Origin: an uncultured Clostridia bacterium
GTDB taxonomy: Bacteria; Bacillota; Clostridia; Christensenellales; Borkfalkiaceae
Direction: 5' to 3'
NCBI GenBank assembly: GCA_947175325.1
Contig: CAMWME010000002.1
Span: 124,001-188,000 of the forward strand
Length of the DNA stretch: 64,000 bases
The notes under the pieces were generated by a model that did not search any database, was not told the origin of the DNA, and was given only the letters and a program-made list of their open reading frames with translations. This document shows positions 1-64,000 of this stretch, one piece after another; position 1 is the stretch's first letter, and each line of letters begins with the position of its first letter. The translations under genes were made by a program, and so were the position numbers.

Positions 1-1039
1 CTTCTGCAGTTACCCACGTTGATTCTTCGGTTGTAACGCCGTCCTCTTTTTCTTTTTTAATTATCCACTCACCACGATCCCTTTGCTGAGTTTCAAAATG
101 TCTAATTAACTTAATTATTTGGTTTTTAAACTGATACTCTTCAGAAGACACCAAAGTAATTAAAGCGATATACGGCAAATTATGTACGAAAGGATTCTTC
201 TTATAATGATAATCTTTCGAGTCAATTAATCTCTTTATTACATACCAATTTTTTTTGATATATTTTAATATTTCATTTTTAAATTCTCTATCTGCTTCGG
301 TAAGATATTTTGATTTTACCAAACACATGTATCCGTACATTAAATTTGCAATATCATTTTCCAAAATCAAATTATCATTTAAGGCTTTCTTTTGATTGTA
401 GCTATAATTATTTTTACTGATAATTGTTTTTATAAAGTTTCTCACATAAGCACAAGCATTTCTAACAACGGTACTATTACTTGCATCTTTCCCATCAGCT
501 TTGTAACCTTTTAAAACATAGTAAATAAATAGTGGTGAACTTGATTTTTCTATTGATTTAACTGAATCGCACCATCCACAATCAACTTGTTGATTTTTAT
601 CTAACCAATAAATTCCTTTCTCTATACAAGTTTTAATCCTTTTCTCGATATCGCTTATACTAAATTCACCGTTAAGGCAAGTGAATTTTTCGATTGTAGA
701 ACCAGTTAAAACATTATCATAAAAAAGTTTTAACGCATAAATTGTATGACCAGTTGACACTGTTGACGAACCACTTCCGTCTGCAGTTTCCCAGTAACCA
801 CATTCATCGTCAACATCAATAAATTTGCTCAACAAAAACTGAACAGATTTAAATAATTTATCTAAAACGGTTAAATTTAAATCAATCGCATCAGTCAACA
901 AGAGTGCCTCTAAAGACTCAGAAGTTGTCCATATGCCACTTTCATTTTTAAAGGCTTCGCCTCTCGGCATACCGCCATCTTCGTTTTGTATTCCTAATAT
1001 ATATGTTGTCCCTTTTCTAATAAGTTCGGAATAATTCAT
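1..1039 (-). CDS. Terpenoid-cyclase-like (alpha/alpha toroid) repeat protein, partial
   Basis: The reading frame is open from an ATG at 1039 to the window edge, so only the N-terminal ~346 residues are visible. An early stretch, ILGIQNEDGGMPRGEA, resembles the Q-x(2)-DGG turns of prenyltransferase/squalene-cyclase repeats. Further aromatic- and glycine-rich turns follow at roughly 30-residue intervals (ECGYWETADGSGSS, NQQVDCGWCDSV, RDRGEWIIKK). These repeats normally build an alpha/alpha toroid that binds hydrophobic or peptide ligands. No complete DxDD or prenyltransferase zinc site can be confirmed in the visible part, so enzymatic activity is unproven. The gene starts 9 bases after the stop of the kinase-like gene upstream, with GAGAAG as ribosome binding site, so the two are almost certainly co-transcribed. 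Family assignment is moderate; function is unknown. Confidence 0.55.
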   Translation of the reverse strand, partial: MNYSELIRKGTTYILGIQNEDGGMPRGEAFKNESGIWTTSESLEALLLTDAIDLNLTVLDKLFKSVQFLLSKFIDVDDECGYWETADGSGSSTVSTGHTIYALKLFYDNVLTGSTIEKFTCLNGEFSISDIEKRIKTCIEKGIYWLDKNQQVDCGWCDSVKSIEKSSSPLFIYYVLKGYKADGKDASNSTVVRNACAYVRNFIKTIISKNNYSYNQKKALNDNLILENDIANLMYGYMCLVKSKYLTEADREFKNEILKYIKKNWYVIKRLIDSKDYHYKKNPFVHNLPYIALITLVSSEEYQFKNQIIKLIRHFETQQRDRGEWIIKKEKEDGVTTEESTWVTAE

Positions 1040-1048
1040 ATTATCTTC

Positions 1049-1645
1049 TCAATTAAGTTCATTTTTTATATGATTAGCAAGTATACCCATTTCAAATTGT
1101 AATTCTTCAATAGTTTTAGGCTCAATTACTATCTTGGGAATTTTTACGGTACTAAAGTATTCTTGATATCTTTGGGATATTGCTGTTAATATTTGAGCAT
1201 TTTCTTCATCTTCAATATAATTTTTACGCTTTTTTATTCTTTCAACCGCAATTACTGGATCCACATCACAAAAAATATATAAATTAGGTTCAGGTAGGCT
1301 GTTATAAATAGAATCCATTATTTTCCGAGTTTGAAATGGAACATTATCAATCTCATTCAAGATTTGGTAACAAATAGAATATCTATCAGATAGTAAAACT
1401 TGTGGATGATAAGAAAATATTCTTTGATAATATTTTGCAAATTCAAACGCCATAGCAATACGTTTAATTTCAGTAGTTTTATCTTTTTCTAAATATTCCC
1501 AACCGCTATTCTTTAAAGTTTTTTTAGAAGAAAAAGGACATTTTGCAACTTTTACTTCTATTTCGGGAAGCAATATATTTTTTAATATATTTATAGATGT
1601 CGTTTTTCCTGCGCCATCAATCCCACAAAATGCAATATGGATCAT
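1049..1645 (-). CDS. Thymidylate-kinase-like P-loop kinase
   Basis: A protein of 198 residues with the Walker A motif GIDGAGKTT at the extreme N terminus, a SDRY motif near residue 87 (the DR[YFH] nucleotide-monophosphate-binding motif of dTMP kinases) and a basic LID-like segment RIKKRK. This fold phosphorylates dTMP or related nucleotides. The housekeeping tmk lies at 45.6 kb, so this second, AT-rich copy is probably specialised. Its partner is the toroid-repeat gene immediately downstream. A TTGCAC-17-TATAAT promoter precedes it. Family membership is secure; the substrate is not, and a role outside nucleotide synthesis (defence or a biosynthetic cluster) is only an inference from context. 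Confidence 0.75.
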   Translation of the reverse strand: MIHIAFCGIDGAGKTTSINILKNILLPEIEVKVAKCPFSSKKTLKNSGWEYLEKDKTTEIKRIAMAFEFAKYYQRIFSYHPQVLLSDRYSICYQILNEIDNVPFQTRKIMDSIYNSLPEPNLYIFCDVDPVIAVERIKKRKNYIEDEENAQILTAISQRYQEYFSTVKIPKIVIEPKTIEELQFEMGILANHIKNELN

Positions 1646-1687
1646 TATTTTCTCCTAAAATCGATACACAAAACTAAAATTTATTAA

Positions 1688-1716
1688 ATTATAACATAAT
1701 TTGATATTTTGTGCAA
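1688..1716 (-). promoter_or_regulatory. Sigma-A-type promoter of the kinase/toroid operon
   Basis: Read on the minus strand: TTGCAC, 17-base spacer, TATAAT. The -10 lies about 40 bases upstream of the kinase-like start codon, which itself has a TAGGAG ribosome binding site. Confidence 0.65.
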
Positions 1717-1827
1717 TTAAAACTTTATGGTTGGAAATCTTTAAATTTTTAACCTATATAGCAATCCTAAAAAATAACTAGTTTGAATATTAAAAAGTAT
1801 TCTAAACCGTTATAAACCCACTAATGA

Positions 1828-2077
1828 TTGTTAGACGTGTGCCTATCTTCAGATGAAGCAAGCGTAAGTTTGCGCTTGTCACAGAGACATCTGCACGCTA
1901 AATCTAAAAAATTGAACAACCGAAAAGGAAGAAAAATAAATCACAAAACCAATGTTAAATTGAAAGATTTGGCAGATGGCAGATTTATGGTCGCTTGTCT
2001 TGAACGGTTCGTATATATTCTCTGCTCGGGCACCACTAATAACGTAAGTTGAACCCCATTCAGCTTGCGTTATTTTT
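1828..2077 (+). other. Structured gap: tandem small hairpins, doubtful 74-codon ORF, terminator
   Basis: Between the two divergent accessory units there is a segment with three consecutive short inverted repeats: CTTC/GAAG around 1847-1858, CAAGCG/CGCTTG at 1859-1878 and CAGA/TCTG near 1882-1893. It ends in a strong terminator. A 74-codon frame from a TTG at 1828 to 2052 crosses the segment, but has no convincing ribosome binding site and resembles no family I know. The structure suggests either a small untranslated RNA or the decayed end of an older gene. I prefer the RNA reading but cannot prove it. Confidence 0.3.
2038..2077 (+). terminator. Rho-independent terminator
   Basis: A 16-bp stem (two G-U pairs as RNA) with left arm AATAACGTAAGTTGAA and right arm TTCAGCTTGCGTTATT, a five-base loop CCCCA and a following T-run. 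It closes whatever is transcribed from the structured gap and isolates the large helicase gene downstream. Confidence 0.75.
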
Positions 2078-2167
2078 GTATTAAAAAAGTCGAATTACAC
2101 TTAAAAAACATGCAGTAGCCTTTATTAAAATTATAACTTGAAACAAATTTAAAGTAAGCAGCTACTA

Positions 2168-2196
2168 TTGCGAATTTTTGCTTGTTATGGTACAAT
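2168..2196 (+). promoter_or_regulatory. Sigma-A-type promoter of the GHKL-helicase gene
   Basis: TTGCGA, 17-base spacer, TACAAT, about 32 bases before the start codon. The ribosome binding site is weak (GGGAAA), which would keep expression of the large protein low. Confidence 0.55.
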
Positions 2197-2228
2197 AATG
2201 CAAAATAATTCTTTGGGAAATACAAATT

Positions 2229-5200
2229 ATGACAGAGCAAGAAAAAATCTATTTCGAAGCATTAAAAAAAGACCGTGCAGACAGCGATAGAGTTTTACAA
2301 AAAACTTCTATGCGGGGCGTAAAAACAAGCGTTGTTGAAAAATACTCAGATCAAGCACACTTCATTTATGAGCTGTTGCAAAATGCAGATGATGCAGGCG
2401 CAACAGAAGCTAATTTTGAACTTTATTCGAATAAACTTATATTCAAGCATAATGGAACAAGGCTTTTTTCGGTTTCAAATCCCGATACCGAAGATATAGA
2501 TACTGTAAATGGTAATTTAGGTGATATAAATGCTATTACCTCTATTGCAAATTCAAACAAGACTGCTGCCGAAATAGGCAAATTTGGCGTTGGCTTTAAA
2601 TCTGTATTCCAATATACGAAAACACCAAAAATATATGACCCCCATTTTAGATTTTATATAGATAATTTCATTGTTCCTATTGAAATAGAAAATGATTTAG
2701 CTGAAAGAAAACCGAACGAAACTGCTTTTGAATTTCCATTCAACCACGAAGAAAAATCAAAAGAAGACGCATATTCCGATATTGCAACTAAATTAAGCAA
2801 CCTTAAACTGCCTATTCTGTTTTTAACAAATTTAAAATTTGTTTATTATCATTTACCCGATAAGGCTGAACATTTTGGGATATATGGAAAATCAACAGAG
2901 TTATCTACTGAAAACAACGATACAAAAATAGAACTTATAAAGCTAACTCATAATGTTGAGGAAGATTTACAAGATAAAAGATTATGGCTATTTACCCGCA
3001 AGTATAACGATTTAAAATATTCGATTGGGTTTTTTGTTGATGAGACCGGTAAACTTACGCCCGTAAAAGAGCGTGCTTTTTGTTTCTTTCCTACCAAAGA
3101 AGAAACTAAACTTAATTTTATAATTCACGCACCGTTTTTGCTTACGGACAGCCGAGAAGGAATAAAGGCTACCGCTCCGCATAATAAAAATATGATTTCC
3201 TTACTTTCTGAATTGGCGGCAGATAGTTTAGTTCTATTGAGAGATATAGGAATTGAAAGAAAGACCAGACTAATTGACGATAACATAATTGATATTATTC
3301 CTTTTAATGAGAATGAATTCAACCCGATAAACGATGGCGAAAAGATATCGTTTATACCTTTCTTTACCGCAATAAAGAAAAAGTTTGAAACCGAAGAACT
3401 TCTACCGGCTGAAGACGGCTATGTTAGCAAAATTAATGCGTATTGGGCAGCTGTTACAAGGCTAACAGAGGTTTTCGGCAATGAGCAATTAGCTTTATTG
3501 TGCCATAATCCGCAAGCAAAATGGGTTTTTACTTCTTTGGGTCGTGAGAATACTCAAAGAAAAAACGAAGACAGCCCCATTTCTTCATACATAGATGACA
3601 TAACAAAAATGTGGTTGGATGAAAGTGCGTTGTTGAAAGGGCGTTCGACCGGTAACATCTTTTCGGGCATTCGCAAAATTTTTGCAGGCGTTGACTCCAA
3701 ATTTATCAAAAACCAATCAATCGATTGGTTACATAATTTTTATAAGTGGATAGCCGAAAGAAACCAAAGAATAGAAACGATAAAACAGTTGCCCATTTTC
3801 CTTGATAAAAACGGTAACGCTGTAGCCGCTTATCATTCTGACGGTAGCCTTAATTTGTTCTTCGATGTTGAGGATAATAATATTTACACCACTGTAAATG
3901 CCGAATTAATGAAAAACGAGGAAACGGTAGCTTTTCTTCAAAAATTGGGCATAAAAACTCCCGCATTGAAAGATGAAATTTATAGTATTATTTTGCCTCA
4001 ATATGAGGACGGCGAAGATATTGAGACCCTCCCCCACTTTAAAAAAATATTTGACTATTACAAGAGTTGCCCACAATCGGAATTAACTGATTTTATTGAA
4101 AAAATAAGAGAAGTTGAATTTGTACTTTACAGCTCCAAAGCTGACGGCACAACATATAGAGGTAAGGCTCAAAATTTATATTTCCCTAATAGAGAATTAT
4201 TAGAATATTTTGAAACCGCACCGGATACAAAATTCGTTAAAATCGATGAATATAAACAAATCGTTAAAGATTCTGACGAGAAACACCTATATGATTTTTT
4301 AAAACTTTTGGGTGTGAAAAGTGAAATCGAATTAAAAACTGAATGCCCTATTAATTATTTTGACGTTCAAAAATATGGTCTTCCTCAACCGACGCGTTCT
4401 ACTAGCGCACTCAGATACACACAAACCTATTTGGACGGCTTCGACGAGATATTATCCGAGATTATTAAAAATAAAAATTTATACAAGTCGATATGTTTAT
4501 GGAATGCGCTGTTGAGAATTTGTAAAATCAACGGTAATTCTCTATCTTGCCTTGAAAGGGGAAAATGTTCCTACTTCTATTATTTTTCCAAAACAGAGTG
4601 GTTTACGTCTACCATAAAAACTCAACTTTTAATTTCAAAGTGGTTATTCAACCCCAATAATGAGTTTGTATCCCCGTTAGAAATTAACGTTGACGAGTTA
4701 AGGAATTATTACGAGGCGGATACAATTGAAGCTAAAGCGCTAATTGAATTTCTATCTGTTAATGAGAAATCTTTACAAACAGAACCGGAAGAAGAATTGA
4801 CCGAGGAACAACGCAGACAGCTTGAACTTGACAATATATTGAAAGAGTATAACGTCAATTCGCCGCAAGAGCTGGCTGAAATTTTGCGAAAGCTCACCAA
4901 AAAAACTGATAAAGAGCCCGCTAACACACCCGACGATGAAGATGACGGCGGCGAGAAAACAACCACCCCCGCCATTGAAAAGGTTATTAAAAAAATTCGC
5001 AAAAAAATAGCAACGCCCTCCACTTCTGATTTACCAAATGAGGAAGATACCGACGAGGACGATTATACGAAGCCGGCTGTCGACTACAATAAAAAAATAG
5101 AACAAGCAGAAGAAAAAAGCCGTATAGAAATTGAAAGAATAGCTCATTTGCAAGAATTGCAGACAACCGCCGCCAACGCAGAGAAATATTCTTATTTGTG

Positions 5201-7022
5201 GTTTAAAACATTATTGGAAATGGAACGCCTTGCGGACGGCGAAGATAACGGCAATAGCAGAGAAATTTCAATTACGTTTGCTAATGCAGAATTAGAAGCC
5301 GGAACAACTAGAACTCTGATATTAAAACATCCAAATAGATATATTCCGCAATTTATGGAAGATTTGGCGGACATCCCTTTAACTTTGCACTATGGCAATC
5401 AAACCAAAAAAGTTGCCATAGAAGTTATGAACGTGCAGTCATATAGCGTAAGGGCAAAATTGAAATCGGGAGCAGAAATCGAAGACGTAGATTTAGCACT
5501 TGTAAATGAAGCACGAATCGATGCCAAAAACCCTACGTTTTTGCTCGAAGAATTGATTAAAGGTTTTAATTCGTTAGACTATGCGAATGACTTTAATTTA
5601 AAAACAAATCTTACTGATAAAATAGATTTTATTTTTGGCCCCCCGGGGACCGGCAAAACTACGCATTTAGCAAATAACGTTATCTTGCCGCTAATTCGGG
5701 AAGATAAAAATTTAAAAGTTTTAGTTTTAACTCCTACCAACAAAGCAGCTGATGTTATTACAAAACGCATAATGGAATGTGATAAAGCACAATCATATTC
5801 TGAATGGCTTATACGGTTTGGCATTTCTAACGATGAAGCAATAGAACATAGCGGGATTTATAAAGATAAAACTTTTGATATTAGGACTTTATCGAAAAAC
5901 GTTACGGTTACGACCATTGCAAGATTCCCTTATGATTTCTTTATGCCGGACGGCGCAAGGCTTCATTTAAGCGAATTAAAATGGGACTATATTATCATAG
6001 ACGAAGCTTCTATGATACCCCTTGCAAATATAATTTTTCCGTTATATAAAAAGACTCCGACAAAATTTATTATTGCCGGCGACCCTTTCCAAATACAGCC
6101 GATTACCCGCAGTGCGGCTTGGAAAGATGAAAATATTTATACAATGGTAGAATTAAACTCTTTTACAAAGCCTACTACTGTTCCTCACGCTTATAAAATA
6201 GAACTTTTAACAACTCAATATAGAAGCGTACCCACAATAGGCAAAGTTTACAGCGATTTTGCTTATGGCGGTGTTTTAAAGCATAATCGTTTAGAAGATA
6301 GCAAGCGAAAATTGAATATTGACGAATTTGTAAATTTGTCTTCGTTAAATATAGTTAAATTCCCTATAAGCAAATACGAAAGTATTTATAAACCTAAACG
6401 ATTACAAGGCAAGACACCATATCAAATCTATTCAGCTCTATTTACGTTTGAATTAGTAAAATTTGTAGCCGATAAGCTTGCAGTTAAAAATAAAGGCGAA
6501 ACCTTCAGTATAGGTATTATCGCACCCTATAGAGCGCAAGCTGATTTAATTGATAAATTGTTTGCATCGTTTAAATGTCCGGCGGGAATAGACATTCAAG
6601 TCGGAACTATACACGGTTTTCAAGGCGATGAATGCGATATCGTATTTGCAGTCTTTAATCCGCCACCTAAAATATCGTCTTCAAAAGATATGTTTTTGAA
6701 TAAGAAAAACATTATAAACGTATCTATTAGCAGAGCAAGAGATTATTTGATTATCATAATGCCCGATGACAACACTGAAAATATAGAAGATTTGCGCTTG
6801 ATAAAGAGGGTTGAAGATATTTGTAATGATAATGGCAGCCTTGAATATCTTTCCCCTAAAATAGAAGAACTGATATTTAATGATAGCCGTTACCTTGAAA
6901 ACAACTCGTTTGCTACAAGTCATCAAATAGTCAACGTTTACGGAAAGCCCGAATTGAAGTACGAAATCAGAAGTGAAGAAACGGCGGTTGATATTCAAAT
7001 TCACACTGATGAAAATGATTAA
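2229..7022 (+). CDS. Sacsin-like GHKL ATPase fused to an SF1 (Upf1/DNA2-like) helicase
   Basis: A 1597-residue, probably stand-alone protein. The N terminus holds a GHKL ATP-binding fold of the sacsin type: N-box ELLQNADDAGA near residues 48-58, a HNG stretch near 74, and the lid/G2 motif IGKFGVGFKSVF near 117-128. A long middle region follows, then a charged, acidic low-complexity linker at about 870-970. The C terminus is a superfamily 1 helicase: Walker [10 protein letters not shown] near 1138, Walker B IIIDEAS near 1255, a GDPFQIQP motif, THGFQGDE-like motif V (TIHGFQGDECD) near 1460 and SISRARDYL motif VI near 1499. No nuclease motif was recognised. Composition is markedly more AT-rich than the housekeeping genes, which suggests transfer. 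Large ATPase-helicase proteins in such settings are often phage-defence genes; that role is inferred here. It has its own promoter and a strong terminator follows. Confidence 0.8.
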   Translation: MTEQEKIYFEALKKDRADSDRVLQKTSMRGVKTSVVEKYSDQAHFIYELLQNADDAGATEANFELYSNKLIFKHNGTRLFSVSNPDTEDIDTVNGNLGDINAITSIANSNKTAAEIGKFGVGFKSVFQYTKTPKIYDPHFRFYIDNFIVPIEIENDLAERKPNETAFEFPFNHEEKSKEDAYSDIATKLSNLKLPILFLTNLKFVYYHLPDKAEHFGIYGKSTELSTENNDTKIELIKLTHNVEEDLQDKRLWLFTRKYNDLKYSIGFFVDETGKLTPVKERAFCFFPTKEETKLNFIIHAPFLLTDSREGIKATAPHNKNMISLLSELAADSLVLLRDIGIERKTRLIDDNIIDIIPFNENEFNPINDGEKISFIPFFTAIKKKFETEELLPAEDGYVSKINAYWAAVTRLTEVFGNEQLALLCHNPQAKWVFTSLGRENTQRKNEDSPISSYIDDITKMWLDESALLKGRSTGNIFSGIRKIFAGVDSKFIKNQSIDWLHNFYKWIAERNQRIETIKQLPIFLDKNGNAVAAYHSDGSLNLFFDVEDNNIYTTVNAELMKNEETVAFLQKLGIKTPALKDEIYSIILPQYEDGEDIETLPHFKKIFDYYKSCPQSELTDFIEKIREVEFVLYSSKADGTTYRGKAQNLYFPNRELLEYFETAPDTKFVKIDEYKQIVKDSDEKHLYDFLKLLGVKSEIELKTECPINYFDVQKYGLPQPTRSTSALRYTQTYLDGFDEILSEIIKNKNLYKSICLWNALLRICKINGNSLSCLERGKCSYFYYFSKTEWFTSTIKTQLLISKWLFNPNNEFVSPLEINVDELRNYYEADTIEAKALIEFLSVNEKSLQTEPEEELTEEQRRQLELDNILKEYNVNSPQELAEILRKLTKKTDKEPANTPDDEDDGGEKTTTPAIEKVIKKIRKKIATPSTSDLPNEEDTDEDDYTKPAVDYNKKIEQAEEKSRIEIERIAHLQELQTTAANAEKYSYLWFKTLLEMERLADGEDNGNSREISITFANAELEAGTTRTLILKHPNRYIPQFMEDLADIPLTLHYGNQTKKVAIEVMNVQSYSVRAKLKSGAEIEDVDLALVNEARIDAKNPTFLLEELIKGFNSLDYANDFNLKTNLTDKIDFIFGPPGTGKTTHLANNVILPLIREDKNLKVLVLTPTNKAADVITKRIMECDKAQSYSEWLIRFGISNDEAIEHSGIYKDKTFDIRTLSKNVTVTTIARFPYDFFMPDGARLHLSELKWDYIIIDEASMIPLANIIFPLYKKTPTKFIIAGDPFQIQPITRSAAWKDENIYTMVELNSFTKPTTVPHAYKIELLTTQYRSVPTIGKVYSDFAYGGVLKHNRLEDSKRKLNIDEFVNLSSLNIVKFPISKYESIYKPKRLQGKTPYQIYSALFTFELVKFVADKLAVKNKGETFSIGIIAPYRAQADLIDKLFASFKCPAGIDIQVGTIHGFQGDECDIVFAVFNPPPKISSSKDMFLNKKNIINVSISRARDYLIIIMPDDNTENIEDLRLIKRVEDICNDNGSLEYLSPKIEELIFNDSRYLENNSFATSHQIVNVYGKPELKYEIRSEETAVDIQIHTDEND

Positions 7023-7115
7023 TTTTTAGCGCTTGGAGCTTTGAAATTATATCTAAAATAAAGCCGTAAGCAACCAATATGTCAATTGGTCAATTTTGTT
7101 TTGTTGTGGTGTGTC

Positions 7116-7151
7116 AAAAGCTGGGGGAAGGTAATACTTCCCCCAGCTTTT
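7116..7151. terminator. Bidirectional terminator between the helicase and ABC transporter genes
   Basis: A long perfect stem (AAAGCTGGGGGAAG with its complement) around the six-base loop GTAATA, with T-rich flanks on both strands. It serves the converging helicase gene (+) and the permease gene (-). Confidence 0.85.
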
Positions 7152-7168
7152 GCGTGGTTGGATTTTTG

Positions 7169-9511
7169 TTATTCGCCGTCGAGGAGGTTGCGGGGGGCGA
7201 TTTTTTTGATTTTTAAAGACAGTAGGCACGCGATGGCGAACGATAAAAGAATCAGTCCTACTCCCGCCACCGTGATAAATACTATGGGGATATTAAACGT
7301 GCACTTAACGATACCGAGGCTTCCTAAAAACAGCGCGGTGAGCGGGTTTATGATAAGGCTGCATATTATAAGCCCCACTACCGTTGAAATTATAATTGCG
7401 GGCATAAACGAGAGCGCAGTTTGCAAGACGAGCTGCCTCGTGGTAAAGCCCAAAGACTTTAAAATTCCGTAATCGCGCTTTTTATTGTTGAGCATCGTAC
7501 GAACTAACAGATACAGCACGAAAGCGATTATAATTGCCGAAAGCACGAGTATGGCAACGACGATTATCGTCATAAGCGTAACGTATACGCCGGAGGCGGC
7601 CTCAACGGTCATTTCTACGTTTATAGTCGTGTTTACCGCATCCGCAAATTTTTCTTTAACGTCGGCGTTAAACGCGTCGATGTCCGTGCCTTCTTCAAGG
7701 TTGATATAATAGCTTACGTTCGTTATCGTGCCCAAGCGTTCGTAGCCCGAACGCGTTAAAAGCCCGTCGCGCCCCAAATAGTTGGTAACTTGCGTTAACC
7801 CGCTTATTAGATATTTTTCGGTTTTGCCGTTTGCCGTGATTTGGATTTCGTTTCCTACCGTCAAGCCCTTTTCCTTTGCGTACTTTGCACCGATTGCAAT
7901 TTCGTTTTCGTATTTGGGAAATCTTCCGATATAAATGACGTTAGGATTATTCACTTTGGTAAAATCGTCGCAAACGGTAGTTAAAAGCTCGGCTCCGCCC
8001 GGATGCGTAACGTTTATGGTCGTATATAAATAGGCTTTTTCGACGCGGCTGTCGACGTTCATTTCCGTAAGGAAATCTTCTTCGGTTTCGGCGTTTACGC
8101 TGATACAGCTGTCCGCAGTTTCACCCACGATAAGATTTAAAAAGGGCGTCATGTCTACGATGACGTTTTCAGTCATAAGCCCCGAAAACACCACGACGAG
8201 AGAAAGCACGAGCATAGTTATACAAACTGTGATATTGTGCTTTACACCCGAAAGAGTAGTTTTAAGCGCGAGGGCGAAATTTAAGGGCGCCTTGGTCTTT
8301 TCAAGCGGAATGCGGTTGCGTTTGAAGTTGTGCGTTTGCACGCCCGACCTTAAAGCGAGAATTGGTTCTATCTTTTTAATTTTGCGTGAAGCAAGCCATA
8401 CGACGAAGGCAACCGCACCACCCAAAATCAAAAGCGATATTATAACGGGCAACGGTAAAAAGCGAATTAAATACGGTATCCCCGTTTGCGCTATCATCAT
8501 AGAGTTAATTGCGGGGAAAAGAGCGTAAGACAGCGCCGTGCCTACGAGTGCCGCAAATAAAGCAAGCCCTAAAAACTGCAACAATAAAGTAAAAATGAGT
8601 TGTCTTGACGTATAGCCTACGGCTTTCAATGCGCCGAGATTTTTCATATTTACTTGAATATAGTTGATTATATTCGAAGCAATTACGACGAGAGCAATAA
8701 GCAGTACGAAAAACGCCATTGCGCTCATTACGCCCGAACAAATCATCTGCGAAATGTACCGCGCTTGCGATACTATATCGTAGCTGTTGCTTACCATATT
8801 GAGGTTTGGAAACCGTTCCGAAATTGCGCTTTTGATAGTCGCTTCAAAGTTTAGGTTTTCCGACTTATCGTAGAGGCGCACCGAGCATAACGTTGCTTGG
8901 GGCGCATAGCCGAGGGTTTCAAGCTCTGCATACTTGTCACCGCTAAGCATAATTTCGGTCAACCCGCAGTTATGGGAACCCATCATTACGCTGTTGAAAA
9001 ATCCGCAGACCGTGTATTCTACGGTATGGCTGCCGATTGACATTTCAATTGGCTTGCCGAGTGCAATTTCGTCCGATTTAAAAATCATCGGCAGATAAAC
9101 GCCGCTTGAAAAACTGCCCTCTTCCACTATTTCGGCTCTGCCAACGGTGCGGGTTAGCGCTGTTTCCTTTTTTAAAAAAACACACCAATGGTTCATTTCG
9201 CCGCCGTTATACGAAAAGCTCGTGGTCATATGCAAACAACCGTCGTGTCGGTATTCCGAAACGCGGTCGTCGTTTTCGAGAGTTTGCGACAGAAATTCGC
9301 AGACGGCTCCGTCCTCGTCGTCGACCGTAACGGTTACGTGTTCGGCGTTGAGTTCGTCGTGGTATCTATCGAAGTTGGCTTTGTAGTCCATTGACAGCAT
9401 AAGCCAAAGGTTTAAAAGCATTGCCGCAATTAATATGAGCACGACTATCGCTACGGTTTGCCCCTTTGCCCTTCGCATATTGGAGCGGGCGATAAGAAAC
9501 AGTTTTCTCAT
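7169..9511 (-). CDS. ABC transporter permease, FtsX/MacB family
   Basis: A 780-residue membrane protein with the layout of two FtsX domains. An N-terminal membrane segment (VAIVVLILIAAMLLNLWLM) and extracellular domain are followed by a three-helix FtsX unit (about residues 255-375). A second copy follows: helix near 430, extracellular domain, and three helices at about 640-770 with the phrase GILKSLGFTTRQL, typical of these permeases. Such proteins work with a cytoplasmic ATPase in export of peptides or lipoproteins, or as mechanotransmitters in antimicrobial-peptide resistance. It begins one base after the ATPase stop codon, so the two are translationally coupled, and lies downstream of a two-component system. 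Substrate unknown; antimicrobial-peptide sensing or resistance is the likely role from context. Confidence 0.85.
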   Translation of the reverse strand: MRKLFLIARSNMRRAKGQTVAIVVLILIAAMLLNLWLMLSMDYKANFDRYHDELNAEHVTVTVDDEDGAVCEFLSQTLENDDRVSEYRHDGCLHMTTSFSYNGGEMNHWCVFLKKETALTRTVGRAEIVEEGSFSSGVYLPMIFKSDEIALGKPIEMSIGSHTVEYTVCGFFNSVMMGSHNCGLTEIMLSGDKYAELETLGYAPQATLCSVRLYDKSENLNFEATIKSAISERFPNLNMVSNSYDIVSQARYISQMICSGVMSAMAFFVLLIALVVIASNIINYIQVNMKNLGALKAVGYTSRQLIFTLLLQFLGLALFAALVGTALSYALFPAINSMMIAQTGIPYLIRFLPLPVIISLLILGGAVAFVVWLASRKIKKIEPILALRSGVQTHNFKRNRIPLEKTKAPLNFALALKTTLSGVKHNITVCITMLVLSLVVVFSGLMTENVIVDMTPFLNLIVGETADSCISVNAETEEDFLTEMNVDSRVEKAYLYTTINVTHPGGAELLTTVCDDFTKVNNPNVIYIGRFPKYENEIAIGAKYAKEKGLTVGNEIQITANGKTEKYLISGLTQVTNYLGRDGLLTRSGYERLGTITNVSYYINLEEGTDIDAFNADVKEKFADAVNTTINVEMTVEAASGVYVTLMTIIVVAILVLSAIIIAFVLYLLVRTMLNNKKRDYGILKSLGFTTRQLVLQTALSFMPAIIISTVVGLIICSLIINPLTALFLGSLGIVKCTFNIPIVFITVAGVGLILLSFAIACLLSLKIKKIAPRNLLDGE

Positions 9512-9512
9512 T

Positions 9513-10271
9513 TTACCACCCCATTTCTTTCAAGAAGGCGGAAAGCTTTTCGTGCCGAGCCGTATCGCCGTGCGCGTACTTGCCCAAATTGCACTCGCCG
9601 AGGATAACACCGTCTTTCAAGTAGAGAATGCGGTTGCCGCGGCGGGCGGAGCGCATATCGTGCGTAACCATTACCACGCTTTGACCTTGTTCGTTGAACT
9701 TGGTGAGAGTATCCAAAACATCAAGCCCCGTTTTTGAGTTGAGTGCGCCCGTTGGCTCGTCGGCGAAGAGAATTTCGGGCGAGTTGATAATGGCGCGGAC
9801 TATGCCGACGCGCTGTGCCTCCCCTCCCGATATTTGCGTGGGGAATTTTTTTTGCGTTTCTTCGGAAATATCCACTGCCGCAAAGAGTTCCTTTGCGCGG
9901 GCGACGAGGGCTTTTTTATCTTTGTTTACGAGTAGTCCCGCCGAGAGGACGTTATCCATAACCGACATTCCGTCGATTAAATAGATTTGCTGGAATACGA
10001 AGCCGCAGTGGTCGCGGCGGAATACCGCCAAGCCGTCTTGCGACAAGTCGGAAATGGTTTTATCGCCGAACGTGATTTTGCCAAGGCTTGGAGTATCCAT
10101 ACCCGAAAGGGCGTACAAAAGCGTGGATTTGCCCGCGCCGCTTGCACCCATAATTACGGTGAAATCGCCTTGATAGAGTTCAAGGTCGATATTTTTAAGA
10201 ACGTGCTGTTGCTGACCCCCGTTTGAGAAAGTCTTGCAAAGTTTTTCGGTTTTTAATAAAGTTTTTTGCAT
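9513..10271 (-). CDS. ABC transporter ATP-binding protein, MacB/Bce type
   Basis: The ATPase partner of the FtsX-type permease. Visible motifs are Walker A GASGAGKST, signature ISGGEAQRVGI and Walker B ILFADEPTGAL, the last two being hallmarks of the MacB/LolD/BceA group. I place the start at the ATG at 10271 (MQKTLLKTEKL), which has GGAGG seven bases upstream; an in-frame start 33 bases earlier lacks a site. Length (252 residues) is normal for the family. The promoter region upstream carries phased response-regulator boxes, so expression probably depends on the adjacent two-component system. Confidence 0.9.
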   Translation of the reverse strand: MQKTLLKTEKLCKTFSNGGQQQHVLKNIDLELYQGDFTVIMGASGAGKSTLLYALSGMDTPSLGKITFGDKTISDLSQDGLAVFRRDHCGFVFQQIYLIDGMSVMDNVLSAGLLVNKDKKALVARAKELFAAVDISEETQKKFPTQISGGEAQRVGIVRAIINSPEILFADEPTGALNSKTGLDVLDTLTKFNEQGQSVVMVTHDMRSARRGNRILYLKDGVILGECNLGKYAHGDTARHEKLSAFLKEMGW

Positions 10272-10293
10272 AATAACCTCCGTTACACGCTCT

Positions 10294-10347
10294 ATGGTAC
10301 TCAATAAATTCTTAACGGTCTTTAACCGTTTCTTAAAATTTTCTTAA
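10294..10347 (-). promoter_or_regulatory. Response-regulator-controlled promoter of the ABC transporter
   Basis: On the + strand the boxes read TTCTTAA (10309), TCTTTAA (10319), TTCTTAA (10330) and TTCTTAA (10341), spaced by 10-11 bp, as expected for tandem OmpR/PhoB-type dimers on one DNA face. A minus-strand -10 hexamer TACCAT lies at 10294-10299. The TCTTTAA/TTCTTAA pair sits 19 bases upstream of it, exactly as at the regulator's own promoter. Confidence 0.65.
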
Positions 10348-11609
10348 ATATTTCCGCTAAGGCGCAAGGTAACGGTTACTTTTAAGCCGTGGGTGCCGTT
10401 TTCTATATTGAGTTCGCCGTGCATCTCTTTCATAAAGTAGTCGGAAATATAAAGCCCAAGCCCCGCGCCTTCGGTATTTGCGGAATTGCTGCCGCGCTTG
10501 AATTTTTCTTTGAGTACTGGCAATTCGTCTTGGGGAACGCCGCCTCCGAAATCTTCTATGGTTATTCTGATATTGTTATCCGCTTTTTCCGCATTTACGA
10601 TAATTTCCGTTTTTGCGTACTTGTACGAGTTGGCGAAGATATTATCGAAAACTTGCTGCAAGCGCAAACCGTCGGCGAACACCAAGCATTCGGGGATGTC
10701 GGGAATTGTTGCGCGGTGCAGATAGTCGGCGTTTTCAAGCATTGCTTTTACTTGCTTGCTTTCGATATTCGCGGGGGTTACGGTGAGCTGCTGTAACTCT
10801 TCCAGCGTTGCCGTAAAGAGGTTCGTAACCAGCGTGTTTATTTGGTCTGCTTTGCCTATGATTTGCGTGTAGTTGGCTTTATCTTTTCCGTTGCCCGTTA
10901 CGGCAAGCCCGACCTCGGAAACGGCTTTTATGCTTGCGACCGGCGTTTTAATGTCGTGGGAAAGTTTTGCTACGAGCTCCTTTTTGCTTGCGTTCGCTTG
11001 GGCTTCGGCAAGGCGGGCTTTTTTGAGTTCGGAACGCATAATGTCAAAGCTTTCCGTGAACGCGCCGAAAAGGTTGCGCCTATCCATTTCGAGCGGGATA
11101 TCGAGGTTGCCGCCCGCGACCCTCTCGGCAAAGCCTTTGAGCTTGCGGAAGGGTCGTATCATTGTAAAGTGCGTATACGCGGCGTACCCGATACAGAGCG
11201 CGCACTGAACGGCTATTGCAACCGAAAGAACGATTATTGCAGTTTGTTTTTGCGATTGCAGAGTTTGCGCGCCGTCGTTGTAAATAATTACTTTGCCGAC
11301 GATAGTTCCGTCGAGGGTGATATCGAGAACCGTATCTCTGTGCGTGATAGCCGCGTTTACACTTTCGGATAAGCCCGATTTTGTTTTGTAGAGAATATTG
11401 CCGTCGTTATCCAGCACGGCGTAGTCAAGCGCGGTCGGGTTTTGGTGGTCGTCAATGGAGTTGAAATCTTGCGTTACCGATTGCACCACCTCGTTTACCG
11501 CGACGGCGTCTTGCGAGAAGTCGGGCGTCTGCAAAGCGAAGACAATAAGCGCGATAATTTCCCCCACGAGTACGAGGATTGCGCCGATTAAAAACAGTTG
11601 CTTTTTCAT
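10344..11609 (-). CDS. Sensor histidine kinase
   Basis: Membrane-bound sensor kinase of about 421 residues from the ATG at 11609, which has GGAGG upstream; an earlier in-frame start is less likely. It has an N-terminal membrane helix (FLIGAILVLVGEIIALIVF), an extracytoplasmic sensor of about 90 residues, a second helix near 130-155, a HAMP linker, the phosphoacceptor box KLSHDIKTP, and a HATPase domain with N-box DNIFANSYKYAK and G-boxes DFGGGVP and GAGLGLYIS. Its start overlaps the regulator stop codon by four bases (ATGA). It should phosphorylate the adjacent OmpR-type regulator. The moderate-sized sensor loop suggests it detects a ligand itself rather than relying only on the transporter. 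Confidence 0.9.
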   Translation of the reverse strand: MKKQLFLIGAILVLVGEIIALIVFALQTPDFSQDAVAVNEVVQSVTQDFNSIDDHQNPTALDYAVLDNDGNILYKTKSGLSESVNAAITHRDTVLDITLDGTIVGKVIIYNDGAQTLQSQKQTAIIVLSVAIAVQCALCIGYAAYTHFTMIRPFRKLKGFAERVAGGNLDIPLEMDRRNLFGAFTESFDIMRSELKKARLAEAQANASKKELVAKLSHDIKTPVASIKAVSEVGLAVTGNGKDKANYTQIIGKADQINTLVTNLFTATLEELQQLTVTPANIESKQVKAMLENADYLHRATIPDIPECLVFADGLRLQQVFDNIFANSYKYAKTEIIVNAEKADNNIRITIEDFGGGVPQDELPVLKEKFKRGSNSANTEGAGLGLYISDYFMKEMHGELNIENGTHGLKVTVTLRLSGNI

Positions 11610-12280
11610 TCGTTGCCTCCCGTAAATTTGTAGCCGTCGCCCCAAACGGTGACGATATATTCGGGCGCGTTGGGGTTGGGCTCTATCGCTTCGCGAAGTC
11701 TGCGGATATGCACGTTGAGCGTGCCGTCACCCGTGAACTTGTCCTCCCAAACTTTTTCGAAGAGTTCTTTTTTGGATACGACTTTTCCTTTGTTTTCGAT
11801 AAGGTAAGCAAGCAGCTTGAATTCGAGCGCGGTAAGCTTAACAGCGTTGCCCGCCACCTCCACTTGCTTTGACGCGAAGTTGACGGTTAAACGGCCGTCG
11901 GAATATTCGGCGGCCCCGCCGTAACGCTTTAACACGGCTTTGACCTTTGCAAGCAGAACTCCGAGCGAATAGGGCTTTTGAACGTAATCGTCGCCGCCGA
12001 TATTGAGTGCGACTATTTTGTCGTCGTCGCTGGTTCGCGCGGAGATAAAAAGAATTGGGATATTCGTATTTTCCCGTAATTCTTTGCATAAATCGAAGCC
12101 GCTTCCGCCGTCTAAGTTTATGTCGAGAAGAATTAGCTCGGCCGTATCGTTTTTAAAGAAATTGCGGCACTCGTCAACGCAGTACACGGCAAGCGTGTTC
12201 ACGCCGAACAAATTGAAATATTCGGCAGTGCTGTCTGCAAGTACTTTTTCGTCGTCGACGATAAGGCAGTTGAATTTCAT
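11606..12280 (-). CDS. OmpR/PhoB-family response regulator
   Basis: A 224-residue regulator beginning MKFNCLIVDDEKV at the ATG at 12280, preceded by GAGGTG. The receiver domain shows the acidic pocket (VDDE), phosphoacceptor Asp in LILLDINLDG and the conserved Lys in VQKPYSLG. A winged-helix Trans_reg_C domain follows (LTALEFKLLAYL, GTLNVHIRRLREAIEPNP, VTVWGDGYKF). Paired boxes in front of this gene and the ABC transporter gene indicate it activates both, including itself. Longer frames upstream contain no better start. Confidence 0.93.
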   Translation of the reverse strand: MKFNCLIVDDEKVLADSTAEYFNLFGVNTLAVYCVDECRNFFKNDTAELILLDINLDGGSGFDLCKELRENTNIPILFISARTSDDDKIVALNIGGDDYVQKPYSLGVLLAKVKAVLKRYGGAAEYSDGRLTVNFASKQVEVAGNAVKLTALEFKLLAYLIENKGKVVSKKELFEKVWEDKFTGDGTLNVHIRRLREAIEPNPNAPEYIVTVWGDGYKFTGGNE

Positions 12281-12296
12281 AGTACACCTCAAAAGT

Positions 12297-12339
12297 ATTA
12301 TACCTTTTTTTGAAGAAGAAATCTTTAAGAATTTCTTAA
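12297..12339 (-). promoter_or_regulatory. Autoregulated promoter of the response regulator
   Basis: A minus-strand TATAAT (12297-12302) lacks a good -35 hexamer. In its place are boxes TCTTTAA (12322-12328) and TTCTTAA (12333-12339), 11 bp apart and 19 bases upstream of the -10. This geometry is typical of activators that replace -35 recognition. Confidence 0.65.
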
Positions 12340-12408
12340 ATTTTGGGTTTTTAATTGCGTTGTACGGTAAATAGAAACAAGGCGTTGACAGGTTACAATA
12401 CACCAAGC

Positions 12409-12440
12409 CGAGAGGGAGTTGCTTTTCCTCTCGATTTTTT
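12409..12440 (+). terminator. Terminator-like hairpin without an obvious upstream gene
   Basis: CGAGAGG pairs with CCTCTCG and is followed by ATTTTTTG on the + strand. No + strand gene ends here, so it may insulate the restriction operon or end a short transcript antisense to the regulator leader. Confidence 0.5.
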
Positions 12441-12496
12441 GTGTGGTTGAATTTTATGATGCGCGGGCTTGTTGGCAAGTGGTGTTTTTTAACGAA

Positions 12497-12547
12497 ACGC
12501 AGGGAGAGATTTAGATTAACGCAGGGGAAATTTTTATAAGACGCAGG
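12497..12547 (+). promoter_or_regulatory. Triple direct repeat upstream of the restriction-modification promoter
   Basis: ACGCAGG occurs at 12497, 12519 and 12541, exactly 22 bp apart, with the last copy ending seven bases before the -35 of the methyltransferase promoter. Two-turn spacing of identical heptamers suggests cooperative binding of a regulator along one DNA face. Confidence 0.6.
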
Positions 12548-12554
12548 AATTTAC

Positions 12555-12584
12555 TTGATATGAAGTTATAAACGGTGTTATAAT
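12555..12584 (+). promoter_or_regulatory. Promoter of the restriction-modification operon
   Basis: TTGATA, 18-base spacer, TATAAT, followed by a GGAGAAG ribosome binding site six bases before the first methyltransferase start codon. Confidence 0.75.
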
Positions 12585-12613
12585 TTACGTAGTTTACTTC
12601 GGAGAAGATAAAA

Positions 12614-13747
12614 ATGATAAAATTGGGAACTGCGTTCAGCGGAATAGGCGCGATTGAACAAGCGCTTTTAAGGCTTCAAATGCCTCACGAAATCGAATTC
12701 GCTTGCGATAACGGCGATATAGATATTTCCGTTGATACCGATGAAGAGCTTAATACCGTCAGAGGTTTATCCTCGCCCGAAGAAAAGCGAGATTACGTGG
12801 ACACGCTTTACAAGAAAAAGTCTATTAAAAAGAATTTTGTAAAGCAGTCTTACCTTGCGAACTATCAAGTGAAAAACGATTTGTTTTTTGCCGACGTGAA
12901 GATGCTGGACGGCGCGGATTTTAAAGATAAAATCGATTTGTTCGTGGGCGGAAGCCCTTGCCAGAGCTTTTCGGTTATAGGCGCAAAGGGCGGTTTTAAC
13001 GATACCCGCGGTACGCTTTTTTACGATTACGTAAGGCTTGTAAAAGAAATTCAGCCCAAGGTTTTTATTTACGAAAACGTGTACGGTTTGACCCGCCACG
13101 ACAACGGAAAAACTTGGGCGATTATGCAACAGGTTTTCAGTGAGCTGGGATACAGCTATAAGTTTGAAATTTTGGACTCCCGCAACTACGGCATTCCGCA
13201 AGGGCGGAGAAGAATTTTCGTGGTCGGGTTTAAGGACGCGAGCCACGCGGAAAAATTCGAGTTCCCCTCTCCCGTTGACTTAAATTACACGATGCAAGAC
13301 TTCCTTGAAGAAAATACTGCCGTGGGCAGTTTGCAGAGCGTTGACGGAAAGCTTACGAAAATAAACGACGAAAAAGGCGAGCCCGAAGAAAGATATTATT
13401 TATCCGAAAAGTTAAAGGCGTACTGCCTCTCCCCGGGCACCAAAAACTTTATGCACGCCGACGCAAAAATCGATTTGCCCATCGCCCGCGCGCTTTTATC
13501 CACGATGGGGAACTCTCACCGCTCGAGCGTAAACAATTACGTTACCACGAACGGCCGCGTCCGCGCGTTGACCGTGAGAGAGGTGCATAGACTTATGGGC
13601 TTCCCCGACAGCTATAAAATAGTAGTATCGAAGGCGCAAGCTTATAAGCAAGCGGGGAACTCTATCGTGGTGGACGTGCTTATGAGTATCGTGAGAGAAA
13701 TTGCAAAGGTTGAAGGTTGGGATTATGGAAAGAATAAAAACGACTGA
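12614..13747 (+). CDS. DNA (cytosine-5) methyltransferase, first of two
   Basis: A 377-residue C5-MTase with motifs in the usual order: I (GTAFSGIGAIEQAL), IV with the catalytic Cys (GGSPCQSFS, PCQ at about 115-117), VI (YENVYGL), VIII (QGRRRIFVVG) and X (QAGNSIVVDVL). The insert between motifs I and IV is longer than usual (about 45 extra residues after the first motif). The target-recognition region lies between VIII and X and is where specificity should differ from the second enzyme. It is the first gene of an operon of two methyltransferases and two nucleases with overlapping or nearly touching ends. Its role is to methylate one strand of the host's recognition sites. Confidence 0.95.
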   Translation: MIKLGTAFSGIGAIEQALLRLQMPHEIEFACDNGDIDISVDTDEELNTVRGLSSPEEKRDYVDTLYKKKSIKKNFVKQSYLANYQVKNDLFFADVKMLDGADFKDKIDLFVGGSPCQSFSVIGAKGGFNDTRGTLFYDYVRLVKEIQPKVFIYENVYGLTRHDNGKTWAIMQQVFSELGYSYKFEILDSRNYGIPQGRRRIFVVGFKDASHAEKFEFPSPVDLNYTMQDFLEENTAVGSLQSVDGKLTKINDEKGEPEERYYLSEKLKAYCLSPGTKNFMHADAKIDLPIARALLSTMGNSHRSSVNNYVTTNGRVRALTVREVHRLMGFPDSYKIVVSKAQAYKQAGNSIVVDVLMSIVREIAKVEGWDYGKNKND

Positions 13748-14705
13748 TAAAAAGTATCGGGTCGTAAGCTTGTTTGCCGGTATCGGCGGGTTTGACATCG
13801 GGTTCGAGAACGCCGGATTTAATATTATTTGGGCGAACGACTTCGATAGGTTTGCGGTTGAAACTTACAAGGCAAACGTGGGGCGGCAAATAGTGCTTGG
13901 GGATATCCGCGAGGAAAAGGCGAACATTCCCGAACACGACGTGCTTATCGGGGGCTTCCCTTGCCAGCCGTTCAGTACGTTAGGAAAGCTTAAAGGCTTT
14001 GACGATACCGACCGCGGGGATTTGTTTTTTGAGATTAAGGATATTCTTAAAACTCACAGAACCAAAGCCTTCGTGCTGGAAAATGTTAAAAACATTATAA
14101 ACCACAATAAGGGTGAAACCTTCAAGCGCATACTTCACGAGCTGCACAGTATCGGGTACGAATGCTCTTTTAAGGTTTTGAATTCGGCAGATTACGGAAT
14201 ACCTCAGCGCAGAAACAGAGTCTACATAGTCGGATTTTTGAGAGACGCGTTTGAAAGCCTTGACTTCGAATACCCCCCCACCATTCGTTTACAGCTTACC
14301 ACTCAGGATTTGCTTGATAAAGAAGTGGATAAAAAATATTTCCTTACGCCGAAGATAGAAAAGACCATCCTCGGCGAGGGCACGAAGGGATACATAGTTC
14401 AGCCCACGATTGATTTGCCCATTTCTAAAACGCTTACCGCTACTATGCACAAGATGCACCGCGCAAGTCAGGACAACTACGTTACGGACCTTGAAAGCCG
14501 CGCACTGTTTAACGACGACAACCGCACGAACATAAGAAAACTGACCCCCGACGAGTGCAGAAAATTGCAAGGCTTCCCGAGCGACTGGGTGCAAGTCGTT
14601 TCCGATTGCCAAGCGTATAAGCAGTTCGGCAACGCGGTGACGGTTGACGTTGCGTATGCGATTGCAGTTAAACTTATGGAACACATGAATAACAATATGA
14701 GGTGA
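13725..14705 (+). CDS. DNA (cytosine-5) methyltransferase, second of two
   Basis: A 326-residue C5-MTase beginning MERIKTTDKK at 13725, overlapping the first enzyme by 23 bases with an AAGG-like site inside it. Motifs: I (SLFAGIGGFDIGFENAG), IV (GGFPCQPFS, PCQ at about 79-81), VI (LENVKNI), VIII (PQRRNRVYIVG) and X (QFGNAVTVDVA). It differs clearly from the first enzyme outside the motifs, so it is not a recent duplicate. Two C5-MTases beside two nuclease genes are what one expects when the recognition site is asymmetric and each strand needs its own methyltransferase, as described for BbvCI and Bpu10I systems. Confidence 0.95.
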   Translation: MERIKTTDKKYRVVSLFAGIGGFDIGFENAGFNIIWANDFDRFAVETYKANVGRQIVLGDIREEKANIPEHDVLIGGFPCQPFSTLGKLKGFDDTDRGDLFFEIKDILKTHRTKAFVLENVKNIINHNKGETFKRILHELHSIGYECSFKVLNSADYGIPQRRNRVYIVGFLRDAFESLDFEYPPTIRLQLTTQDLLDKEVDKKYFLTPKIEKTILGEGTKGYIVQPTIDLPISKTLTATMHKMHRASQDNYVTDLESRALFNDDNRTNIRKLTPDECRKLQGFPSDWVQVVSDCQAYKQFGNAVTVDVAYAIAVKLMEHMNNNMR

Positions 14706-14709
14706 AAAA

Positions 14710-15939
14710 ATGCCCGCAAGCTCGATAACTTTTATTGACGACAGAGATTTGATTTTAAATTACATAGAGAGCCGTTCGCAAGATATGTACGAATACGTGC
14801 TGTCTAAGCCGCAGACGAGGTTTACGCTGTGGTATAAAAACCTTACTCATTCCGACCTTACAACCCGCGGAAAAAGAAACGGTTGGCAAGAGGGGCTTGA
14901 TAAAAACATTTTGTACTATCTGAGCGTGGACGAGATGCTTGAAATCGAGGAAGCGAGCAAAAAGGAATTCGAAAGTGCAAAGCAGTCTAACATAGGTATG
15001 TCCGACGCGTTTTACGCGGATTTGGATATGCCGAGGCTGCAGCGCAGAAAGGGCCCGCAGACGACTCAGCACGAGCACTTGCAAGTCAACGATTACGCCG
15101 ACGTGTATCTTGTAAACGATACGGTAAAGTACTTTACGATAGAGTACACGAAAAGGGTTATAGCAAAAACCGGCAAGAAGGTGAAATGGGACGATGACGA
15201 AACCGTTACGCTTAGCGGGTCGAAGTTTACCCCCATTCAGATTACTCAAGCCATTCACGGGCTTGGGACTGCCGATGATACGGAATTTCACAAGCTTAGG
15301 CTGTCTATGTTCCTCAACGATACTTTTATCGTACTTATTGAGCACACCGACGTGAAAAGCGTTTACGTTATGCTTGAAAAGAACCCGCGGTTTTTCACTT
15401 TGATAGGTGAAACGAACGAAAGCTGGGAACGCTACCTCTTGGTTAAAAAACAACAAGAGCAAGCAATGATAACCGTCCAGACGGGGTTGGCTGTCGAGGA
15501 AGAAAAATCGAGGGCACAGCAGTCGGCTTGGAAGGATTTGTTGGCGAAGGAAATGATGAACTACACCACTCACGAGGGTGAAGTGTTCTGCCCGTTTACC
15601 CAGATAAGCGCCGACTTTGAAAGCTTGTCTATGCTGTTTATAGCTTCGCACATAAAGCGGTTTGCCGACTGCGACGCAATCGAGGCGTACGACGTAAACA
15701 ACGGGCTTCTCTTGTGCGCCAACGCCGACGCGCTGTTTGACAAGCATATGATTACCGTTGACGAAAACAAGCAGCTGGTCTTCTCCTTTTTGATAGAGGA
15801 TAATTTACAGCTGCGGCACAAGCTACTTTTAAACCAGCCCATTTTCAATTTGATTTTAAACGAAAAGCGTATGGAATATATGAAGGAGCACCGCAGAATT
15901 TTCTATTTAAAAGAAGAAGAAAGAAAAAGGAATAAATGA
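14710..15939 (+). CDS. HNH restriction endonuclease subunit A
   Basis: A 409-residue protein, start with GAGGTG upstream. The C terminus is an HNH domain of the HNH_2 type: CPFT near 294, SHIK with the His near 314, NNGLLLCANADALFDKH near 331-346. The N-terminal half (TRFTLWYKNLTHSDLTTRG near 36-54) and a central HGLGTADD segment near 183 recur in the next gene, so the two are paralogues. Position directly behind two methyltransferases makes it a restriction endonuclease; together with its paralogue it probably forms a heterodimer in which each subunit cuts one strand. I do not recognise a characterised enzyme by name. Confidence 0.75.
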   Translation: MPASSITFIDDRDLILNYIESRSQDMYEYVLSKPQTRFTLWYKNLTHSDLTTRGKRNGWQEGLDKNILYYLSVDEMLEIEEASKKEFESAKQSNIGMSDAFYADLDMPRLQRRKGPQTTQHEHLQVNDYADVYLVNDTVKYFTIEYTKRVIAKTGKKVKWDDDETVTLSGSKFTPIQITQAIHGLGTADDTEFHKLRLSMFLNDTFIVLIEHTDVKSVYVMLEKNPRFFTLIGETNESWERYLLVKKQQEQAMITVQTGLAVEEEKSRAQQSAWKDLLAKEMMNYTTHEGEVFCPFTQISADFESLSMLFIASHIKRFADCDAIEAYDVNNGLLLCANADALFDKHMITVDENKQLVFSFLIEDNLQLRHKLLLNQPIFNLILNEKRMEYMKEHRRIFYLKEEERKRNK

Positions 15940-17354
15940 CAAAAGAGGATATTATGACAAAAAATTTTAACAGCTTTTCTTATACTGAAAACGAGGAAGA
16001 TATTTTTATTTATATTCAGTACAATTCTGAAAACTTATTGAAGATATTTAAAAGGGATATTAAGCATCATTTCATTCTTTTCAGAAAATATCTTTCTCAC
16101 TCTGACTTAGTTACAAAGGGCAAACTCGGGAAGGGAACAAAAGTCGGGCTGTCGAAAAAAGCGCGTATGAAATGTTACAAGCTCTATTATCAAAGCGTCG
16201 ACGAATTGATGAATATCTGGAAAAACAAAACTCCTCCGGTTGCCGGACAATCAAATATTTGGATGCAGAAAGATTTTTATCAAAAAACGAAGACGAAATC
16301 ATATGTAGATAATAACAAAAAGCAAGCGGATATCGTTTCGGATTACGGCTTGCAAGTTTTCATACCCTCTGATACTTGTAAAGATTTTAATTTGGAAGAT
16401 TTAAACAAAATTTGCGAACATAACAAAAAGTACAAATATGAAGGTAAAGAAGCGGAAGACTTGAAAAAGTTTAATCCTAAAGCCTTCTTAGACGAAAAAA
16501 GCGGTTTGTTGAAAGTCGACTCGTTACATATCGCGGCGCACGGACTGGGCACCGATGACGATGCGCTTTTCGCCTACTTGCGGTCGTTCGTGTTTAAGGG
16601 CGACGTTCTGAACGCTTTATACGATGATACTGACAATATCCTCTATTTGTTTTTTGAAAGGAATGAGAAGTATTATACTCTTTTGAACTTGTGTGACAAT
16701 AGTAAACCTCCTATTCCCCCTATCTGGCGCGAATATTCAGATGAAGACAAGGCTGAAATTGTAAAAACACTTTGCCTTGCCGAAATGCTAAATGAAACTC
16801 CGGATACAAGCTCTGCTTTGAAGCAAGAACTTCCGGAAGACGACGAATTACAAAAATTGCTTAAAAAATACCGCGAAGACTATAAAAAATCGATTGATGA
16901 CGTGCTTGCTTCGGGCGAAATACCAAAATGCAGATGGTATCAAAAAAAATGGAAAGAAGTTTTGATTAAAGCAGACGAACTTCATTTTAAAGAACGCGGT
17001 TCTGCCGTTTGTGCGATATCGGGAATAAGGGGCGATTCCACTAAACTTGGTAAATTCTTCGTCGCTTCACATATAAAGTCTTATGCGGATTGCATGAATA
17101 ATGAAGAATACGAAGATGCGTTTGACCCTGATAACGGGCTGATTTTATGTGCAAATATCGACGCACTGTTTGACAGGCATCTTATCACTATTGATAAATC
17201 CGGTAAAATTATTATCAAAGACGTTGTTAAGGGCATAAAGGACCGAGGAAAATATTTGCGGTTCAAAAAGTTGGATAAATATTACTTGAACCCAAACAGA
17301 TTAAAATATCTTAAGGTGCACAAGGCAATATTTGATTCTAATCCGGATAAATAA
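15936..17354 (+). CDS. HNH restriction endonuclease subunit B (paralogue of A)
   Basis: A 472-residue paralogue of the preceding nuclease. Matching blocks are LFRKYLSHSDLVTKGK near 48-63, AHGLGTDDDALFAYLRS near 201-217 and an HNH_2 domain (CAISG near 359, SHIK near 378, NGLILCANIDALFDRH near 400-415). It is longer mainly through insertions between the second and third blocks. The start overlaps the previous stop (ATGA); an alternative ATG 18 bases on has a better-placed GAGG and could be the true start. The gene is visibly more AT-rich than the three genes before it, so it may have joined or evolved separately. Likely partner subunit in a two-chain endonuclease. Confidence 0.75.
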   Translation: MTKEDIMTKNFNSFSYTENEEDIFIYIQYNSENLLKIFKRDIKHHFILFRKYLSHSDLVTKGKLGKGTKVGLSKKARMKCYKLYYQSVDELMNIWKNKTPPVAGQSNIWMQKDFYQKTKTKSYVDNNKKQADIVSDYGLQVFIPSDTCKDFNLEDLNKICEHNKKYKYEGKEAEDLKKFNPKAFLDEKSGLLKVDSLHIAAHGLGTDDDALFAYLRSFVFKGDVLNALYDDTDNILYLFFERNEKYYTLLNLCDNSKPPIPPIWREYSDEDKAEIVKTLCLAEMLNETPDTSSALKQELPEDDELQKLLKKYREDYKKSIDDVLASGEIPKCRWYQKKWKEVLIKADELHFKERGSAVCAISGIRGDSTKLGKFFVASHIKSYADCMNNEEYEDAFDPDNGLILCANIDALFDRHLITIDKSGKIIIKDVVKGIKDRGKYLRFKKLDKYYLNPNRLKYLKVHKAIFDSNPDK

Positions 17355-17423
17355 ACTTATGATAAGAATAGCAAGCCTTCCTTGTGATATTGGTTGATGA
17401 CGGAAAAATTTTTAAAAAAACTC

Positions 17424-17451
17424 TTGACTTTTTGAAAGTTCACGATATAAT
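17424..17451 (+). promoter_or_regulatory. Promoter of the small accessory gene pair
   Basis: TTGACT, 16-base spacer, TATAAT, with a GGAGG ribosome binding site about ten bases before the start codon at 17480. Confidence 0.7.
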
Positions 17452-17479
17452 CGTATTAACATTTGCGGAGGCGGCAATT

Positions 17480-17833
17480 ATGAAAAACGATTATCACGTA
17501 ATTTGGAAAATCAAAATCCCCCAAAAACTTAAAAATAAAATCAATTATTTTATAAACAAGCACGGAATAGATAGGGAATATTTCTTTAACACGGGAACGG
17601 ACTTTATATCGCAGCGGCATATGGAGCGGTACGACACGCCCGAGCCGAAGGATATTTACCGTTTCAGTGAAAAGGACGAAGCCGCGCTTGTGACTTGGCA
17701 GCTCGAGCTTACCGAAAGTGAAGCCGAAGGTTATAAAAAATTTATCGAGCATTACGGCGTTAGCGAAAGGGATATTTTGGCGGCGGCGCTGTATTATAAC
17801 TTGGTTTGGATTTGGGAGAAACATTGTGACTGA
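17480..17833 (+). CDS. Small protein with two copies of a short helical unit
   Basis: A 117-residue soluble protein starting at the ATG behind GGAGG; the longer upstream frame would begin before the promoter. I recognise no family. Internally, KLKNKINYFINKHGIDREYFF and EAEGYKKFIEHYGVSERDIL look like two copies of the same unit (amphipathic helix, turn HGI/YGV, second helix), about 65 residues apart. The unit resembles ribbon-helix-helix or similar small DNA-binding folds, but the match is loose. It overlaps the next small gene by eight bases and lies just behind the restriction operon with its own promoter, so a regulatory role is possible but unproven. Confidence 0.6.
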   Translation: MKNDYHVIWKIKIPQKLKNKINYFINKHGIDREYFFNTGTDFISQRHMERYDTPEPKDIYRFSEKDEAALVTWQLELTESEAEGYKKFIEHYGVSERDILAAALYYNLVWIWEKHCD

Positions 17834-18038
17834 TAAGAGTATTATAGACAAGCGTTACGAGGACAAGCACAAGGAGGAACGCAAAGCCGCACATGCGGTT
17901 TGGGGCACCTCTATGCGGCGCGACGACTTCGAGAGGCTGAACGGATTTTTGAAGGATAACCGCATAACGAAGGTCGAGCTTATTTACGCCGGCTGGGCGG
18001 CGTTGGGAAAACGGATAGAAGAAAACAAGAAAGAATAA
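17826..18038 (+). CDS. Small protein with one copy of the same helical unit
   Basis: A 70-residue protein from a GTG overlapping the end of the previous gene, with GGGAG upstream. Its first half is highly charged (DKRYEDKHKEERKAAH). The second half, DDFERLNGFLKDNRITKVEL, repeats the helix-turn-helix-like pattern seen twice in the preceding protein and resembles the second part of ribbon-helix-helix antitoxins. The tight overlap implies coupled translation with its neighbour. No toxin family was recognised in either gene, so a toxin-antitoxin label would be speculation. Confidence 0.55.
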   Translation: MTDKSIIDKRYEDKHKEERKAAHAVWGTSMRRDDFERLNGFLKDNRITKVELIYAGWAALGKRIEENKKE

Positions 18039-18053
18039 ACAGCACGTTTATTT

Positions 18054-18062
18054 TGATATAAT
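18054..18062 (+). promoter_or_regulatory. Extended -10 promoter of the HELCH protein gene
   Basis: TGATATAAT, a TGN-extended -10 with no convincing -35, about 20 bases upstream of the start codon. Confidence 0.45.
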
Positions 18063-18081
18063 TTTAACGTTCGTGGAGCTT

Positions 18082-18978
18082 ATGAAGTACAAGTACGATT
18101 TAGAAATCCGCAACGAGACGGACAAGGGCGAAATTTTTGATAGATACAAAGATGCGATTTACGAGCATATCTTAGCCGAAATAGCCGATTATTTTGACTT
18201 TGATTTGGATTTGTTGGTGGTATTCAGAGAACTTGATAAACAAAAACAGTTTATCAACGATGAGACCTATAACGGCGGCACTACGCTTGTCGATAATAAA
18301 TACGCTGTTATTCTTAATATCTCTTCCTTAGAGGCAATACCTAACGACGGCGGGTTTGATTTTGCATTATCCGTTCATCACGAATTGTGCCACGTTTACG
18401 ATTTGCATCAAGCTATGCGCCGCAAACACCACCCGATTAACCCTCTTTATAAAAGCTATAAAACGCTAAAAGATTTTACTATTTCAAAAGGCTGGATGGT
18501 TTGGACGGAATTCCACGCATACTTTTTAACCTATAAAAAATTTTCAGAGGACTACGACTGCCCTACCCTATTACAAATCGTTAACGGATACGAAAACCTT
18601 TCCGCGCAGCTTGACAAAATTAAAAAGATTAACAATTTCGACGCCGAAGAATCCAAAACGATAATTTACGATTTTATTGACAATATCGAGGACTTCATTT
18701 ATTTTACGGCAAAGTATTTGGCGGGCGTTTCTTTTTGCGACCAGCAGAATGAAGATTGCGACGAAAAAACCGAAGAAAGCGATGCATACAAAAGTGTAAA
18801 CAAAATATTTGTCGGAATAATGAAAAAAATCCTACCGTTAGTGAAAAACTCTTACGGTATACTTATGACGAAAAAGCTTTATAAATTAGGCGAATACTTG
18901 CTGAAAGCCGTGTATGCGGAGTTCGATATTTTCCCCGTGGATTGCGACGGACAAGTGTTGTTCGCTTATTGCGATTAA
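18082..18978 (+). CDS. HELCH-motif metallopeptidase-like protein
   Basis: About 298 residues from an ATG with GGAG five bases upstream; a GTG nine bases earlier is less likely. Near residue 100 is HHELCHVYD, an HExxH zinc-binding and catalytic motif. About 45 residues later comes WTEFHAYF, whose Glu could be the third zinc ligand of a gluzincin. No signal peptide, so it is cytoplasmic. HExxH proteins in such islands include regulators that cleave repressors (ImmA/IrrE type), but I see no helix-turn-helix partner or specific similarity. It closes the restriction island, followed by a strong terminator. Protease activity is likely from the motif; the target is unknown. Confidence 0.6.
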   Translation: MKYKYDLEIRNETDKGEIFDRYKDAIYEHILAEIADYFDFDLDLLVVFRELDKQKQFINDETYNGGTTLVDNKYAVILNISSLEAIPNDGGFDFALSVHHELCHVYDLHQAMRRKHHPINPLYKSYKTLKDFTISKGWMVWTEFHAYFLTYKKFSEDYDCPTLLQIVNGYENLSAQLDKIKKINNFDAEESKTIIYDFIDNIEDFIYFTAKYLAGVSFCDQQNEDCDEKTEESDAYKSVNKIFVGIMKKILPLVKNSYGILMTKKLYKLGEYLLKAVYAEFDIFPVDCDGQVLFAYCD

Positions 18979-18995
18979 GTGAAAAAACAAATAAT

Positions 18996-19030
18996 AAAAA
19001 GCAACGCTGCGTGCGTTGCTTTTTGTTTTT
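18996..19030. terminator. Terminator closing the restriction island
   Basis: AAAAAGCAACG, seven-base loop, CGTTGCTTTTT with further T residues. Symmetric A/T flanks let it also serve the converging malic enzyme gene. Confidence 0.85.
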
Positions 19031-19036
19031 CGTTAT

Positions 19037-20209
19037 TTAAAGTTTGGCTACTCCCGTTTTCTTAGCCGCTTCCGAAACGGCTTGGGCTACGCGGTCGTGC
19101 GCGCGCTTATCGTAGGCGTAGGGCAAAATGTAATCGCGCGATAGCTCCTTATCGGATACGCAGTCGGCAATGCCTTGCGCCGCCGCGAGCATCATTTCTG
19201 TATTGACGGTGGTTGCGCGGACGTCCAGCGCGCCGCGGAAAAGCCCCGGGAAAACTAGGACGTTATTTATTTGGTTGGCGTACTCCGACGAGCCGGTGCC
19301 GACGATGAACGCGCCCGCCTCCTTTGCTTCTGCGGGGTTGATTTCGGGTACGGGGTTGGCGCAAGTGAAAAGTATAGACTTATCCGCCATGGACTTGACC
19401 ATATCTTTCGTTATGCAGTTGGGGCCCGATACGCCGATTACGACGTCCGCCCCCTTCATTGCGTCTTTGAGCGTACCAGTAAGGTGAGCGCGGTTGGTTA
19501 CTTTTGCAATCTCTTTTTGGGCGGGGTTAAGCCAGTCAAGCCCTTCGGAGATTACTCCCTTTAAGTCGCAAAGGGTAACTTCCTTTACGCCGAAAAGCAT
19601 CATGAATTTTGCGATTGCAATTCCCGCCGCACCCGCGCCGTTTATAACGACCTTTATTTCTTCCTTTTTCTTGCCGGCAAGCTTTAAGGCGTTGATAAGC
19701 GCCGCCGTCATAACGATTGCCGTGCCGTGCTGGTCGTCGTGGAATACGGGAATATTCAGCTCCTCTTTGAGCCGCGTTTCGATTTCGAAGCAGCGGGGCG
19801 CGGAGATATCTTCGAGGTTTATTCCGCCGAAGGAGCCAGAAATAATTTTTATGGTTTTAATAATTTCTTCGGCGTCCTTGGTCTTTAAGCAGATAGGGAA
19901 AGCGTCCACCCCGCCGTACGCCTTGAAGAGGGCGCACTTGCCTTCCATGACGGGCATACCCGCTTCGGGGCCTATATCGCCTAAGCCTAAAATTGCCGTG
20001 CCGTCGGTGATGACCGCAACGGTGTTCCAGCGGCGGGTTAGCTCGAAGGACTTTTCGATATCGTCACGGATTGCGAGGCAAGGCTCGGCAACGCCCGGGG
20101 TGTAGGCGAGAGATAACGCCTCTCGGCTGTCCGTAGGGACGCGGCAAACGGTTTCTATCTTGCCCTTCCACTCGCCGTGTTTTTTAAGTGATTCTTTTCT
20201 AAAATTCAT
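19037..20209 (-). CDS. Malic enzyme (oxaloacetate-decarboxylating)
   Basis: A 390-residue enzyme converting malate to pyruvate and CO2 with reduction of NAD(P). Diagnostic segments include SLAYTPGVAEPC near the N terminus, GDIGPEAGMPVMEGK, the metal-site region FHDDQHGTAIV and the nucleotide-binding loop INGAGAAGIA. Length matches the short bacterial form without a fused phosphotransacetylase domain. It follows the pyrophosphatase gene by three bases and shares its promoter. With the PEP carboxykinase at 38-40 kb it links C4 acids to pyruvate/PEP. Cofactor preference cannot be read safely from sequence alone. Confidence 0.93.
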   Translation of the reverse strand: MNFRKESLKKHGEWKGKIETVCRVPTDSREALSLAYTPGVAEPCLAIRDDIEKSFELTRRWNTVAVITDGTAILGLGDIGPEAGMPVMEGKCALFKAYGGVDAFPICLKTKDAEEIIKTIKIISGSFGGINLEDISAPRCFEIETRLKEELNIPVFHDDQHGTAIVMTAALINALKLAGKKKEEIKVVINGAGAAGIAIAKFMMLFGVKEVTLCDLKGVISEGLDWLNPAQKEIAKVTNRAHLTGTLKDAMKGADVVIGVSGPNCITKDMVKSMADKSILFTCANPVPEINPAEAKEAGAFIVGTGSSEYANQINNVLVFPGLFRGALDVRATTVNTEMMLAAAQGIADCVSDKELSRDYILPYAYDKRAHDRVAQAVSEAAKKTGVAKL

Positions 20210-20212
20210 AAC

Positions 20213-20743
20213 TTACTTGCCGAATTTTTCCTCGTACCTTTCAATACACTTTCTTATGCTTTCGATTGCCTCGTACTTGTGGCAGATTTCCTTTACGGCG
20301 GTTTGCTTGTGTTCAAGCGTTTTGTACACCTCGAAGAAGTGCATCATTTCGTCAAAGATATGGTGGGGCAGCTCCTTTACGTCGTAAAAATTATTGTAGT
20401 TGGGGTCGTTGAGGGGCACGGCGATGACTTTTTCGTCAAGCTCGCCCCCGTCCACCATTTTTATTACGCCTATCGGCATACAAGTTACGAGCGTCATAGG
20501 GGAAATGATTTCGTTGCAGAGGACGAGAACGTCCAAGGGGTCGCCGTCGTCAGCAAGAGTGCGGGGAATAAAACCGTAGTTGGCGGGATATACCGTAGAG
20601 GTGTAAAGCACCCTATCGAGGCGAAGTAGCCCCGTTTTTTTATCAAGCTCGTACTTCGCTTTGCTGCCTTTGGGGATTTCGATTAACGCCTCGAATTTGT
20701 TTTCGGTAATTCTTTCTTTGTCGATGTCGTGCCAGATATTCAT
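20213..20743 (-). CDS. ppa: Inorganic pyrophosphatase, family I
   Basis: A 176-residue soluble pyrophosphatase hydrolysing PPi to phosphate. The family I signature DGDPLDVLVL is present, preceded by ELDKKTGLLRLDR and the substrate-site phrase YPANYGFIPRT. The ATG has a GGAGG site upstream. It is transcribed first in a two-gene unit with malic enzyme. Spore formers often carry family II enzymes instead, so a family I enzyme is a mild lineage clue. Confidence 0.93.
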   Translation of the reverse strand: MNIWHDIDKERITENKFEALIEIPKGSKAKYELDKKTGLLRLDRVLYTSTVYPANYGFIPRTLADDGDPLDVLVLCNEIISPMTLVTCMPIGVIKMVDGGELDEKVIAVPLNDPNYNNFYDVKELPHHIFDEMMHFFEVYKTLEHKQTAVKEICHKYEAIESIRKCIERYEEKFGK

Positions 20744-20769
20744 AGCCGCCTCCGTCTTTCGTTTTTATT

Positions 20770-20797
20770 ATTATAACACGGATTTTCATAAAGTAAA
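20770..20797 (-). promoter_or_regulatory. Promoter of ppa and malic enzyme
   Basis: On the minus strand: TTTACT, 16-base spacer, TATAAT, about 25 bases before the ppa start. Confidence 0.6.
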
Positions 20798-20850
20798 TAA
20801 TATTTTAAAATAAGTATGCACCACTTGGCGGGGCGATGCCGTTTAACGGT

Positions 20851-20879
20851 TTGACAAATCGGAGTATATATAATATAAT
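20851..20879 (+). promoter_or_regulatory. Strong promoter placed almost at the GtrA start codon
   Basis: TTGACA, 17-base spacer, TATAAT: a full consensus. The -10 ends ten bases before the ATG at 20890, so the mRNA leader would be about four bases at most. Confidence 0.75.
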
Positions 20880-20889
20880 TTTACGCGTT

Positions 20890-21531
20890 ATGGAAAACGA
20901 GAAAGAAACGCTTGAAAACAGCGAAAACGAAATTATAGAAGAAAAACCCGTTGCGGAAGAAGCGGCGGCGGCTGCGGTTGTTGCCGAGGGCGAGCCCAAG
21001 GCGGAAGAAAACGCGGAGGAAACCGCAACCGAAGAGGCGCCCAAAAAGATGACGAAGCTGCAACAGTTTTTACAGCTGTTGATATTTACGGGCTTTATGG
21101 TTTCCGCCGGAGTTATTCAGTTCGTAACGACGGGCTTGCTGTCAACTTGGACGGGGTTAATGTCCGAAGACAGCGAGTATTATTGGATAGCCTATCTTAC
21201 GGGGCTTGTGCTTTCAGTTGTATGGAGCTTTACGTTTAACCGCAAGTTTACGTTTAAAGCGGCAAACAACGTGCCGCTTGCGATGGTGCTCGTGCTTATT
21301 TATTACTGTGCGTTTGCTCCCCTTTCCACTTTCGGTGCGAACGCAATAGTAAACGCTTGGAAGGACGCCGCGGGTGCGGGCTGGGACAAAAATTACGAAA
21401 TGGTAATTACCGCCTCGATGATGATTATAAATTTTGTTACCGAATTCTTCTGGGATAAGTTCGTCGTGTTCAATAAAAAAGTTACCGACAAAATTTTAAG
21501 TTGGTTTAAAAAAGATAAGCATTCTGCTTAA
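20890..21531 (+). CDS. GtrA-family membrane protein
   Basis: About 213 residues. An acidic, Glu/Ala-rich cytoplasmic head (first ~55 residues) is followed by four membrane segments. The family hallmark WSFTFNRKFTFK occurs after the second helix and FFWDKFVVFNKK at the end of the fourth. GtrA proteins are thought to flip lipid-linked sugars or serve cell-envelope polysaccharide synthesis. An upstream in-frame ATG would lie before the promoter, so the start at 20890 is preferred. There is no ribosome binding site, consistent with a leaderless message. The last codons form part of a dispersed hairpin repeat. Confidence 0.8.
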   Translation: MENEKETLENSENEIIEEKPVAEEAAAAAVVAEGEPKAEENAEETATEEAPKKMTKLQQFLQLLIFTGFMVSAGVIQFVTTGLLSTWTGLMSEDSEYYWIAYLTGLVLSVVWSFTFNRKFTFKAANNVPLAMVLVLIYYCAFAPLSTFGANAIVNAWKDAAGAGWDKNYEMVITASMMIINFVTEFFWDKFVVFNKKVTDKILSWFKKDKHSA

Positions 21532-21546
21532 CCAAGTATCTTAATT
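21516..21546 (+). repeat. Dispersed hairpin repeat, copy 1
   Basis: Stem TAAGCA-TTC-TGCTTA followed by the tail ACCAAGTATCTTAATT. The stem lies in the last codons and stop of the GtrA gene. Same element as at 23.8, 27.7 and 35.85 kb. Confidence 0.65.
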
Positions 21547-21583
21547 GCGTTTGCGTAACATGAATTAATCGCATATCAAACAA

Positions 21584-21616
21584 AAAGCCTCGCTGAAAAG
21601 CGAGGCTTTATTTTTT
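21584..21616. terminator. Terminator between the GtrA and lipoprotein genes
   Basis: AAAGCCTCGC, six-base loop, GCGAGGCTTT followed by ATTTTTT. It lies between converging genes and overlaps the lipoprotein stop codon. Confidence 0.85.
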
Positions 21617-22670
21617 AATCGTTGAACAAAAACGCAAAGTTTTTATCGCCCGTTATTTGAAAGACGTAAGTTTTTCCTTCATCCTCAATCATAAATTGAT
21701 TTTCGGATAACACCAAGACGTCTTCCGCAAAATGCTTTATACGGTAGCTCGGCGTTTTGTCGGTTGCACCTTCTATTAATTGAAACTCAAATTCGCCCAA
21801 ACCGTCGTAATCGCCGATTTTTACGCTTTCGTTTTCATAATCGTAAACTTCGTAAGTATCCACGTTAGTAATAAACGAATGGCAATCGAGTTCCGAATAC
21901 TTAAACTTATATTTGCTGCCGACAAATTTATAGACTTTGTTGTCAACGTATACGTTGCCGTTGCTTATTCTAATGGAATAATTTTTGCCGCCGGCAGTTA
22001 AAAAGTCATATTTCACGTACCCGCCGCCGCAAACCTGGCCTTCTAACGGGTTTATTGCTTCCGCAGAAGAAGATAAAATCTTATAGGCGTTTTCAATATC
22101 TTCTTTATTCGAGGAATAAGATATATCTTCTAAATTGCCGGGGGCAACGCCTATATAGGCGTGCTCGTAACGGACTTTTTGAATATCTTCCACCTTCAAT
22201 TCGTTAATCCACGGATACAGCTCGTTTAATTTATAGCTCGTATGGTAATACCAATCGGGCTTTTCGTCGGGCTTCTCGTGGTCAAAACTAATAGACTGAA
22301 CGTATAAGATATTAGTATCGTTCTCCGTAGCGTCGGAATTATTATCAGAGTACTTGTAATTAAACCAAACGGTAAGCGTCGAGCCGTCGTCTATATCGAA
22401 TTGGAATATTATCGCTCCGTAGCCGATATCTCTTTGAGGTTTGCCAATTTTTCTTACTACTTCGGTTAAGCTCATACCGACGGTAATTTTTTGACACTGT
22501 TTAAGGCTGGGCAAGTCGGTTTTTTCTTCGTCAAACCAGGTTTCGATATTTTCCAAGTCAAAACCGTCTAATGAATAATTATCGTCATTTTGATTGCATG
22601 CGGCAAGCGCTGCAAGCGGCATCAACATCGTACAGCCGATTAAAACGGCAAGTATCTTTTTAAAACGCAT
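21615..22670 (-). CDS. Lipoprotein of unknown function
   Basis: A 351-residue exported lipoprotein: basic start, hydrophobic stretch ILAVLIGCTMLMPLAAL and the lipobox LAAC, with the Cys near residue 24. After the mature N terminus there is a segment ITVGMSLTEVVRKIGKPQ followed by a beta-strand-rich phrase. This resembles the SmpA/OmlA-like fold (a small beta-lactamase-inhibitor-like domain whose GM-x-x-x-E-V-x-x-x-x-G-x-P pattern recurs in many lipoproteins). The rest is beta-rich and unrecognised. It is transcribed alone towards the terminator shared with the GtrA gene. Confidence 0.7.
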   Translation of the reverse strand: MRFKKILAVLIGCTMLMPLAALAACNQNDDNYSLDGFDLENIETWFDEEKTDLPSLKQCQKITVGMSLTEVVRKIGKPQRDIGYGAIIFQFDIDDGSTLTVWFNYKYSDNNSDATENDTNILYVQSISFDHEKPDEKPDWYYHTSYKLNELYPWINELKVEDIQKVRYEHAYIGVAPGNLEDISYSSNKEDIENAYKILSSSAEAINPLEGQVCGGGYVKYDFLTAGGKNYSIRISNGNVYVDNKVYKFVGSKYKFKYSELDCHSFITNVDTYEVYDYENESVKIGDYDGLGEFEFQLIEGATDKTPSYRIKHFAEDVLVLSENQFMIEDEGKTYVFQITGDKNFAFLFND

Positions 22671-22758
22671 ACCCTACCCTCCTTTACTATATTATATCGC
22701 AATCGCACAGAATAGTCAATAGTAAAAAACAACCGCCCTCGTAGGGTGGTTGTTTTAT

Positions 22759-22832
22759 TGGAGGTGCCACCCGGATTTGAACCGGGGGTGAGGGTTTTGC
22801 AGACCCGGGCCTTACCGCTTGGCTATGGCACC
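22759..22832 (-). tRNA. tRNA-Cys (GCA)
   Basis: Complete cloverleaf on the minus strand with acceptor GGTGCCA paired to TGGCACC, anticodon loop TCTGCAA giving anticodon GCA, TTCAAAT T-loop and an encoded CCA end. Last gene of a three-tRNA operon. Confidence 0.95.
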
Positions 22833-22858
22833 TTATAAAAAAATAGTGCGGCTGTTTT

Positions 22859-22933
22859 TGGAGCGGGAGACGAGATTCGAACCCGCGACATTCACCTTGG
22901 CAAGGTGACGCTCTACCACTGAGCCACTCCCGC
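22859..22933 (-). tRNA. tRNA-Gly (GCC)
   Basis: Acceptor GCGGGAG, anticodon stem CACCT / AGGTG around loop TTGCCAA (anticodon GCC), T-loop TTCGAAT and encoded CCA. Middle gene of the operon. Confidence 0.95.
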
Positions 22934-22954
22934 ATAATTGCCGCACTATTTCGT

Positions 22955-23030
22955 TGGTGGGAGCTACAGGGCTCGAACCTGTGACCCACTGCTTGTAGGG
23001 CAGTTGCTCTCCCAACTGAGCTAAGCTCCC
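22955..23030 (-). tRNA. tRNA-Val (UAC)
   Basis: Acceptor GGGAGCT, anticodon stem CTGC / GCAG around CCTACAA (anticodon UAC), T-loop TTCGAGC and encoded CCA. First gene of the operon. Confidence 0.95.
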
Positions 23031-23042
23031 AAACGCTTAATT

Positions 23043-23071
23043 AATATAACAAATAAAAACATAAAAATCAA
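23043..23071 (-). promoter_or_regulatory. Promoter of the Val-Gly-Cys tRNA operon
   Basis: On the minus strand: TTGATT, 17-base spacer, TATATT, about 12 bases before the first tRNA. Confidence 0.65.
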
Positions 23072-23203
23072 GCGTTTTTTTGCGGAAATTATATAAAATT
23101 AAATTTTTTTTACGGCGTTGTTTAAGCCTACGGCGTCTACCACTATATATTGTATGTAATCCCAAATTTATTATGTGAACGGAAAAATTTTTAAAAAATG
23201 ACT

Positions 23204-23233
23204 GTATAAATTAAATAATTTGCGGCAATAAAC
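23204..23233 (+). promoter_or_regulatory. Sigma-F-like promoter of spoIIR
   Basis: GTATA, 15-base spacer, GGCAATAAAC. This agrees with the forespore sigma-F pattern known from Bacillus (GYWTA-15-GGNRANANTR; eight of ten in the -10), 28 bases upstream of the start codon. Confidence 0.65.
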
Positions 23234-23261
23234 GTGCTGTAAGCAAATTGAGAGGTGTTTT

Positions 23262-23792
23262 ATGAAAAAGTTTATTGCGGCAGCGGTTTTAATGATTGCA
23301 GTTATTTGCGCGGCGTTATATTTCGGGTTCGGCACGGCGGAAACCGCGCAAGCGGAAAACGATTACCTTAGAATACACGTAAGGGCGAACTCCAACGACC
23401 AAATCGACCAAGATATTAAATATAAGGTAAAGGACGAAGTCGTGAAGTTTATCACCCCCTATATTACGCAGTGCGTGGACAAGCCCGCGGCTATGGAAGT
23501 TATTGGCGGTATTTTGGACGGCATCGAGGAGGTTTGCGACAGAACTTTGAGGGCGAACGGGTTTAACTACACCTCTAAGGCGCAGATACGCGCAGAGGAG
23601 TTCCCCACCCGAGTTTACGGGGATTTAACCCTTGAAAGCGGAGTTTACGACGCGTTAATCGTGGAGCTTGGAACGGGCACGGGCGATAACTGGTGGTGCG
23701 TTATCTATCCCCCCCTCTGCTTCACCTCCGCCTCCGCCGACGTTGAGTACCGCTCGATTATCAAAGATATTATTGATAAGTTTAAGGGTTAA
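23262..23792 (+). CDS. spoIIR: Stage II sporulation protein R
   Basis: A 176-residue exported signalling protein made in the forespore, which triggers cleavage of pro-sigma-E in the mother cell. It has a signal peptide (AAAVLMIAVICAALYFGFG) and the family phrase LRIHVRANSNDQIDQDIKYKVKDE immediately after it (first block only), and a conserved ending with WWCVIYPPLCF. Length fits the family's conserved part; the C-terminal tail present in some Clostridia is absent. A sigma-F-type promoter directly upstream agrees with its known regulation. RBS is GAGAGGTG. Confidence 0.9.
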   Translation: MKKFIAAAVLMIAVICAALYFGFGTAETAQAENDYLRIHVRANSNDQIDQDIKYKVKDEVVKFITPYITQCVDKPAAMEVIGGILDGIEEVCDRTLRANGFNYTSKAQIRAEEFPTRVYGDLTLESGVYDALIVELGTGTGDNWWCVIYPPLCFTSASADVEYRSIIKDIIDKFKG

Positions 23793-23820
23793 ACGTTCCG
23801 TTTAATCAAGTATCTTAAAC
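23789..23820 (+). repeat. Dispersed hairpin repeat, copy 2
   Basis: Stem TTAAACG-TTC-CGTTTAA followed by TCAAGTATCTTAAAC. The left arm includes the spoIIR stop codon. Confidence 0.65.
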
Positions 23821-23857
23821 GCTTTGAAACTTGACAAGCCAAAAGCATATCAAACAT

Positions 23858-23894
23858 AGCCGCCCGCGGGGATTTGCCCGCGGGCGGCTTTTTG
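23858..23894 (+). terminator. Terminator of spoIIR
   Basis: A 13-bp stem AGCCGCCCGCGGG / CCCGCGGGCGGCT with loop GATTTG and a T-run. Confidence 0.9.
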
Positions 23895-23909
23895 CGTTTT
23901 TATTTTTCC

Positions 23910-23938
23910 GCATATTTTTTTTAATGTTATTCATAATA
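23910..23938 (+). promoter_or_regulatory. Sigma-G-like promoter of sleB-ypeB
   Basis: GCATA, 17-base spacer, CATAATA, matching the forespore sigma-G pattern known from Bacillus (GHATR, 17-18, CATNHTA). The start codon follows about 78 bases later. Confidence 0.6.
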
Positions 23939-24015
23939 ATTGCAAAGGCGGGCGCGGTATGCTCGCTAACACATATTTTTAAGTCGCTCGGCGCGAGGCA
24001 GAGCAAGGAGGAAAA

Positions 24016-24762
24016 ATGAAAAAAGCACTTAGAATAGGCGCGGCAACCTTAGCGTTGGCAACGGTAGCTACGGTGGGCGCAGTATTCAACAACACGGGAC
24101 ACACGGATGATTACGACTTTGCTACGTCCGGCTACGTTCAGACTGCAGTTTTAAAGCAAGGCGCGACGGGCGGCGAAGTTAAAGAATTACAAAGACGTTT
24201 AAAGCAATGGGGCTATTACAACGGCGCGGTTGACGGCGTTTACGGCCCCGCAACGGTGAAAGCGGTTAAGTACTTCCAGCAAAAGAACGGGCTTAAAGCC
24301 GACGGCATTGCGGGTAAATCAACCTTCGAGGCGTTAGGTATGAACGACAGCGCGAAGGCGCTTGAAGGCAACAAGGGTTCTTCAAACTCTTCTTCAAGCT
24401 CGAACTACACCAGCTCGGATTTGTACCTTTTGGCGAAAACCATTTACGCTGAGGCGCGCGGTGAAACCTACACCGGTCAAGTTGCGGTAGGCGCGGTTAT
24501 TTTGAACAGAGTTAAATCTTCCAAGTTCCCCAACACCATTTCGGGCGTAGTTTATCAAAAGCACGCCTTTACTGCGGTTTCGGACGGACAGATTAACCTT
24601 GAACCCGACAAGACCGCTATGAACGCGGCTCAAGACGCTATGAACGGCTGGGACCCCACTTACGGTTGCATTTACTACTACAACCCCGCGGTGGCAACGA
24701 GCAGTTGGATATTCTCAAGAAAGACGGTTACCACGATAGGTAAGCACGTGTTCGCAGTATAG
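24016..24762 (+). CDS. sleB: Spore cortex-lytic enzyme SleB
   Basis: A 248-residue germination hydrolase. It has a signal peptide (about 1-25), a peptidoglycan-binding domain with two half-repeats (GGEVKELQRRLKQWGYYNGAV, truncated here, and GPATVKAVKYFQQKNGL) at about 50-115, a Ser/Asn-rich linker, then the hydrolase_2 domain beginning LLAKTIYAEARGE, whose Glu is the predicted catalytic residue of this lytic transglycosylase. It degrades muramic-lactam-containing spore cortex during germination. The start has AAGGAGG. It is followed 11 bases later by ypeB, whose product is required for SleB localisation in Bacillus. Confidence 0.92.
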   Translation: MKKALRIGAATLALATVATVGAVFNNTGHTDDYDFATSGYVQTAVLKQGATGGEVKELQRRLKQWGYYNGAVDGVYGPATVKAVKYFQQKNGLKADGIAGKSTFEALGMNDSAKALEGNKGSSNSSSSSNYTSSDLYLLAKTIYAEARGETYTGQVAVGAVILNRVKSSKFPNTISGVVYQKHAFTAVSDGQINLEPDKTAMNAAQDAMNGWDPTYGCIYYYNPAVATSSWIFSRKTVTTIGKHVFAV

Positions 24763-24772
24763 GAGGCAAATT

Positions 24773-26692
24773 ATGAGTAAGAAAGAAATTTCAAGCGGAA
24801 CCGAAAAGGCAGAAGCACTTACCCGAAAGAAGACCGGAACGAAGAACGAAAGCGTAAAAGGAAAGACGCCCGCAAAGAAAGGCGTTAAAAAGGCAACGCC
24901 CGTAAAGGAAGTTAAGGGCGGCAAGACGGTTAAAGTCGATAAGAAAAAGGTTAAAAAGGCTAAGCCCGCTAAAAAGCTTACCGAAAAACAGCTTAAAAGG
25001 AAGCAAGCACGCGAGCAGAAGAAAATCGAGCTTGCCCGCATCCGCGCTGAGAAAAAACAGAAAAGACTTGAAAAGAAGCTTGAAGCAAGACAGAAGCGTC
25101 TTGACAGAATTGCGGAGGTTAAAAAGGCGCGCGCAGAGCGCAAGGCTAAGGCTCAAGAACGCCGCGATATGTTAAAGCACGAGAGCAAGGAAGCTCGCCG
25201 CGAGCGCATTGCGGAAGAACGTCAAGCTAAGGTTGAGGCAAGAAAAGCTAAGACCGAGGCACGCGTTGCCAAGCGTGAAGCGGCTATGGCTGACAAGCGC
25301 GCAAAGCGCGAGCATCAGTTGAAATTGCGTGCTCAAAAGCGTGCTGAAAAGAACGAAAAACGCCATGCGCCCGGCTTCGGCGGCTGGCTTGCGGCGGTTA
25401 TTTCCTTAGGCGTAACCACCCTTGCCCTCGGCACGATGCTGACCTTCGGCTGGATAAGCATGAACGGTATGCAAGCCGATATGGCGGCAATTCACACCGA
25501 ATCTTTGTACGAGCTGAACTCCATCGTTGACAACCTTGACACCAACCTTGCAAAGGCAAGAGTATCCAATTCCAGAAACGAGCAAGTTCGTATTCTTTCG
25601 GATATAGCTATCGAGAGCGAAATGGCTGAAACGGTTATCGAAAGACTTCCCCTCGACGGGCAGCTTACCGAAAGCATGACCTCTTTCGTAAACAAGATGG
25701 GCGACGGCGCGCAGTCAATGCTTTACTCGGTTGCAAGCGGCAAGCCCCTTACCGAGAGCCAAATTGCTACTATCGAATATATGTATAAAGTAAATAAGGA
25801 AATGAAGAGCATTATCAACGAGCTTACCGCAAACGCTAACGGCAACGATATGCTTGCGGCGATGAGCGGAAAGAACGGCAACCTCCTCTCCACTTCCTTC
25901 GACACCATTCAGAACACCACTATCGAAACACCCAAGGAAATCAACGACGGTCCTTTTGCAGAGAATATCGACAAGGTAACCGCGAAGAACCTTGAAGGTT
26001 TGGACGAGATTTCGGCAACCCGCGCGGAAGAGCTTGCTAAGAAGTATTTCGAGGACTATTCCGTTTCCGAAGTCAAGTGCACGGGCGAAGTTCTTGCAGA
26101 GCAGCTTGCTTGCTATAACCTTACCCTTACGACGAACGACGGCGAAATGAGTGCACAGATTTCTAAGCTTGGCGGCAAAGTAGTTGAATTCAACAGCTAT
26201 AAGGATTGCTCGGCGAAGAACTTCTCGGTGGAAAGATGCATCGACATTGCGGAGGATTTCTTGGACGACCTCGGCTACGACGATATGGAACCCGTATGGA
26301 CGAGTGAAAACGGCACGACTTGCAATTTGAATTTTGCTTACGAAAAGAACGGCGTTATATTCTACTCGGATATGATTAAGGTTAAGGTTTGCGAAGAGCG
26401 CGGTATAGTTACCGGTATGGAAGGACTTAGCTACGTTTTAAACCACGTTAAACGCGACGTTCCCACTGCAAGTATCACTAAGAGCGAGGCAAAGGAAAAG
26501 CTTCACGACGGTTTCGAAGTTGAAGGTTCAAGACTTTGCGTTATCCCCTTCGAGGGCGGCGAAGTGCTTTGCTACGAGTTCTACGGCAACTTTGAGGGCA
26601 ACGACTACTACGTGTATATCGACGCCAAGACCGGCGAAGAAGTTCAAGTATTCACCGTTATCGGCACTGCACAAGGCAGAGCACTTATGTGA
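24773..26692 (+). CDS. ypeB: Germination protein YpeB with a very basic N-terminal extension
   Basis: A 639-residue protein. Residues about 203-228 form a membrane helix (WLAAVISLGVTTLALGTML), followed by the YpeB region with its helical part (MQADMAAIHTESLYELNSI) and PepSY-like repeats in the C terminus (for example ATRAEELAKKYF and YVYIDAKTGEEVQVF). YpeB partners SleB in the spore. What is odd is the first ~200 residues: an almost uninterrupted Lys/Arg/Ala/Glu-rich, probably helical tract on the cytoplasmic side. Bacillus YpeB has only a few residues before its helix. The tract could bind DNA or membranes in the spore core; that is inference. Confidence 0.85.
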   Translation: MSKKEISSGTEKAEALTRKKTGTKNESVKGKTPAKKGVKKATPVKEVKGGKTVKVDKKKVKKAKPAKKLTEKQLKRKQAREQKKIELARIRAEKKQKRLEKKLEARQKRLDRIAEVKKARAERKAKAQERRDMLKHESKEARRERIAEERQAKVEARKAKTEARVAKREAAMADKRAKREHQLKLRAQKRAEKNEKRHAPGFGGWLAAVISLGVTTLALGTMLTFGWISMNGMQADMAAIHTESLYELNSIVDNLDTNLAKARVSNSRNEQVRILSDIAIESEMAETVIERLPLDGQLTESMTSFVNKMGDGAQSMLYSVASGKPLTESQIATIEYMYKVNKEMKSIINELTANANGNDMLAAMSGKNGNLLSTSFDTIQNTTIETPKEINDGPFAENIDKVTAKNLEGLDEISATRAEELAKKYFEDYSVSEVKCTGEVLAEQLACYNLTLTTNDGEMSAQISKLGGKVVEFNSYKDCSAKNFSVERCIDIAEDFLDDLGYDDMEPVWTSENGTTCNLNFAYEKNGVIFYSDMIKVKVCEERGIVTGMEGLSYVLNHVKRDVPTASITKSEAKEKLHDGFEVEGSRLCVIPFEGGEVLCYEFYGNFEGNDYYVYIDAKTGEEVQVFTVIGTAQGRALM

Positions 26693-26726
26693 TTGTGTTG
26701 GTTGCAACTTAAATATAATATAAGAG

Positions 26727-26757
26727 CCGCCCGCGGAGTTATCCGCGGGCGGTTTAT
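26727..26757. terminator. Terminator between ypeB and parB
   Basis: CCGCCCGCGGA / TCCGCGGGCGG with a GTTA loop and TTTATT tail. Confidence 0.8.
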
Positions 26758-26771
26758 TAATACTTATAAAA

Positions 26772-27686
26772 TTACTGCTTATCAATGATATCTAAGATTT
26801 CGGAAATTCTGTCCAAATCGTCGCGGGAATAATAGTCTATGTAGATACGGCCCTTCTTATCCGTGCCGATAAGGCTGACCTTCGTTCTGAACGCGAAACG
26901 CATTCTCTCTACCAAATGTTTAAGCTCGATAGAGGCAAGCGCCTTCTTTTTCTTCTTGCGTTCGTCCAAAATTTCGGGCGGTATATTGTAGGCGCGCACC
27001 TTCTTTTCAAGCTCGCGCACGGAATACTGACTGCGGATTGCGTCGTGTGCGAAGTTGACTTGCTCTTCTGCGGGCAGAGGAACTATCGTCCTTGCGTGGC
27101 CGGCGGAAAGCTTGCCTTCCGCAACCAAAGATATAACTTCGGGGCAGAGGTTCAAAAGCCTTAAAGTGTTGGCTATCGCGGGGCGGGACTTGCCTATTCT
27201 CTCGGCAAGCTCGTCTTGGGTGAGCTTATAATCTACCATAAGCTGTTTCATAGCCGTAGCCGCTTCTATGGGGTTTAAGTCCTCCCTTTGCAAGTTTTCG
27301 ATAAGGGAAATTTCCTTGATTTCTCTCTGGGTATACTTGCGAATGACTACGGGGATAGTGAGCTTTCCGGCAAGCTTACATGCACGGAAACGTCTTTCAC
27401 CCGCGATAATCATATACGTGCCGTCGTCGTTGTCGTTTACGACGATTGGCATAATCACGCCGTGTTTTTTGATTGAGTCGGCAAGCTCTCTTAAAGCTTG
27501 CTCGTCAAAGTTTTTACGGGGCTGATTGGGATTTGGCGATATCTTGTCTATTGCCATTTCCTCGGCGTTCTTCCTCTCCTCGTCAGTATAATCGAACACG
27601 CTTCTGTGCTGCTCGAATGCGTTCTCGTACGCCGCCTCGGTTTCGCCGAACAAGGCGTCCAAACCCTTACCTAAACCTTTTGCCAT
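26772..27686 (-). CDS. parB: Chromosome partitioning protein ParB/Spo0J
   Basis: A 304-residue DNA-binding CTPase-type partition protein. Near the N terminus is the ParB motif region IMPIVVNDNDDGTYMIIAGERRFRACK (in two blocks), including the CTP-binding GERRFRA box. It is followed by ENLQREDLNPIEAA and the helix-turn-helix KLTQDELAERIGKSRPAIAN. The C-terminal dimerisation domain is basic. It loads at parS and recruits SMC. Two strong parS-like sequences lie near 31.1 kb, on the far side of ftsH. A dispersed hairpin repeat separates it from parA. Confidence 0.95.
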   Translation of the reverse strand: MAKGLGKGLDALFGETEAAYENAFEQHRSVFDYTDEERKNAEEMAIDKISPNPNQPRKNFDEQALRELADSIKKHGVIMPIVVNDNDDGTYMIIAGERRFRACKLAGKLTIPVVIRKYTQREIKEISLIENLQREDLNPIEAATAMKQLMVDYKLTQDELAERIGKSRPAIANTLRLLNLCPEVISLVAEGKLSAGHARTIVPLPAEEQVNFAHDAIRSQYSVRELEKKVRAYNIPPEILDERKKKKKALASIELKHLVERMRFAFRTKVSLIGTDKKGRIYIDYYSRDDLDRISEILDIIDKQ

Positions 27687-27708
27687 ATTTCACCTCTAAA
27701 ATTTTTCC

Positions 27709-27739
27709 TAAGCGTTCCGCTTAACCTTGTATCTTAATA
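27709..27739 (+). repeat. Dispersed hairpin repeat, copy 3
   Basis: Stem TAAGCG-TTC-CGCTTA followed by ACCTTGTATCTTAATA, in the gap between parA and parB. Orientation is opposite to those genes. Confidence 0.65.
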
Positions 27740-27794
27740 ACTGTGTTGACACACGTGCAACACTCACGTCAAGCAAACAAATCGTTTTGTAAAA

Positions 27795-28559
27795 TTATCT
27801 TTGTTTTGAAAGAAACTCTTCCGTTAAGGCCCTATACGCCCTCGCACCCGCGCATTTGGGGTCGTGCAAAAGTATGGGCACGCCGTGGCTGGGTGCCTCT
27901 GCAAGCCTTACGTTGCGGGGGATTATTATTTCAAACAGCTTGGTTTTGAAGAACTTCTTTATCTCCGCCGTAATCTGCTTTGAAATAAGTGCCCTACCGT
28001 CGTACATGGTTATTACTACGCCCTCAATCTGCAGCTGCGGGTTGAGGTGTTGTTTTACCATTGCAATCGTGTTCATTAGCTGGCTTACGCCCTCTAAGGC
28101 GTAGTATTCCGACTGCATAGGAATAAGTATCGAATCGGATGCGACCCACGCGCTTACCGTCAAAAGCCCCAACGAAGGCGGACAGTCTATAAATATGTAA
28201 TCGTAGTCGTCGCGCACCTTGTCAAGTGCATTTTTCAGTATGCGCTCCCTACTTTTTTTATATACGAGGTCCACTTCCGCACCCGTCAAGTCGACGTTGG
28301 CGGGCAGTATGTCAAGTAGCTTTACTTGCGTAGGCAAGATGTTTGCCGCTGCGGAATCGTCCTCTATCAGCACGTTGTACACGGACTTTTTCAAAGAGCT
28401 TTTAGAAAAGCCTAAGCCCGTCGTCGCGTTGCCTTGCGAGTCCAAATCCACAAGCAAAACCTTCTTGCCCATATCCGCACAGTAAGCCGCCATGTTAATC
28501 GCCGTCGTAGTTTTGCCTACGCCGCCTTTCTTGTTAGTTAACGAAATTATTTTACCCAT
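27795..28559 (-). CDS. parA: Chromosome partitioning ATPase ParA/Soj
   Basis: About 254 residues starting MGKIISLTNKKGG. The deviant Walker A KKGGVGKTT lies at the N terminus, with IFIDCPPSLGLL as Walker B-type motif. This is the chromosomal Soj type: no N-terminal DNA-binding extension. It works with ParB at origin segregation and, in Bacillus, also modulates DnaA. A TTG nine bases upstream is a possible alternative start. Confidence 0.95.
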   Translation of the reverse strand: MGKIISLTNKKGGVGKTTTAINMAAYCADMGKKVLLVDLDSQGNATTGLGFSKSSLKKSVYNVLIEDDSAAANILPTQVKLLDILPANVDLTGAEVDLVYKKSRERILKNALDKVRDDYDYIFIDCPPSLGLLTVSAWVASDSILIPMQSEYYALEGVSQLMNTIAMVKQHLNPQLQIEGVVITMYDGRALISKQITAEIKKFFKTKLFEIIIPRNVRLAEAPSHGVPILLHDPKCAGARAYRALTEEFLSKQR

Positions 28560-28615
28560 ATCACTCAACTCTCTTTTCTTTACCGTAATATCTTTAAACC
28601 CGCTTTTGCCTTTTC

Positions 28616-28631
28616 GGTTTCACGGGAAACA
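28616..28631 (+). other. Weak parS-like site
   Basis: GGTTTCACGGGAAACA differs at two positions from the palindrome TGTTTCACGTGAAACA. It lies between ftsH and parA, close to the ParB gene. Possibly functional, weaker than the two sites near 31.1 kb. Confidence 0.4.
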
Positions 28632-28636
28632 TAGCC

Positions 28637-30880
28637 TTAGAAACGGATTTGCTTTTCGCCGTCGTCGCCGCCGTTATCGTCATCGTCCGAAGGCTTTTCT
28701 TCCGTTACGTTTTCATACTTTTTGAAATGGCTTTCGGAACGGCTGCCCTCTTGTTCGTCCATATACTTCATAACCTCGGAGTAGGACTTGCCTTCCAAAA
28801 GCATATCCACCTCTTCGGTGTAGATGGTTTCGCGTTCGATAAGAACCCTTGCCATATTGTCGAGAATTGAACGGTTTTCGCTTAAAAGCTTTCTCGCACG
28901 CTCGTGCTGGGCGGAAATGATGTCACGCACTTCGTCGTCTATCATTTTTGCCGTTTCTTCGGAATAAGAGTTATGGGTTGCCATATCTCTTCCTATAAAC
29001 ATGGGCTGCGAATCGTCGCTGTAACATATAAGCCCGAGCTTGTCGCTCATGCCGAGCTCCGTTACCATCGCGCGTGCCATTTTCGTGGCAACCTTGATAT
29101 CGTTTGAAGCACCCGAAGAAATGTCTTTTATAACTAATTCTTCGGCAACGCGTCCGCCGAGCGTCATACAGATATCGTCAACCATGTAGTTTTTTGAGTA
29201 GTACGCGCGGTCGCTTTCGGGCCGCATCATGGTGAAGCCGCCGGCATTGCCGCGGGGGATTATAGTTACCTCGTGAACGGGGTCGCAGTTCGTGCAAAGC
29301 TTTGCAAGGATACAGTGGCCCGATTCGTGGAAAGCCGTAAGCCTTTTGTCTTGTTCGGTAATAACCTTACTCTTCTTCGCGGGGCCCATAGCAACCTTAT
29401 CGAAGGCTTCGTAAAGCTCGGCGTTGCCGATAAACTTCTTGTTAGCACGGGCTGCAAGAATTGCTGCTTCGTTTAAAAGGTTTGCAAGGTCCGCACCGGA
29501 GAAACCGGCACTGAGGCGAGCAACGTTTTTGAGGTTTACGTCGGGTGCAAGCGGTTTGTTGCGGGCGTGAACCTTCAAAATCTGCTCTCTTCCCTTTACG
29601 TCGGGAAGGTTAACGTATACTTGTCTGTCGAAACGGCCGGGACGCATAAGCGCGGGGTCGAGAATGTCCGCACGGTTGGTCGCCGCCATAACTATTACGC
29701 CTTCGTTTGATTCAAAGCCGTCCATTTGGACGAGGATTTGGTTTAAGGTCTGCTCTCTTTCGTCGTTGCCGCCGCCAAGCCCCGCTCCGCGGTGTCTGCC
29801 GACAGCGTCGATTTCGTCGACGAAGATTATACAAGGCTGATTCTTCTTAGCCATATCAAATAGGTCACGCACACGCGACGCACCTACGCCCACGTACATT
29901 TCAACGAAATCCGAACCCGAAACCGAGAAGAACGGAACGCCCGCTTCGCCGGCAACTGCCTTTGCAAACAGCGTTTTACCCGTTCCGGGAGGGCCCACCA
30001 AAAGCACGCCCTTAGGGATACGCGCCCCCAAATCAGAGAATTTTTTGGGCTGGCGCAAGAACTCTACGATTTCTGCAAGCTCAACTTTTTCTTCCTCGGC
30101 ACCCGCAACGTCAGTGAAGCGAACCTTAATATTCGTAGTTACGCGGGCTTTTGTTTTGGCGAAGCTCATCATTTTGCCGCCACCGCCCATTGAGGAGCGG
30201 ATAATAAGGAAGAACACCACGCATACAATAACTATTGAAAGAACGGAGAACGCCGTTGAAACCCAGCTGCCCGCGTTGGGGTTAGCCATATCAACTTCAA
30301 CGCCGAACGATTTAATCTGGTCCCAACCCTCTGCGCCATACTGTGAAGGGCCGTAACAGAAGTAGGATAACACCATTTTATCGTTCTTTTCGCTGTAAGT
30401 GTAGCCTTTATACTCGTAGGAATTAAGCTCTACTTTCCATATTACTATTAATGGGGTCGCTTTTTCGTCGTCGGTAACGATTTTGCCGTCAACTACCTTG
30501 TAGCCTTCAAGAACCTTTAAAGGCGTATGGTTTTCATCGTCGGTAACGAGCTTACCGTCAACCTCCACGTATTCCATAGATGCATCATAATCGGTAGCGC
30601 TAACAATTTTAATTATTTCTGTCTGTTCTGCGCCCCCGTTTTCAGCCTTAACGTTGACTTTAACTTTGACTTCGTTAGGCGCATACCTTACACCGTTGGG
30701 ATTGTATTTGCCGTCTTTATCTTCTTTAAAGTACTGAGCATTCTCCATGTAAGATATAAATTGCGTCGTCGATTTCTTGGCTGCGCCACCGTTCAAAGTA
30801 GTCGTCAATATGATTGCAATGGCGGCAACGATAAGAACGAGTATGATAGCCCCGAATATAAGTCTGCCTTTTTTACTCAA
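28637..30880 (-). CDS. ftsH: ATP-dependent zinc metalloprotease FtsH
   Basis: About 747 residues from a TTG start (GGAG seven bases before). Two membrane helices (about residues 8-28 and 210-230) flank an unusually large outer domain. The AAA module has Walker A GPPGTGKT, Walker [13 protein letters not shown] and the second region of homology ([20 protein letters not shown]). The protease domain has HESGH. The protein degrades membrane and short-lived cytoplasmic proteins. The outer domain contains two near-identical 20-residue units beginning [10 protein letters not shown] and [10 protein letters not shown], 23 residues apart, visible as a DNA repeat as well. The C-terminal tail is acidic ([11 protein letters not shown]). 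Confidence 0.95.
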
Positions 30881-30910
30881 AATATAACTCCTTATTATGA
30901 AACTTAATAT

Positions 30911-30940
30911 ATTATAACAGATATACCATGCCGTTTGCAA
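30911..30940 (-). promoter_or_regulatory. Promoter of ftsH
   Basis: On the minus strand: TTGCAA, 18-base spacer, TATAAT, about 30 bases before the TTG start. Confidence 0.6.
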
Positions 30941-31079
30941 GCGTTTGCTTAAAAAAAGTTAGATATATCACTTAAATTTTACAGATTTTTTACACTTTGA
31001 TATCTTTAAAAAATGAGGGTAATTTTGTCGAAAATCGCTTGATTTTTGCTTGCGCTGTGCGGTTTTTTGCAATAAAAAA

Positions 31080-31095
31080 TGTTTCATGTGGAACA
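31080..31095. other. parS-like site 1
   Basis: TGTTTCATGTGGAACA; its complement TGTTCCACATGAAACA differs by one base from the Bacillus parS sequence TGTTCCACGTGAAACA. Likely ParB loading site beside the DnaA-box cluster. Confidence 0.8.
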
Positions 31096-31122
31096 TTCAA
31101 CCAAATTTTTTGACGTTTTTTG

Positions 31123-31138
31123 TGTTTCACGTGGAACG
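31123..31138. other. parS-like site 2
   Basis: TGTTTCACGTGGAACG; its complement CGTTCCACGTGAAACA differs only at the outermost base from Bacillus parS. Centre-to-centre distance to site 1 is 43 bp, about four helical turns. Confidence 0.85.
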
Positions 31139-31161
31139 TATACCGCACAATTTTTGGGAAT

Positions 31162-31370
31162 TGTGGATAAATCTTCAAAAAATGTGGATTTTTTGCTCAT
31201 TTTTGCTAAAATCGGTAATTTTTATGTGGATAATTACGCGAAGTTTTTCTCAAAATTTACGGGTATACCCATTATATAGGTTAATTTGTGCAATTTTTGT
31301 GGATAAAATACCGATTTATTGCTTTTTAAGGTCATTTTGGGCCGTTTAGCGCTGTGGATTTTGTGGAAAA
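31162..31370 (+). other. oriC: DnaA-box cluster, candidate replication origin
   Basis: Six DnaA boxes in one orientation in a very AT-rich gap: TGTGGATAA (perfect) at 31162, 31225 and 31298; TGTGGATTT at 31183 and 31353; TGTGGAAAA at 31362. A perfect palindrome GGGTATACCC lies at 31261-31270. Two parS-like sites are just upstream. This has the composition of an origin, though dnaA itself is not adjacent. A second, weaker cluster precedes dnaN, so the origin may be bipartite across the genes in between. Confidence 0.7.
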
Positions 31371-31520
31371 AATTAGGTTTTCAGCCTCTGAGAGCGATTT
31401 TTTTCAAAAACTGTATGGAATTTGAAGGTTTTTTTAGGGTAAAAATTATAAATTTTATTGCCTTTGTCAATAATCTACACGTTAAAAGCAACGACGGAAT
31501 ACTTTAATGAAGGAAATGTA

Positions 31521-32105
31521 ATGGAATATTCGTTTAATTTGTACAATGCCCTTGCTCCGCAAGGAATTTGCCTAACTTTAAGGAAAATGTTATCTAAGTT
31601 TTCAAAAACTCCGACGGTTCTATGTATCGGAAGCGATTTGTCGGTGGGTGACAGCCTTGGACCGGTAACCGGCACGATGCTTAAAGACCAGCTTTCGGGT
31701 CTGAATTGCTACGTTTACGGGACGCTGGCTAAGCCTATAACGGCGCATGAGGTAAAATATATGAACGAATTCTTACGCGCCACCCATCCGGACAGTCCTA
31801 TAATAGCTATTGATGCGGCAGTTGGTATTGCCGGTGACATAGGGCTTATCAAGCTTTCGCCCAACGGAATTAAACCGGGCAGCGGAGCCAACAAAAAGCT
31901 TGCAACCGTCGGTGACGCTTCTATTATGGGAATAGTGGCGGAGAAGTCTATGTTCAACTATTCTTTATTCTCGGCAACCCGCTTAAATATTATATACAAA
32001 ATGGCGGCAATTATTGCCGACGGTGTTTCTTCGTATATAATCGAGAACTTGCAGAAGGGAAGCTGGGGGAACGAGGTAAATATTTACGATAAAAAATCAG
32101 TCTAA
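31521..32105 (+). CDS. yyaC: YyaC-type sporulation protein (DUF1256)
   Basis: About 194 residues from an ATG with AAGGA upstream. The N-terminal phrase VLCIGSDLSVGDSLGPVTG and the later ITAHEVKYMNEF, AIDAAVGIAGDIG and KPGSGANKKLATVGDASI are characteristic of the YyaC family, related in fold to the germination protease Gpr. Its biochemical role is not settled. It also lies close to the origin in Bacillus. It sits between the two DnaA-box clusters and ends at a strong bidirectional terminator. Confidence 0.85.
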   Translation: MEYSFNLYNALAPQGICLTLRKMLSKFSKTPTVLCIGSDLSVGDSLGPVTGTMLKDQLSGLNCYVYGTLAKPITAHEVKYMNEFLRATHPDSPIIAIDAAVGIAGDIGLIKLSPNGIKPGSGANKKLATVGDASIMGIVAEKSMFNYSLFSATRLNIIYKMAAIIADGVSSYIIENLQKGSWGNEVNIYDKKSV

Positions 32106-32142
32106 AATTTGTAGGCGCAGACGGTTTTTTAAAGTAAAAAAG

Positions 32143-32177
32143 AGGGGGCGCAAAGTATTAAAAACTTTGCGCCCCCT
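32143..32177. terminator. Bidirectional terminator between yyaC and the SLOG gene
   Basis: A 14-bp perfect stem AGGGGGCGCAAAGT / ACTTTGCGCCCCCT with an ATTAAAA loop, between converging genes. Confidence 0.85.
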
Positions 32178-32230
32178 AATTCATTTATATAGTTTTTGCA
32201 CGCCTTACTGCCGCATTTTTACGTCGTTTT

Positions 32231-32680
32231 TTAAAGCTCGATAAGGTTCACGCCTTTAGATTTGGCGTAGTTAACGGTGTAGGAAGTACCGCCGCTTTTC
32301 CTCCTTTGATAGGTTACTAAGACGTTACAGTTGTCAACCATGTACCTATCGCGGACGAACATGCATCCGTCGTAATATTCTTCCGAAAGTACGATTTTTT
32401 GACTGCAATTTTCTAAAATTTTTAAGTATCTTTCCTTGTTTTTTTTGGAAAAAGAATCCTCTTGGCCGAGGCACGGAATGCAAGCAATCAGATTGATTTT
32501 ATAGTCTTTTTTATACTGCAAAACGCTCTCGGCTGCGGCAAGGTCAAAGCCCATTGCCATGCCGCAAAAAAAGTTCTTCGTGCCGCCTTTTATAAGGTTC
32601 AAAATTACCTTGTCTAAAAGGTTGTAATCGAAGTCTTTTTCGAGAATTCTGTGCCCCGTAAAAGCGCAATTTTCGTACAT
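32231..32680 (-). CDS. SLOG-fold protein (YpsA/DUF1273-like)
   Basis: A 149-residue Rossmann-like protein. It opens with AFTGHRIL, continues with NFFCGMAMGFDLAAAE (glycine-rich loop plus helix) and has a later CMFVRDRYMVDNCNVLVTY segment, the pattern of the YpsA/DUF1273 branch of the SLOG superfamily. These proteins are thought to bind nucleotides or nucleotide-derived ligands; the precise function is unknown. It lies behind rsmG on the same strand. Confidence 0.7.
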   Translation of the reverse strand: MYENCAFTGHRILEKDFDYNLLDKVILNLIKGGTKNFFCGMAMGFDLAAAESVLQYKKDYKINLIACIPCLGQEDSFSKKNKERYLKILENCSQKIVLSEEYYDGCMFVRDRYMVDNCNVLVTYQRRKSGGTSYTVNYAKSKGVNLIEL

Positions 32681-32750
32681 ATTTTCCGTCCTTGAAATAA
32701 GGCTTGCGCCCGTTAAAATTTACTTAAAAAAGTTATGCGCCCCCTAAAAA

Positions 32751-33419
32751 TTATAGAGGTTTTTTGCGTTCCAAGCCTCTTCCTCGAGGGTATTTTTCGG
32801 GCGTTGATTTTACCTTTTTTATGACTATTACGGTACGCTTTCCGAACCCTTCCGGAAGGTCGTATTTTTCGATTTTTTCTATCTCTCCGCCAAGGGTTTT
32901 TATCGCGTTTAAGCTCTCGTTAATTTCCTCGTCGGCGTCGCCCTTATAAGCAATAAATCTGCCGCCTATTTTGACGAAGGGTAAGCAGTACTCGCACAAG
33001 GTGTTAAGCCTTGCAACCGCCCTCGCCGTGGCAACGTCGAACTTTTCACGGAGGTTTTTGTCCTTTCCGCCGTCCTCTGCACGTATATTGAGAACTTGTA
33101 CACCGTTAAAGCCGAGTTTATCAACAACGTGCCTTAGATATTCACACTTCTTGCCCGTGCTTTCTATCAAAGTAAAGCTCAAATCGTCCCTAACTATCTT
33201 TAAAGGCACGGAAGGGAACCCCCCGCCGGAGCCGATTTCGACAACTTTTGCGCCAGTAGGGAAGTATTTTTGGGGTTGAATGCTGTCAAAAAAGTGCTTG
33301 ATATACACTTCTTTTTCGTCGGAAATTGCCGTTAAATTATATTTTTGATTGAATTCCGTTAAAATCCCGTTAAATTCACGGAACTTTTCGGAAAACTGCT
33401 CGTAGCCTTCTAAAATCAT
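32751..33419 (-). CDS. rsmG: 16S rRNA (guanine-527-N7) methyltransferase
   Basis: A 222-residue class I SAM methyltransferase that modifies 16S rRNA in the 530 loop. The SAM motif VVEIGSGGGFPSVPLKI, followed by FTLIESTGKKCEYLRHVV and the ATARAVARLNTLCEYC segment, is typical of RsmG/GidB. Near the origin rsmG usually follows mnmG; here it stands apart, facing away from dnaN, with a DnaA-box cluster in the gap. Confidence 0.93.
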   Translation of the reverse strand: MILEGYEQFSEKFREFNGILTEFNQKYNLTAISDEKEVYIKHFFDSIQPQKYFPTGAKVVEIGSGGGFPSVPLKIVRDDLSFTLIESTGKKCEYLRHVVDKLGFNGVQVLNIRAEDGGKDKNLREKFDVATARAVARLNTLCEYCLPFVKIGGRFIAYKGDADEEINESLNAIKTLGGEIEKIEKYDLPEGFGKRTVIVIKKVKSTPEKYPRGRGLERKKPL

Positions 33420-33462
33420 AAGAAAAGTATAACAAATTAATAACTTTTTATCAACCTTTTAC

Positions 33463-33594
33463 TTTTCCACTATCCACTTTATTTTGTGGAAATTTATTTT
33501 TTTGAGGTTTTTTAGGGATTCCATTTCAAAATTAAAGATTTTTTTAACTTTTTATCCACTTTTTTAAGGAATTTATACAGTAGTTATACAGCAG
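33463..33594. other. Second DnaA-box cluster with tandem repeat, upstream of dnaN
   Basis: The 388-base gap between rsmG and dnaN holds near-matches to the DnaA box: TTTTCCACT (33463), CTATCCACT (33470), TGTGGAAAT (33485, opposite strand) and TTATCCACT (33552). These are followed by an exact tandem pair of 11-mers, TTATACAGTAG and TTATACAGCAG (33573-33594). The rest is AT-rich up to the dnaN leader. It fits a DnaA-responsive promoter or an unwinding element. Confidence 0.5.
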
Positions 33595-33807
33595 ATATTA
33601 ACAGTTTTTTTGTTTTTAAATATAGCTTAAAATACCCTTATTCTGTTGCATTTTGCCCTTAAATTTGTTATTATATTGGTGAAATTATAAAGGCGGAGGA
33701 AAGTTTTACACATTTCCCCAGCCCCTACTATTATAATTACTAAATAAATCTTTATTAATATAATTAATAAATTAAACGATAAAGAGGGAAATTTACGGAG
33801 ATTTACT

Positions 33808-34914
33808 ATGAAATGTGTTTGTGAAGGCATCGATTTATCTGACGCAGTGCTCAAGGTTGTAAAGGCTTGCTCGTCAAAGACCACAGTACCCGTATTAGAA
33901 TGCGTTAAATTGTCGGCAAAGAACGATTGCTTGACTTTATCGGCAACGGACGGCGAAATTTCTATAATAAAAACCATAAAAGCAGAGATTTACGAAGAGG
34001 GGGACGTGTGCGTTCCCGGTAAATATTTTGCCGATTTTATTAAAAAATTGGAAGGAGTGCAGATTTCTTTATCCACAGAAGGCACGAAAATGGATATTGA
34101 ATACGCCGACAGCCAGACGACGATGCAAGTTTTGTCTGCAGACGACTTCCCCCGCATTGATTTGGATATAACCGAGAACAGCTTCGTTATGAAAACGGCT
34201 GATTTGAAGGATTTTATCCGTTCTACGTCGTTTTGCTGCGCTGCAGACGATTCCAGACCCATTCTGAAGGGCTGCCAATTCATTATAAACGGTAAAGAAA
34301 TATGCGTAACATCGCTTGACGGGTTCAGACTTGCAACCGTTAAGGGCGAAGTCGTGTCTTCAACGGGCAATATGGAGATAATTTGCCCCGCAAGAACGCT
34401 TAACGAAATCGAAAAAATGATACCCGACAGTGAGGGAACGACGGAAATTTTCGTTCAGCGCGGTATTATTTTAGTTGCTTGCGACAATACGGTGTTGACT
34501 TCAAGGCTTTACGGCGGAGATTTCATTAAAAAAGAGAATATTATCCCCAAACACTTCGTTACCGAAGTGACGGTTGAGAAGGACAAGCTTAAAGCCAGCA
34601 TCGAAAGGGCGGCAATTCTCGTCAGAAACGACAAAAACAGCCTTATTTTGTTTGATATAAGCGGCGATAAGATTGAAATTTCTTCCGCTTCCGAGATAGG
34701 TAACGTGCAAGAGCCCGTAAAGGCCGAAATTAACGGCAAGGACGTGAAGATAGCAATGAACTCAAAGTTCATTATTGACGCCGTAAACGCGCTGCAAGAG
34801 GACGAAATAACGATGTCCTTTAACAACCATATTCAGCCGTTTATATGCCAAAACAAGGAAAATAAGGGCAAATTGTACCTTATTTTGCCCGTAAGAACGA
34901 GCACAAACGACTAA
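33808..34914 (+). CDS. dnaN: DNA polymerase III beta subunit (sliding clamp)
   Basis: A 368-residue clamp subunit with the three-domain layout of DnaN. Visible landmarks are the N-terminal VVKACSSKTTVPVLECV, the middle FCCAADDSRPILKGC region and the C-terminal ending LILPVRT, which forms part of the partner-binding groove. It rings DNA and tethers the polymerase. Normally dnaA precedes it; here the gene stands directly behind a DnaA-box-bearing gap and is followed by rpmH. Confidence 0.96.
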   Translation: MKCVCEGIDLSDAVLKVVKACSSKTTVPVLECVKLSAKNDCLTLSATDGEISIIKTIKAEIYEEGDVCVPGKYFADFIKKLEGVQISLSTEGTKMDIEYADSQTTMQVLSADDFPRIDLDITENSFVMKTADLKDFIRSTSFCCAADDSRPILKGCQFIINGKEICVTSLDGFRLATVKGEVVSSTGNMEIICPARTLNEIEKMIPDSEGTTEIFVQRGIILVACDNTVLTSRLYGGDFIKKENIIPKHFVTEVTVEKDKLKASIERAAILVRNDKNSLILFDISGDKIEISSASEIGNVQEPVKAEINGKDVKIAMNSKFIIDAVNALQEDEITMSFNNHIQPFICQNKENKGKLYLILPVRTSTND

Positions 34915-34941
34915 ATAAAGAGGCAGACAAGCTATTATTGC

Positions 34942-34971
34942 TTGACTTGAAAGATTATTTAATTATATAAT
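34942..34971 (+). promoter_or_regulatory. Promoter of rpmH-rnpA
   Basis: TTGACT, 18-base spacer, TATAAT, about 45 bases upstream of rpmH. Confidence 0.7.
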
Positions 34972-35015
34972 AGAAAAAGACATTTTTAAAAATAGGACCA
35001 AAAAAGAGGTAAATT

Positions 35016-35150
35016 ATGAAAAGAACTTATCAACCCAAGAAAAGACAGAGAAGCAAAGTTCACGGGTTCAGAAAGAGAATGGCGACTACCGCCGGCAGAA
35101 AAACTTTGAAAAGAAGAAGAAACAAGGGCAGAAAGAAGCTTACGGCTTAA
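35016..35150 (+). CDS. rpmH: 50S ribosomal protein L34
   Basis: A 44-residue basic protein, [20 protein letters not shown] at its start, the standard L34 sequence, ending [17 protein letters not shown] lies upstream of the ATG. It is followed after three bases by rnpA, the universal arrangement. Confidence 0.97.
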
Positions 35151-35153
35151 CGC

Positions 35154-35483
35154 GTGAAATACCTTAGAATTAAGAAAAACGCAGATTTTCAAAAGTTGTT
35201 TAACAAGGGGAAAAAAGTGTTTTCCCCTAATATTACGTTATTGTATTTTTCTGCGCCCAAGCTTTCGATGGGCGTTGCCGTTTCCAAAAAGCACGGTAAA
35301 GCCGTTTTAAGAAACAGAATCAAAAGACTGCTTCGTGCGGCGTTTACGGAAACTTCGGGCTTATTAGAAAAAAACTACGCCGTAATATTGATACCGAAAG
35401 TGGGTGGAGAGTACACCTTTGAAGCCTTTAAAAAAAGCCTTAAAATTTGCTTTAAAAAGGTGAACGAATGCGGGCAAAGCTGA
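35154..35483 (+). CDS. rnpA: Ribonuclease P protein component
   Basis: A 109-residue protein from a GTG start three bases after rpmH. The family motif appears as VAVSKKHGKAVLRNRIKRLL, and the N terminus KKNADFQKLFNKGKK is typical. It assists the RNase P RNA in 5' maturation of tRNAs. The RNA itself is not in this window. It overlaps yidD by 16 bases. Confidence 0.95.
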   Translation: MKYLRIKKNADFQKLFNKGKKVFSPNITLLYFSAPKLSMGVAVSKKHGKAVLRNRIKRLLRAAFTETSGLLEKNYAVILIPKVGGEYTFEAFKKSLKICFKKVNECGQS

Positions 35484-35758
35484 GAAAATTTTTTAGGGCC
35501 GCACGGCGTAAAGTTTTTAAGCCGTATTTTAAAATGTTGTTTATGCGGCTTATAGTGTTTTATCAACGGCACTTTTCAAAGCACACTTGTTTGTATGAGC
35601 CGACTTGTTCAGAGTATATGAAAAGGTCAATAAACAACAAAGGCGTGTTAAGAGGGATACTTATAGGCTGTTGGAGAATACTTCGGTGCAACCCCTTATC
35701 AAAGGGCGGTTACGACCCCGCACCCGAGCGGAGACTGCGTTTAAAATGGGTGCTTTGA
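35468..35758 (+). CDS. yidD: Membrane protein insertion efficiency factor YidD
   Basis: A 96-residue protein with the family core CLYEPTCSEYMKRSI and GCWRILRCNPLSKGGYDP, including the conserved cysteines. An N-terminal amphipathic basic region precedes it. It is thought to help YidC-dependent insertion. The start lies inside rnpA. Confidence 0.94.
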   Translation: MRAKLRKFFRAARRKVFKPYFKMLFMRLIVFYQRHFSKHTCLYEPTCSEYMKRSINNKGVLRGILIGCWRILRCNPLSKGGYDPAPERRLRLKWVL

Positions 35759-35777
35759 AGGGCGGTTTTTTACGATA

Positions 35778-35813
35778 GACCCCCATATATGTGCCAAATA
35801 ACGGCATTTTTTA
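35778..35813 (+). terminator. C-rich motif and terminator-like hairpin after yidD
   Basis: GACCCCCATATATGTGCC is followed by AAATAAC and GGCATTTTTT; TGCC/GGCA forms a short stem with a T-run. The leading motif recurs at seven more places between 37.2 and 52.6 kb. Confidence 0.5.
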
Positions 35814-35840
35814 AAGAACAGTAGGGCTTAACGGAAAGGT

Positions 35841-35872
35841 AATTAAGATACTTCGGTTAAGCGTGGCGCTTA
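35841..35872 (-). repeat. Dispersed hairpin repeat, copy 4
   Basis: In the opposite orientation to copies 1-3: stem TAAGCG-CCA-CGCTTA and tail ACCGAAGTATCTTAATT on the minus strand. The stem's outer base is the A of the yidC start codon, and the element separates an AAAGG stretch from that start. Confidence 0.65.
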
Positions 35873-37188
35873 TGAATTTTTTGAATTTACTGACAACTTC
35901 ATTAGAACATACGGTTGGAGTAGCGAACGTAAACGTAAACGACCTTAACTTTATCGGTAAGATAATCGGCTGGATTTTCGATTTATTTTCGAACTTCTAC
36001 GGCGCGGTTGCCTTAGGCGTTATCGTGTTTACGCTTGCTTTAAAGACGTTGGTTCTTCCGCTTGATATTTATTCAAGGGTTAAAACGAAAAAGCAGTCGC
36101 TTTTAATGGAGCGTATGCGCCCGCAGATGGAGAAGCTGCAAAAGCAGTACTCAAACGATAAGAATATGTATCAGCAGAAGGTTATGGAATTGCAGAAAGC
36201 CAACGGCTACAATCCGCTTGGCGCGTGCCTTCCGATGATAGTTTCTCTCGTTATATTCATGGTAGTGTTAAGCTCGTTCTCGACTTATTCAAACTACGCG
36301 GTGCTTCGCGATTACAGCGAAATGGCTAAGTATTACAACGAAAGCGTTGCAGTGTACGTTATGGAAGACGGTGCGGAAAACCCCGAACAGCGGTTCTTAA
36401 CCAAAGTTGAAGGGAAGGACGATATTTACACGGTAGATTTTGAGAAGTTTGCAGACTTTAAGATAGTTAAGGACGCGAAAGAGTATTACAACGCGCATAA
36501 AGAGGACGTAAACGAAAGTAGTGAAAAGGTCATTACCGAAGCAAACGAAGACGAATATGCACAAAACGAAAGAACCAAATTCCTTAACAAGAAAGAGCAA
36601 GATAAGTGGGAAATCGTTTCAAACTTTGTAGAAATATACGCGCGCGAATCTGCCGCTAAATACTATCAAGAAAACAGCGACGGAACGCACTTCGGCTGGA
36701 TAGGTAACCTTTGGTATCCCGATTCGATGCTGAATAAAGAAGTTCCCGATTACGCAAAATTTACTTCGGCAACGACCCGTGCGGGCGTAACGGTAAGTGA
36801 AAACGATTATAACAGCGTAACCTTCAACCTTTCCGAGCAGAAGGGCAATTACAACGGATACTTCGTTTTAATAGTTCTTTCTATCGGGTTGATGTTCTTA
36901 CAGCAGTTTATTATGATGAGGTCGCAAAAGGCGGCAAACGAGCTTTCGTCCGTTGACGGAAGTGCGGCAAAGACCAACAAATGGATGATGATTATAATGC
37001 CCATTATGTTCGGTATGTTCTCGTTTATGTACAGTGCGGCGTTCTCTATATACATGATAACGAACACGCTGTACGGGCTTATAACGACGCTGATTATCAA
37101 TAAAGTAGTAACCGTAAGGTTTGCAAACAGAGAAATTAAGACGGCATCTTCAAGACCGTCCAGCAAAGCTAAAAGGTTAAAAAAGTAA
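35872..37188 (+). CDS. yidC: Membrane protein insertase YidC/OxaI
   Basis: About 438 residues. A first helix region is followed by the conserved core: ALGVIVFTLALKTLVLPLDIYSR with the Arg of the hydrophilic groove, a coiled cytoplasmic loop (KKQSLLMERMRPQMEKLQKQY), helix PMIVSLVIFMVVLSSF, then further helices from about 324. Between the second and third core helices lies a hydrophilic insert of about 175 residues, where most Gram-positive YidC proteins have only a short loop. No lipobox is evident. A GTG nine bases upstream is an alternative start; neither start has a good ribosome binding site. Confidence 0.92.
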   Translation: MNFLNLLTTSLEHTVGVANVNVNDLNFIGKIIGWIFDLFSNFYGAVALGVIVFTLALKTLVLPLDIYSRVKTKKQSLLMERMRPQMEKLQKQYSNDKNMYQQKVMELQKANGYNPLGACLPMIVSLVIFMVVLSSFSTYSNYAVLRDYSEMAKYYNESVAVYVMEDGAENPEQRFLTKVEGKDDIYTVDFEKFADFKIVKDAKEYYNAHKEDVNESSEKVITEANEDEYAQNERTKFLNKKEQDKWEIVSNFVEIYARESAAKYYQENSDGTHFGWIGNLWYPDSMLNKEVPDYAKFTSATTRAGVTVSENDYNSVTFNLSEQKGNYNGYFVLIVLSIGLMFLQQFIMMRSQKAANELSSVDGSAAKTNKWMMIIMPIMFGMFSFMYSAAFSIYMITNTLYGLITTLIINKVVTVRFANREIKTASSRPSSKAKRLKK

Positions 37189-37239
37189 GCTAAAACCCCG
37201 TTAGTTGCAGTATATATGGGGGTCTAAGGAGATATTGTA

Positions 37240-38181
37240 ATGGAAGAAAAGAACGTATTTACGGGTAAAACCGTAGACGAAGCGCTCGATTTGGGGCTTG
37301 AGGCCTTGGGTCTTACGCTTGACGAAATCGATTACGAAGTATTGGAAGAAGGCAAGAAAAAACTTTTCGGCTCGGTAAAGGCAGTAGTTAAAATTATTCC
37401 TAAGGGCGAGGCTAAGACTGAAGAAAAGGTTGCGGAAGAACCCGCACCTAAGGCTAAAATCGAAAAGAAAACCATAAACGCAAAACCCGTTAAAAAGAGT
37501 GCGGAAAAGCCCGTAAAGGCTCACAGCGGTGAAAGCGTTGACCCCGTAGAGTTTATAGACGGACTGCTCGTTAAACTCGGCGTAGAGGGCAAGAGTGAGG
37601 TTGTAAGCGAAGAAAACGGTATTCATATAGAAATTAAGACCGAAAGCTCCGCAAGGGTTATAGGCAAGCACGGAGACGTTTTAGACGCAATTCAGAGCAT
37701 TGCCGGCGCAGTTGCAAACATCGGCAACGACGAATACAAAAAGGTTATCGTAGACTGCGAAAACTACCGCGCACAGCGTGAGCAGACTCTTAAGGACTTA
37801 GCCGTTAAGATTGCGAGCAAGGCGATAGAAACGGGCAGAAAGGTTATTTTAGAGCCTATGACGCCTTACGAGAGGCGCGTGATTCACGCAACGCTTGCGG
37901 ACAACGAAGAAGTTAAAACGGCGTCCGAAGGCAGAGAACCCGCAAGATATATCGTAGTTATTCCAAATAACGCAAACCCCGGCGACAGAGGCATTAAGTT
38001 TGGCGACAGACACGGGAGAGGAGATAGGCACGGACACGGTCACGGCGGTGACAGAAGGCACGATAACCGTCGCAGAGACGGTGGTTCAAGGCCGTCAAAC
38101 GGCGGTGCAAGCCGCGGCAAAAAAGAGATACATTTCGGCACTTTCCTCGGGAATAGTAACGATAACAAAAAAGAAGAATAA
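37240..38181 (+). CDS. khpB: KhpB/Jag RNA-binding protein
   Basis: A 313-residue protein with Jag-N domain (MEEKNVFTGKTVDEALDLGL, about 1-50), a Lys/Glu/Ala-rich linker, a KH domain (about 105-180, ARVIGKHGDVLDAIQSIAG) and an R3H domain (PYERRVIHATLADN). It ends in a long Gly/Arg/His/Asp-rich tail (about 245-300; HGHGHGGDRRHDNRRRDGG) that looks disordered and RNA-binding. KhpB acts with KhpA in RNA metabolism and cell-wall control in Gram-positives. It has its own short leader containing a C-rich motif copy. Confidence 0.93.
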   Translation: MEEKNVFTGKTVDEALDLGLEALGLTLDEIDYEVLEEGKKKLFGSVKAVVKIIPKGEAKTEEKVAEEPAPKAKIEKKTINAKPVKKSAEKPVKAHSGESVDPVEFIDGLLVKLGVEGKSEVVSEENGIHIEIKTESSARVIGKHGDVLDAIQSIAGAVANIGNDEYKKVIVDCENYRAQREQTLKDLAVKIASKAIETGRKVILEPMTPYERRVIHATLADNEEVKTASEGREPARYIVVIPNNANPGDRGIKFGDRHGRGDRHGHGHGGDRRHDNRRRDGGSRPSNGGASRGKKEIHFGTFLGNSNDNKKEE

Positions 38182-38190
38182 ATAGAAAGA

Positions 38191-38232
38191 CCCCCACATA
38201 TGCCTTAAATAACGGCATTTGGGGGTATTTTT
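38191..38232 (+). terminator. Terminator of the yidC-khpB unit, containing the C-rich motif
   Basis: CCCCCACATATGCC, loop TTAAATAAC, GGCATTTGGGGG followed by TATTTTTAT. The left arm is a variant of the recurring motif. Confidence 0.75.
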
Positions 38233-38244
38233 ATAAGATAATAA

Positions 38245-38277
38245 AAGCCGTGTGCGGAAGCTTCCGAACACGGCTTA
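38245..38277. terminator. Terminator of PEP carboxykinase
   Basis: AAGCCGTGT pairs with ACACGGCTT around a GGAAGCTTCC core; on the minus strand it is followed by TTTTATTAT. Confidence 0.7.
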
Positions 38278-38289
38278 TTTATTACCTAT

Positions 38290-40188
38290 TTATTTGTTTT
38301 CGGTTTTCTTGGTGGTCTTGGGCTTTGCGGGTTTTTCTTCAGCCGTTTTAGCGGGGGCTTTCTTTTCAACCTTGCAGTTTGCCTTCAAGGTTGCAAGGCA
38401 GTCCCAAAGCTCTTGGGGAATTCTGTCCTTAACCGTGCCGTTGTAGTAGCCTTCGATTTCCTCGGCTTCCTTCGCCCACTTCTCTTTGTCAACTTCAAGG
38501 ATAGTAGCAAGGTCCTTAACGGTGAACTTCTTGCCCGCGCAGATTTCGTAATCCAAATCGGTGAGGTCGATATCCTCGGGCTTGGGTACGTAGCCGATAG
38601 CCGTTTCCTCTGCGTCCACGGGAGTGTCCGAGCAACGCTTTAAAATCCATTCCAGAACGCGCATATTGTCGCCGAAGCCGGGCCACATAAAGTTGCCGTC
38701 TTTATCCGTTCTGAACCAGTTTACGTTGAAAATTTTAGGCGGGTTTTTAATCTTGGTGCCCATTTCAACCCAGTGGCCGAAGTAGTCGCCCATATGATAG
38801 CCGGCGAAAGGCTTCATAGCCATGGGGTCGTGGCGGAGTACGCCGACGGCGCCCGCAGCCGCTGCGGTGGTTTCGGACGACATTGCCGAGCCGATGAACA
38901 CGCCGTGGTTCCAATCCCTTGCCTCGTACACGAGCGGGGTGGTGGAAGCGCGTCTGCCGCCGAAGATGATTGCCGAAAGGGGAACCGCATCAAGACCGTT
39001 TTCCTTGCCGAACTTGTCGGAAATGCAAGGGCAGTTGCCAGCGGGTGCGGTGAAACGGGAGTTGGGGTGCGCCGCGCAAGTCGATTTATCCTTCTTATCG
39101 AACTTAGCGGGGCTCCAAGGCTTACCCGTCCAGTCGATGCAGTGTTCGGGGAGTTCTTTGGAAAGACCTTCCCACCAAACCGTCATATCGTCGGTGTTGA
39201 GTGCAACGTTGGTGAATATCGTGCCGCGCTTAGTGGATTCAAGCGCGTTCTTGTTGCTGTGTTCGTTGGTGCCGGGTGCAACGCCGAAGAAGCCGTTTTC
39301 GGGGTTTACAGCCCAAAGTCTGCCGTCTTCGCCAACCCTTATCCAAGCGATATCGTCGCCGAGGGTTTCGATTTTATAGCCCAAATCGGAGTAATGTTTG
39401 GGGGGAATAAGCATTGCAAGGTTGGTTTTGCCGCAAGCGGAGGGGAAAGCCGCCGCAACGTACTTCTTTTCGCCGTCGGGGAAGGTTACGCCGAGGATAA
39501 GCATGTGTTCTGCCATCCAGCCCTCGTTTTTGCCCAACCAAGAAGCTATACGGAGTGCGAAGCACTTCTTGCCGAGGAGCACGTTGCCGCCGTAAGCCGA
39601 GTTAACGGAGATAATAAGGTTATCTTCGGGGAAGTGCATTATGTATCTCTTTTCGGCGTCTACGTTGCATTTTGCGTGGAAACCTTTGATAAAATCGCCG
39701 TCTTTGCCGATTTTGTTGAGAACGGACTTGCCTACGCGCGTCATGATGTTCATATTCAAGACGACGTAGATGCTGTCGGTAACCTCGATGCCGTATTTAG
39801 CAAAGCTGCTGCCGACTACGCCCATCGAATAGGGAATAACGTACATCGTTCTGCCCTTCATCGAGCCGCGTGCAATCTCGTTTGCAAGCTCTTTCGCTTG
39901 TCTGGGATCCATCCAATAGTTGATGGGGCCGGCGTCCTCTTGATTTTTTGTGCAGATAAAGGTTCTGTCCTCAACGCGGGCTACGTCGTTCACCTTGGTG
40001 CGGTGAAGGTAGCAGTCGGGAAGAAGGTGTTCGTTTAATTTAATAAGCTCGCCGCTTTTTACGGCTTCTTCTTTTAACGCTTTAATCTGGTCGGGGCTGC
40101 CGTCAATCCAGACGATTTTGTCGGGTTGGGCAAGGTCTGCGCTTTCTTGTACGAAATCGAGGACCTTTTTATTTTTGGTCAATGCCAT
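38290..40188 (-). CDS. pckG: Phosphoenolpyruvate carboxykinase (GTP)
   Basis: A 632-residue enzyme interconverting oxaloacetate and PEP with GTP/GDP. The kinase-1a P-loop appears as FPSACGKTNLAML with the reactive Cys of the GTP-dependent class. A GDDIAWIR metal site, the N-terminal YVIPYSMG and the late FGWFR-like FNVNWFRTDKDG segment also fit. A Lys/Ala/Pro-rich tail of about 30 residues (KKAPAKTAEEKPAKPKTTKK) extends beyond the normal end. Cytoplasmic; joined with malic enzyme in C3/C4 metabolism. It is monocistronic with its own promoter. Confidence 0.95.
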   Translation of the reverse strand: MALTKNKKVLDFVQESADLAQPDKIVWIDGSPDQIKALKEEAVKSGELIKLNEHLLPDCYLHRTKVNDVARVEDRTFICTKNQEDAGPINYWMDPRQAKELANEIARGSMKGRTMYVIPYSMGVVGSSFAKYGIEVTDSIYVVLNMNIMTRVGKSVLNKIGKDGDFIKGFHAKCNVDAEKRYIMHFPEDNLIISVNSAYGGNVLLGKKCFALRIASWLGKNEGWMAEHMLILGVTFPDGEKKYVAAAFPSACGKTNLAMLIPPKHYSDLGYKIETLGDDIAWIRVGEDGRLWAVNPENGFFGVAPGTNEHSNKNALESTKRGTIFTNVALNTDDMTVWWEGLSKELPEHCIDWTGKPWSPAKFDKKDKSTCAAHPNSRFTAPAGNCPCISDKFGKENGLDAVPLSAIIFGGRRASTTPLVYEARDWNHGVFIGSAMSSETTAAAAGAVGVLRHDPMAMKPFAGYHMGDYFGHWVEMGTKIKNPPKIFNVNWFRTDKDGNFMWPGFGDNMRVLEWILKRCSDTPVDAEETAIGYVPKPEDIDLTDLDYEICAGKKFTVKDLATILEVDKEKWAKEAEEIEGYYNGTVKDRIPQELWDCLATLKANCKVEKKAPAKTAEEKPAKPKTTKKTENK

Positions 40189-40249
40189 AATAATTCACTC
40201 CTTAATAATTGAAAACTGATTGAGAGAAGCGAAAACTTCTACGAATACT

Positions 40250-40278
40250 ATTATATTATGAATTGTCAAAAAAATCAA
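40250..40278 (-). promoter_or_regulatory. Promoter of PEP carboxykinase
   Basis: On the minus strand: TTGATT, 17-base spacer, TATAAT. The leader to the start codon is about 55 bases and ends with AAGGAG. Confidence 0.65.
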
Positions 40279-40421
40279 ATTAATGAGTTTGAAATTTGTG
40301 AAAATAAACACACAAAAAGAACATAATTTTACAAATTATTATAAAATACGCGCAGCGTGAATATTTATAATGGAAGAAAGTTAACTAATTTATCGCGCGG
40401 GAAGCGCGTTCAAAGGAAGTT

Positions 40422-41441
40422 ATGGGCTACACGAAAAACATTGCGGTTATAAAGGGAATAAAGGACGGGTTCTCGGTTGACGGGGGTGCGCTGTCCGGAC
40501 TCGTCAAGGCGGAAAAGTACGGGGCGAAGCTCAGAGTGGAAGTAAGCCTTATAAATTTTGCCCCGCTGACCGAGGGAAAGTACGTTTGCGCGCTTTCGGA
40601 CGGCAAGACTACTTTGGTGGTTGAGGACGGCGAGTTTGAAGGGGAGAGTGCCGTAAATACCGAAAACGGTTTTGCCGCGCTTATATGCTACGTGAAGGGC
40701 GAAGTGTTCCCCATCGCTTCGGCGGTGTGCGGGAACAACCACGATATTACGCTTAAACTGAAAGGCGAGATAGAAAAGGAAGAAAACCTTAAAGCGGTGC
40801 AAATAGCTCAAGACGAGAGGTATGCAAAGAGGGAGAGCAAGCAGCAAAAGGAAGAGCGGGCGGCAACGGTAATTTACGAGGACGAGGCGATAGCGGAGGA
40901 AAATTATTATGAATACGCAGAAACTTTTAAAGACGGTGGAGCTGTACGCACGGATAAAAAAGAAGAAAAAGGCGGGGATACGCTACGCGGCGATGAGGCG
41001 GCTTTTAGCGCTGTCAAGGAAGGGAAAAACGGCGTAAAAAGTGCCGAAAGTGCCACATATATGGGGGGCAACGGTAATTTTGACAAGATTAACCCCCTCT
41101 CGCGCGGGGGTATATTTTACGAAAGAATGAAGGACGAAATAGACAAAATCCTTTCAAAATACCCCAAAGATACGGCGCTTGAAGCATTAATCGAGGATTC
41201 CAAATGGGTTAAAATATCTTACGGCGAGGGCGGCTTTTACGTGTTCGGCGTGCTATATTCGGGGGGCAAACCCAAATATATATGCTACGGAGTGCCCACT
41301 AAGCAAAGCGCAACGCCGCCTAAGAGTATGGAAGAATTGGCGTCCTTTTTACCCGCTTCGCCCGAGGATACGGAGAGCGGGTATTGGGTTATGTATCAAG
41401 ACGCGGAAACGGGTGCAAGCATAAAAGTTAACAGTACGTAA
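40422..41441 (+). CDS. Conserved-looking protein of unknown function
   Basis: A 339-residue protein I cannot assign. The first ~125 residues are beta-rich (FSVDGGALSGLVKAEKYG, YVCALSDGKTTLVVEDG). A charged, low-complexity middle follows (about 130-220). A compact C-terminal domain contains FDKINPLSRGGIFYERMKDE, SKWVKISYGEGGFYVFGVLY, GKPKYICYGVP and SGYWVMYQDAETGASI. The bipartite pattern suggests two folded ends joined by a disordered linker. No signal peptide or membrane helix is visible. AAAGGAAG precedes the ATG. It stands alone between divergent pckG and a terminator. One copy of the recurring C-rich motif lies inside the gene near residue 213. Confidence 0.75.
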   Translation: MGYTKNIAVIKGIKDGFSVDGGALSGLVKAEKYGAKLRVEVSLINFAPLTEGKYVCALSDGKTTLVVEDGEFEGESAVNTENGFAALICYVKGEVFPIASAVCGNNHDITLKLKGEIEKEENLKAVQIAQDERYAKRESKQQKEERAATVIYEDEAIAEENYYEYAETFKDGGAVRTDKKEEKGGDTLRGDEAAFSAVKEGKNGVKSAESATYMGGNGNFDKINPLSRGGIFYERMKDEIDKILSKYPKDTALEALIEDSKWVKISYGEGGFYVFGVLYSGGKPKYICYGVPTKQSATPPKSMEELASFLPASPEDTESGYWVMYQDAETGASIKVNST

Positions 41442-41442
41442 A

Positions 41443-41473
41443 AGGGCGTTGCCGTAAAAGCAACGCCTTATTT
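41443..41473. terminator. Terminator between converging genes
   Basis: GGCGTTGC, loop CGTAAAA, GCAACGCC followed by TTATTTT. Confidence 0.8.
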
Positions 41474-41677
41474 TAATCCTTTAAAGGGTTTAAAAGCAAT
41501 AAGAGAATATATTGTGAAGAGAGCGGAAACGCCGCATATTGCGAGGAACGAGCGGTAGGCAAGCACGTTACCGAAGCATATAAAATCAAGCAAATTAAAG
41601 CCGGTTAAAGCGAATACACCCCCACATATGCCTAAAATAACGAGGTTTGCAACGCAAAAGTAGCAAGTCATTTTCAT
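41468..41677 (-). CDS. Small membrane protein, DUF378-like
   Basis: A 69-residue protein with two predicted membrane helices (NLVILGICGGVFALTGF and SFLAICGVSALFTIYSLIAF). The spacing and the pattern of a Gly-rich first helix, an FNLLDFICFG loop and a GxxALxxxY second helix match the DUF378 family. Function unknown. A copy of the recurring C-rich motif lies within it. Confidence 0.6.
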   Translation of the reverse strand: MKMTCYFCVANLVILGICGGVFALTGFNLLDFICFGNVLAYRSFLAICGVSALFTIYSLIAFKPFKGLK

Positions 41678-41729
41678 ACTTGGAGTATGCGGTAAAAATT
41701 AAAAAATATTCCGCAAAGTCGCGGAATAT

Positions 41730-41990
41730 CTAAACGGTGATATTATCTAAAACCAATTTGTCAAACTCGGGCTTTTCCGCGAAGTCGCGCGGAAGGAATT
41801 TGACCGTTCTGAATTTTGCGTAATTGAAAATGTGCGTCTTTAAAAGAATGGGCGTGGCGATATCCAACGCCTCGCAAATGTCGGAGAGGTAGTTGAAAAA
41901 TTCCGAATAGGTGAATTTGTCTTCACGCATATAGGTTATCTGTTTTTGTATTTTTTCGCCGACGATTACTTTCGCCCAAATTCTGAACAT
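41730..41990 (-). CDS. Small conserved-looking protein of unknown function
   Basis: An 86-residue soluble protein with coherent composition (MFRIWAKVIVGEKIQKQITY start; helix FTYSEFFNYLSDICEALDIA; basic, proline-containing end KFLPRDFAE). No family recognised. It stands alone between the DUF378-like gene and the greA leader, and no opposing gene explains its frame. Confidence 0.6.
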   Translation of the reverse strand: MFRIWAKVIVGEKIQKQITYMREDKFTYSEFFNYLSDICEALDIATPILLKTHIFNYAKFRTVKFLPRDFAEKPEFDKLVLDNITV

Positions 41991-42077
41991 ATAACCATTA
42001 TACTGAAATCACGCGTTGAATGCAACTTTTTGCGGCAAAAATCTTTTGTAGAATACCGCCGCAAACGGTTTAATCTA

Positions 42078-42106
42078 TTGACAAAACGAAAACTAAATTA
42101 TATAAT
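42078..42106 (+). promoter_or_regulatory. Promoter of greA-lysS
   Basis: TTGACA, 17-base spacer, TATAAT: near-perfect consensus, about 75 bases before greA. Confidence 0.8.
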
Positions 42107-42122
42107 AGCGTTAAGAAAATGC

Positions 42123-42160
42123 AGTGATTTCGCCGTGCGAAATCACTTTTAATTATTTTT
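42123..42160 (+). terminator. Leader terminator (attenuator-like) in front of greA
   Basis: AGTGATTTCGC, loop CGT, GCGAAATCACT, then TTTAATTATTTTTTA. It lies between the greA promoter and its ribosome binding site (GGGAG), so most transcripts should end about 45 bases after initiation unless it is read through. Confidence 0.7.
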
Positions 42161-42181
42161 TATATCGGGAGTTGAAATAAA

Positions 42182-42652
42182 ATGGCAGAACTTATCGTTA
42201 TGACGAAAAAAAATTACGAGGATTTGAAGAAGGAGCTTGACTATCTCGTTAAAGTCAAACGCCCCGAAATAATCGAGCGTATTGCCGAGGCTCGCAGCCA
42301 CGGCGACTTGTCCGAAAACGCGGAATACGACGCGGCGCGTGAAGAACAGCGCTCAAACGAGGGCAAAATTGCCGAAATCGAGTACAAAATCAAGAATGCG
42401 GACATTCGTGAAGAAAATACGGACACGAGCTATATCCATTTGGGCAGCGTGGTTACCGTGTACGACGAGGATATGGAAGAGGAGCAGACCTTCACTATAA
42501 CTTCCGTAACCGAAGTTGACGTTATGGCTAATAAAATTTCGGTTGATTCGCCCGTCGGCGCCGCGCTTTTGAGGAAAAAAGTCGGGGACAAAGCGGCTGT
42601 TAAGTGCCCCGACGGCAGTGAATACGTACTTAAAATTCTTTCGATAAGGTAA
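42182..42652 (+). CDS. greA: Transcription elongation factor GreA
   Basis: A 156-residue factor that enters the RNA polymerase secondary channel to stimulate cleavage of backtracked RNA. The coiled-coil N terminus shows KNYEDLKKELDYLVKVKRPE and ARSHGDLSENAEYDAAREEQ, including the acidic tip. The C-terminal FKBP-like domain has SPVGAALLRKKVGDKAAV. Normal length. It is followed five bases later by lysS, an arrangement common in Gram-positives, and preceded by an attenuator-like hairpin. Confidence 0.97.
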   Translation: MAELIVMTKKNYEDLKKELDYLVKVKRPEIIERIAEARSHGDLSENAEYDAAREEQRSNEGKIAEIEYKIKNADIREENTDTSYIHLGSVVTVYDEDMEEEQTFTITSVTEVDVMANKISVDSPVGAALLRKKVGDKAAVKCPDGSEYVLKILSIR

Positions 42653-42657
42653 AAATT

Positions 42658-44199
42658 ATGGCAGAAAATACACAAAACGTTAAAAATCAGGCTAACGCGC
42701 AACCTTTGACCGAGGAGGAAGAAGCGCTTGCGCTTGCCGAACAAGCGCGTATCCGCCGTGAAAAGCTTACTAAGCTTTGCGAGGACGGCAAAAATCCTTT
42801 CGTAAAGGTTAAGTACGCGACCACGGCAGAGTCCGAGCAAATAAAGAATGACTTTGACGCACTTGAAGGTAAAGAGGTTTCCATTGCGGGAAGATTGATG
42901 TCCCGCCGTATTATGGGCAAGGCTTCCTTTGCACATATTCAAGACGACAAGGGGCTGTTGCAAATTTACGTAAAGCGCGACGACGTGGGCGAGGACGACT
43001 ACGCTTCCTTCAAAAAGGACTACGACTTGGGCGACATCGTCGGCGTTAAGGGCTACGTTTTCAAGACGCAGACGGGCGAGGTTTCCGTGCACTGCTCGCA
43101 TATTGAAATGCTTTCAAAGTGCCTTCTTCCCTTGCCCGAAAAACAGCACGGCTTGAAGGATACCGACATAAGGTACAGAAGGCGCGAGCTGGATTTAATA
43201 GTAAACCCCGAAGTTAAAAGCACCTTCGTCAAGCGTTCGAAAATCATTTCCGCCATCCGCGACTATCTTGACGGCTGCGGATTTTTGGAGGTTGATACCC
43301 CCGTTTTAAACACCCTTGAAATTGGTGCGGCGGCAAGACCTTTCAAGACGAAACACAACGCGCTTGACATTGATATGTACCTTCGAATTGAGACCGAATT
43401 ATACCTTAAACGGCTCATAGTAGGGGGTCTAAACCGAGTTTACGAGGTTGGGCGCATATTCCGCAACGAGGGAATGGACGCCTTCCACAACCCCGAATTC
43501 ACCACGGTTGAGTGCTATGCAGCGTACCTTGATTACTTCGATATGATGGACCTCGTAGAGGATATGTACGCCACCATTGCAAAGAAGGCTTGCGGCACTA
43601 CTGACGTAACTTACCAAGGTACGGAAATTCACCTTGGCGGCAAGTGGGCGCGCATGACTATGAAAGAGGCGGTGAAGAAATACTCCGGCGCAGATTACGA
43701 CGAGTGGGCTACGGATGCGGACGCGCGCGCTTGTGCAAAGAAGCTCGGCGTTACCGTTGAGGAAGGCGAAAGAGCGACCAAGGGCCACGTGCTAATCGCG
43801 CTGTTCGATAACTTCGTTGAGGACAAGCTTATTCAGCCCACGTTTATTTACGACTACCCCGTGGAGAATTCTCCCTTGGCAAAACGCAAGGAGGACGACC
43901 CCGCGTTCACGCAGAGGTTTGAGTACTTTATCTGCTCGCACGAGTTCGGCAATGCGTTTTCCGAATTGAATGACCCCATAGACCAAAAGCAGAGGTTCGT
44001 AAAGCAAGTTGAAGAAAAGCGGGCACAAGAGCCTAACTGCAACGCGCAGATTGACGAGGACTTCGTAACCGCTTTGGAGTACGGTTTGCCCCCTACGGGC
44101 GGCCTCGGCTTCGGTGTTGACCGTTTGGTTATGCTTTTGACCGACAGCGCGACTATAAGGGACGTATTATTATTCCCCACGATGAAGCCTAAAAAATAA
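42658..44199 (+). CDS. lysS: Lysyl-tRNA synthetase, class II
   Basis: A 513-residue class IIb enzyme. It has the OB-fold anticodon domain (EVSIAGRLMSRRIMGKASFA), motif 2 (VYEVGRIFRNEGMDAFHNPEF) and motif 3 (TGGLGFGVDRLVMLLTD). An acidic, Glu/Ala-rich N-terminal helix precedes it. It charges tRNA-Lys with lysine. Co-transcribed with greA. Confidence 0.96.
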   Translation: MAENTQNVKNQANAQPLTEEEEALALAEQARIRREKLTKLCEDGKNPFVKVKYATTAESEQIKNDFDALEGKEVSIAGRLMSRRIMGKASFAHIQDDKGLLQIYVKRDDVGEDDYASFKKDYDLGDIVGVKGYVFKTQTGEVSVHCSHIEMLSKCLLPLPEKQHGLKDTDIRYRRRELDLIVNPEVKSTFVKRSKIISAIRDYLDGCGFLEVDTPVLNTLEIGAAARPFKTKHNALDIDMYLRIETELYLKRLIVGGLNRVYEVGRIFRNEGMDAFHNPEFTTVECYAAYLDYFDMMDLVEDMYATIAKKACGTTDVTYQGTEIHLGGKWARMTMKEAVKKYSGADYDEWATDADARACAKKLGVTVEEGERATKGHVLIALFDNFVEDKLIQPTFIYDYPVENSPLAKRKEDDPAFTQRFEYFICSHEFGNAFSELNDPIDQKQRFVKQVEEKRAQEPNCNAQIDEDFVTALEYGLPPTGGLGFGVDRLVMLLTDSATIRDVLLFPTMKPKK

Positions 44200-44231
44200 A
44201 AGCACAAAAATACATTTGGAGAAGAACCACG

Positions 44232-45572
44232 ATGTATAAATATCTTATTTATTCACAATTGAAATCGTATGCAAGGGCGGACAAGTCTTTTCATATGCCC
44301 GGGCACAAGGCAAGGGGGGACTTCAAATCGAAATTCCCCATCGCGCCCTTCGATATAACCGAGCTTTCGTATTCGGATAATCTTTTATGCCCTACGGGCA
44401 TAATTGCGAAAGCGCAAAACGACCTTGCAGAAATATTGGGCGCAAAGAAAAGCTTCATTTTAACCGACGGTTCTTCCTCGGGCGTGCTTGCAATGATGTA
44501 CGCAATTTCAAAGTTCGGCACAAAAGTTATAGTGCCGCGCAACTGCCACGTAAGCGTTTGGAACGCGTGCAAGCTTTTCAACCTCGAGCCCGTAATAGTT
44601 CAAGGCCCTAACGAAGAGGGCTTGCTTATGCCGCCTTCGCCTTCGCTTATCGAAAAGCTGGTTTCCAACGACAGAACGATAAGCGGCATGATAGTGACTT
44701 CCCCCGACTACTTCGGCAATATCGCGCCGTTAAAAGAGTACTCTAAGATTTTGAAAAAGTACGGGCGCTACCTTTTAGTTGACGGTGCACACGGCGCGCA
44801 CCTTGCCTTTGAGGAGGCGAAGAAGGGGCACGCGGGTTGCTTTGCCGACCTTTGGGTTGACGGCGCGCACAAGAGCTTGCCCGCATTGACGCAAGGCGCG
44901 GTAGTATCGGGAAACAACGATAAGCTTCTTCCTCTTTTAGAGGAAGGTCTGACGTATTTCAGAACGACTTCGCCCAGCTATCCTATTATGGCTTCGGTGG
45001 AGTATGCCTTCAAATACATTGCAAACAACCCCAAGCTTATTGACAGCGCGAAGGCTGCGGTGGCTGCATTCAGAGAAAAGTGCCCCTTAAAGCTGTATCC
45101 TTCCGAGGACTGGACGAAGGTTGCGGTTGATATGGAGGAGCTGGGCGTTTCTTCATACACGGCGGCAAGCATACTTGAAAAGCGCGGAATTTACAGCGAG
45201 CTTGCAGACGGCAAGTATCTTCTTTTCTATCTTTCGCCAATGACGGTTGCAACCGATTTAAGCAACCTTTTAACCGCGTTTACGACTATGGTCAACGACA
45301 AGCGTTTGAAGAAAAATTTCGTTGCCCGTCCGCCTATGCCCGTGACGGCAAGAACTTACAGCTTCCAATACGCGTTAAAGCAGAAAAAAGAGCTGATACC
45401 TTTGGTGCAGTCCGTGGGCAGAATGTGCGCGGAGAATGCGGGCGTTACCCCGCCGTGCATACCTATTATCGCCGCGGGTGAAATGATAACCGAAGGCGCG
45501 GTTAGGTACCTTCTTTATCAAGGAAGTACCTTCGGACTTGTAAACGATAAGATTTGGGTGGTCAAGAAATGA
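44232..45572 (+). CDS. PLP-dependent Orn/Lys/Arg decarboxylase-family protein
   Basis: A 446-residue enzyme of the Gram-positive Orn/Lys/Arg decarboxylase family. It has HMPGHKARGDF near the start, FILTDGSSSGVLAMMYA, and the PLP-lysine region DLWVDGAHKSLPALTQGA. A short C-terminal domain follows. It should decarboxylate a basic amino acid to a polyamine precursor. The tmk-proximal position, immediately before tmk and holB with ATGA coupling, is the same as in Bacillus and many Clostridia. Which amino acid it uses cannot be told from sequence. Confidence 0.9.
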   Translation: MYKYLIYSQLKSYARADKSFHMPGHKARGDFKSKFPIAPFDITELSYSDNLLCPTGIIAKAQNDLAEILGAKKSFILTDGSSSGVLAMMYAISKFGTKVIVPRNCHVSVWNACKLFNLEPVIVQGPNEEGLLMPPSPSLIEKLVSNDRTISGMIVTSPDYFGNIAPLKEYSKILKKYGRYLLVDGAHGAHLAFEEAKKGHAGCFADLWVDGAHKSLPALTQGAVVSGNNDKLLPLLEEGLTYFRTTSPSYPIMASVEYAFKYIANNPKLIDSAKAAVAAFREKCPLKLYPSEDWTKVAVDMEELGVSSYTAASILEKRGIYSELADGKYLLFYLSPMTVATDLSNLLTAFTTMVNDKRLKKNFVARPPMPVTARTYSFQYALKQKKELIPLVQSVGRMCAENAGVTPPCIPIIAAGEMITEGAVRYLLYQGSTFGLVNDKIWVVKK

Positions 45573-46192
45573 GAGGGAAGTTCATTACTTTCGAGGGATG
45601 TGAAGGCTCGGGCAAAAGCACCCAATTAAAGCTTCTTTCGGAATATTTAACGTCGACGGGGGTAGACTTTATTTTAACGAGGGAACCCGGCGGAAGTGGC
45701 ATTTCGGAAGATATACGCAAGATTATTTTAAACGGCAAGAACACCGCCATGTGCGACGAGTGCGAGGCGCTTTTATACGCGGCGGCAAGAATACAGCATT
45801 TGCGTGAAGTTATTGCTCCCGCATTAGAGGCGGGCAAGCTCGTCGTTTGCGACAGATACGTGTATTCTTCGCTTGCCTATCAAGGGCACGCAAGGGGGCT
45901 TGGCGAGGAGTTTGTCGAGCAGATAAACGCCGCCGCTTTAAGCGATTACCCCCCGGATATGACCGTTTTTCTCGATATTTCTCCCGTGGAAGCCTTCAAA
46001 AGGAAGCACGGCGCGGACAAAAACGACAGAATAGAGCAGATGGGGCTTGAATTCCACGAAAAGGTTTACGCGGGATACAAGGCGCTTTTAGCGAAACACC
46101 CCGACATATGTGCTGTTTACTGCGGTGGTGACAAGTACGAAACGGCTGAAAACATCAAAAAATTATTAAGGGAAAAACATATTATAAAGTAA
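45569..46192 (+). CDS. tmk: Thymidylate kinase
   Basis: About 207 residues starting MRGKFITFEG, its ATG overlapping the decarboxylase stop. Walker A GCEGSGKST, DRYVYSSLAYQGHARG (the DRY motif) and a LID region mark a dTMP kinase making dTDP. This is the housekeeping enzyme, distinct from the AT-rich kinase at the window's left end. A copy of the recurring C-rich motif lies inside, encoding DICAVY. Confidence 0.95.
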   Translation: MRGKFITFEGCEGSGKSTQLKLLSEYLTSTGVDFILTREPGGSGISEDIRKIILNGKNTAMCDECEALLYAAARIQHLREVIAPALEAGKLVVCDRYVYSSLAYQGHARGLGEEFVEQINAAALSDYPPDMTVFLDISPVEAFKRKHGADKNDRIEQMGLEFHEKVYAGYKALLAKHPDICAVYCGGDKYETAENIKKLLREKHIIK

Positions 46193-46194
46193 CC

Positions 46195-47109
46195 GTGGAA
46201 AGTCTTTTAAAGGGTACAACCGCATATAAAATTTTATCGGGCGATAGAAAGTCCAAGCGACTTTCGCACGCATATATGCTTGACTTTCCCGACGTTAAGA
46301 ACATGCGCGCGGCGCTAAAAATCTTCGCGCTGGAATTTTTCGGCACGGACGCGGGCACTACCCTTGGCGCAAGAATTTTGAACGGAAGCTATTCCGACTT
46401 TAAGATGTACCCGCAAGAGGGGGCTAAGCTTGACGCTGCCGCAATAGGCGAAATTTTGGAGGACAGCGTTTTGCGACCCGTTGAAGGGACGAAGAAGCTT
46501 TACGCGATAAGCGGCTTTGAAAACGCTTCCGCGCTTTTACAGAACAAGCTTTTAAAGACTTTGGAAGAACCCGTTGAGCGCATTCATTTTTTGCTGGGCG
46601 CGTCGTCGCTTGCGCCCGTTTTGGATACGGTCAAATCGCGTGTAAAAATCCTTACCGTGGCACCGTTTACCGAGGCGCAGATTTATTCGGCTTTGGAGCG
46701 CGCGGGGCATAAGGAGATTAATGCGGCGGCGGCAAAAAGCTCTGGCGGGATTTTGGGCGCTGCCGAAAACATGGCAAACGGCGGGTGGTTTGAAGAAGTT
46801 TTATCCGCGGCGGAGGAAGTCTGTACGACCGTGCGCGTAGGCGATATCGGCGCGGTCTCGGCTAAGTACGGCGATACCAAGTACAAAACCGAGCTTTTAT
46901 GCGAGATGCAAAGGCTTTACTTTTCCGCACTGTCCGGCGAGGGCAAGACCGCAAAGGTTTTACAGCCCGCCGCAATTATTTTCGCACTTGAAAAGTTGAA
47001 CGGGGCGTTTGCCGACTTAAAGTTCAACGCAAACTTTCAAGGGCTTTTATACGACTTTTTACTTAAAGTCGCTAAGGAGAACGCAAAATGGCAACGATTA
47101 CAGCAGTAG
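46195..47109 (+). CDS. holB: DNA polymerase III delta' subunit with degenerate P-loop
   Basis: A 304-residue clamp-loader subunit judged by position (tmk-holB-ricT) and by the segment LLQNKLLKTLEEPVERIHFLL, a strong clamp-loader signature. The usual GPxGxGKT loop after SHAYML is missing (DFPDVKNMRAALK instead), the zinc-binding cysteines are absent, and the arginine-finger region reads SRVK instead of SRC. Delta' need not hydrolyse ATP, so it can still act as a stator. The start is a GTG three bases after tmk; the end overlaps ricT by 22 bases. Confidence 0.8.
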   Translation: MESLLKGTTAYKILSGDRKSKRLSHAYMLDFPDVKNMRAALKIFALEFFGTDAGTTLGARILNGSYSDFKMYPQEGAKLDAAAIGEILEDSVLRPVEGTKKLYAISGFENASALLQNKLLKTLEEPVERIHFLLGASSLAPVLDTVKSRVKILTVAPFTEAQIYSALERAGHKEINAAAAKSSGGILGAAENMANGGWFEEVLSAAEEVCTTVRVGDIGAVSAKYGDTKYKTELLCEMQRLYFSALSGEGKTAKVLQPAAIIFALEKLNGAFADLKFNANFQGLLYDFLLKVAKENAKWQRLQQ

Positions 47110-48206
47110 TTTTCAAGGAGGGCGGCAAAACCTATTATTTTGCACCCAGAGAAAACGAAGAATATAAAGTCGGCTCGGGGGTAGTCGTGGAAACTTCCCG
47201 CGGGATAGAGTACGCCACGGTGGTTACGCCGCGTGCGGAGGTTGACGACGAAAAGCTCGTACTGCCCTTAAAACCTATCGTGAGGGCGGCTACGGCCAAG
47301 GACGAGGAAACGCATAGGAAGAACACGGAAAGGCGCGCTGACGCCATGAAAACCGTGAAAGAGAAGATTGAAAAGCACAACCTTGAAATGAAATTAATCG
47401 ACTGCGAGTTCGCTTTTGACGGCTCGAAGGCGGTTTTCTACTATTCTGCGCCCCAACGCGTGGACTTTAGAGATTTGGTTAAAGAGCTTTCTTCTTGCTT
47501 CCATATGAGAATCGAGCTTCGTCAAGTCGGAATACGCGACGAAATCAAGCTAATCGGCGGAATTTCGCCGTGCGGAAGGGAATGCTGCTGTTCAAGCTGT
47601 ATGCCCGACGTGAAGAAGGTGTCCATAAAAATGGCGAAAACGCAAGGGCTGTCCTTAAATCCTCAGAAAATTTCGGGGCTTTGCGGCAGACTGATGTGCT
47701 GTTTAAGCTACGAAAACGATTATTACGCTGAAACTTGCAAGCAAATGCCCAAAATAGGCACGGAATTGAACACACCCGACGGCAAGGGCGTCGTCGTTAA
47801 CGTGAATATGCTTAAAATGCTCGTCCGCGTAAGGATAGAGGATAAGGCGAAGGACAGCGTAACCTATAAAGATTATTCGGTTGACGACTTAAAATACGGG
47901 CACGCAGAAAGACGCGGCGCAGACCTTGAACCCGAAAGCGACAACGGCGTAAAAGAAGTTATTGCGGAAAAGGTAAAAGAGGACGCACCCGCACAAAACG
48001 GCGGCGAAAATAGGCAGAATAGGAACCGTAAACGCAAAAAGAAGAACAAAAACGGCAATAAGCCGAACGGTGCGCCGCCCGCCGGACAAGGCAACGCGCA
48101 AGGCAATAAGCAAGGAGAAAAGCCCAACCAGCCCGAAAATAACGGTCAAAACGGCGGAAAGAAAAAGAAGAATAAATTCAGAAATTTTCAAAATAAAAAC
48201 GCTTGA
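47088..48206 (+). CDS. ricT: PSP1-domain regulatory protein RicT (YaaT)
   Basis: A 372-residue protein with the PSP1 domain (VGSGVVVETSRGIEYATVV, later FDFRDLV-like VDFRDLVKELSS) and the cysteine cluster CGRECCCSSC plus CGRLMCCLSYEN, which in Bacillus RicT binds an iron-sulphur cluster in the RicAFT complex. That complex affects RNase Y, sporulation and competence. The last ~90 residues are an Asn/Gln/Gly/Lys-rich, probably disordered tail not needed for the fold. Its start overlaps holB. Confidence 0.93.
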   Translation: MATITAVVFKEGGKTYYFAPRENEEYKVGSGVVVETSRGIEYATVVTPRAEVDDEKLVLPLKPIVRAATAKDEETHRKNTERRADAMKTVKEKIEKHNLEMKLIDCEFAFDGSKAVFYYSAPQRVDFRDLVKELSSCFHMRIELRQVGIRDEIKLIGGISPCGRECCCSSCMPDVKKVSIKMAKTQGLSLNPQKISGLCGRLMCCLSYENDYYAETCKQMPKIGTELNTPDGKGVVVNVNMLKMLVRVRIEDKAKDSVTYKDYSVDDLKYGHAERRGADLEPESDNGVKEVIAEKVKEDAPAQNGGENRQNRNRKRKKKNKNGNKPNGAPPAGQGNAQGNKQGEKPNQPENNGQNGGKKKKNKFRNFQNKNA

Positions 48207-48231
48207 CGCGAAAAAAAGTACAAGTAACCCC

Positions 48232-48260
48232 TTTACACTTGAAAAAATTTGTGATACAAT
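48232..48260 (+). promoter_or_regulatory. Promoter of the ferredoxin gene
   Basis: TTTACA, 17-base spacer, TACAAT, followed by GGAGG eight bases before the ATG. Confidence 0.7.
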
Positions 48261-48292
48261 ACGGGTACTAACATAAAAATTGGAGGAAATTT

Positions 48293-48463
48293 ATGGCACA
48301 CTCTATTTCTGACGAGTGCGTAAGCTGCGGCGCTTGCGCTGGTACTTGCCCCGTTGAGGCTATTTCGGAGGGTCCCGATAAATACGTTGTAGACCCCGAC
48401 GTTTGCATCGATTGCGGTGCTTGCGAGGACGTTTGCCCCACCGGTGCGATTAAAGCTGAGTAA
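48293..48463 (+). CDS. Ferredoxin, 2[4Fe-4S]
   Basis: A 56-residue clostridial-type ferredoxin: MAHSISDECVSCGACAG at the start, then CPVEAIS, CIDCGACEDVCPTGAI. Two CxxCxxCxxxCP motifs give two four-iron clusters. It is a low-potential electron carrier of an anaerobe. It has its own promoter and terminator, as expected for an abundant protein. Confidence 0.95.
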   Translation: MAHSISDECVSCGACAGTCPVEAISEGPDKYVVDPDVCIDCGACEDVCPTGAIKAE

Positions 48464-48478
48464 GTCAAAGTATAAGAA

Positions 48479-48510
48479 GAAAGCGGGTGCTTTGCTACCC
48501 GCTTTTTTCA
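48479..48510 (+). terminator. Terminator of the ferredoxin gene
   Basis: AAAGCGGGT, loop GCTTTGCT, ACCCGCTTTTTT. Confidence 0.9.
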
Positions 48511-48525
48511 TTAAACCGTAAAACT

Positions 48526-49203
48526 ATGCAATTCCTTAAAGAAAACGAAGTTTTAGAAGAATTTTTTGAAGATAAAAAGATAATACAGAATACGCAGTTG
48601 TACCGCTTTACTTCTGACAGTATTCTGCTTTCTAAGTTTGCGCGCTTTAAGTTCGGGGACAAGGTTGCCGATTTCTGCTCCGGAAGCGGCGTGGTGGGTT
48701 TTCACTTCTTATGCTTAAATCCTAAAACGGAAAGCCTTACGCTGTTCGAGATGCAAGAGGCGCTTGCAGATATGTCCCGCCGCACGGCGGAGCTGAACGG
48801 GTTTGACTGTGAAGTGGTCTGCACTCGCTTACAAGATATCGGGCGGGAGTACGACGATAAATTTTCGCTGATTCTCTGCAACCCGCCTTACGAAAAGAGC
48901 GGCTTCGAAAACGAGGTTTACGAGCGCGCGATTTGCAGAAAGGAAATTACGCTTACCTTAAAAGAGATTGTGGAGGCGGCTTTCCGCAAGCTGAAATTCG
49001 GCGGAAGGCTTGCAATAATCAACCGTGCCGATAGGGCGGCTGAGCTTATCTATCTTTTGAAGGCGCGGGGATTAGAGCCCAAGAGGGTGCAGTTCGTAGC
49101 GGGCACGCCCGCCGCAAAGCCTTATCTTATAATGGTGGAGGCGGTCAAGGGCGGCAAAGAGGGCGTTGAAGTTTTGCCCATATTTATTAACGATAAAAAT
49201 TAA
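48526..49203 (+). CDS. TrmN6-like methyltransferase (tRNA1-Val adenine-N6 type)
   Basis: About 225 residues from the ATG in MQFLKENEVLEEFF. The N terminus contains YRFTSDSILLSKFA, the SAM motif VADFCSGSGVVGFHFL and the catalytic NPPY, the combination of the YfiC/TrmN6 family that modifies tRNA or related RNA at adenine. In Gram-positives it usually precedes rsmI, as it does here two genes away. No clear ribosome binding site is visible and the start follows the ferredoxin terminator by about 15 bases. Confidence 0.85.
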   Translation: MQFLKENEVLEEFFEDKKIIQNTQLYRFTSDSILLSKFARFKFGDKVADFCSGSGVVGFHFLCLNPKTESLTLFEMQEALADMSRRTAELNGFDCEVVCTRLQDIGREYDDKFSLILCNPPYEKSGFENEVYERAICRKEITLTLKEIVEAAFRKLKFGGRLAIINRADRAAELIYLLKARGLEPKRVQFVAGTPAAKPYLIMVEAVKGGKEGVEVLPIFINDKN

Positions 49204-49215
49204 AAAGGTGATTTT

Positions 49216-50277
49216 ATGAATGATATAGAGCTGATTGAAAAGCTTAGTAATTGCTGCGGGGCTTCGGGCTTCGAGGACGAGGTTTTAAAGGTTGCAAGAG
49301 AATACCTTGAAGGGGTTGCGACTTTCGAAGAGGACAGCATGCGTAACCTCTATATTTACCCCAAATACAACAAGGGTAACCGCCCCTATATTTTGCTGGA
49401 CGCGCACTCCGACGAGGTGGGTTTTATGGTGCAGGCAATCAAGCCCGACGGCACCTTAAGGTTTATCCCGATAGGGGGCTGGAACGAGAAATGCTTGCCC
49501 TCGTCAAAAGTGCAAATATACGCGAAAACGGCACATATATTGGGGGTAATCGCGGCGGGGTCGCCTCATTTGATGACGGCGGAACAGAAAAACGCGCCCG
49601 TAAGCTACGATAATTTGGTTATCGATATCGGCGCAACGAGCGCGGAAGAAGCGGCTTCTTTCGGCGTTGAAGTGGGCTTGCCCGTCGTGCCCTTATCGCC
49701 CTTTTATTACGACGAGAAACACGGCGTCTTGCACGGCAAAGCGTTTGACGATAGAATGGGCGTTGCGGCGCTTTTGAAGTGTATTAAGGACTTACAAAAA
49801 TGTAATTTACCGCAAGACGTCGTCGGAGTGATTTCCTCGCAAGAGGAAGTCGGCGAGCGCGGGATAACCGCCGCTATGCACAAGTTAAAACCCACGGCGG
49901 CGATATGCTTCGAGGGCTGCCCCGCCGACGATACGAGCGCGCCTTCCTATATGATTCAAGACGCGCTGAGGGGCGGCGTTATGCTTAGGCATATGGACGC
50001 AACGGTCATCTGCACGCCCCGCTTTACTGAGTTTGCAAGAGAGGTTGCAAAGAAGAAAAATATTAAAGTTCAAATGGCGGTAAGGCGCGGCGGCGGCAAT
50101 AACGGCGCGTACATTATTTCGTCAAACGGCGGCACGCCCGTTATCGTTGCGGGTGTCCCCGTAAGATACATTCACACCTTCAACGGCATAGCTACCAAGT
50201 CGGACTTCGACAGCGTGGTTGCGCTTGGTGAAGAGCTTTGCAAAGCTTTGACGGAAGAAGTCGTTAAAGGGTTTTAG
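49216..50277 (+). CDS. M42-family metallo-aminopeptidase
   Basis: A 353-residue cytosolic aminopeptidase. Metal-site segments DAHSDEVGFM, AFDDRMGVAALL, ISSQEEVGERG and the C-terminal VPVRYIHT are those of the M42 (glutamyl aminopeptidase/FrvX) family. These large self-compartmentalised enzymes trim peptides. AAAGGTG precedes the start. It lies between the methyltransferase gene and an ABC exporter with short gaps. A motif copy (reverse strand) lies within the segment encoding AHILGVI. Confidence 0.92.
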   Translation: MNDIELIEKLSNCCGASGFEDEVLKVAREYLEGVATFEEDSMRNLYIYPKYNKGNRPYILLDAHSDEVGFMVQAIKPDGTLRFIPIGGWNEKCLPSSKVQIYAKTAHILGVIAAGSPHLMTAEQKNAPVSYDNLVIDIGATSAEEAASFGVEVGLPVVPLSPFYYDEKHGVLHGKAFDDRMGVAALLKCIKDLQKCNLPQDVVGVISSQEEVGERGITAAMHKLKPTAAICFEGCPADDTSAPSYMIQDALRGGVMLRHMDATVICTPRFTEFAREVAKKKNIKVQMAVRRGGGNNGAYIISSNGGTPVIVAGVPVRYIHTFNGIATKSDFDSVVALGEELCKALTEEVVKGF

Positions 50278-50290
50278 TTAAAGGACGAAA

Positions 50291-52036
50291 ATGCAAAAAG
50301 CTAAAAAAGGCATGTTAAAGCGGTTCGTTAAATATTACCGCCCTCATAGAAAGCTGTTCGTAATCGACATGATATGCGCGTTTATAATCTCGGTGTTTAA
50401 CCTCGTTTATCCGTATATCACGAAAGAGATTATAAACAACTACGTTCCCAACAAGCTATTATATTTGCTGCTTGCGGGCGCGGGGCTGCTTCTTGGGCTT
50501 TATATAATTAAAGCGGGCTTAAACTACTTTTTGCAGTATTGGGGGCACGTGGTCGGCGTAAGAATGCAAGCCGATATGCGTAAAGAACTGTTTAACCACC
50601 TTCAAAAATTGCCCTTTTCTTACTTCGACGATAACAAAACCGGCGTGATAATGAGCCGTATGACCAACGACTTGTTTGAAATATCCGAGCTTGCCCATCA
50701 CGGGCCTGAGGACGTCTTTTTGTCCCTCGTAACCCTCGTGGGCGCGTTTATTATGCTTTGTTTTATAAACGTGTACCTTGCGCTGATAGTCTTTGCCGTT
50801 ATACCTTTCGGGGTAATTATTACCGTTCTTTTAAGGCGTAGGCAGAAGCGTGCGTTTGCGCGCGTGCGCGTAGTACAAGGCGAAATTAACGCGGATATAG
50901 AAAGCGCGGTGTCGGGAATGCGCGTTTCACGCGCGTACAGCGCGCAAGAACACGAAAGCGAAAAGTTCGGCGAGGGCAATAAAAAATTCGTCAAAGCCAA
51001 GTGCGGGCAGTACAAGGTTATGGGTGAATTCCATTCGTCTATGAACTTTTTCATGGACTTTCTGTATTTTGCGGTGCTTCTGTCGGGCGGGTTGTTTTTC
51101 TATTACGATTTAATCGACGCGGGCGAGTTCACCGCCTTCGTGCTGTACGTAACCACGCTAATAACGCCGATACGCACCCTTGTCAGCATATTTGAGCAAA
51201 TTCAAGAGGGAATGACGGGGTTTAGGCGGTTCTGCGAGATAATGGACGTACCGCCCGAAGAGGAGAGCCCGAACGCAATTTGCCCCGAAAAGATAGTCGG
51301 CGAGATAGAATTCGATAACGTCACCTTCAGTTATAGGAACGACGGCGACGAAAATAACGTTATTTCTAACTTTTCAATGAAAATCCCAGCGGGCAAGACC
51401 ATTGCCTTGGTCGGACCTTCGGGCGGGGGCAAGACAACCGTTTGCCACCTTATTCCGAGGTTTTACGAAATAGACGGCGGTAAAATCACCGTCGACGGCT
51501 ACGATATCCGCGATTTACAGCGCGCGGCACTGCGTAAAAATATAGGCATAGTTCAGCAAGACGTCTTTTTGTTTAACGGCACTATCCGTGAAAATATCGC
51601 CTACGGCGACTTTTCAGCTACTGAGGAACAAATTATCGAGGCGGCCAAGAAGGCGAACATTCACGATTATATCAGTTCCCTTCCGCAAGGCTACGATACG
51701 AACGTGGGCGAGCGCGGCGTTAAGCTTTCGGGCGGGCAAAAGCAAAGGGTTTCCATTGCCCGCGCCTTCCTTAAAAATCCGCCCGTGCTAATTTTGGACG
51801 AGGCAACCTCGGCTTTGGACAACGCAACCGAGATGCAGATACAAGACGCGCTTGCAAAGCTTTCAGAGGGCAGAACGACCCTCGTGGTAGCGCATAGGCT
51901 TTCAACCGTAAAGAATGCGGACGAGATTATCGTTATGACTTCGGAAGGAATAAAGGAGCGCGGCACGCACGAGGAGCTGCTTGCGCTGGGCGGAACGTAT
52001 AAAGATTTGTACGAGTATCAGTTTAAGGGAGTTTAA
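50291..52036 (+). CDS. ABC exporter, fused membrane and ATPase domains
   Basis: A 581-residue half-transporter. Six membrane helices lie within about 20-310, with the coupling region PFSYFDDNKTGVIMSRMTND. The ATPase domain has Walker A GPSGGGKTT, signature LSGGQKQRVSIARA, Walker B ILDEATSAL and the H-loop VVAHRLST. Typical of homodimeric multidrug or lipid exporters of the MsbA/BmrA type. Substrate unknown. Confidence 0.93.
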   Translation: MQKAKKGMLKRFVKYYRPHRKLFVIDMICAFIISVFNLVYPYITKEIINNYVPNKLLYLLLAGAGLLLGLYIIKAGLNYFLQYWGHVVGVRMQADMRKELFNHLQKLPFSYFDDNKTGVIMSRMTNDLFEISELAHHGPEDVFLSLVTLVGAFIMLCFINVYLALIVFAVIPFGVIITVLLRRRQKRAFARVRVVQGEINADIESAVSGMRVSRAYSAQEHESEKFGEGNKKFVKAKCGQYKVMGEFHSSMNFFMDFLYFAVLLSGGLFFYYDLIDAGEFTAFVLYVTTLITPIRTLVSIFEQIQEGMTGFRRFCEIMDVPPEEESPNAICPEKIVGEIEFDNVTFSYRNDGDENNVISNFSMKIPAGKTIALVGPSGGGKTTVCHLIPRFYEIDGGKITVDGYDIRDLQRAALRKNIGIVQQDVFLFNGTIRENIAYGDFSATEEQIIEAAKKANIHDYISSLPQGYDTNVGERGVKLSGGQKQRVSIARAFLKNPPVLILDEATSALDNATEMQIQDALAKLSEGRTTLVVAHRLSTVKNADEIIVMTSEGIKERGTHEELLALGGTYKDLYEYQFKGV

Positions 52037-52037
52037 A

Positions 52038-52841
52038 ATGGTTTCTTTCGTTTCAACGCCTATCGGCAATTTAAAGGATATTTCTCTTCGCGCGTTGGAA
52101 GTACTTAGGGTAGCGGACGTTATCTTTTGCGAGGACACCAGACACTCTCTAAAACTTCTCAACGCGTACGAAATTAAAAAGCCGCTTTACTCTTGCCACA
52201 AATTCAACGAAAAGGAAGCGGCGGAAAAAATTATCGCCGCCGCAAAAGAGGGGAAGGAGGTTGCCGTTATATCGGACGCGGGGATGCCCGTTATATCCGA
52301 CCCGGGCAACGTCGTTTGCAAAGCGCTTAAAGAGGCGGGCGTAAGCTACACCGTTATCCCAGGCGCCAACGCCGCGCTGTCTGCACTTATTCTTTCGGCT
52401 TTTCCCGCGGACAAATTTGCCTTTATAGGCTTCCTTCCGGACAAGGCTGGTGAGCGGAAAAGACTGCTTGAAAAGTACAAAAATTTGGATTTAACCCTCA
52501 TCTTCCACGTGGCCCCGCAAGACGTAGACCCCCATATATGTGCTGTTTACGAGGTTTTTGGCGACAGAAACGCGTGCGCCGTGCGGGAAATTACCAAGAT
52601 GCACGAGGAGGCTGTATCCTTTAAGCTTTCCGAAGGGTTAAAGGGCGAAAAGCGGGGCGAATACGTGCTTATAGTGGAGGGTGCGTCGCCCAATAACCCC
52701 TTAAACGAATTGAGTGAAAAAGAGCATTTGTTGCAATATATGTCGGGGGGAATGGATAAAAAAGAGGCTATAAAGCAAGTCGCAAAGGACCGCGGCGTGC
52801 CGAAATCGGAAATATATAAAATCGCTTTGGATTTAGAATAA
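52038..52841 (+). CDS. rsmI: 16S rRNA 2'-O-ribose C1402 methyltransferase
   Basis: About 267 residues from the ATG in MVSFVSTPIGNLKDISLRAL (GGGAG seven bases before). The tetrapyrrole-methylase fold shows VISDAGMPVISDPGNVV and the ending typical of RsmI (KKEAIKQVAKDRGVPKSEIY). Modifies the decoding site of 16S rRNA. Starts one base after the ABC exporter stop. A copy of the recurring C-rich motif encodes DPHICAVY inside it. Confidence 0.94.
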   Translation: MVSFVSTPIGNLKDISLRALEVLRVADVIFCEDTRHSLKLLNAYEIKKPLYSCHKFNEKEAAEKIIAAAKEGKEVAVISDAGMPVISDPGNVVCKALKEAGVSYTVIPGANAALSALILSAFPADKFAFIGFLPDKAGERKRLLEKYKNLDLTLIFHVAPQDVDPHICAVYEVFGDRNACAVREITKMHEEAVSFKLSEGLKGEKRGEYVLIVEGASPNNPLNELSEKEHLLQYMSGGMDKKEAIKQVAKDRGVPKSEIYKIALDLE

Positions 52842-52842
52842 A

Positions 52843-52872
52843 AAGATGCGCGGGCAGTTGCCCGCGCATCTT
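52843..52872. terminator. Terminator between rsmI and mnmA
   Basis: AAGATGCGCGGG, loop CAGTTG, CCCGCGCATCTT; overlaps the mnmA stop and serves both converging genes. Confidence 0.85.
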
Positions 52873-53944
52873 ATTTATAAACTTCTTCTATAACGCCGCC
52901 GCCGAGGCAGTAGGTTTCGTCGTAAAACACTGCGTATTGCCCTTCGGTTACCGCGCGTTGCGGTTCGGCAAATTCGACCAGCGCCGTGCCGTTATCTATT
53001 TTAACTTTTACTTTTTGTTCGGGCTGGCGGTATCTGAATTTCGCCGTACACTCAAACTCTTTTTCGGGTGCAAAGCCTATCCAGTTCAAGCCGCTTACCT
53101 TGCAAGCTTTTGAATAAAGGGGTGCTTCGTCCCCGTGGGATACGTAAAGGATATTGTTTTTTAAGTCCTTCTCAACGACGAACCATCTTCCTTCTTCGCC
53201 GCTCTTGCCGCCGAGGTCAAGCCCCTTGCGCTGCCCCAAAGTGTAGTACATTAGCCCCACGTGCTCGCCCACGGCTTCGCCGTCAAGGGTTACGATTTTA
53301 CCCGATTGCGCGGGAAGATAGGTTTGAAGGAACTTTCGGAAGTTTCTTTCGCCTATAAAGCAAATTCCCGTGCTGTCCTTCTTCTTCGCCGTTGCAAGCC
53401 CAATTTCTTCGGCAATCTTTCTAACTTCGGGTTTTGGTATGTCCGCAAGCGGAAACAGCACGTTTTCAAGCTGTTTTTCGCGTACTTGGTTTAAAAAGTA
53501 GGTCTGGTCCTTGCCGCAGTCTGCCGCTTTTTTAAGGCGGTGTTTGCCGCCGGAGTGGTCAATTCCGCAATAGTGCCCCGTCGCAATAAAGTCCGCACCC
53601 ATTGAAAGTGCGTATTCACGGAAGGGACCGAACTTAATTTCCCTATTGCAAAGCACGTCGGGGTTGGGCGTTCTGCCCGCGCGGTATTCTTCAAGGAAGT
53701 GAGAAAAAACCCGTTCTTGATACTGTGCGGCAAAGTTTACGGAATAATAGGGGATATCAAGCGCGGCGCACACTCTGCGAACGTCTGCAAAATCGCTTTC
53801 GGCAGAGCAAACGCCGTCCTCGGAAACTTCTTCCCAGTTTTTCATGAAAAGCCCTATTACGTTAAAGCCTTGCTTTTTGAGAAGGTATGCGGCAACCGAA
53901 GAATCGACTCCGCCGCTCATTCCCACAACGACCGTTTTAGACAT
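52871..53944 (-). CDS. mnmA: tRNA-specific 2-thiouridylase
   Basis: About 357 residues starting [19 protein letters not shown], whose SGGVDS PP-loop activates the tRNA wobble uridine. The catalytic Cys pair lies in the [10 protein letters not shown] and [12 protein letters not shown] segments, followed by a beta-barrel. It makes 2-thiouridine at position 34 of Lys, Glu and Gln tRNAs. The start has AAAGGTG; an earlier in-frame ATG is unlikely. Confidence 0.95.
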
Positions 53945-53994
53945 TTTTAACACCTTTAAAAATAATAAATTAATTATAACACGCTTAACTTCGT

Positions 53995-54023
53995 TTTGCA
54001 ATTAAAAAAATTTATGGTATAAT
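53995..54023 (+). promoter_or_regulatory. Promoter with start codon at +1 (DUF4250 gene)
   Basis: TTTGCA, 17-base spacer, TATAAT. The A of the ATG lies seven bases after the -10, the usual transcription start. Confidence 0.6.
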
Positions 54024-54029
54024 CTTTTT

Positions 54030-54212
54030 ATGATTTTGCCCGCAGACGACTTTATTTTGCTATCTTTAATAAACACGAAGCTACGCGACGAGTATTCTTC
54101 GCTTGAAGATTTGTGTGAGGAAGAAGGGGTTTCTCAAGAAGAAATCTGCACCCGTTTAAAGGGGCTCGGATACGCGTACACCCCCGAATATGCCGCGTTT
54201 AAGCGCATTTAA
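54030..54212 (+). CDS. DUF4250-like small protein
   Basis: A 60-residue soluble protein with FILLSLINTKLRDEYSSLED followed by LCEEEGVSQEEICTRLKGLGY, matching the short DUF4250 family of Firmicutes as I know it. Function unknown; the second half looks like a small winged or helix-turn-helix unit. There is no ribosome binding site and the ATG sits at the predicted transcription start, so the mRNA is probably leaderless. Two tRNA-like sequences follow. Confidence 0.7.
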   Translation: MILPADDFILLSLINTKLRDEYSSLEDLCEEEGVSQEEICTRLKGLGYAYTPEYAAFKRI

Positions 54213-54234
54213 CGGACAAAAACCAATTAAACAT

Positions 54235-54320
54235 GCACTCGTAGTCTAACTGGATAAAACTTCGGCCTCCGTCGTACCGAAGCACGAATGTGCTTACGCC
54301 ATGTGCCGCTGGGGCATAAA
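54235..54320 (+). pseudogene. Degenerate tRNA-Arg (CCG)-like sequence
   Basis: The segment lines up with the intact tRNA-Arg just downstream: GCACTCGTAGTCTAACTGGATA against ACACCCGTAGCTCAGATGGATA (compare first 20 bases), GCCTCCGTCG against GCCTCCGACG, and CATGTGCCGCTGG against TATGTGCCGCTGG. Between the last two blocks lies an extra stretch of about 25 bases containing a small GCAC/GTGC hairpin, and the 3' acceptor strand and CCA end are lost. It looks like a decayed tandem duplicate; a tRNA-like RNA with a changed structure is the alternative. Confidence 0.6.
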
Positions 54321-54331
54321 CAATTTAATAT

Positions 54332-54408
54332 ACACCCGTAGCTCAGATGGATAGAGCAATAGCCTCCGACGCTATGTGCCGCTGGTTCGACTCCAGTCGG
54401 GTGTACCA
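54332..54408 (+). tRNA. tRNA-Arg (CCG)
   Basis: Complete 77-base cloverleaf: acceptor ACACCCG/CGGGTGT, anticodon loop CTCCGAC (anticodon CCG), T-loop TTCGACT and encoded CCA. Confidence 0.95.
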
Positions 54409-54416
54409 ACTTTTTT

Positions 54417-54449
54417 AAGCGCAGACGGATTTTCGTCCGCGCTTTTTAC
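54417..54449 (+). terminator. Terminator after tRNA-Arg
   Basis: AAGCGCAGACG, loop GATTTT, CGTCCGCGCTT (one mismatch) followed by TTTACTTTT. Confidence 0.8.
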
Positions 54450-54459
54450 TTTTATTGCA

Positions 54460-54488
54460 TTTACTTATTTTAAAAATAATGTTATAAT
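54460..54488 (+). promoter_or_regulatory. Promoter with start codon at +1 (release-factor-like gene)
   Basis: TTTACT, 17-base spacer, TATAAT; the start codon begins seven bases after the -10. Confidence 0.6.
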
Positions 54489-54494
54489 GATTTT

Positions 54495-55502
54495 ATGTAC
54501 GGTATTTACGGCGATATAATCGACGCGGCCGAAAGGGCGCTTTACAGCTTTGACAAAACGAGAGAGCTTTTGGAATATCCCGAAGTACAGGCGGACAAGG
54601 CTTATTATCTGTCCGTCTTATCAAAGTACAATAATCTTAAATTTTTAAAGGACAAACTATCCGCGCTTACAACCGCACTTGAAGAGGAAAAGGCAGTTTC
54701 TGCGCTGCTTGCGGAAGCAGCTTCAGACGAGGAACGCACGGCAATCTACGAAGAAATTTCTTCTTTGAAGAAAACTGCCGCCCTACTTTCCGCCGACCTT
54801 GCCGATGCGCTCGGCTGCAAACACGCCGAAGAACGCGCGTATTGTAGGTTTAAGCTTAAAGAAGGTTCTTCTAAGTTTGGCGTTGCGCTGTTCTCTTTGA
54901 TAAAATCCGATTTAAATTCGCACGGCGCTAAGATAGAGGAAGAAAAAACCGTATGCGCGAAGGGCGGATTCGTGCAAGAAATTTCCTTCGTTACGGAGGG
55001 CGCGGACGTAATCACGCGGCTTTACCCCCTTACCGGCGCGCATAAAGTTTATATTGTACAAGCTAAAAGCGAAGAGTTGTGCTTTGCCGTAACTCCCGCG
55101 GCAAGGGTTGACAAGCTGAACGAAAGCGATTTAAAAATAGACGTTTTCCACTCTCACGGCGCGGGCGGGCAGAATATAAACAAAGTTGAGACCGCCGTAC
55201 GGGTAACGCACTTGCCTACGGGGCTGGTCGTCGTTTGTCAAGACGAGCGGTCGCAGCTTAAAAACAAGAAACGCGCTCTGGAAACCCTTGAAAAGAAGTT
55301 AAAAGAAAAAAGCGTTCAAGCGGAGAAAAAGCGCATCGAAGCGGACGTTAACGCACAATATTCCAAAAAAAACACACCTATTTCCTTTAATGCGGCAAAC
55401 GGTACGATGACGGATACGCGGCTTAAAGCGTTTTCCGAAATTCCGTTTCCGCTTGACGAGGGGCGGTTTGCCTCGTATATAGACGGACTTATATCGTTAT
55501 GA
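54495..55502 (+). CDS. Release-factor-like protein (RF1 family) lacking the codon-recognition segment
   Basis: A 335-residue class I release-factor homologue. The catalytic loop is intact ([23 protein letters not shown] near residue 224) and is followed by [19 protein letters not shown], an RF1 hallmark. The N-terminal domain is a helical coiled region resembling RF1 domain 1. Where RF1 has GVHRVQRVP..T.SQGRIHTS including the stop-codon-reading P-x-T, this protein has [19 protein letters not shown], with no PxT or SPF tripeptide and several residues fewer. It could be a divergent RF1, but also a ribosome-rescue factor acting without a stop codon. Its stop overlaps the next gene. Confidence 0.75.
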
Positions 55503-57883
55503 TACAAAAAATTACGGCAGAAACGAATATAATAGCCTTATCTTCAAGCCGAAGGGTCTACAAGACGGAGGGATTTATCACGCTGACGCGCAGAATAATT
55601 GCGATTGACGCATTTATTTCCCGTGTGGCTGAAGGTATATTCCGTGCAAAAGTTGCGCTTCCCGACGGTTCTTTCACCGTGCAGACCGAGGACGGGCTTT
55701 ATACGCTTTTCTTCCGCCGTAAGGGCGAAGATAAAAGGCTGTCCGACGGGGATATAGTATTTTACAAATTTTTAAGCGCAAATCCTACCGAGGGCGGGAC
55801 GGATAGGCGGCTAAACGAATATCTTTCAAGGAACGGCAAGATTACGCTTATTCTTCGCGATACGAACGATAAGGTTGCGGAAGAGGACCTTACAAGGCTT
55901 TATCTCGTGTCGGGTTCGGACGGTATCGTCAACTTTCCCTATTTAAACGAAACGCAACGTAAAATCGTAGAAACCGAGGACGCGAACATGTTGGTGCAAG
56001 GCATCGCGGGCAGCGGCAAGACCAACGTTTGCGTTGAAAAAATAGTTTACTGCGCTTGCCGCAATTACCGCGGGGCGGTGCTGTACACCACCTTTTCGCG
56101 CGGGCTTCTTACCGAAACGCGAAACCGCGTGGAGCTGTTTTTAAAAAATATCGACGGCTTTATTTCCGCATACGAGGGCGGGAGGGTAGCCTTCCTTGAC
56201 GCCGACCACAAAAAGGCGGTGGAGAACAAACTTGGTATTCTCTTTTCCGTAGACGAGGACGGGGAAATTATTTCCGCATTAAAGCGCATTGCGGCGTTTT
56301 TGAGGGAAAAGGTAGACTACCGTTTAATAGAGGATATTTACGCCGAAACCTTCGCGGCAAAGCCCGTTGCGGGTGAAAGCGTGTTTTTGAACGAGTACCT
56401 CGGTGCGGGCAAAAATTACCGCCTTTCGGGTGCGCTGGAAAAGATAAAACACATTGCGCCGGAGATAATTTACAAAGAGATTTACGGAATGATTTTCGGT
56501 AAGTACGAACTCGATTGCCCCCGTAATATGCTTGAAATAACGCAATATTTCGAGGCCAGACAAGACAGTTTTACGCGGCGCGAATGCGAAGTTATATATT
56601 CGGTTGCGACGGACTACGCCGAGTTTTTGCAAAAACGCGGCTATACCGACAACAACCTTATGAGCCGCGAGCTTTTGGAAAAAACGTCTGCGCCGAAGTA
56701 TTCGGTGGGCGTAATCGACGAAGCGCAAGACTTTACGCAAGTAAACTTGTGTCTTATGAAAAAACTGTGCCGCAAGCTCTTTTGTGTGGGCGACGCGTTG
56801 CAGATGATAAATCCGTCGTACTTCAACTTCGGATATTTAAAGAGGATAATGTACGGCGACGTTACGGGCGTGAACGAGCTTAAACACAACTACCGCAGCA
56901 CCGAAAGGATTGAAAAAATTGCCGAAAAGCTCGGTGAAATGAATATGCGGAAGTTCGGCACCCACAGCTTCGTTTTGAAGGGTCAAAGCGTACCTTCGCC
57001 CCTTCCGTCGGCGGCGGTGCTCGTAAGGGATAAAAACTTCGTTTACTCCCTCGGTGAAAAGAGGTTTGAAAACGTAACCGTCGTGGTGGCCTCGCAACAG
57101 AAGAAAGAGAGGCTGAAAAAGATTTTAGGCAAGACGGAAATTCTTACGGTAGCAGAAGCGAAGGGGTTGGAGCGCAACGCCGTAATTCTCGTGGACGTTT
57201 TAAGCGACAACGCCGATAAGTGGCGGTATCTTCATAATATGACGCTTAACAGAAAGACCGCCGACGAAAATTCCGTTTTCAGATACTACTTCAATCTGTT
57301 TTACGTGGGTATATCGCGTGCAAGGCAGTATCTTTTCGTGGCCGAGTCCGACTATCCCGAAACCTTCAACGAGTTGTTTAACGAATGTTTCGAGCGAAAA
57401 AACAAGGACGGTGCGCTCAACTTTTTAAGGGAAATTGCGGGAAGGTTAGTGCTGGACGACGACGAATTTATCGAGCGAATCGAAAAGTTCTGTTCGCTTG
57501 AGCAGTACGAAAACGCGCGGAACGCTGCGGATAGGCTGTCTTCCGACGAACTGCGTAAGAAACAGCTCGTATATATATCAATACACGAAAAATACTTGCG
57601 CTACGGCAAGATAAGGGACGCCGGCGTAGAATACTGGCGGCAAGGCATGGACGAGGAAGCGCGTGAAATGTTCACCCGTTCGGGCGACGAGAAGCTGTTT
57701 CCACTTATGGACGCATGCGCGAAGGGCGGCGGAGCGCTTGACCCCGAAATCGTGCGGTTTTACCCGATAGTGCAAGATAACGACGTGGCGAAGAAAATAA
57801 TACTCGAAACACTCGATAAAGACAGATTAGAAATTGCGGCGGGCTTGAAAGCCGTAAATGCAAATTTGAAGAGGAAAAGATAA
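55499..57883 (+). CDS. UvrD-like SF1 helicase with C-terminal helical region
   Basis: A 794-residue protein. The first ~150 residues form a distinct unrecognised domain. Then come SF1A helicase motifs: Q/I ([23 protein letters not shown] near 165-180), II ([12 protein letters not shown]), III-like ([11 protein letters not shown]), IV (HNYRSTERI), V/VI ([16 protein letters not shown]). After about 635 follows a helical, TPR-like tail ([17 protein letters not shown]). It is translated in overlap with the release-factor-like gene and the next gene. Such helicases unwind DNA or RNA; a role in translation rescue or defence is unproven. Confidence 0.85.
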
Positions 57884-58599
57884 TGGACGAAAAATCAATA
57901 AAAGAGCTTATTGACAGTTTTATAGCCTACCGCAACTTAATTGCGCCCTTGCAAGAAAGTTTAAATTCCGTAAGCAAAACTTATGAAGAAATAAAAAACG
58001 ACCTTGAAGGGCTTACCAAAAGTTTTTCGGGGAACGCCGCAACCCAACTTGAAAAGGTTCACGCCACGCTTAGCGTGCAAGCGAAAAGCGGGCAAGAGCT
58101 TGGTAGAAGAATAGAAGAATACGCCGCCTCGGGCGAGAAGTACGCGCAAGCGGTAAAGGATATGTCTTCGCGGTTTTCGGACGTTGTGGATAGGATAGAT
58201 TCCCTAAGCGAAATCGAGAAGAACGCGCAAAAACAGCTTGCGCGCATAGATACGCTTATTGCCGAAAAAAGTTCTTCGTACAATTTAAAAGGTTTGCAGA
58301 AGTCGCTTGACGATTATAATACGAACGTCGAGAAAATCAGCGACTTTATCAATAAGGATATAGCTGCCGTGTTAAAACAGAACGCGGATAAAATAGAAGC
58401 TATACGCAAGGAAAACGAAGAACTGTCGGCGGCGGTTGCCGAGCAAGGCAAGGATATTGCAACTTTAATTGCAGAGTTTACAAACACCTCTGCCCTCTTG
58501 AAAAAGCTGGTTGAGGGTAGCACCGTAAACGAAGAATACCTCTACGATGCGTTCGATAAATGGGCTGAGGACAGAAAGGTTAAAATCAAGAAAAAGTAG
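57883..58599 (+). CDS. Coiled-coil protein of unknown function
   Basis: A 238-residue protein, almost wholly alpha-helical with heptad-like spacing (for example YEEIKNDLEGLTKSF and VLKQNADKIEAIRKENEEL). It ends in a small basic segment DKWAEDRKVKIKKK. No membrane helix or catalytic motif. Its ATG shares a base with the helicase stop codon, so the two are strictly coupled, which suggests a physical or functional partnership with the helicase. Confidence 0.75.
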   Translation: MDEKSIKELIDSFIAYRNLIAPLQESLNSVSKTYEEIKNDLEGLTKSFSGNAATQLEKVHATLSVQAKSGQELGRRIEEYAASGEKYAQAVKDMSSRFSDVVDRIDSLSEIEKNAQKQLARIDTLIAEKSSSYNLKGLQKSLDDYNTNVEKISDFINKDIAAVLKQNADKIEAIRKENEELSAAVAEQGKDIATLIAEFTNTSALLKKLVEGSTVNEEYLYDAFDKWAEDRKVKIKKK

Positions 58600-58614
58600 C
58601 ATTGCTTAGGGAAT

Positions 58615-60630
58615 ATGGCGCAACTAATCGAAGAAAGCTTGCTTCAAGCAATTAAAAAAGACGATATAAAAGCGTTCGATGCTTTGATGGAAAAAGCCCA
58701 GTGCGGAACTTACCGTTTGGGCAGATTTCCCGTGCTTTCTTTAATGTATCTGTATAATTCGCGCCAAATGCTTGCCGCATACGAAGAAAAATTCATAAAA
58801 ATCCCAAATTACGAGGAGTTAAGGGAGCCCGTAGAGGTTTCAAAGAAGTTTTCGGAAAAGGCGGGTAAGTGTTTAAGGCTGTATTTGAACGAGGTTGTAA
58901 CCCCCCTTGAAATGCTGCTTATTTTGGACAAGACGAGGCGATTGACCCGCATATATCCCTTAACTAAGCCCTCTTCGGCGGTAAAAGCGAGGCTTAAATC
59001 AATCTATTCCGTAAGGTATTCGCTTGACGTAAATTTCGAGGGCGACAAAATAGTTATAGCCAGAAAGCCTTTAAGCCTACGCGCCAAGAGGAATATCGCA
59101 ATTATATGCGCGTGCTCCGTTTTCGCCGTCGGCATCGTCGTTGGAGTACCTGTTACCGTGAACGCGTTTAAAGTCGACTTTTCTTCACGAAGCGAATACA
59201 CCCTTAAAAGAGATTTGGTTTTAACCGAATCGGTAAAAGAGGTAAACTGCAAGATTATCGGCAACGGACACAAGATTATCTTAAAAAAGGGCGCGTCGCT
59301 CGGAGAGTGCAACGGAACAGTTTCCGACCTTACGATAGAAAGTTACGGGAACGCAGTGTTTACTACCGTTTCCGTAAGCGCAGTAATTGAAAAGGTTACG
59401 GTGAACGTAAGCGCGGAAGTTGAAGCGACGGAGGGTACGGCTTTGGTAGCCGTAACCAACTACGGCACGATTGACGGCGTTACCGTAAACATAAGCGGAC
59501 GAGTGAACGCACTTGCGCCGTCGGGTGAAGGGGCTGTGGACTTTGCTTGCGGCGGGCTGGTGCAAACCAACGCGTTTAAAACACAAGACGTTTACGGGAT
59601 TATTAAGAACTGTACGGTGAACTATTCGCAGTTTTCACTTTCGGGCGAGCAGTCGGCGGACGCGTCTTTCGGCGGCGTGGCGGGCGTAAACAACGGGTAT
59701 TTGCAAGACTGCACCGTCTCGGGCGAAATTAAGGCGGATACTTTTGATATTGCGGGCGTGTGCTCCGTCAACAACGGAGTGCTGTCGGCCACAGTAAACG
59801 AGGCAAATCTTTCGCAAACATCTGCAAATACGGGCTGGAACCCCCTTGCAAGCGGAATAGTTTTAACCAACAACGGCACGGTCGAGTACTGTGAAAACAC
59901 GGGAAGCGTATCTGCAAAATCAACTTGTGTACTGCCCGAGGGGGCAACGCAAGTGCCCACCGTTACGGTGGCGGGGATAGCCGGTGTAAACGCCGGTACT
60001 GTAGGCGCTTGCGTAAACGGTGGCTCGGTCACAGCGGAGGGCAAAGGCGGCGCGTACGTCGGAGGAATAGCCGCTCAGTCGTATTCACTGATTACCACTT
60101 GCATTTCAAACGGAGATATCGCCGTTTTGGCAGATAAGGTATATGCGGGTGGAATATTGGGTTTCGGCTTAATTAATTATTACGGATATTGGGGCACGGT
60201 GGATTACTGTATATGCGAAAGTAAAATAAGTGCAACGGCAAACGGTGACGAGGGATACTTCGTCGGCGGAATAACGGGACTTGCACAGCAAGGTAAGTTT
60301 ACCAACAGCATAGATTCAAGCGTAGTTTATGCGGGCGGCGGAGTTACGAAAAGTTACTTTTTAGGCGAGTGCGTTGCGTACGTAAAGTATTTCGGCAATA
60401 TAGCCGGCGTGTGCGGTGAGTTCGTTTACCAAAACAATACCATAAGTCGCATTTTCGACGGCAATTATTATCTAGATAATAATTCGTCCGCTTTCGGCGC
60501 GATAGTGAAAGAGGACGACAGCTTCGTTTCGGTTGAAGATGATGGCGCAGACGTAGCGACGATAGAGGAAATGCAAAATACCGAAGCGTACCAAGCGATT
60601 TTAAAAGCGCTTAATAAAAGTGCACTATAA
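58615..60630 (+). CDS. Single-pass membrane protein with GLUG-type beta-helix repeats
   Basis: A 671-residue protein with an unusual layout. The first ~155 residues form a helical cytoplasmic domain (LLQAIKKDDIKAFDALMEKA resembles an ankyrin-like helix pair). One membrane helix follows near 160-180 (IAIICACSVFAVGIVVGVPV). The rest is outside and consists of repeats such as FGGVAGVNNGYLQDCTVSG, AGIAGVNAGTVGACVNGGSV and VGGIAAQSYSLITTCISNG, which fit GLUG-type motifs forming a right-handed beta helix. It connects an intracellular module to a surface structure. Function unknown; it sits 15 bases behind the coiled-coil gene. Confidence 0.75.
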   Translation: MAQLIEESLLQAIKKDDIKAFDALMEKAQCGTYRLGRFPVLSLMYLYNSRQMLAAYEEKFIKIPNYEELREPVEVSKKFSEKAGKCLRLYLNEVVTPLEMLLILDKTRRLTRIYPLTKPSSAVKARLKSIYSVRYSLDVNFEGDKIVIARKPLSLRAKRNIAIICACSVFAVGIVVGVPVTVNAFKVDFSSRSEYTLKRDLVLTESVKEVNCKIIGNGHKIILKKGASLGECNGTVSDLTIESYGNAVFTTVSVSAVIEKVTVNVSAEVEATEGTALVAVTNYGTIDGVTVNISGRVNALAPSGEGAVDFACGGLVQTNAFKTQDVYGIIKNCTVNYSQFSLSGEQSADASFGGVAGVNNGYLQDCTVSGEIKADTFDIAGVCSVNNGVLSATVNEANLSQTSANTGWNPLASGIVLTNNGTVEYCENTGSVSAKSTCVLPEGATQVPTVTVAGIAGVNAGTVGACVNGGSVTAEGKGGAYVGGIAAQSYSLITTCISNGDIAVLADKVYAGGILGFGLINYYGYWGTVDYCICESKISATANGDEGYFVGGITGLAQQGKFTNSIDSSVVYAGGGVTKSYFLGECVAYVKYFGNIAGVCGEFVYQNNTISRIFDGNYYLDNNSSAFGAIVKEDDSFVSVEDDGADVATIEEMQNTEAYQAILKALNKSAL

Positions 60631-60648
60631 TTTGTTGAGAGAAAGAGA

Positions 60649-61383
60649 ATGTTAAATCAGTTTTCAAGAACCGAAATGATGTTCGGCAAAGACGGAATGG
60701 AAGCCCTTGCAATTGCTCGGGTTGCCGTTTTCGGAATAGGCGGCGTGGGCGGTTATACCGTTGAGGCCCTCGTCCGTTCGGGCGTGGGTGCGATAGATAT
60801 TATTGATAACGACAAAGTAGCCCTCACGAATTTAAACCGCCAAATTTATGCTACGCATAAAACGGTTGGCAAGTACAAGGTTGATATTGCCGCCGAAAGA
60901 ATTGCCGAAATAAACCCCGATTGCAAGGTTACGGCGCATAAGACCTTTTATATGCCCGAAACTCAAGCCGAGTTCGATTTTACGGAGTACGACTATATCG
61001 TCGACGCGATAGATACGGTTACGGGCAAACTAACCATTATCGAGAATGCGGCAAAGTGCGGTACGCCCGTCATAAGCGCGATGGGCGCGGGGAACAAATT
61101 GGACCCGACCGCGTTCGAGGTTGCGGATATTTACAAGACCTCGGTCTGCCCGCTTGCAAAGGTTATGCGGCGGGAGCTAAAAAAGCGGGGTATCAAGAAG
61201 CTGAAAGTGGTTTATTCCAAAGAAGAGCCCGTTAAACACGCAGAAGCGGCGGAAGAAATAAGTGCGGCGCGGCGGGATATACCGGCAAGCAACGCCTTCG
61301 TTCCGTCGGTTGCGGGGCTGATTATTGCGGGCGAAGTAATAAAAGATTTAGTAAATAACGGTAAGAACGATGGAAGAAAATAA
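60649..61383 (+). CDS. tcdA: tRNA threonylcarbamoyladenosine dehydratase-like protein
   Basis: A 244-residue ThiF/MoeB-type adenylating enzyme. FSRTEMMFGKDGMEAL at the N terminus, the nucleotide loop GIGGVGGYTVEAL, DNDKVALTNLNRQIYA and the late VKHAEAA region match TcdA (CsdL), which cyclises t6A to ct6A in tRNA. It overlaps the next gene by 14 bases, coding another tRNA-modifying enzyme. Confidence 0.92.
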   Translation: MLNQFSRTEMMFGKDGMEALAIARVAVFGIGGVGGYTVEALVRSGVGAIDIIDNDKVALTNLNRQIYATHKTVGKYKVDIAAERIAEINPDCKVTAHKTFYMPETQAEFDFTEYDYIVDAIDTVTGKLTIIENAAKCGTPVISAMGAGNKLDPTAFEVADIYKTSVCPLAKVMRRELKKRGIKKLKVVYSKEEPVKHAEAAEEISAARRDIPASNAFVPSVAGLIIAGEVIKDLVNNGKNDGRK

Positions 61384-62212
61384 TACCGATTGCAACGAAG
61401 TTGCAAAGCGTGCCGAAAAGAGTATTCAGAAAAAATTTCATACTATGCTTTTTACCCGATTTGCAAAAGCTATCGTCGAGTACGAGTTGATACAACCCAA
61501 CGATAAAATTGCAGTATGCATTTCGGGCGGGAAGGATTCCTTTTTAATGGCAAAGCTGTTCCAAGAGATTAAGCGGCACAACAAAGTTCCGTTCGAGCTT
61601 TTGTTCCTAGTTATGGATCCGGGGTACAGCAAAGCTAATCGCGAGGCGATAGAGCGCAACGCAAAGCTTTTGAATATTCCCGTTACTATTTTCGAAACGG
61701 ATATTTTCGACAGCGTTTACACGATAGACAAATCCCCGTGCTATCTCTGCGCGCGGATGCGGCGCGGGCACCTTTATCATAGGGCAAAGGATTTGGGCTG
61801 CAACAAAATAGCGTTGGGGCACCACTACGACGACGTTATTGAAACGACCCTAATGGGTATGCTGTACGGCGGGCAGATGCAGACGATGATGCCCAAACTG
61901 AAAAGCGCGAACTTCGAGGGAATGGAGCTTATCCGCCCCATGTACCTAATACGCGAGGACGATATCAAGGCGTGGCGGGATTATAACGACTTGCACTTTT
62001 TGCAGTGCGCTTGCAAGTTCACCGAAAACAGCGCGGCCGACCCGTCGGGTTCGAAGCGGCAAAAAGTGAAGGAGCTTATCCGCAAACTCGAAAGCGAGGA
62101 TAAGGGTATAGAGCAGAACATTTTCAGAAGCGTTGAAAACGTAATTTTAAGCGCCGTTATCGAGTACAAGGATAAAGACGGGGTAAGGCACCGTTTCACC
62201 GACGACTATTAA
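61370..62212 (+). CDS. ttcA: TtcA-type tRNA thiolation enzyme
   Basis: A 280-residue PP-loop ATPase with [12 protein letters not shown], the [16 protein letters not shown] CxxC motif and a further Cys in FLQCACKF, as in the TtcA/TtuA group that inserts sulphur at tRNA C32 or related positions using a [4Fe-4S] cluster. The exact target base cannot be told from sequence. It is coupled to tcdA. Confidence 0.88.
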
Positions 62213-62226
62213 TAAGGGGAAAAGGA

Positions 62227-63813
62227 ATGACGATTCATCACGACAAGCTTGCATACGGAAGGCTTGCAAAAACCAGTGAAGAAATGACTGACAGTCAAAT
62301 TCAAGACATGCTTAAAAATCTTTCTGCGGGCGACGAAAAGTATATTTTAGCCATTGACCAAGGCACCACGAGCACCCGCGCAATCATCTTCGATAAGCGC
62401 GGAAACATAGTCTCACGCGCCCAGCAAGAGTTCCGTCAAATATACCCCGAACCGGGCTGGGTAGAGCATTCACCGCAAGATATTATGGGGTCTACGGTGG
62501 CAGTGACGGGTGAAGCGCTCGTTCGGGCGGGGCTTTCCGCGCAAGATATTTCCGCCATCGGAATAACCAACCAGCGCGAAACGACCCTCGTTTGGGATAG
62601 GAAAACGGGCAAGCCCGTTTACAACGCAATAGTGTGGCAGTGCAGAAGAACTGCGGGCTTTTGCGAGACGTTGAAAAGAGAGGGCTTCTCCGAAAAAATT
62701 TACAACAAGACGGGGCTTGTGCCCGACGCTTATTTTTCGGCAACGAAGATAAAGTGGGTTTTGGATAACGTTGAGGGCGCACGCGCACGCGCCGAACGGG
62801 GCGAGCTCGTTTTCGGTACGGTGGACACGTACCTTTTGTGGCAGCTTTCCAAGGGCACGATATTTGCAACAGATTACACCAACGCAAGCCGCACTATGCT
62901 TTTCAATATTCACACCTTAAAGTGGGACGACGAGCTTTTAAGACTTTTCGATATTCCCAAGAGTATGTTGCCGGAAGTTCACCCTTCAAGCTATCTTTAC
63001 GGCTGTACGGACGCCCGACTTTTCGGCTCGCCTATACCCGTGTGCGGAGTGGTGGGCGACCAGCAAGCGGCGCTGTTCGGGCAATTATGCACGAATAAAG
63101 GCGAAGTAAAGAACACTTACGGCACGGGCTGTTTCCTTTTGATGAACACGGGCAACAAGGCGGTTAAAAGCCAGCACGGCTTGATAACCACCCTCGGCGC
63201 AACGGCGGAGGGCAAGCCTTGTTACGTTTTAGAGGGCTCGGTTTTCGTCGGCGGCGCGGTCGTGCAATGGCTTAGGGACGAAATGAAGATAATTTCCTCC
63301 TCGGATGACAGCGAGGCGCAAGCGCTTAAAGTAAAGGACAGCGGCGGGGTGTACGTAGTGCCCGCCTTTACGGGGCTGGGTGCGCCATATTGGAACGCCG
63401 CGGCGCGCGGAACGATAACGGGGATTACGCGCGGAACCTCGCGTGAGCATATTATAAGAGCCTCGCTTGAAGGGATAGCCTACGAGGTGTGCGATTTGGT
63501 CGAGGCTATGGAAAAGGATGCGGGTATAAAAATAACACGCCTTGCCGTTGACGGAGGCGCGTGTAAAAACAATTTCCTTATGCAGTTTCAGTCCGACGTT
63601 TTGAACTGTACCGCCGTCCGCCCGAAGGTTGCCGAAACTACGGCGCTTGGCGCGGCTTACCTTGCGGGTCTTAACGCGGGTTGTTGGAGCGGCCTTGACG
63701 AAATAAAAGAGAACTTTGAAGTAGAAAAGACTTTCACCCCCGATATGAGTGAGGGGGGAAGGATAAAGCTTTTAAGCGGCTGGCGAGAAGCCGTTAAGAA
63801 AGCAACGGTATAA
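62227..63813 (+). CDS. glpK: Glycerol kinase
   Basis: A 528-residue FGGY kinase making glycerol 3-phosphate. Motifs: [48 protein letters not shown] (two blocks), [12 protein letters not shown]-like [15 protein letters not shown] and the [19 protein letters not shown] signature. The canonical start lies near residue 38; upstream there is a charged helix [20 protein letters not shown] and so on, read from an ATG with a strong AGGGGAAAAGG site, so the extension is probably translated. Monocistronic end with a terminator. Confidence 0.95.
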
Positions 63814-63823
63814 GCTTAAAGAA

Positions 63824-63861
63824 AAGCCGCCGCACGGGTATCCGTGCGGCGGCTTATTTTA
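63824..63861. terminator. Terminator of glpK
   Basis: A 14-bp stem AAGCCGCCGCACGG / CCGTGCGGCGGCTT with a four-base loop GTAT and a TATTTTATT tail; also closes the converging partial gene. Confidence 0.9.
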
Positions 63862-64000
63862 TTCTATACTGTCTTTGCCGTCTATCTTATTATACATTTC
63901 GTGAAATTTTTTGACCTCGTCGGGGTCAAGTGAAACCTTTTGAAAAAGCCCCGTGCACTCGTTCGCGCTGGCGCATTGCTCAAAGATATCTTCTATAAGT
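63859..64000 (-). CDS. C-terminal end of an unidentified protein, partial
   Basis: An open frame entering from the right edge and ending at a TAA just past the terminator. The visible ~46 residues (LIEDIFEQCASANECTGLF, then KVSLDPDEVKKFHEMYNKI) are codon-biased like a gene and contain an ECTGL phrase I have seen at the ends of small clostridial proteins of unknown function. Nothing more can be said without the rest. Confidence 0.6.
   Translation of the reverse strand, partial: LIEDIFEQCASANECTGLFQKVSLDPDEVKKFHEMYNKIDGKDSIE

Follow-up and report, generated by a model that had tools for sequence, protein, structure and literature searches.

The window, a stretch of 64,000 nucleotides from an uncultured Clostridia bacterium, harbors at positions 2229-7022 of the plus strand a gene for a single polypeptide of 1597 amino acids, in which a sacsin/Hsp90-like GHKL ATPase is fused to an SF1 helicase. 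The open reading frame is intact, starts with ATG and has full-length homologs; frame and translation are exactly as given in the initial annotation of this DNA. The gene is solitary in an AT-rich block, the GC content being 28-37% over positions 1-7000 and 35.5-53%, mostly at least 40%, past 7 kb, in agreement with the AT-richness noticed earlier. On its 5' side lies a divergent thymidylate-kinase-like gene (1049-1645, minus strand; Pfam Thymidylate_kin, 53.2 bits) of the same block, which is described here as context, without implying membership in a common system. The 3' neighbor is a convergent ABC-transporter gene, by eye encoding a permease, and no defence gene directly adjoins this copy. 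The kinase and toroid-like neighbors and the restriction operon mentioned in the initial annotation are present; the operon (12614-17354, 5.6 kb away) comprises two C5 methyltransferases and two HNH-type endonucleases.

The gene had further been proposed to possess its own promoter and terminators. A terminator-like hairpin (2038-2074, plus strand) is found on the 5' side, inside an intergenic element of about 48 bp that recurs in the genus (13 of the 61 genomes searched, its own included). A 16-bp perfect inverted repeat with checked arms is located at 7115-7152, between the convergent fusion and ABC-transporter genes, and judging from its sequence is likely a bidirectional terminator. The possible extended -10 promoter (TTGCGA-17-TACAAT, 2168-2196, plus strand) was recognized by its match to the consensus, and as a class such sites do not exceed the shuffled expectation (25 found, 22.0 expected; terminator-like sites 4 and 4.9). 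What stands of the proposal is thus the pair of elements flanking the gene, at site numbers close to those of shuffled sequence.

At the site occupied here by the fusion gene, different genes of restriction type are present in some sister genomes. A search for the empty site in relatives gave no clean before/after junction, since the ABC-transporter flank on the 3' side is filled by other genes there. A short element recurs at that flank (60 columns, 81.7% in one relative) and is inverted relative to the transporter gene.

Domain organization of the fusion protein

Residues 1-856 (2229-4796; all coordinates in this section refer to the plus strand) form a sacsin/Hsp90-like GHKL supradomain. 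Pfam SACS (PF25794) matches residues 34-136 with 52.3 bits (cut-off 32.8), and NCBIfam P_loop_sacsin (NF047352) gives 69.9 bits, above its cut-off of 50. Profile-profile alignment with cousins resembling TmtA, which we take to be the Tiamat protein, showed homology over the whole length of this part (hhalign E 2e-116, 794 columns). The large uncharacterized middle described earlier therefore dissolves into a single supradomain of about 860 amino acids that is common to TmtA-like proteins. An AlphaFold model of residues 1-880 (pLDDT 90.1) retrieved Hsp90, TRAP1, GyrB and sacsin SR1 in Foldseek, including the solved human sacsin SR1 with E 1.1e-6; the TM-scores of the ten best matches are only 0.23-0.27 over the query, so the likeness in fold is loose outside the ATPase module.

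Conservation was assessed in an alignment of 76 rows, consisting of the window protein and 75 ORFs of more than 1500 amino acids, with L068, L074, L087 and L092 (the latter a near copy of L095) left out. In the GHKL N-box (ELLQNADDAGA, res. 48-58, 2370-2402) E48, N52 and D55 are invariant in 76/76, as are G117, G120, G122 and K124 of the ATP-lid glycine motif (IGKFGVGFKSVF, res. 116-127, 2574-2609). The supradomain is followed by an acidic, variable linker with approximate boundaries at residues 857 and 984 (4797-5180), within which conservation reaches its lowest value of the chain (0.25, residues 901-950).

The remainder, from about residue 985 to 1597 (5181-7019), is a helicase of the Upf1/Sen1/IGHMBP2/Dna2-like SF1 group with a conserved C-terminal tail. 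Pfam AAA_11 (56.2 bits, best stretch 1130-1204) and AAA_12 (81.3 bits, best stretch 1322-1510) are well above their cut-offs of 27, and the model of residues 940-1597 (pLDDT 87.5, pTM 0.82) matches Upf1 (E 1.9e-27), Sen1, IGHMBP2 and Dna2 in Foldseek. The IGHMBP2-family model TIGR00376 scores 103.6 bits, below its NCBIfam cut-off of 348.9. The catalytic residues are again conserved in all 76 rows: K1143 of the Walker A motif (GPPGTGKT, res. 1137-1144, 5637-5660), D1258 and E1259 of Walker B/motif II (DEAS, res. 1258-1261, 6000-6011), and R1332 and R1502. The presence of both ATPases in one chain, and of no recognizable nuclease, had been read correctly in the initial annotation, as no nuclease domain was matched in the 1597 residues by Pfam, NCBIfam, PADLOC or PHROGs. 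Both DNA-acting and RNA-acting Upf1-like helicases exist.

Distribution and gene neighborhoods of the relatives

One scan of one-per-species genomes, with patterns drawn from the GHKL part, gave 298 relatives; among the best 80 of these, which were read, at least 69 are single full-length fusions, and the rows of the family tree bear 12 phylum labels. Full-length homologs with 55% identity together with invariant key catalytic residues of both ATPases place the fusion architecture far beyond chance. L068, for which blastp returned the helicase part only, was first taken to have a different N terminus; its own sequence has the same N-terminal motifs, so it probably is a fusion too, outside the 69 counted. 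Of 201 genomes in the GTDB family, the one analyzed here alone has the full-length protein; in the class it occurs in 3/391 including this genome, the other two encoding the 55% identical homologs. Two full-length copies are on plasmids and four are in viral-contig collections; there, a single-sequence scan gave 5 pattern matches and no relative, and an alignment query gave 4 relatives. Phage records yielded one partial match, in an unannotated record. On a Streptococcus salivarius plasmid a helicase-only match was seen. With this patchy distribution and its plasmid and viral contigs, the family is probably horizontally mobile.

Two kinds of neighbor recur beside the fusion gene. A homolog of PDC-S68, a phage defence candidate of PADLOC, adjoins it in 17 of 56 scored loci, which by parsimony takes 12 changes on the tree; for type III Mod/Res genes, immediately upstream and in the same orientation, the figures are 8 of 55 and 5 changes. 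The underlying tree was built by a quick method and leaves 22 of its 73 inner branches open. Positives were accepted with any flanks, but a negative was scored for PDC-S68 only if both flanks exceeded 1.5 kb and for type III genes only if over 4 kb lay upstream, a laxer rule for positives that tilts these counts slightly towards adjacency; the type III count also still includes the near copies L047/L094 and L023/L095. Many partners of either kind are on the same strand, separated from the fusion gene by some tens of bases. Examples are Bacillus massilionigeriensis (L085) for PDC-S68 and Chryseobacterium aurantiacum (L041) for type III Mod/Res. Neither partner is found in 31/56 scored loci (28/50 of those scored for both), so that the stand-alone gene originally proposed describes the window copy and these loci and fails for those with PDC-S68 or type III genes. 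In the genome of the window itself PDC-S68 was not found, the only candidate being a 20-bit RecD-like match.

At L025, L039, L047, L056, L082 and L094 small negative gaps suggested that the core ORF overlaps the preceding gene. On rereading L025, L047, L056 and L094 the negative gap proved to result from choosing the first possible start; in these four an ATG follows the upstream stop, about where the window gene starts, and no overlap is claimed.

A permanent association with PDC-S68 was considered, since core and partner distances correlate (r 0.674; 1 of 5000 permutations). The correlation vanished without five close rows (r 0.082; 1483 of 5000), its significance being due to one clade, and the partner may be upstream, downstream or on the opposite strand. 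A fixed two-protein complex is therefore unsupported.

For a comparison with controls, 20 loci each contributed, per side, the two closest ORFs of 150 amino acids or more (80 of 120 picked), and 20 loci of the same contigs were cut in the same way. At E <= 1e-20 the 80 case proteins matched 159 PADLOC families and the 80 control proteins 31, counted as families and not as proteins with a match; most of the listed control rows come from one Wadjet operon, and mad3-type matches occur in 3 of the 80 control proteins. On the scale of these 20 loci the comparison favors, as the initial annotation had suspected, defence islands over mainly housekeeping neighborhoods. Further defence neighbors include TOTE, GmrSD, JetD, SLFN-AlbA and Piwi, and at L090 a TOTE protein bearing PLD adjoins the fusion gene. 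By eye, integrase- and recombinase-like genes were seen near several loci.

The helicase-less GHKL cousins have their own association, as a homologous helicase gene of the SNF2/RapA type is situated directly upstream in 4 of 6 loci. Such pairs occur on plasmids of Methanomethylovorans and Rhizobium and in two genomes of the GTDB family of the window. As the GHKL gene of the cousins directly follows a helicase gene, clamp plus helicase appears to be a recurrent pairing that is fused here. The SNF2/RapA helicase shows no significant similarity to the SF1 helicase of the fusion.

Proposed function and comparison with known systems

Because relatives from many bacterial groups are repeatedly found beside known or predicted defence genes, an antiviral role is predicted, and the fusion protein probably belongs to a type of bacterial antiviral machinery that has no name as yet. 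Our best explanation, put forward tentatively and given slightly less than an even chance, is an unnamed, mobile two-motor family of prokaryotic defence islands in which a GHKL clamp gates a 5'-3' translocase in defence against phages or plasmids, a mechanism and activity that we infer. The GHKL part could be an ATP-gated clamp, comparable to MutL, GyrB and Hsp90, the closure of which would respond to, or enclose, an aberrant nucleic acid or nucleoprotein complex of the invader. The SF1B-type helicase would move 5'-3' along the strand and strip or unwind it, which may stall phage or plasmid replication and pass the bared strand to a nuclease. Where a suitable neighbor exists it might supply that nuclease, for example PDC-S68 (a RecD-like helicase with a nuclease-like tail), type III Res or the TOTE primase/helicase/PLD protein; for solo copies, including that of the window, host nucleases may serve or a nuclease may not be needed.

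A more general proposal, which we consider conceivable and would not call probable, is a widespread unnamed immune class in which a sacsin/Hsp90-type GHKL clamp as sensor gates a translocase as executioner, evolved at least twice (the SF1 fusion and the SNF2 two-gene pair) and served by exchangeable adjacent nucleases (PDC-S68, type III Res, TOTE). On this proposal the sacsin fold, which is chiefly familiar from a human protein of neurodegeneration, would in bacteria serve antiviral defence at the level of nucleic acids. If our reading is right, a family of 298 relatives with many phylum labels is absent as a unit from PADLOC 2023, NCBIfam 2026 and Pfam, and the gene, whose two ATPases can be told apart and inactivated individually, offers a testable model for bacterial sacsin-like ATPases.

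Rather unlikely, in our view, is that the protein has an accessory or regulatory role, as a chaperone-helicase serving restriction-modification and helicase-nuclease systems, and is not an effector. It would remodel or load their complexes, solo copies acting in trans on systems of the host, for instance on the C5-methyltransferase/HNH operon at 12614-17354, by analogy to MORC/paraMORC proteins, which are thought to loop DNA for restriction-modification enzymes. The adjoining type III (8/55) and PDC-S68 (17/56) genes fit this idea, as do that operon and the paraMORC precedent (PMC2292703); yet partners vary in kind, side and strand, neither main one is present in 31/56 loci, and a fixed partner, expected for a dedicated subunit, is missing.

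Upf1, Sen1, IGHMBP2 and Dna2, the nearest matches of the helicase half, are housekeeping proteins, as would suit a helicase for general nucleic-acid repair or RNA quality control that has a chaperone-like regulator, benefits the host and is carried in islands incidentally. This we regard as improbable, as the fusion is rare and patchy (full length in 1/201 genomes of the family), occurs on plasmids and viral contigs, and has defence neighbors above the level of controls. Scarcely probable is also that the fusion serves mobile elements instead of host immunity, by maintenance of a plasmid, integrative element or prophage, by anti-restriction or in competition between elements. The two plasmid copies, the four in viral-contig collections, the integrase- and recombinase-like genes and a transposase-like gene alongside L009 (by eye) agree with it; the chromosomal copy L010 amid seemingly ordinary genes (by eye) and the copies in multi-gene defence islands do not. 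Mobility as such does not separate this explanation from defence, since defence genes travel on the same elements. That the protein simply belongs to the named system Tiamat, as a TmtA extended by a helicase, is very improbable: the TmtA profiles (PADLOC PDLC03964-PDLC03972) align to residues 10-972 with at best 128.7 bits, and residues 1-856 match TmtA-like cousins, but the two helicase-less cousins that were scanned score higher (268.6 and 184.9 bits) and the best alignment ends at residue 972 (profile position 924 of 1302), ahead of the helicase.

As for the defence family that we favor, no model in PADLOC (2023) or NCBIfam (2026) spans the whole chain, only its halves being matched, and no existing name was found in the open-access literature, subscription papers and preprints being outside the search; the initial remark that no described system with exactly this architecture was known thus holds for the model libraries. 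Similar to Tiamat, the fusion protein has a sacsin/Hsp90-like GHKL module and a TmtA-type middle region, whereas no listed TmtA stretch extends to its SF1 helicase. The MkoA/MkoC profiles (PDLC03920, PDLC03921, PDLC03924) of what is presumably Mokosh match its Upf1-like helicase core, with 122 bits for the best stretch 1249-1510 and 96.4 bits for 1245-1511; the MkoA-type match is partial, confined to the helicase, with 788-1073 of a 1112-position profile as its best stretch. Mokosh types I and II are given with a PLD-like domain in Table 1 of PMC10952713; none was matched in the fusion protein (Pfam, NCBIfam, PADLOC), and the adjacent window genes are the thymidylate-kinase-like one and, by eye, that for the ABC-transporter permease.

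According to PMC2292703, MORC/paraMORC GHKL ATPases act with SF2 helicases and nucleases in mobile restriction-modification operons. The likeness to the fusion is one of context; there the helicases are SF2 and separate genes, whereas here an SF1 helicase is fused to a sacsin-like GHKL domain. Eukaryotic sacsin, with three Hsp90-like modules, DnaJ and HEPN domains (PMC3710099), shares the sacsin-type GHKL domain and, in that description, is without the SF1 helicase of the fusion protein. PDC-S68 is a RecD-like SF1 helicase and a recurrent neighbor, but a separate protein. The two-gene pair of the cousins ties the same N-terminal supradomain to a helicase that, unlike that of the fusion, has a gene of its own upstream and belongs to a different superfamily (RapA/SNF2). 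If the reading proposed here is right, Tiamat, Mokosh and the candidate PDC-S68 would be joined under one theme, a GHKL clamp with a helicase motor.

Domain architecture and conservation of the fusion protein

ORF calling and translation revealed an intact open reading frame at window positions 2229-7022 on the forward strand, encoding a polypeptide of 1597 amino acids (P0001). Pfam models matching above cut-off are SACS (res. 34-136), AAA_11 (best stretch res. 1130-1204) and AAA_12 (best stretch res. 1322-1510), and in NCBIfam the sacsin N-terminal ATP-binding domain scores above cut-off and the IGHMBP2 helicase far below it. Among PADLOC families, TmtA profiles match residues 10-972 (best 128.7 bits) and MkoA matches the helicase part (122 bits); the corresponding systems, Tiamat and Mokosh, were reportedly first described by Millman and colleagues in 2022. 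The PHROGs matches are one Dda-like helicase family and three families of unknown function. The PDB sequence nearest to the N-terminal half is sacsin, and those nearest to the C-terminal half are IGHMBP2 (SMUBP-2), Sen1, a 5'-3' RNA helicase-like protein, Upf1 and Dna2. No Pfam, NCBIfam, PADLOC or PHROGs model was found that covers the whole chain; three relatives gave the same two partial NCBIfam matches as P0001, and two plasmid records annotate a full-length relative as 'AAA domain-containing protein'.

A structure model of residues 1-880 (73 sequences, mean pLDDT 90.1, pTM 0.72) has Hsp90, TRAP1, GRP94, GyrB/ParE and the SR1 domain of human sacsin as best PDB matches, with a low whole-chain TM of 0.23-0.27 for the ten best; in this model the ATPase module is clear and the remainder of the half is loosely like these folds. 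The model of residues 940-1597 (pLDDT 87.5, pTM 0.82) best matches Upf1 (E 1.9e-27), Sen1, IGHMBP2 and Dna2. When the N half was compared, profile to profile, with six homologs of this half that lack the helicase (cousins), 794 columns aligned across residues 1-856 (probability 100, E 2e-116). On the basis of the models and this alignment, P0001 consists of a GHKL supradomain of ca. 860 amino acids joined by a variable acidic linker to a helicase of ca. 610 amino acids with a conserved tail at its end; the majority consensus of this tail is NSFSTxHQxVNVYGxPEKxYEVRxEDxAVDVQI. Another 68-251 residues follow the tail in 20 of the 75 aligned relatives, and judged by eye several of these extensions (e.g. 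L023, L032, L090) may resemble a small SH3/tudor-like domain.

Alignment of P0001 with 75 relatives revealed that residues of both ATPases are conserved in 76 out of 76 sequences: the N-box (E48, L49, Q51, N52, A53, D55) and ATP lid (G117, F119, G120, G122, K124) of the GHKL part, and Walker A (G1137, G1140, G1142, K1143, T1144), Walker B (D1258, E1259) and motifs III (G1284, D1285, Q1288), IV (Q1330, R1332), V (Q1465, G1466, D1467) and VI (R1502) of the helicase. Motif positions next to these invariant residues vary in the same alignment. The invariance indicates that both motors are strongly selected within the same chain.

Distribution and genomic site

One scan of 84,980 species genomes yielded 298 relatives, and among the best 80 of these at least 69 are single intact ORFs of more than 1500 amino acids spanning the query. 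Full-length copies occur on 2 of 63 matching plasmid records (one Chryseobacterium and one Hymenobacter plasmid) and in four viral_contigs records. The family is rare near the window host: matches were found in 4 of 201 genomes of the GTDB family, full length only in the own genome, and full-length copies in 3 of 391 genomes of the class, the own one included. When 25 host genomes were searched again, each carried the family at one place, in L012, L058, L060 and L086 as two to three aligned pieces. A quick tree (470 columns, 22 of 73 inner branches open) spans 12 phylum labels with 17 label changes, the minimum possible being 11; L069 and L070, one from Porphyromonadaceae and the other from Peptoniphilaceae, pair at SH-aLRT 98. 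The labels are consistent with horizontal transfer without proving it, and MAG bins may misplace contigs. A very distinct sub-clade (L061, L063, L064, L066, L067, L069, L070, L076; branch 1.93) includes close copies under the labels Bacteroidota, Chlorobiota and Bacillota; recent transfer is a candidate explanation.

The fusion gene lies within an AT-rich block (28-39% GC per kb, 44-52% to its left) which starts beside a tRNA-Leu (C2:119501-119587 of the own contig) and extends to the 3' end of an ABC-transporter operon, around window position 7169. The remaining genes of the block are all on the minus strand. A minus-strand cluster (L116:11814-17645, equal to G000:C2:119814-125645 and partly window 1-1645) encodes, in this order, AP_endonuc_2, a TehB-like methyltransferase, a dCMP-deaminase-like protein, a toroid-like protein, GTP cyclohydrolase I, a second toroid-like protein and a thymidylate-kinase-like protein; both toroid-like genes have SQHop_cyclase_C matches below threshold, and the cluster looks like a nucleotide or secondary-metabolite pathway. 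An intergenic element of ca. 48 bp with a terminator-like hairpin (window 2030-2078) recurs in the genus: 13 of the 61 genomes have it, counting the own one, and in another species one copy sits directly after the same ABC-transporter gene. In the restriction operon at window 12614-17354, genes for two C5 cytosine methyltransferases and for two HNH-type endonucleases stand in succession, and the two nuclease genes have an 80-nt stretch in common (70% identical).

Counting the own one, 10 of the 61 genomes of the genus encode proteins like that of the transporter gene. The stretch past the transporter 3' end was read in seven of the nine others, several ending within a few kb or less at a contig end, and none of the seven stretches as read shows the fusion gene. 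By eye, L120 carries genes for a serine recombinase and a C5 methyltransferase, and L119 a type I HsdM-like gene; in L118 the neighbour of an HSP90-like ATPase (HATPase_c_3) is without a Pfam match and resembles HerA by eye. The remaining four carry short or unassigned genes, with AddAB-type-looking genes, by eye, at L123. The transporter 3' site is variable, sometimes carrying defence-type genes, and the seven sites suggest a hot spot.

Defence context of the relatives

The initial annotation had considered the gene a candidate for defence, and the neighbourhoods of homologues show an enrichment of defence families: the 80 nearest proteins of 20 loci matched 159 PADLOC families at E <= 1e-20, versus 31 for a control set of 80 proteins taken at fixed positions of the same contigs. 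BrxL, RhuM and AlwI-type genes occur among the 80 nearest, as do ordinary genes for a carboxylesterase, an aminotransferase, exonuclease VII and GTP1/OBG.

The commonest neighbour is a RecD-like SF1 helicase of ca. 1220 amino acids, the PADLOC phage defence candidate PDC-S68 (1754.6 bits). Its C terminus (E ... PDF ... WEH in all five copies inspected) looks by eye like a PD-(D/E)XK-type nuclease. HMM searching found a homolog in 20 loci. Of 56 scored loci, 17 have it directly adjoining the fusion gene (12 changes by parsimony on the tree); it precedes the fusion gene, with gaps of ca. 10 to 183 bases, follows it, or lies on the other strand. Distances of the two proteins correlate (r 0.674, n=14, 1 of 5000 permutations); a fixed complex is not supported, as the correlation is gone without five close rows (r 0.082, n=9, 1483 of 5000 permutations). 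PDC-S68 was not found in the own genome, and the window copy would therefore work alone or with other host proteins. A C-terminal extension of ca. 120-150 residues after the helicase tail, common to L012, L020, L025, L026, L029, L058, L086 and L088, occurs mostly at loci with adjacent PDC-S68 (L086 has no such neighbour), an association confounded by shared ancestry.

Upstream of the fusion gene and on its strand, 8 of 55 scored loci carry type III Mod and Res genes (five parsimony changes), with Res immediately next to the fusion gene in the type III loci listed, and 31 of 56 loci have neither PDC-S68 nor a type III partner. Other genes beside the fusion gene encode a Piwi-domain protein (L054), a TOTE primase/helicase/PLD protein (L090), ResIII/T5orf172 and GmrSD_N (L032), JetD (L072), SLFN_AlbA_2 (L025) and a UvrD helicase with an exonuclease domain (L007). 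Argonaute-like genes lie just downstream of the fusion gene, behind type III Mod/Res, in L054 (14827-16908, scanned singly) and L047 (14870-16966, assigned via its cluster and PADLOC family counts).

Helicase-less cousins and a possible mechanism

Cousins without this helicase were read at six places. At four, a Methanomethylovorans plasmid, two Rhizobium plasmids and G064, a genome of the window's GTDB family, the GHKL gene starts 1-5 bases behind a helicase gene. The same helicase stands beside a GHKL gene in G077 (L004), outside the six and with the GHKL frame not extracted. The gene upstream of the cousin in G065 (L002) resembles a helicase by eye; the Sulfuricurvum cousin (L126) has a NERD gene and QatABC as neighbours. 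The cousin helicases are interrelated (27-40% over hundreds of residues across sources, 62-93% within pairs) and gave no match to the window helicase better than E 1.9; the one searched was nearest to RapA/SNF2. Given the SF1 fusion and these RapA/SNF2-type pairs, clamp-plus-helicase thus exists with two different helicase superfamilies. The compact RapA/SNF2-GHKL pair, found on one archaeal and two Rhizobium plasmids and in two genomes from the GTDB family of the window (L124, L125, L127, L003, L004), probably constitutes a separate defence system.

The GHKL modules of MutL, GyrB and Hsp90 dimerise upon ATP binding and close as a gate, and Upf1-like helicases travel 5'-3' on single strands. 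Because of these properties we propose that the GHKL part would be an ATP-gated clamp capturing an invader intermediate, that the helicase part would act as a translocase stripping or unwinding it, and that a nuclease encoded next to the gene or elsewhere in the host would complete the process. What the data show is that both motors are conserved, that they are fused, and that homologues stand in a defence context; clamp function, polarity, substrate and antiviral effect of the fusion protein are inferred.

No named system with this architecture was found in the open-licence literature. Each half of the protein belongs to a named defence kind, so the fusion is not categorically new. Iyer and colleagues (PMC2292703) proposed that MORC/paraMORC GHKL ATPases of R-M operons reshape protein complexes and loop DNA, with helicases unwinding it; within the open-licence literature covered, this is the closest published model to the clamp-plus-helicase reading.
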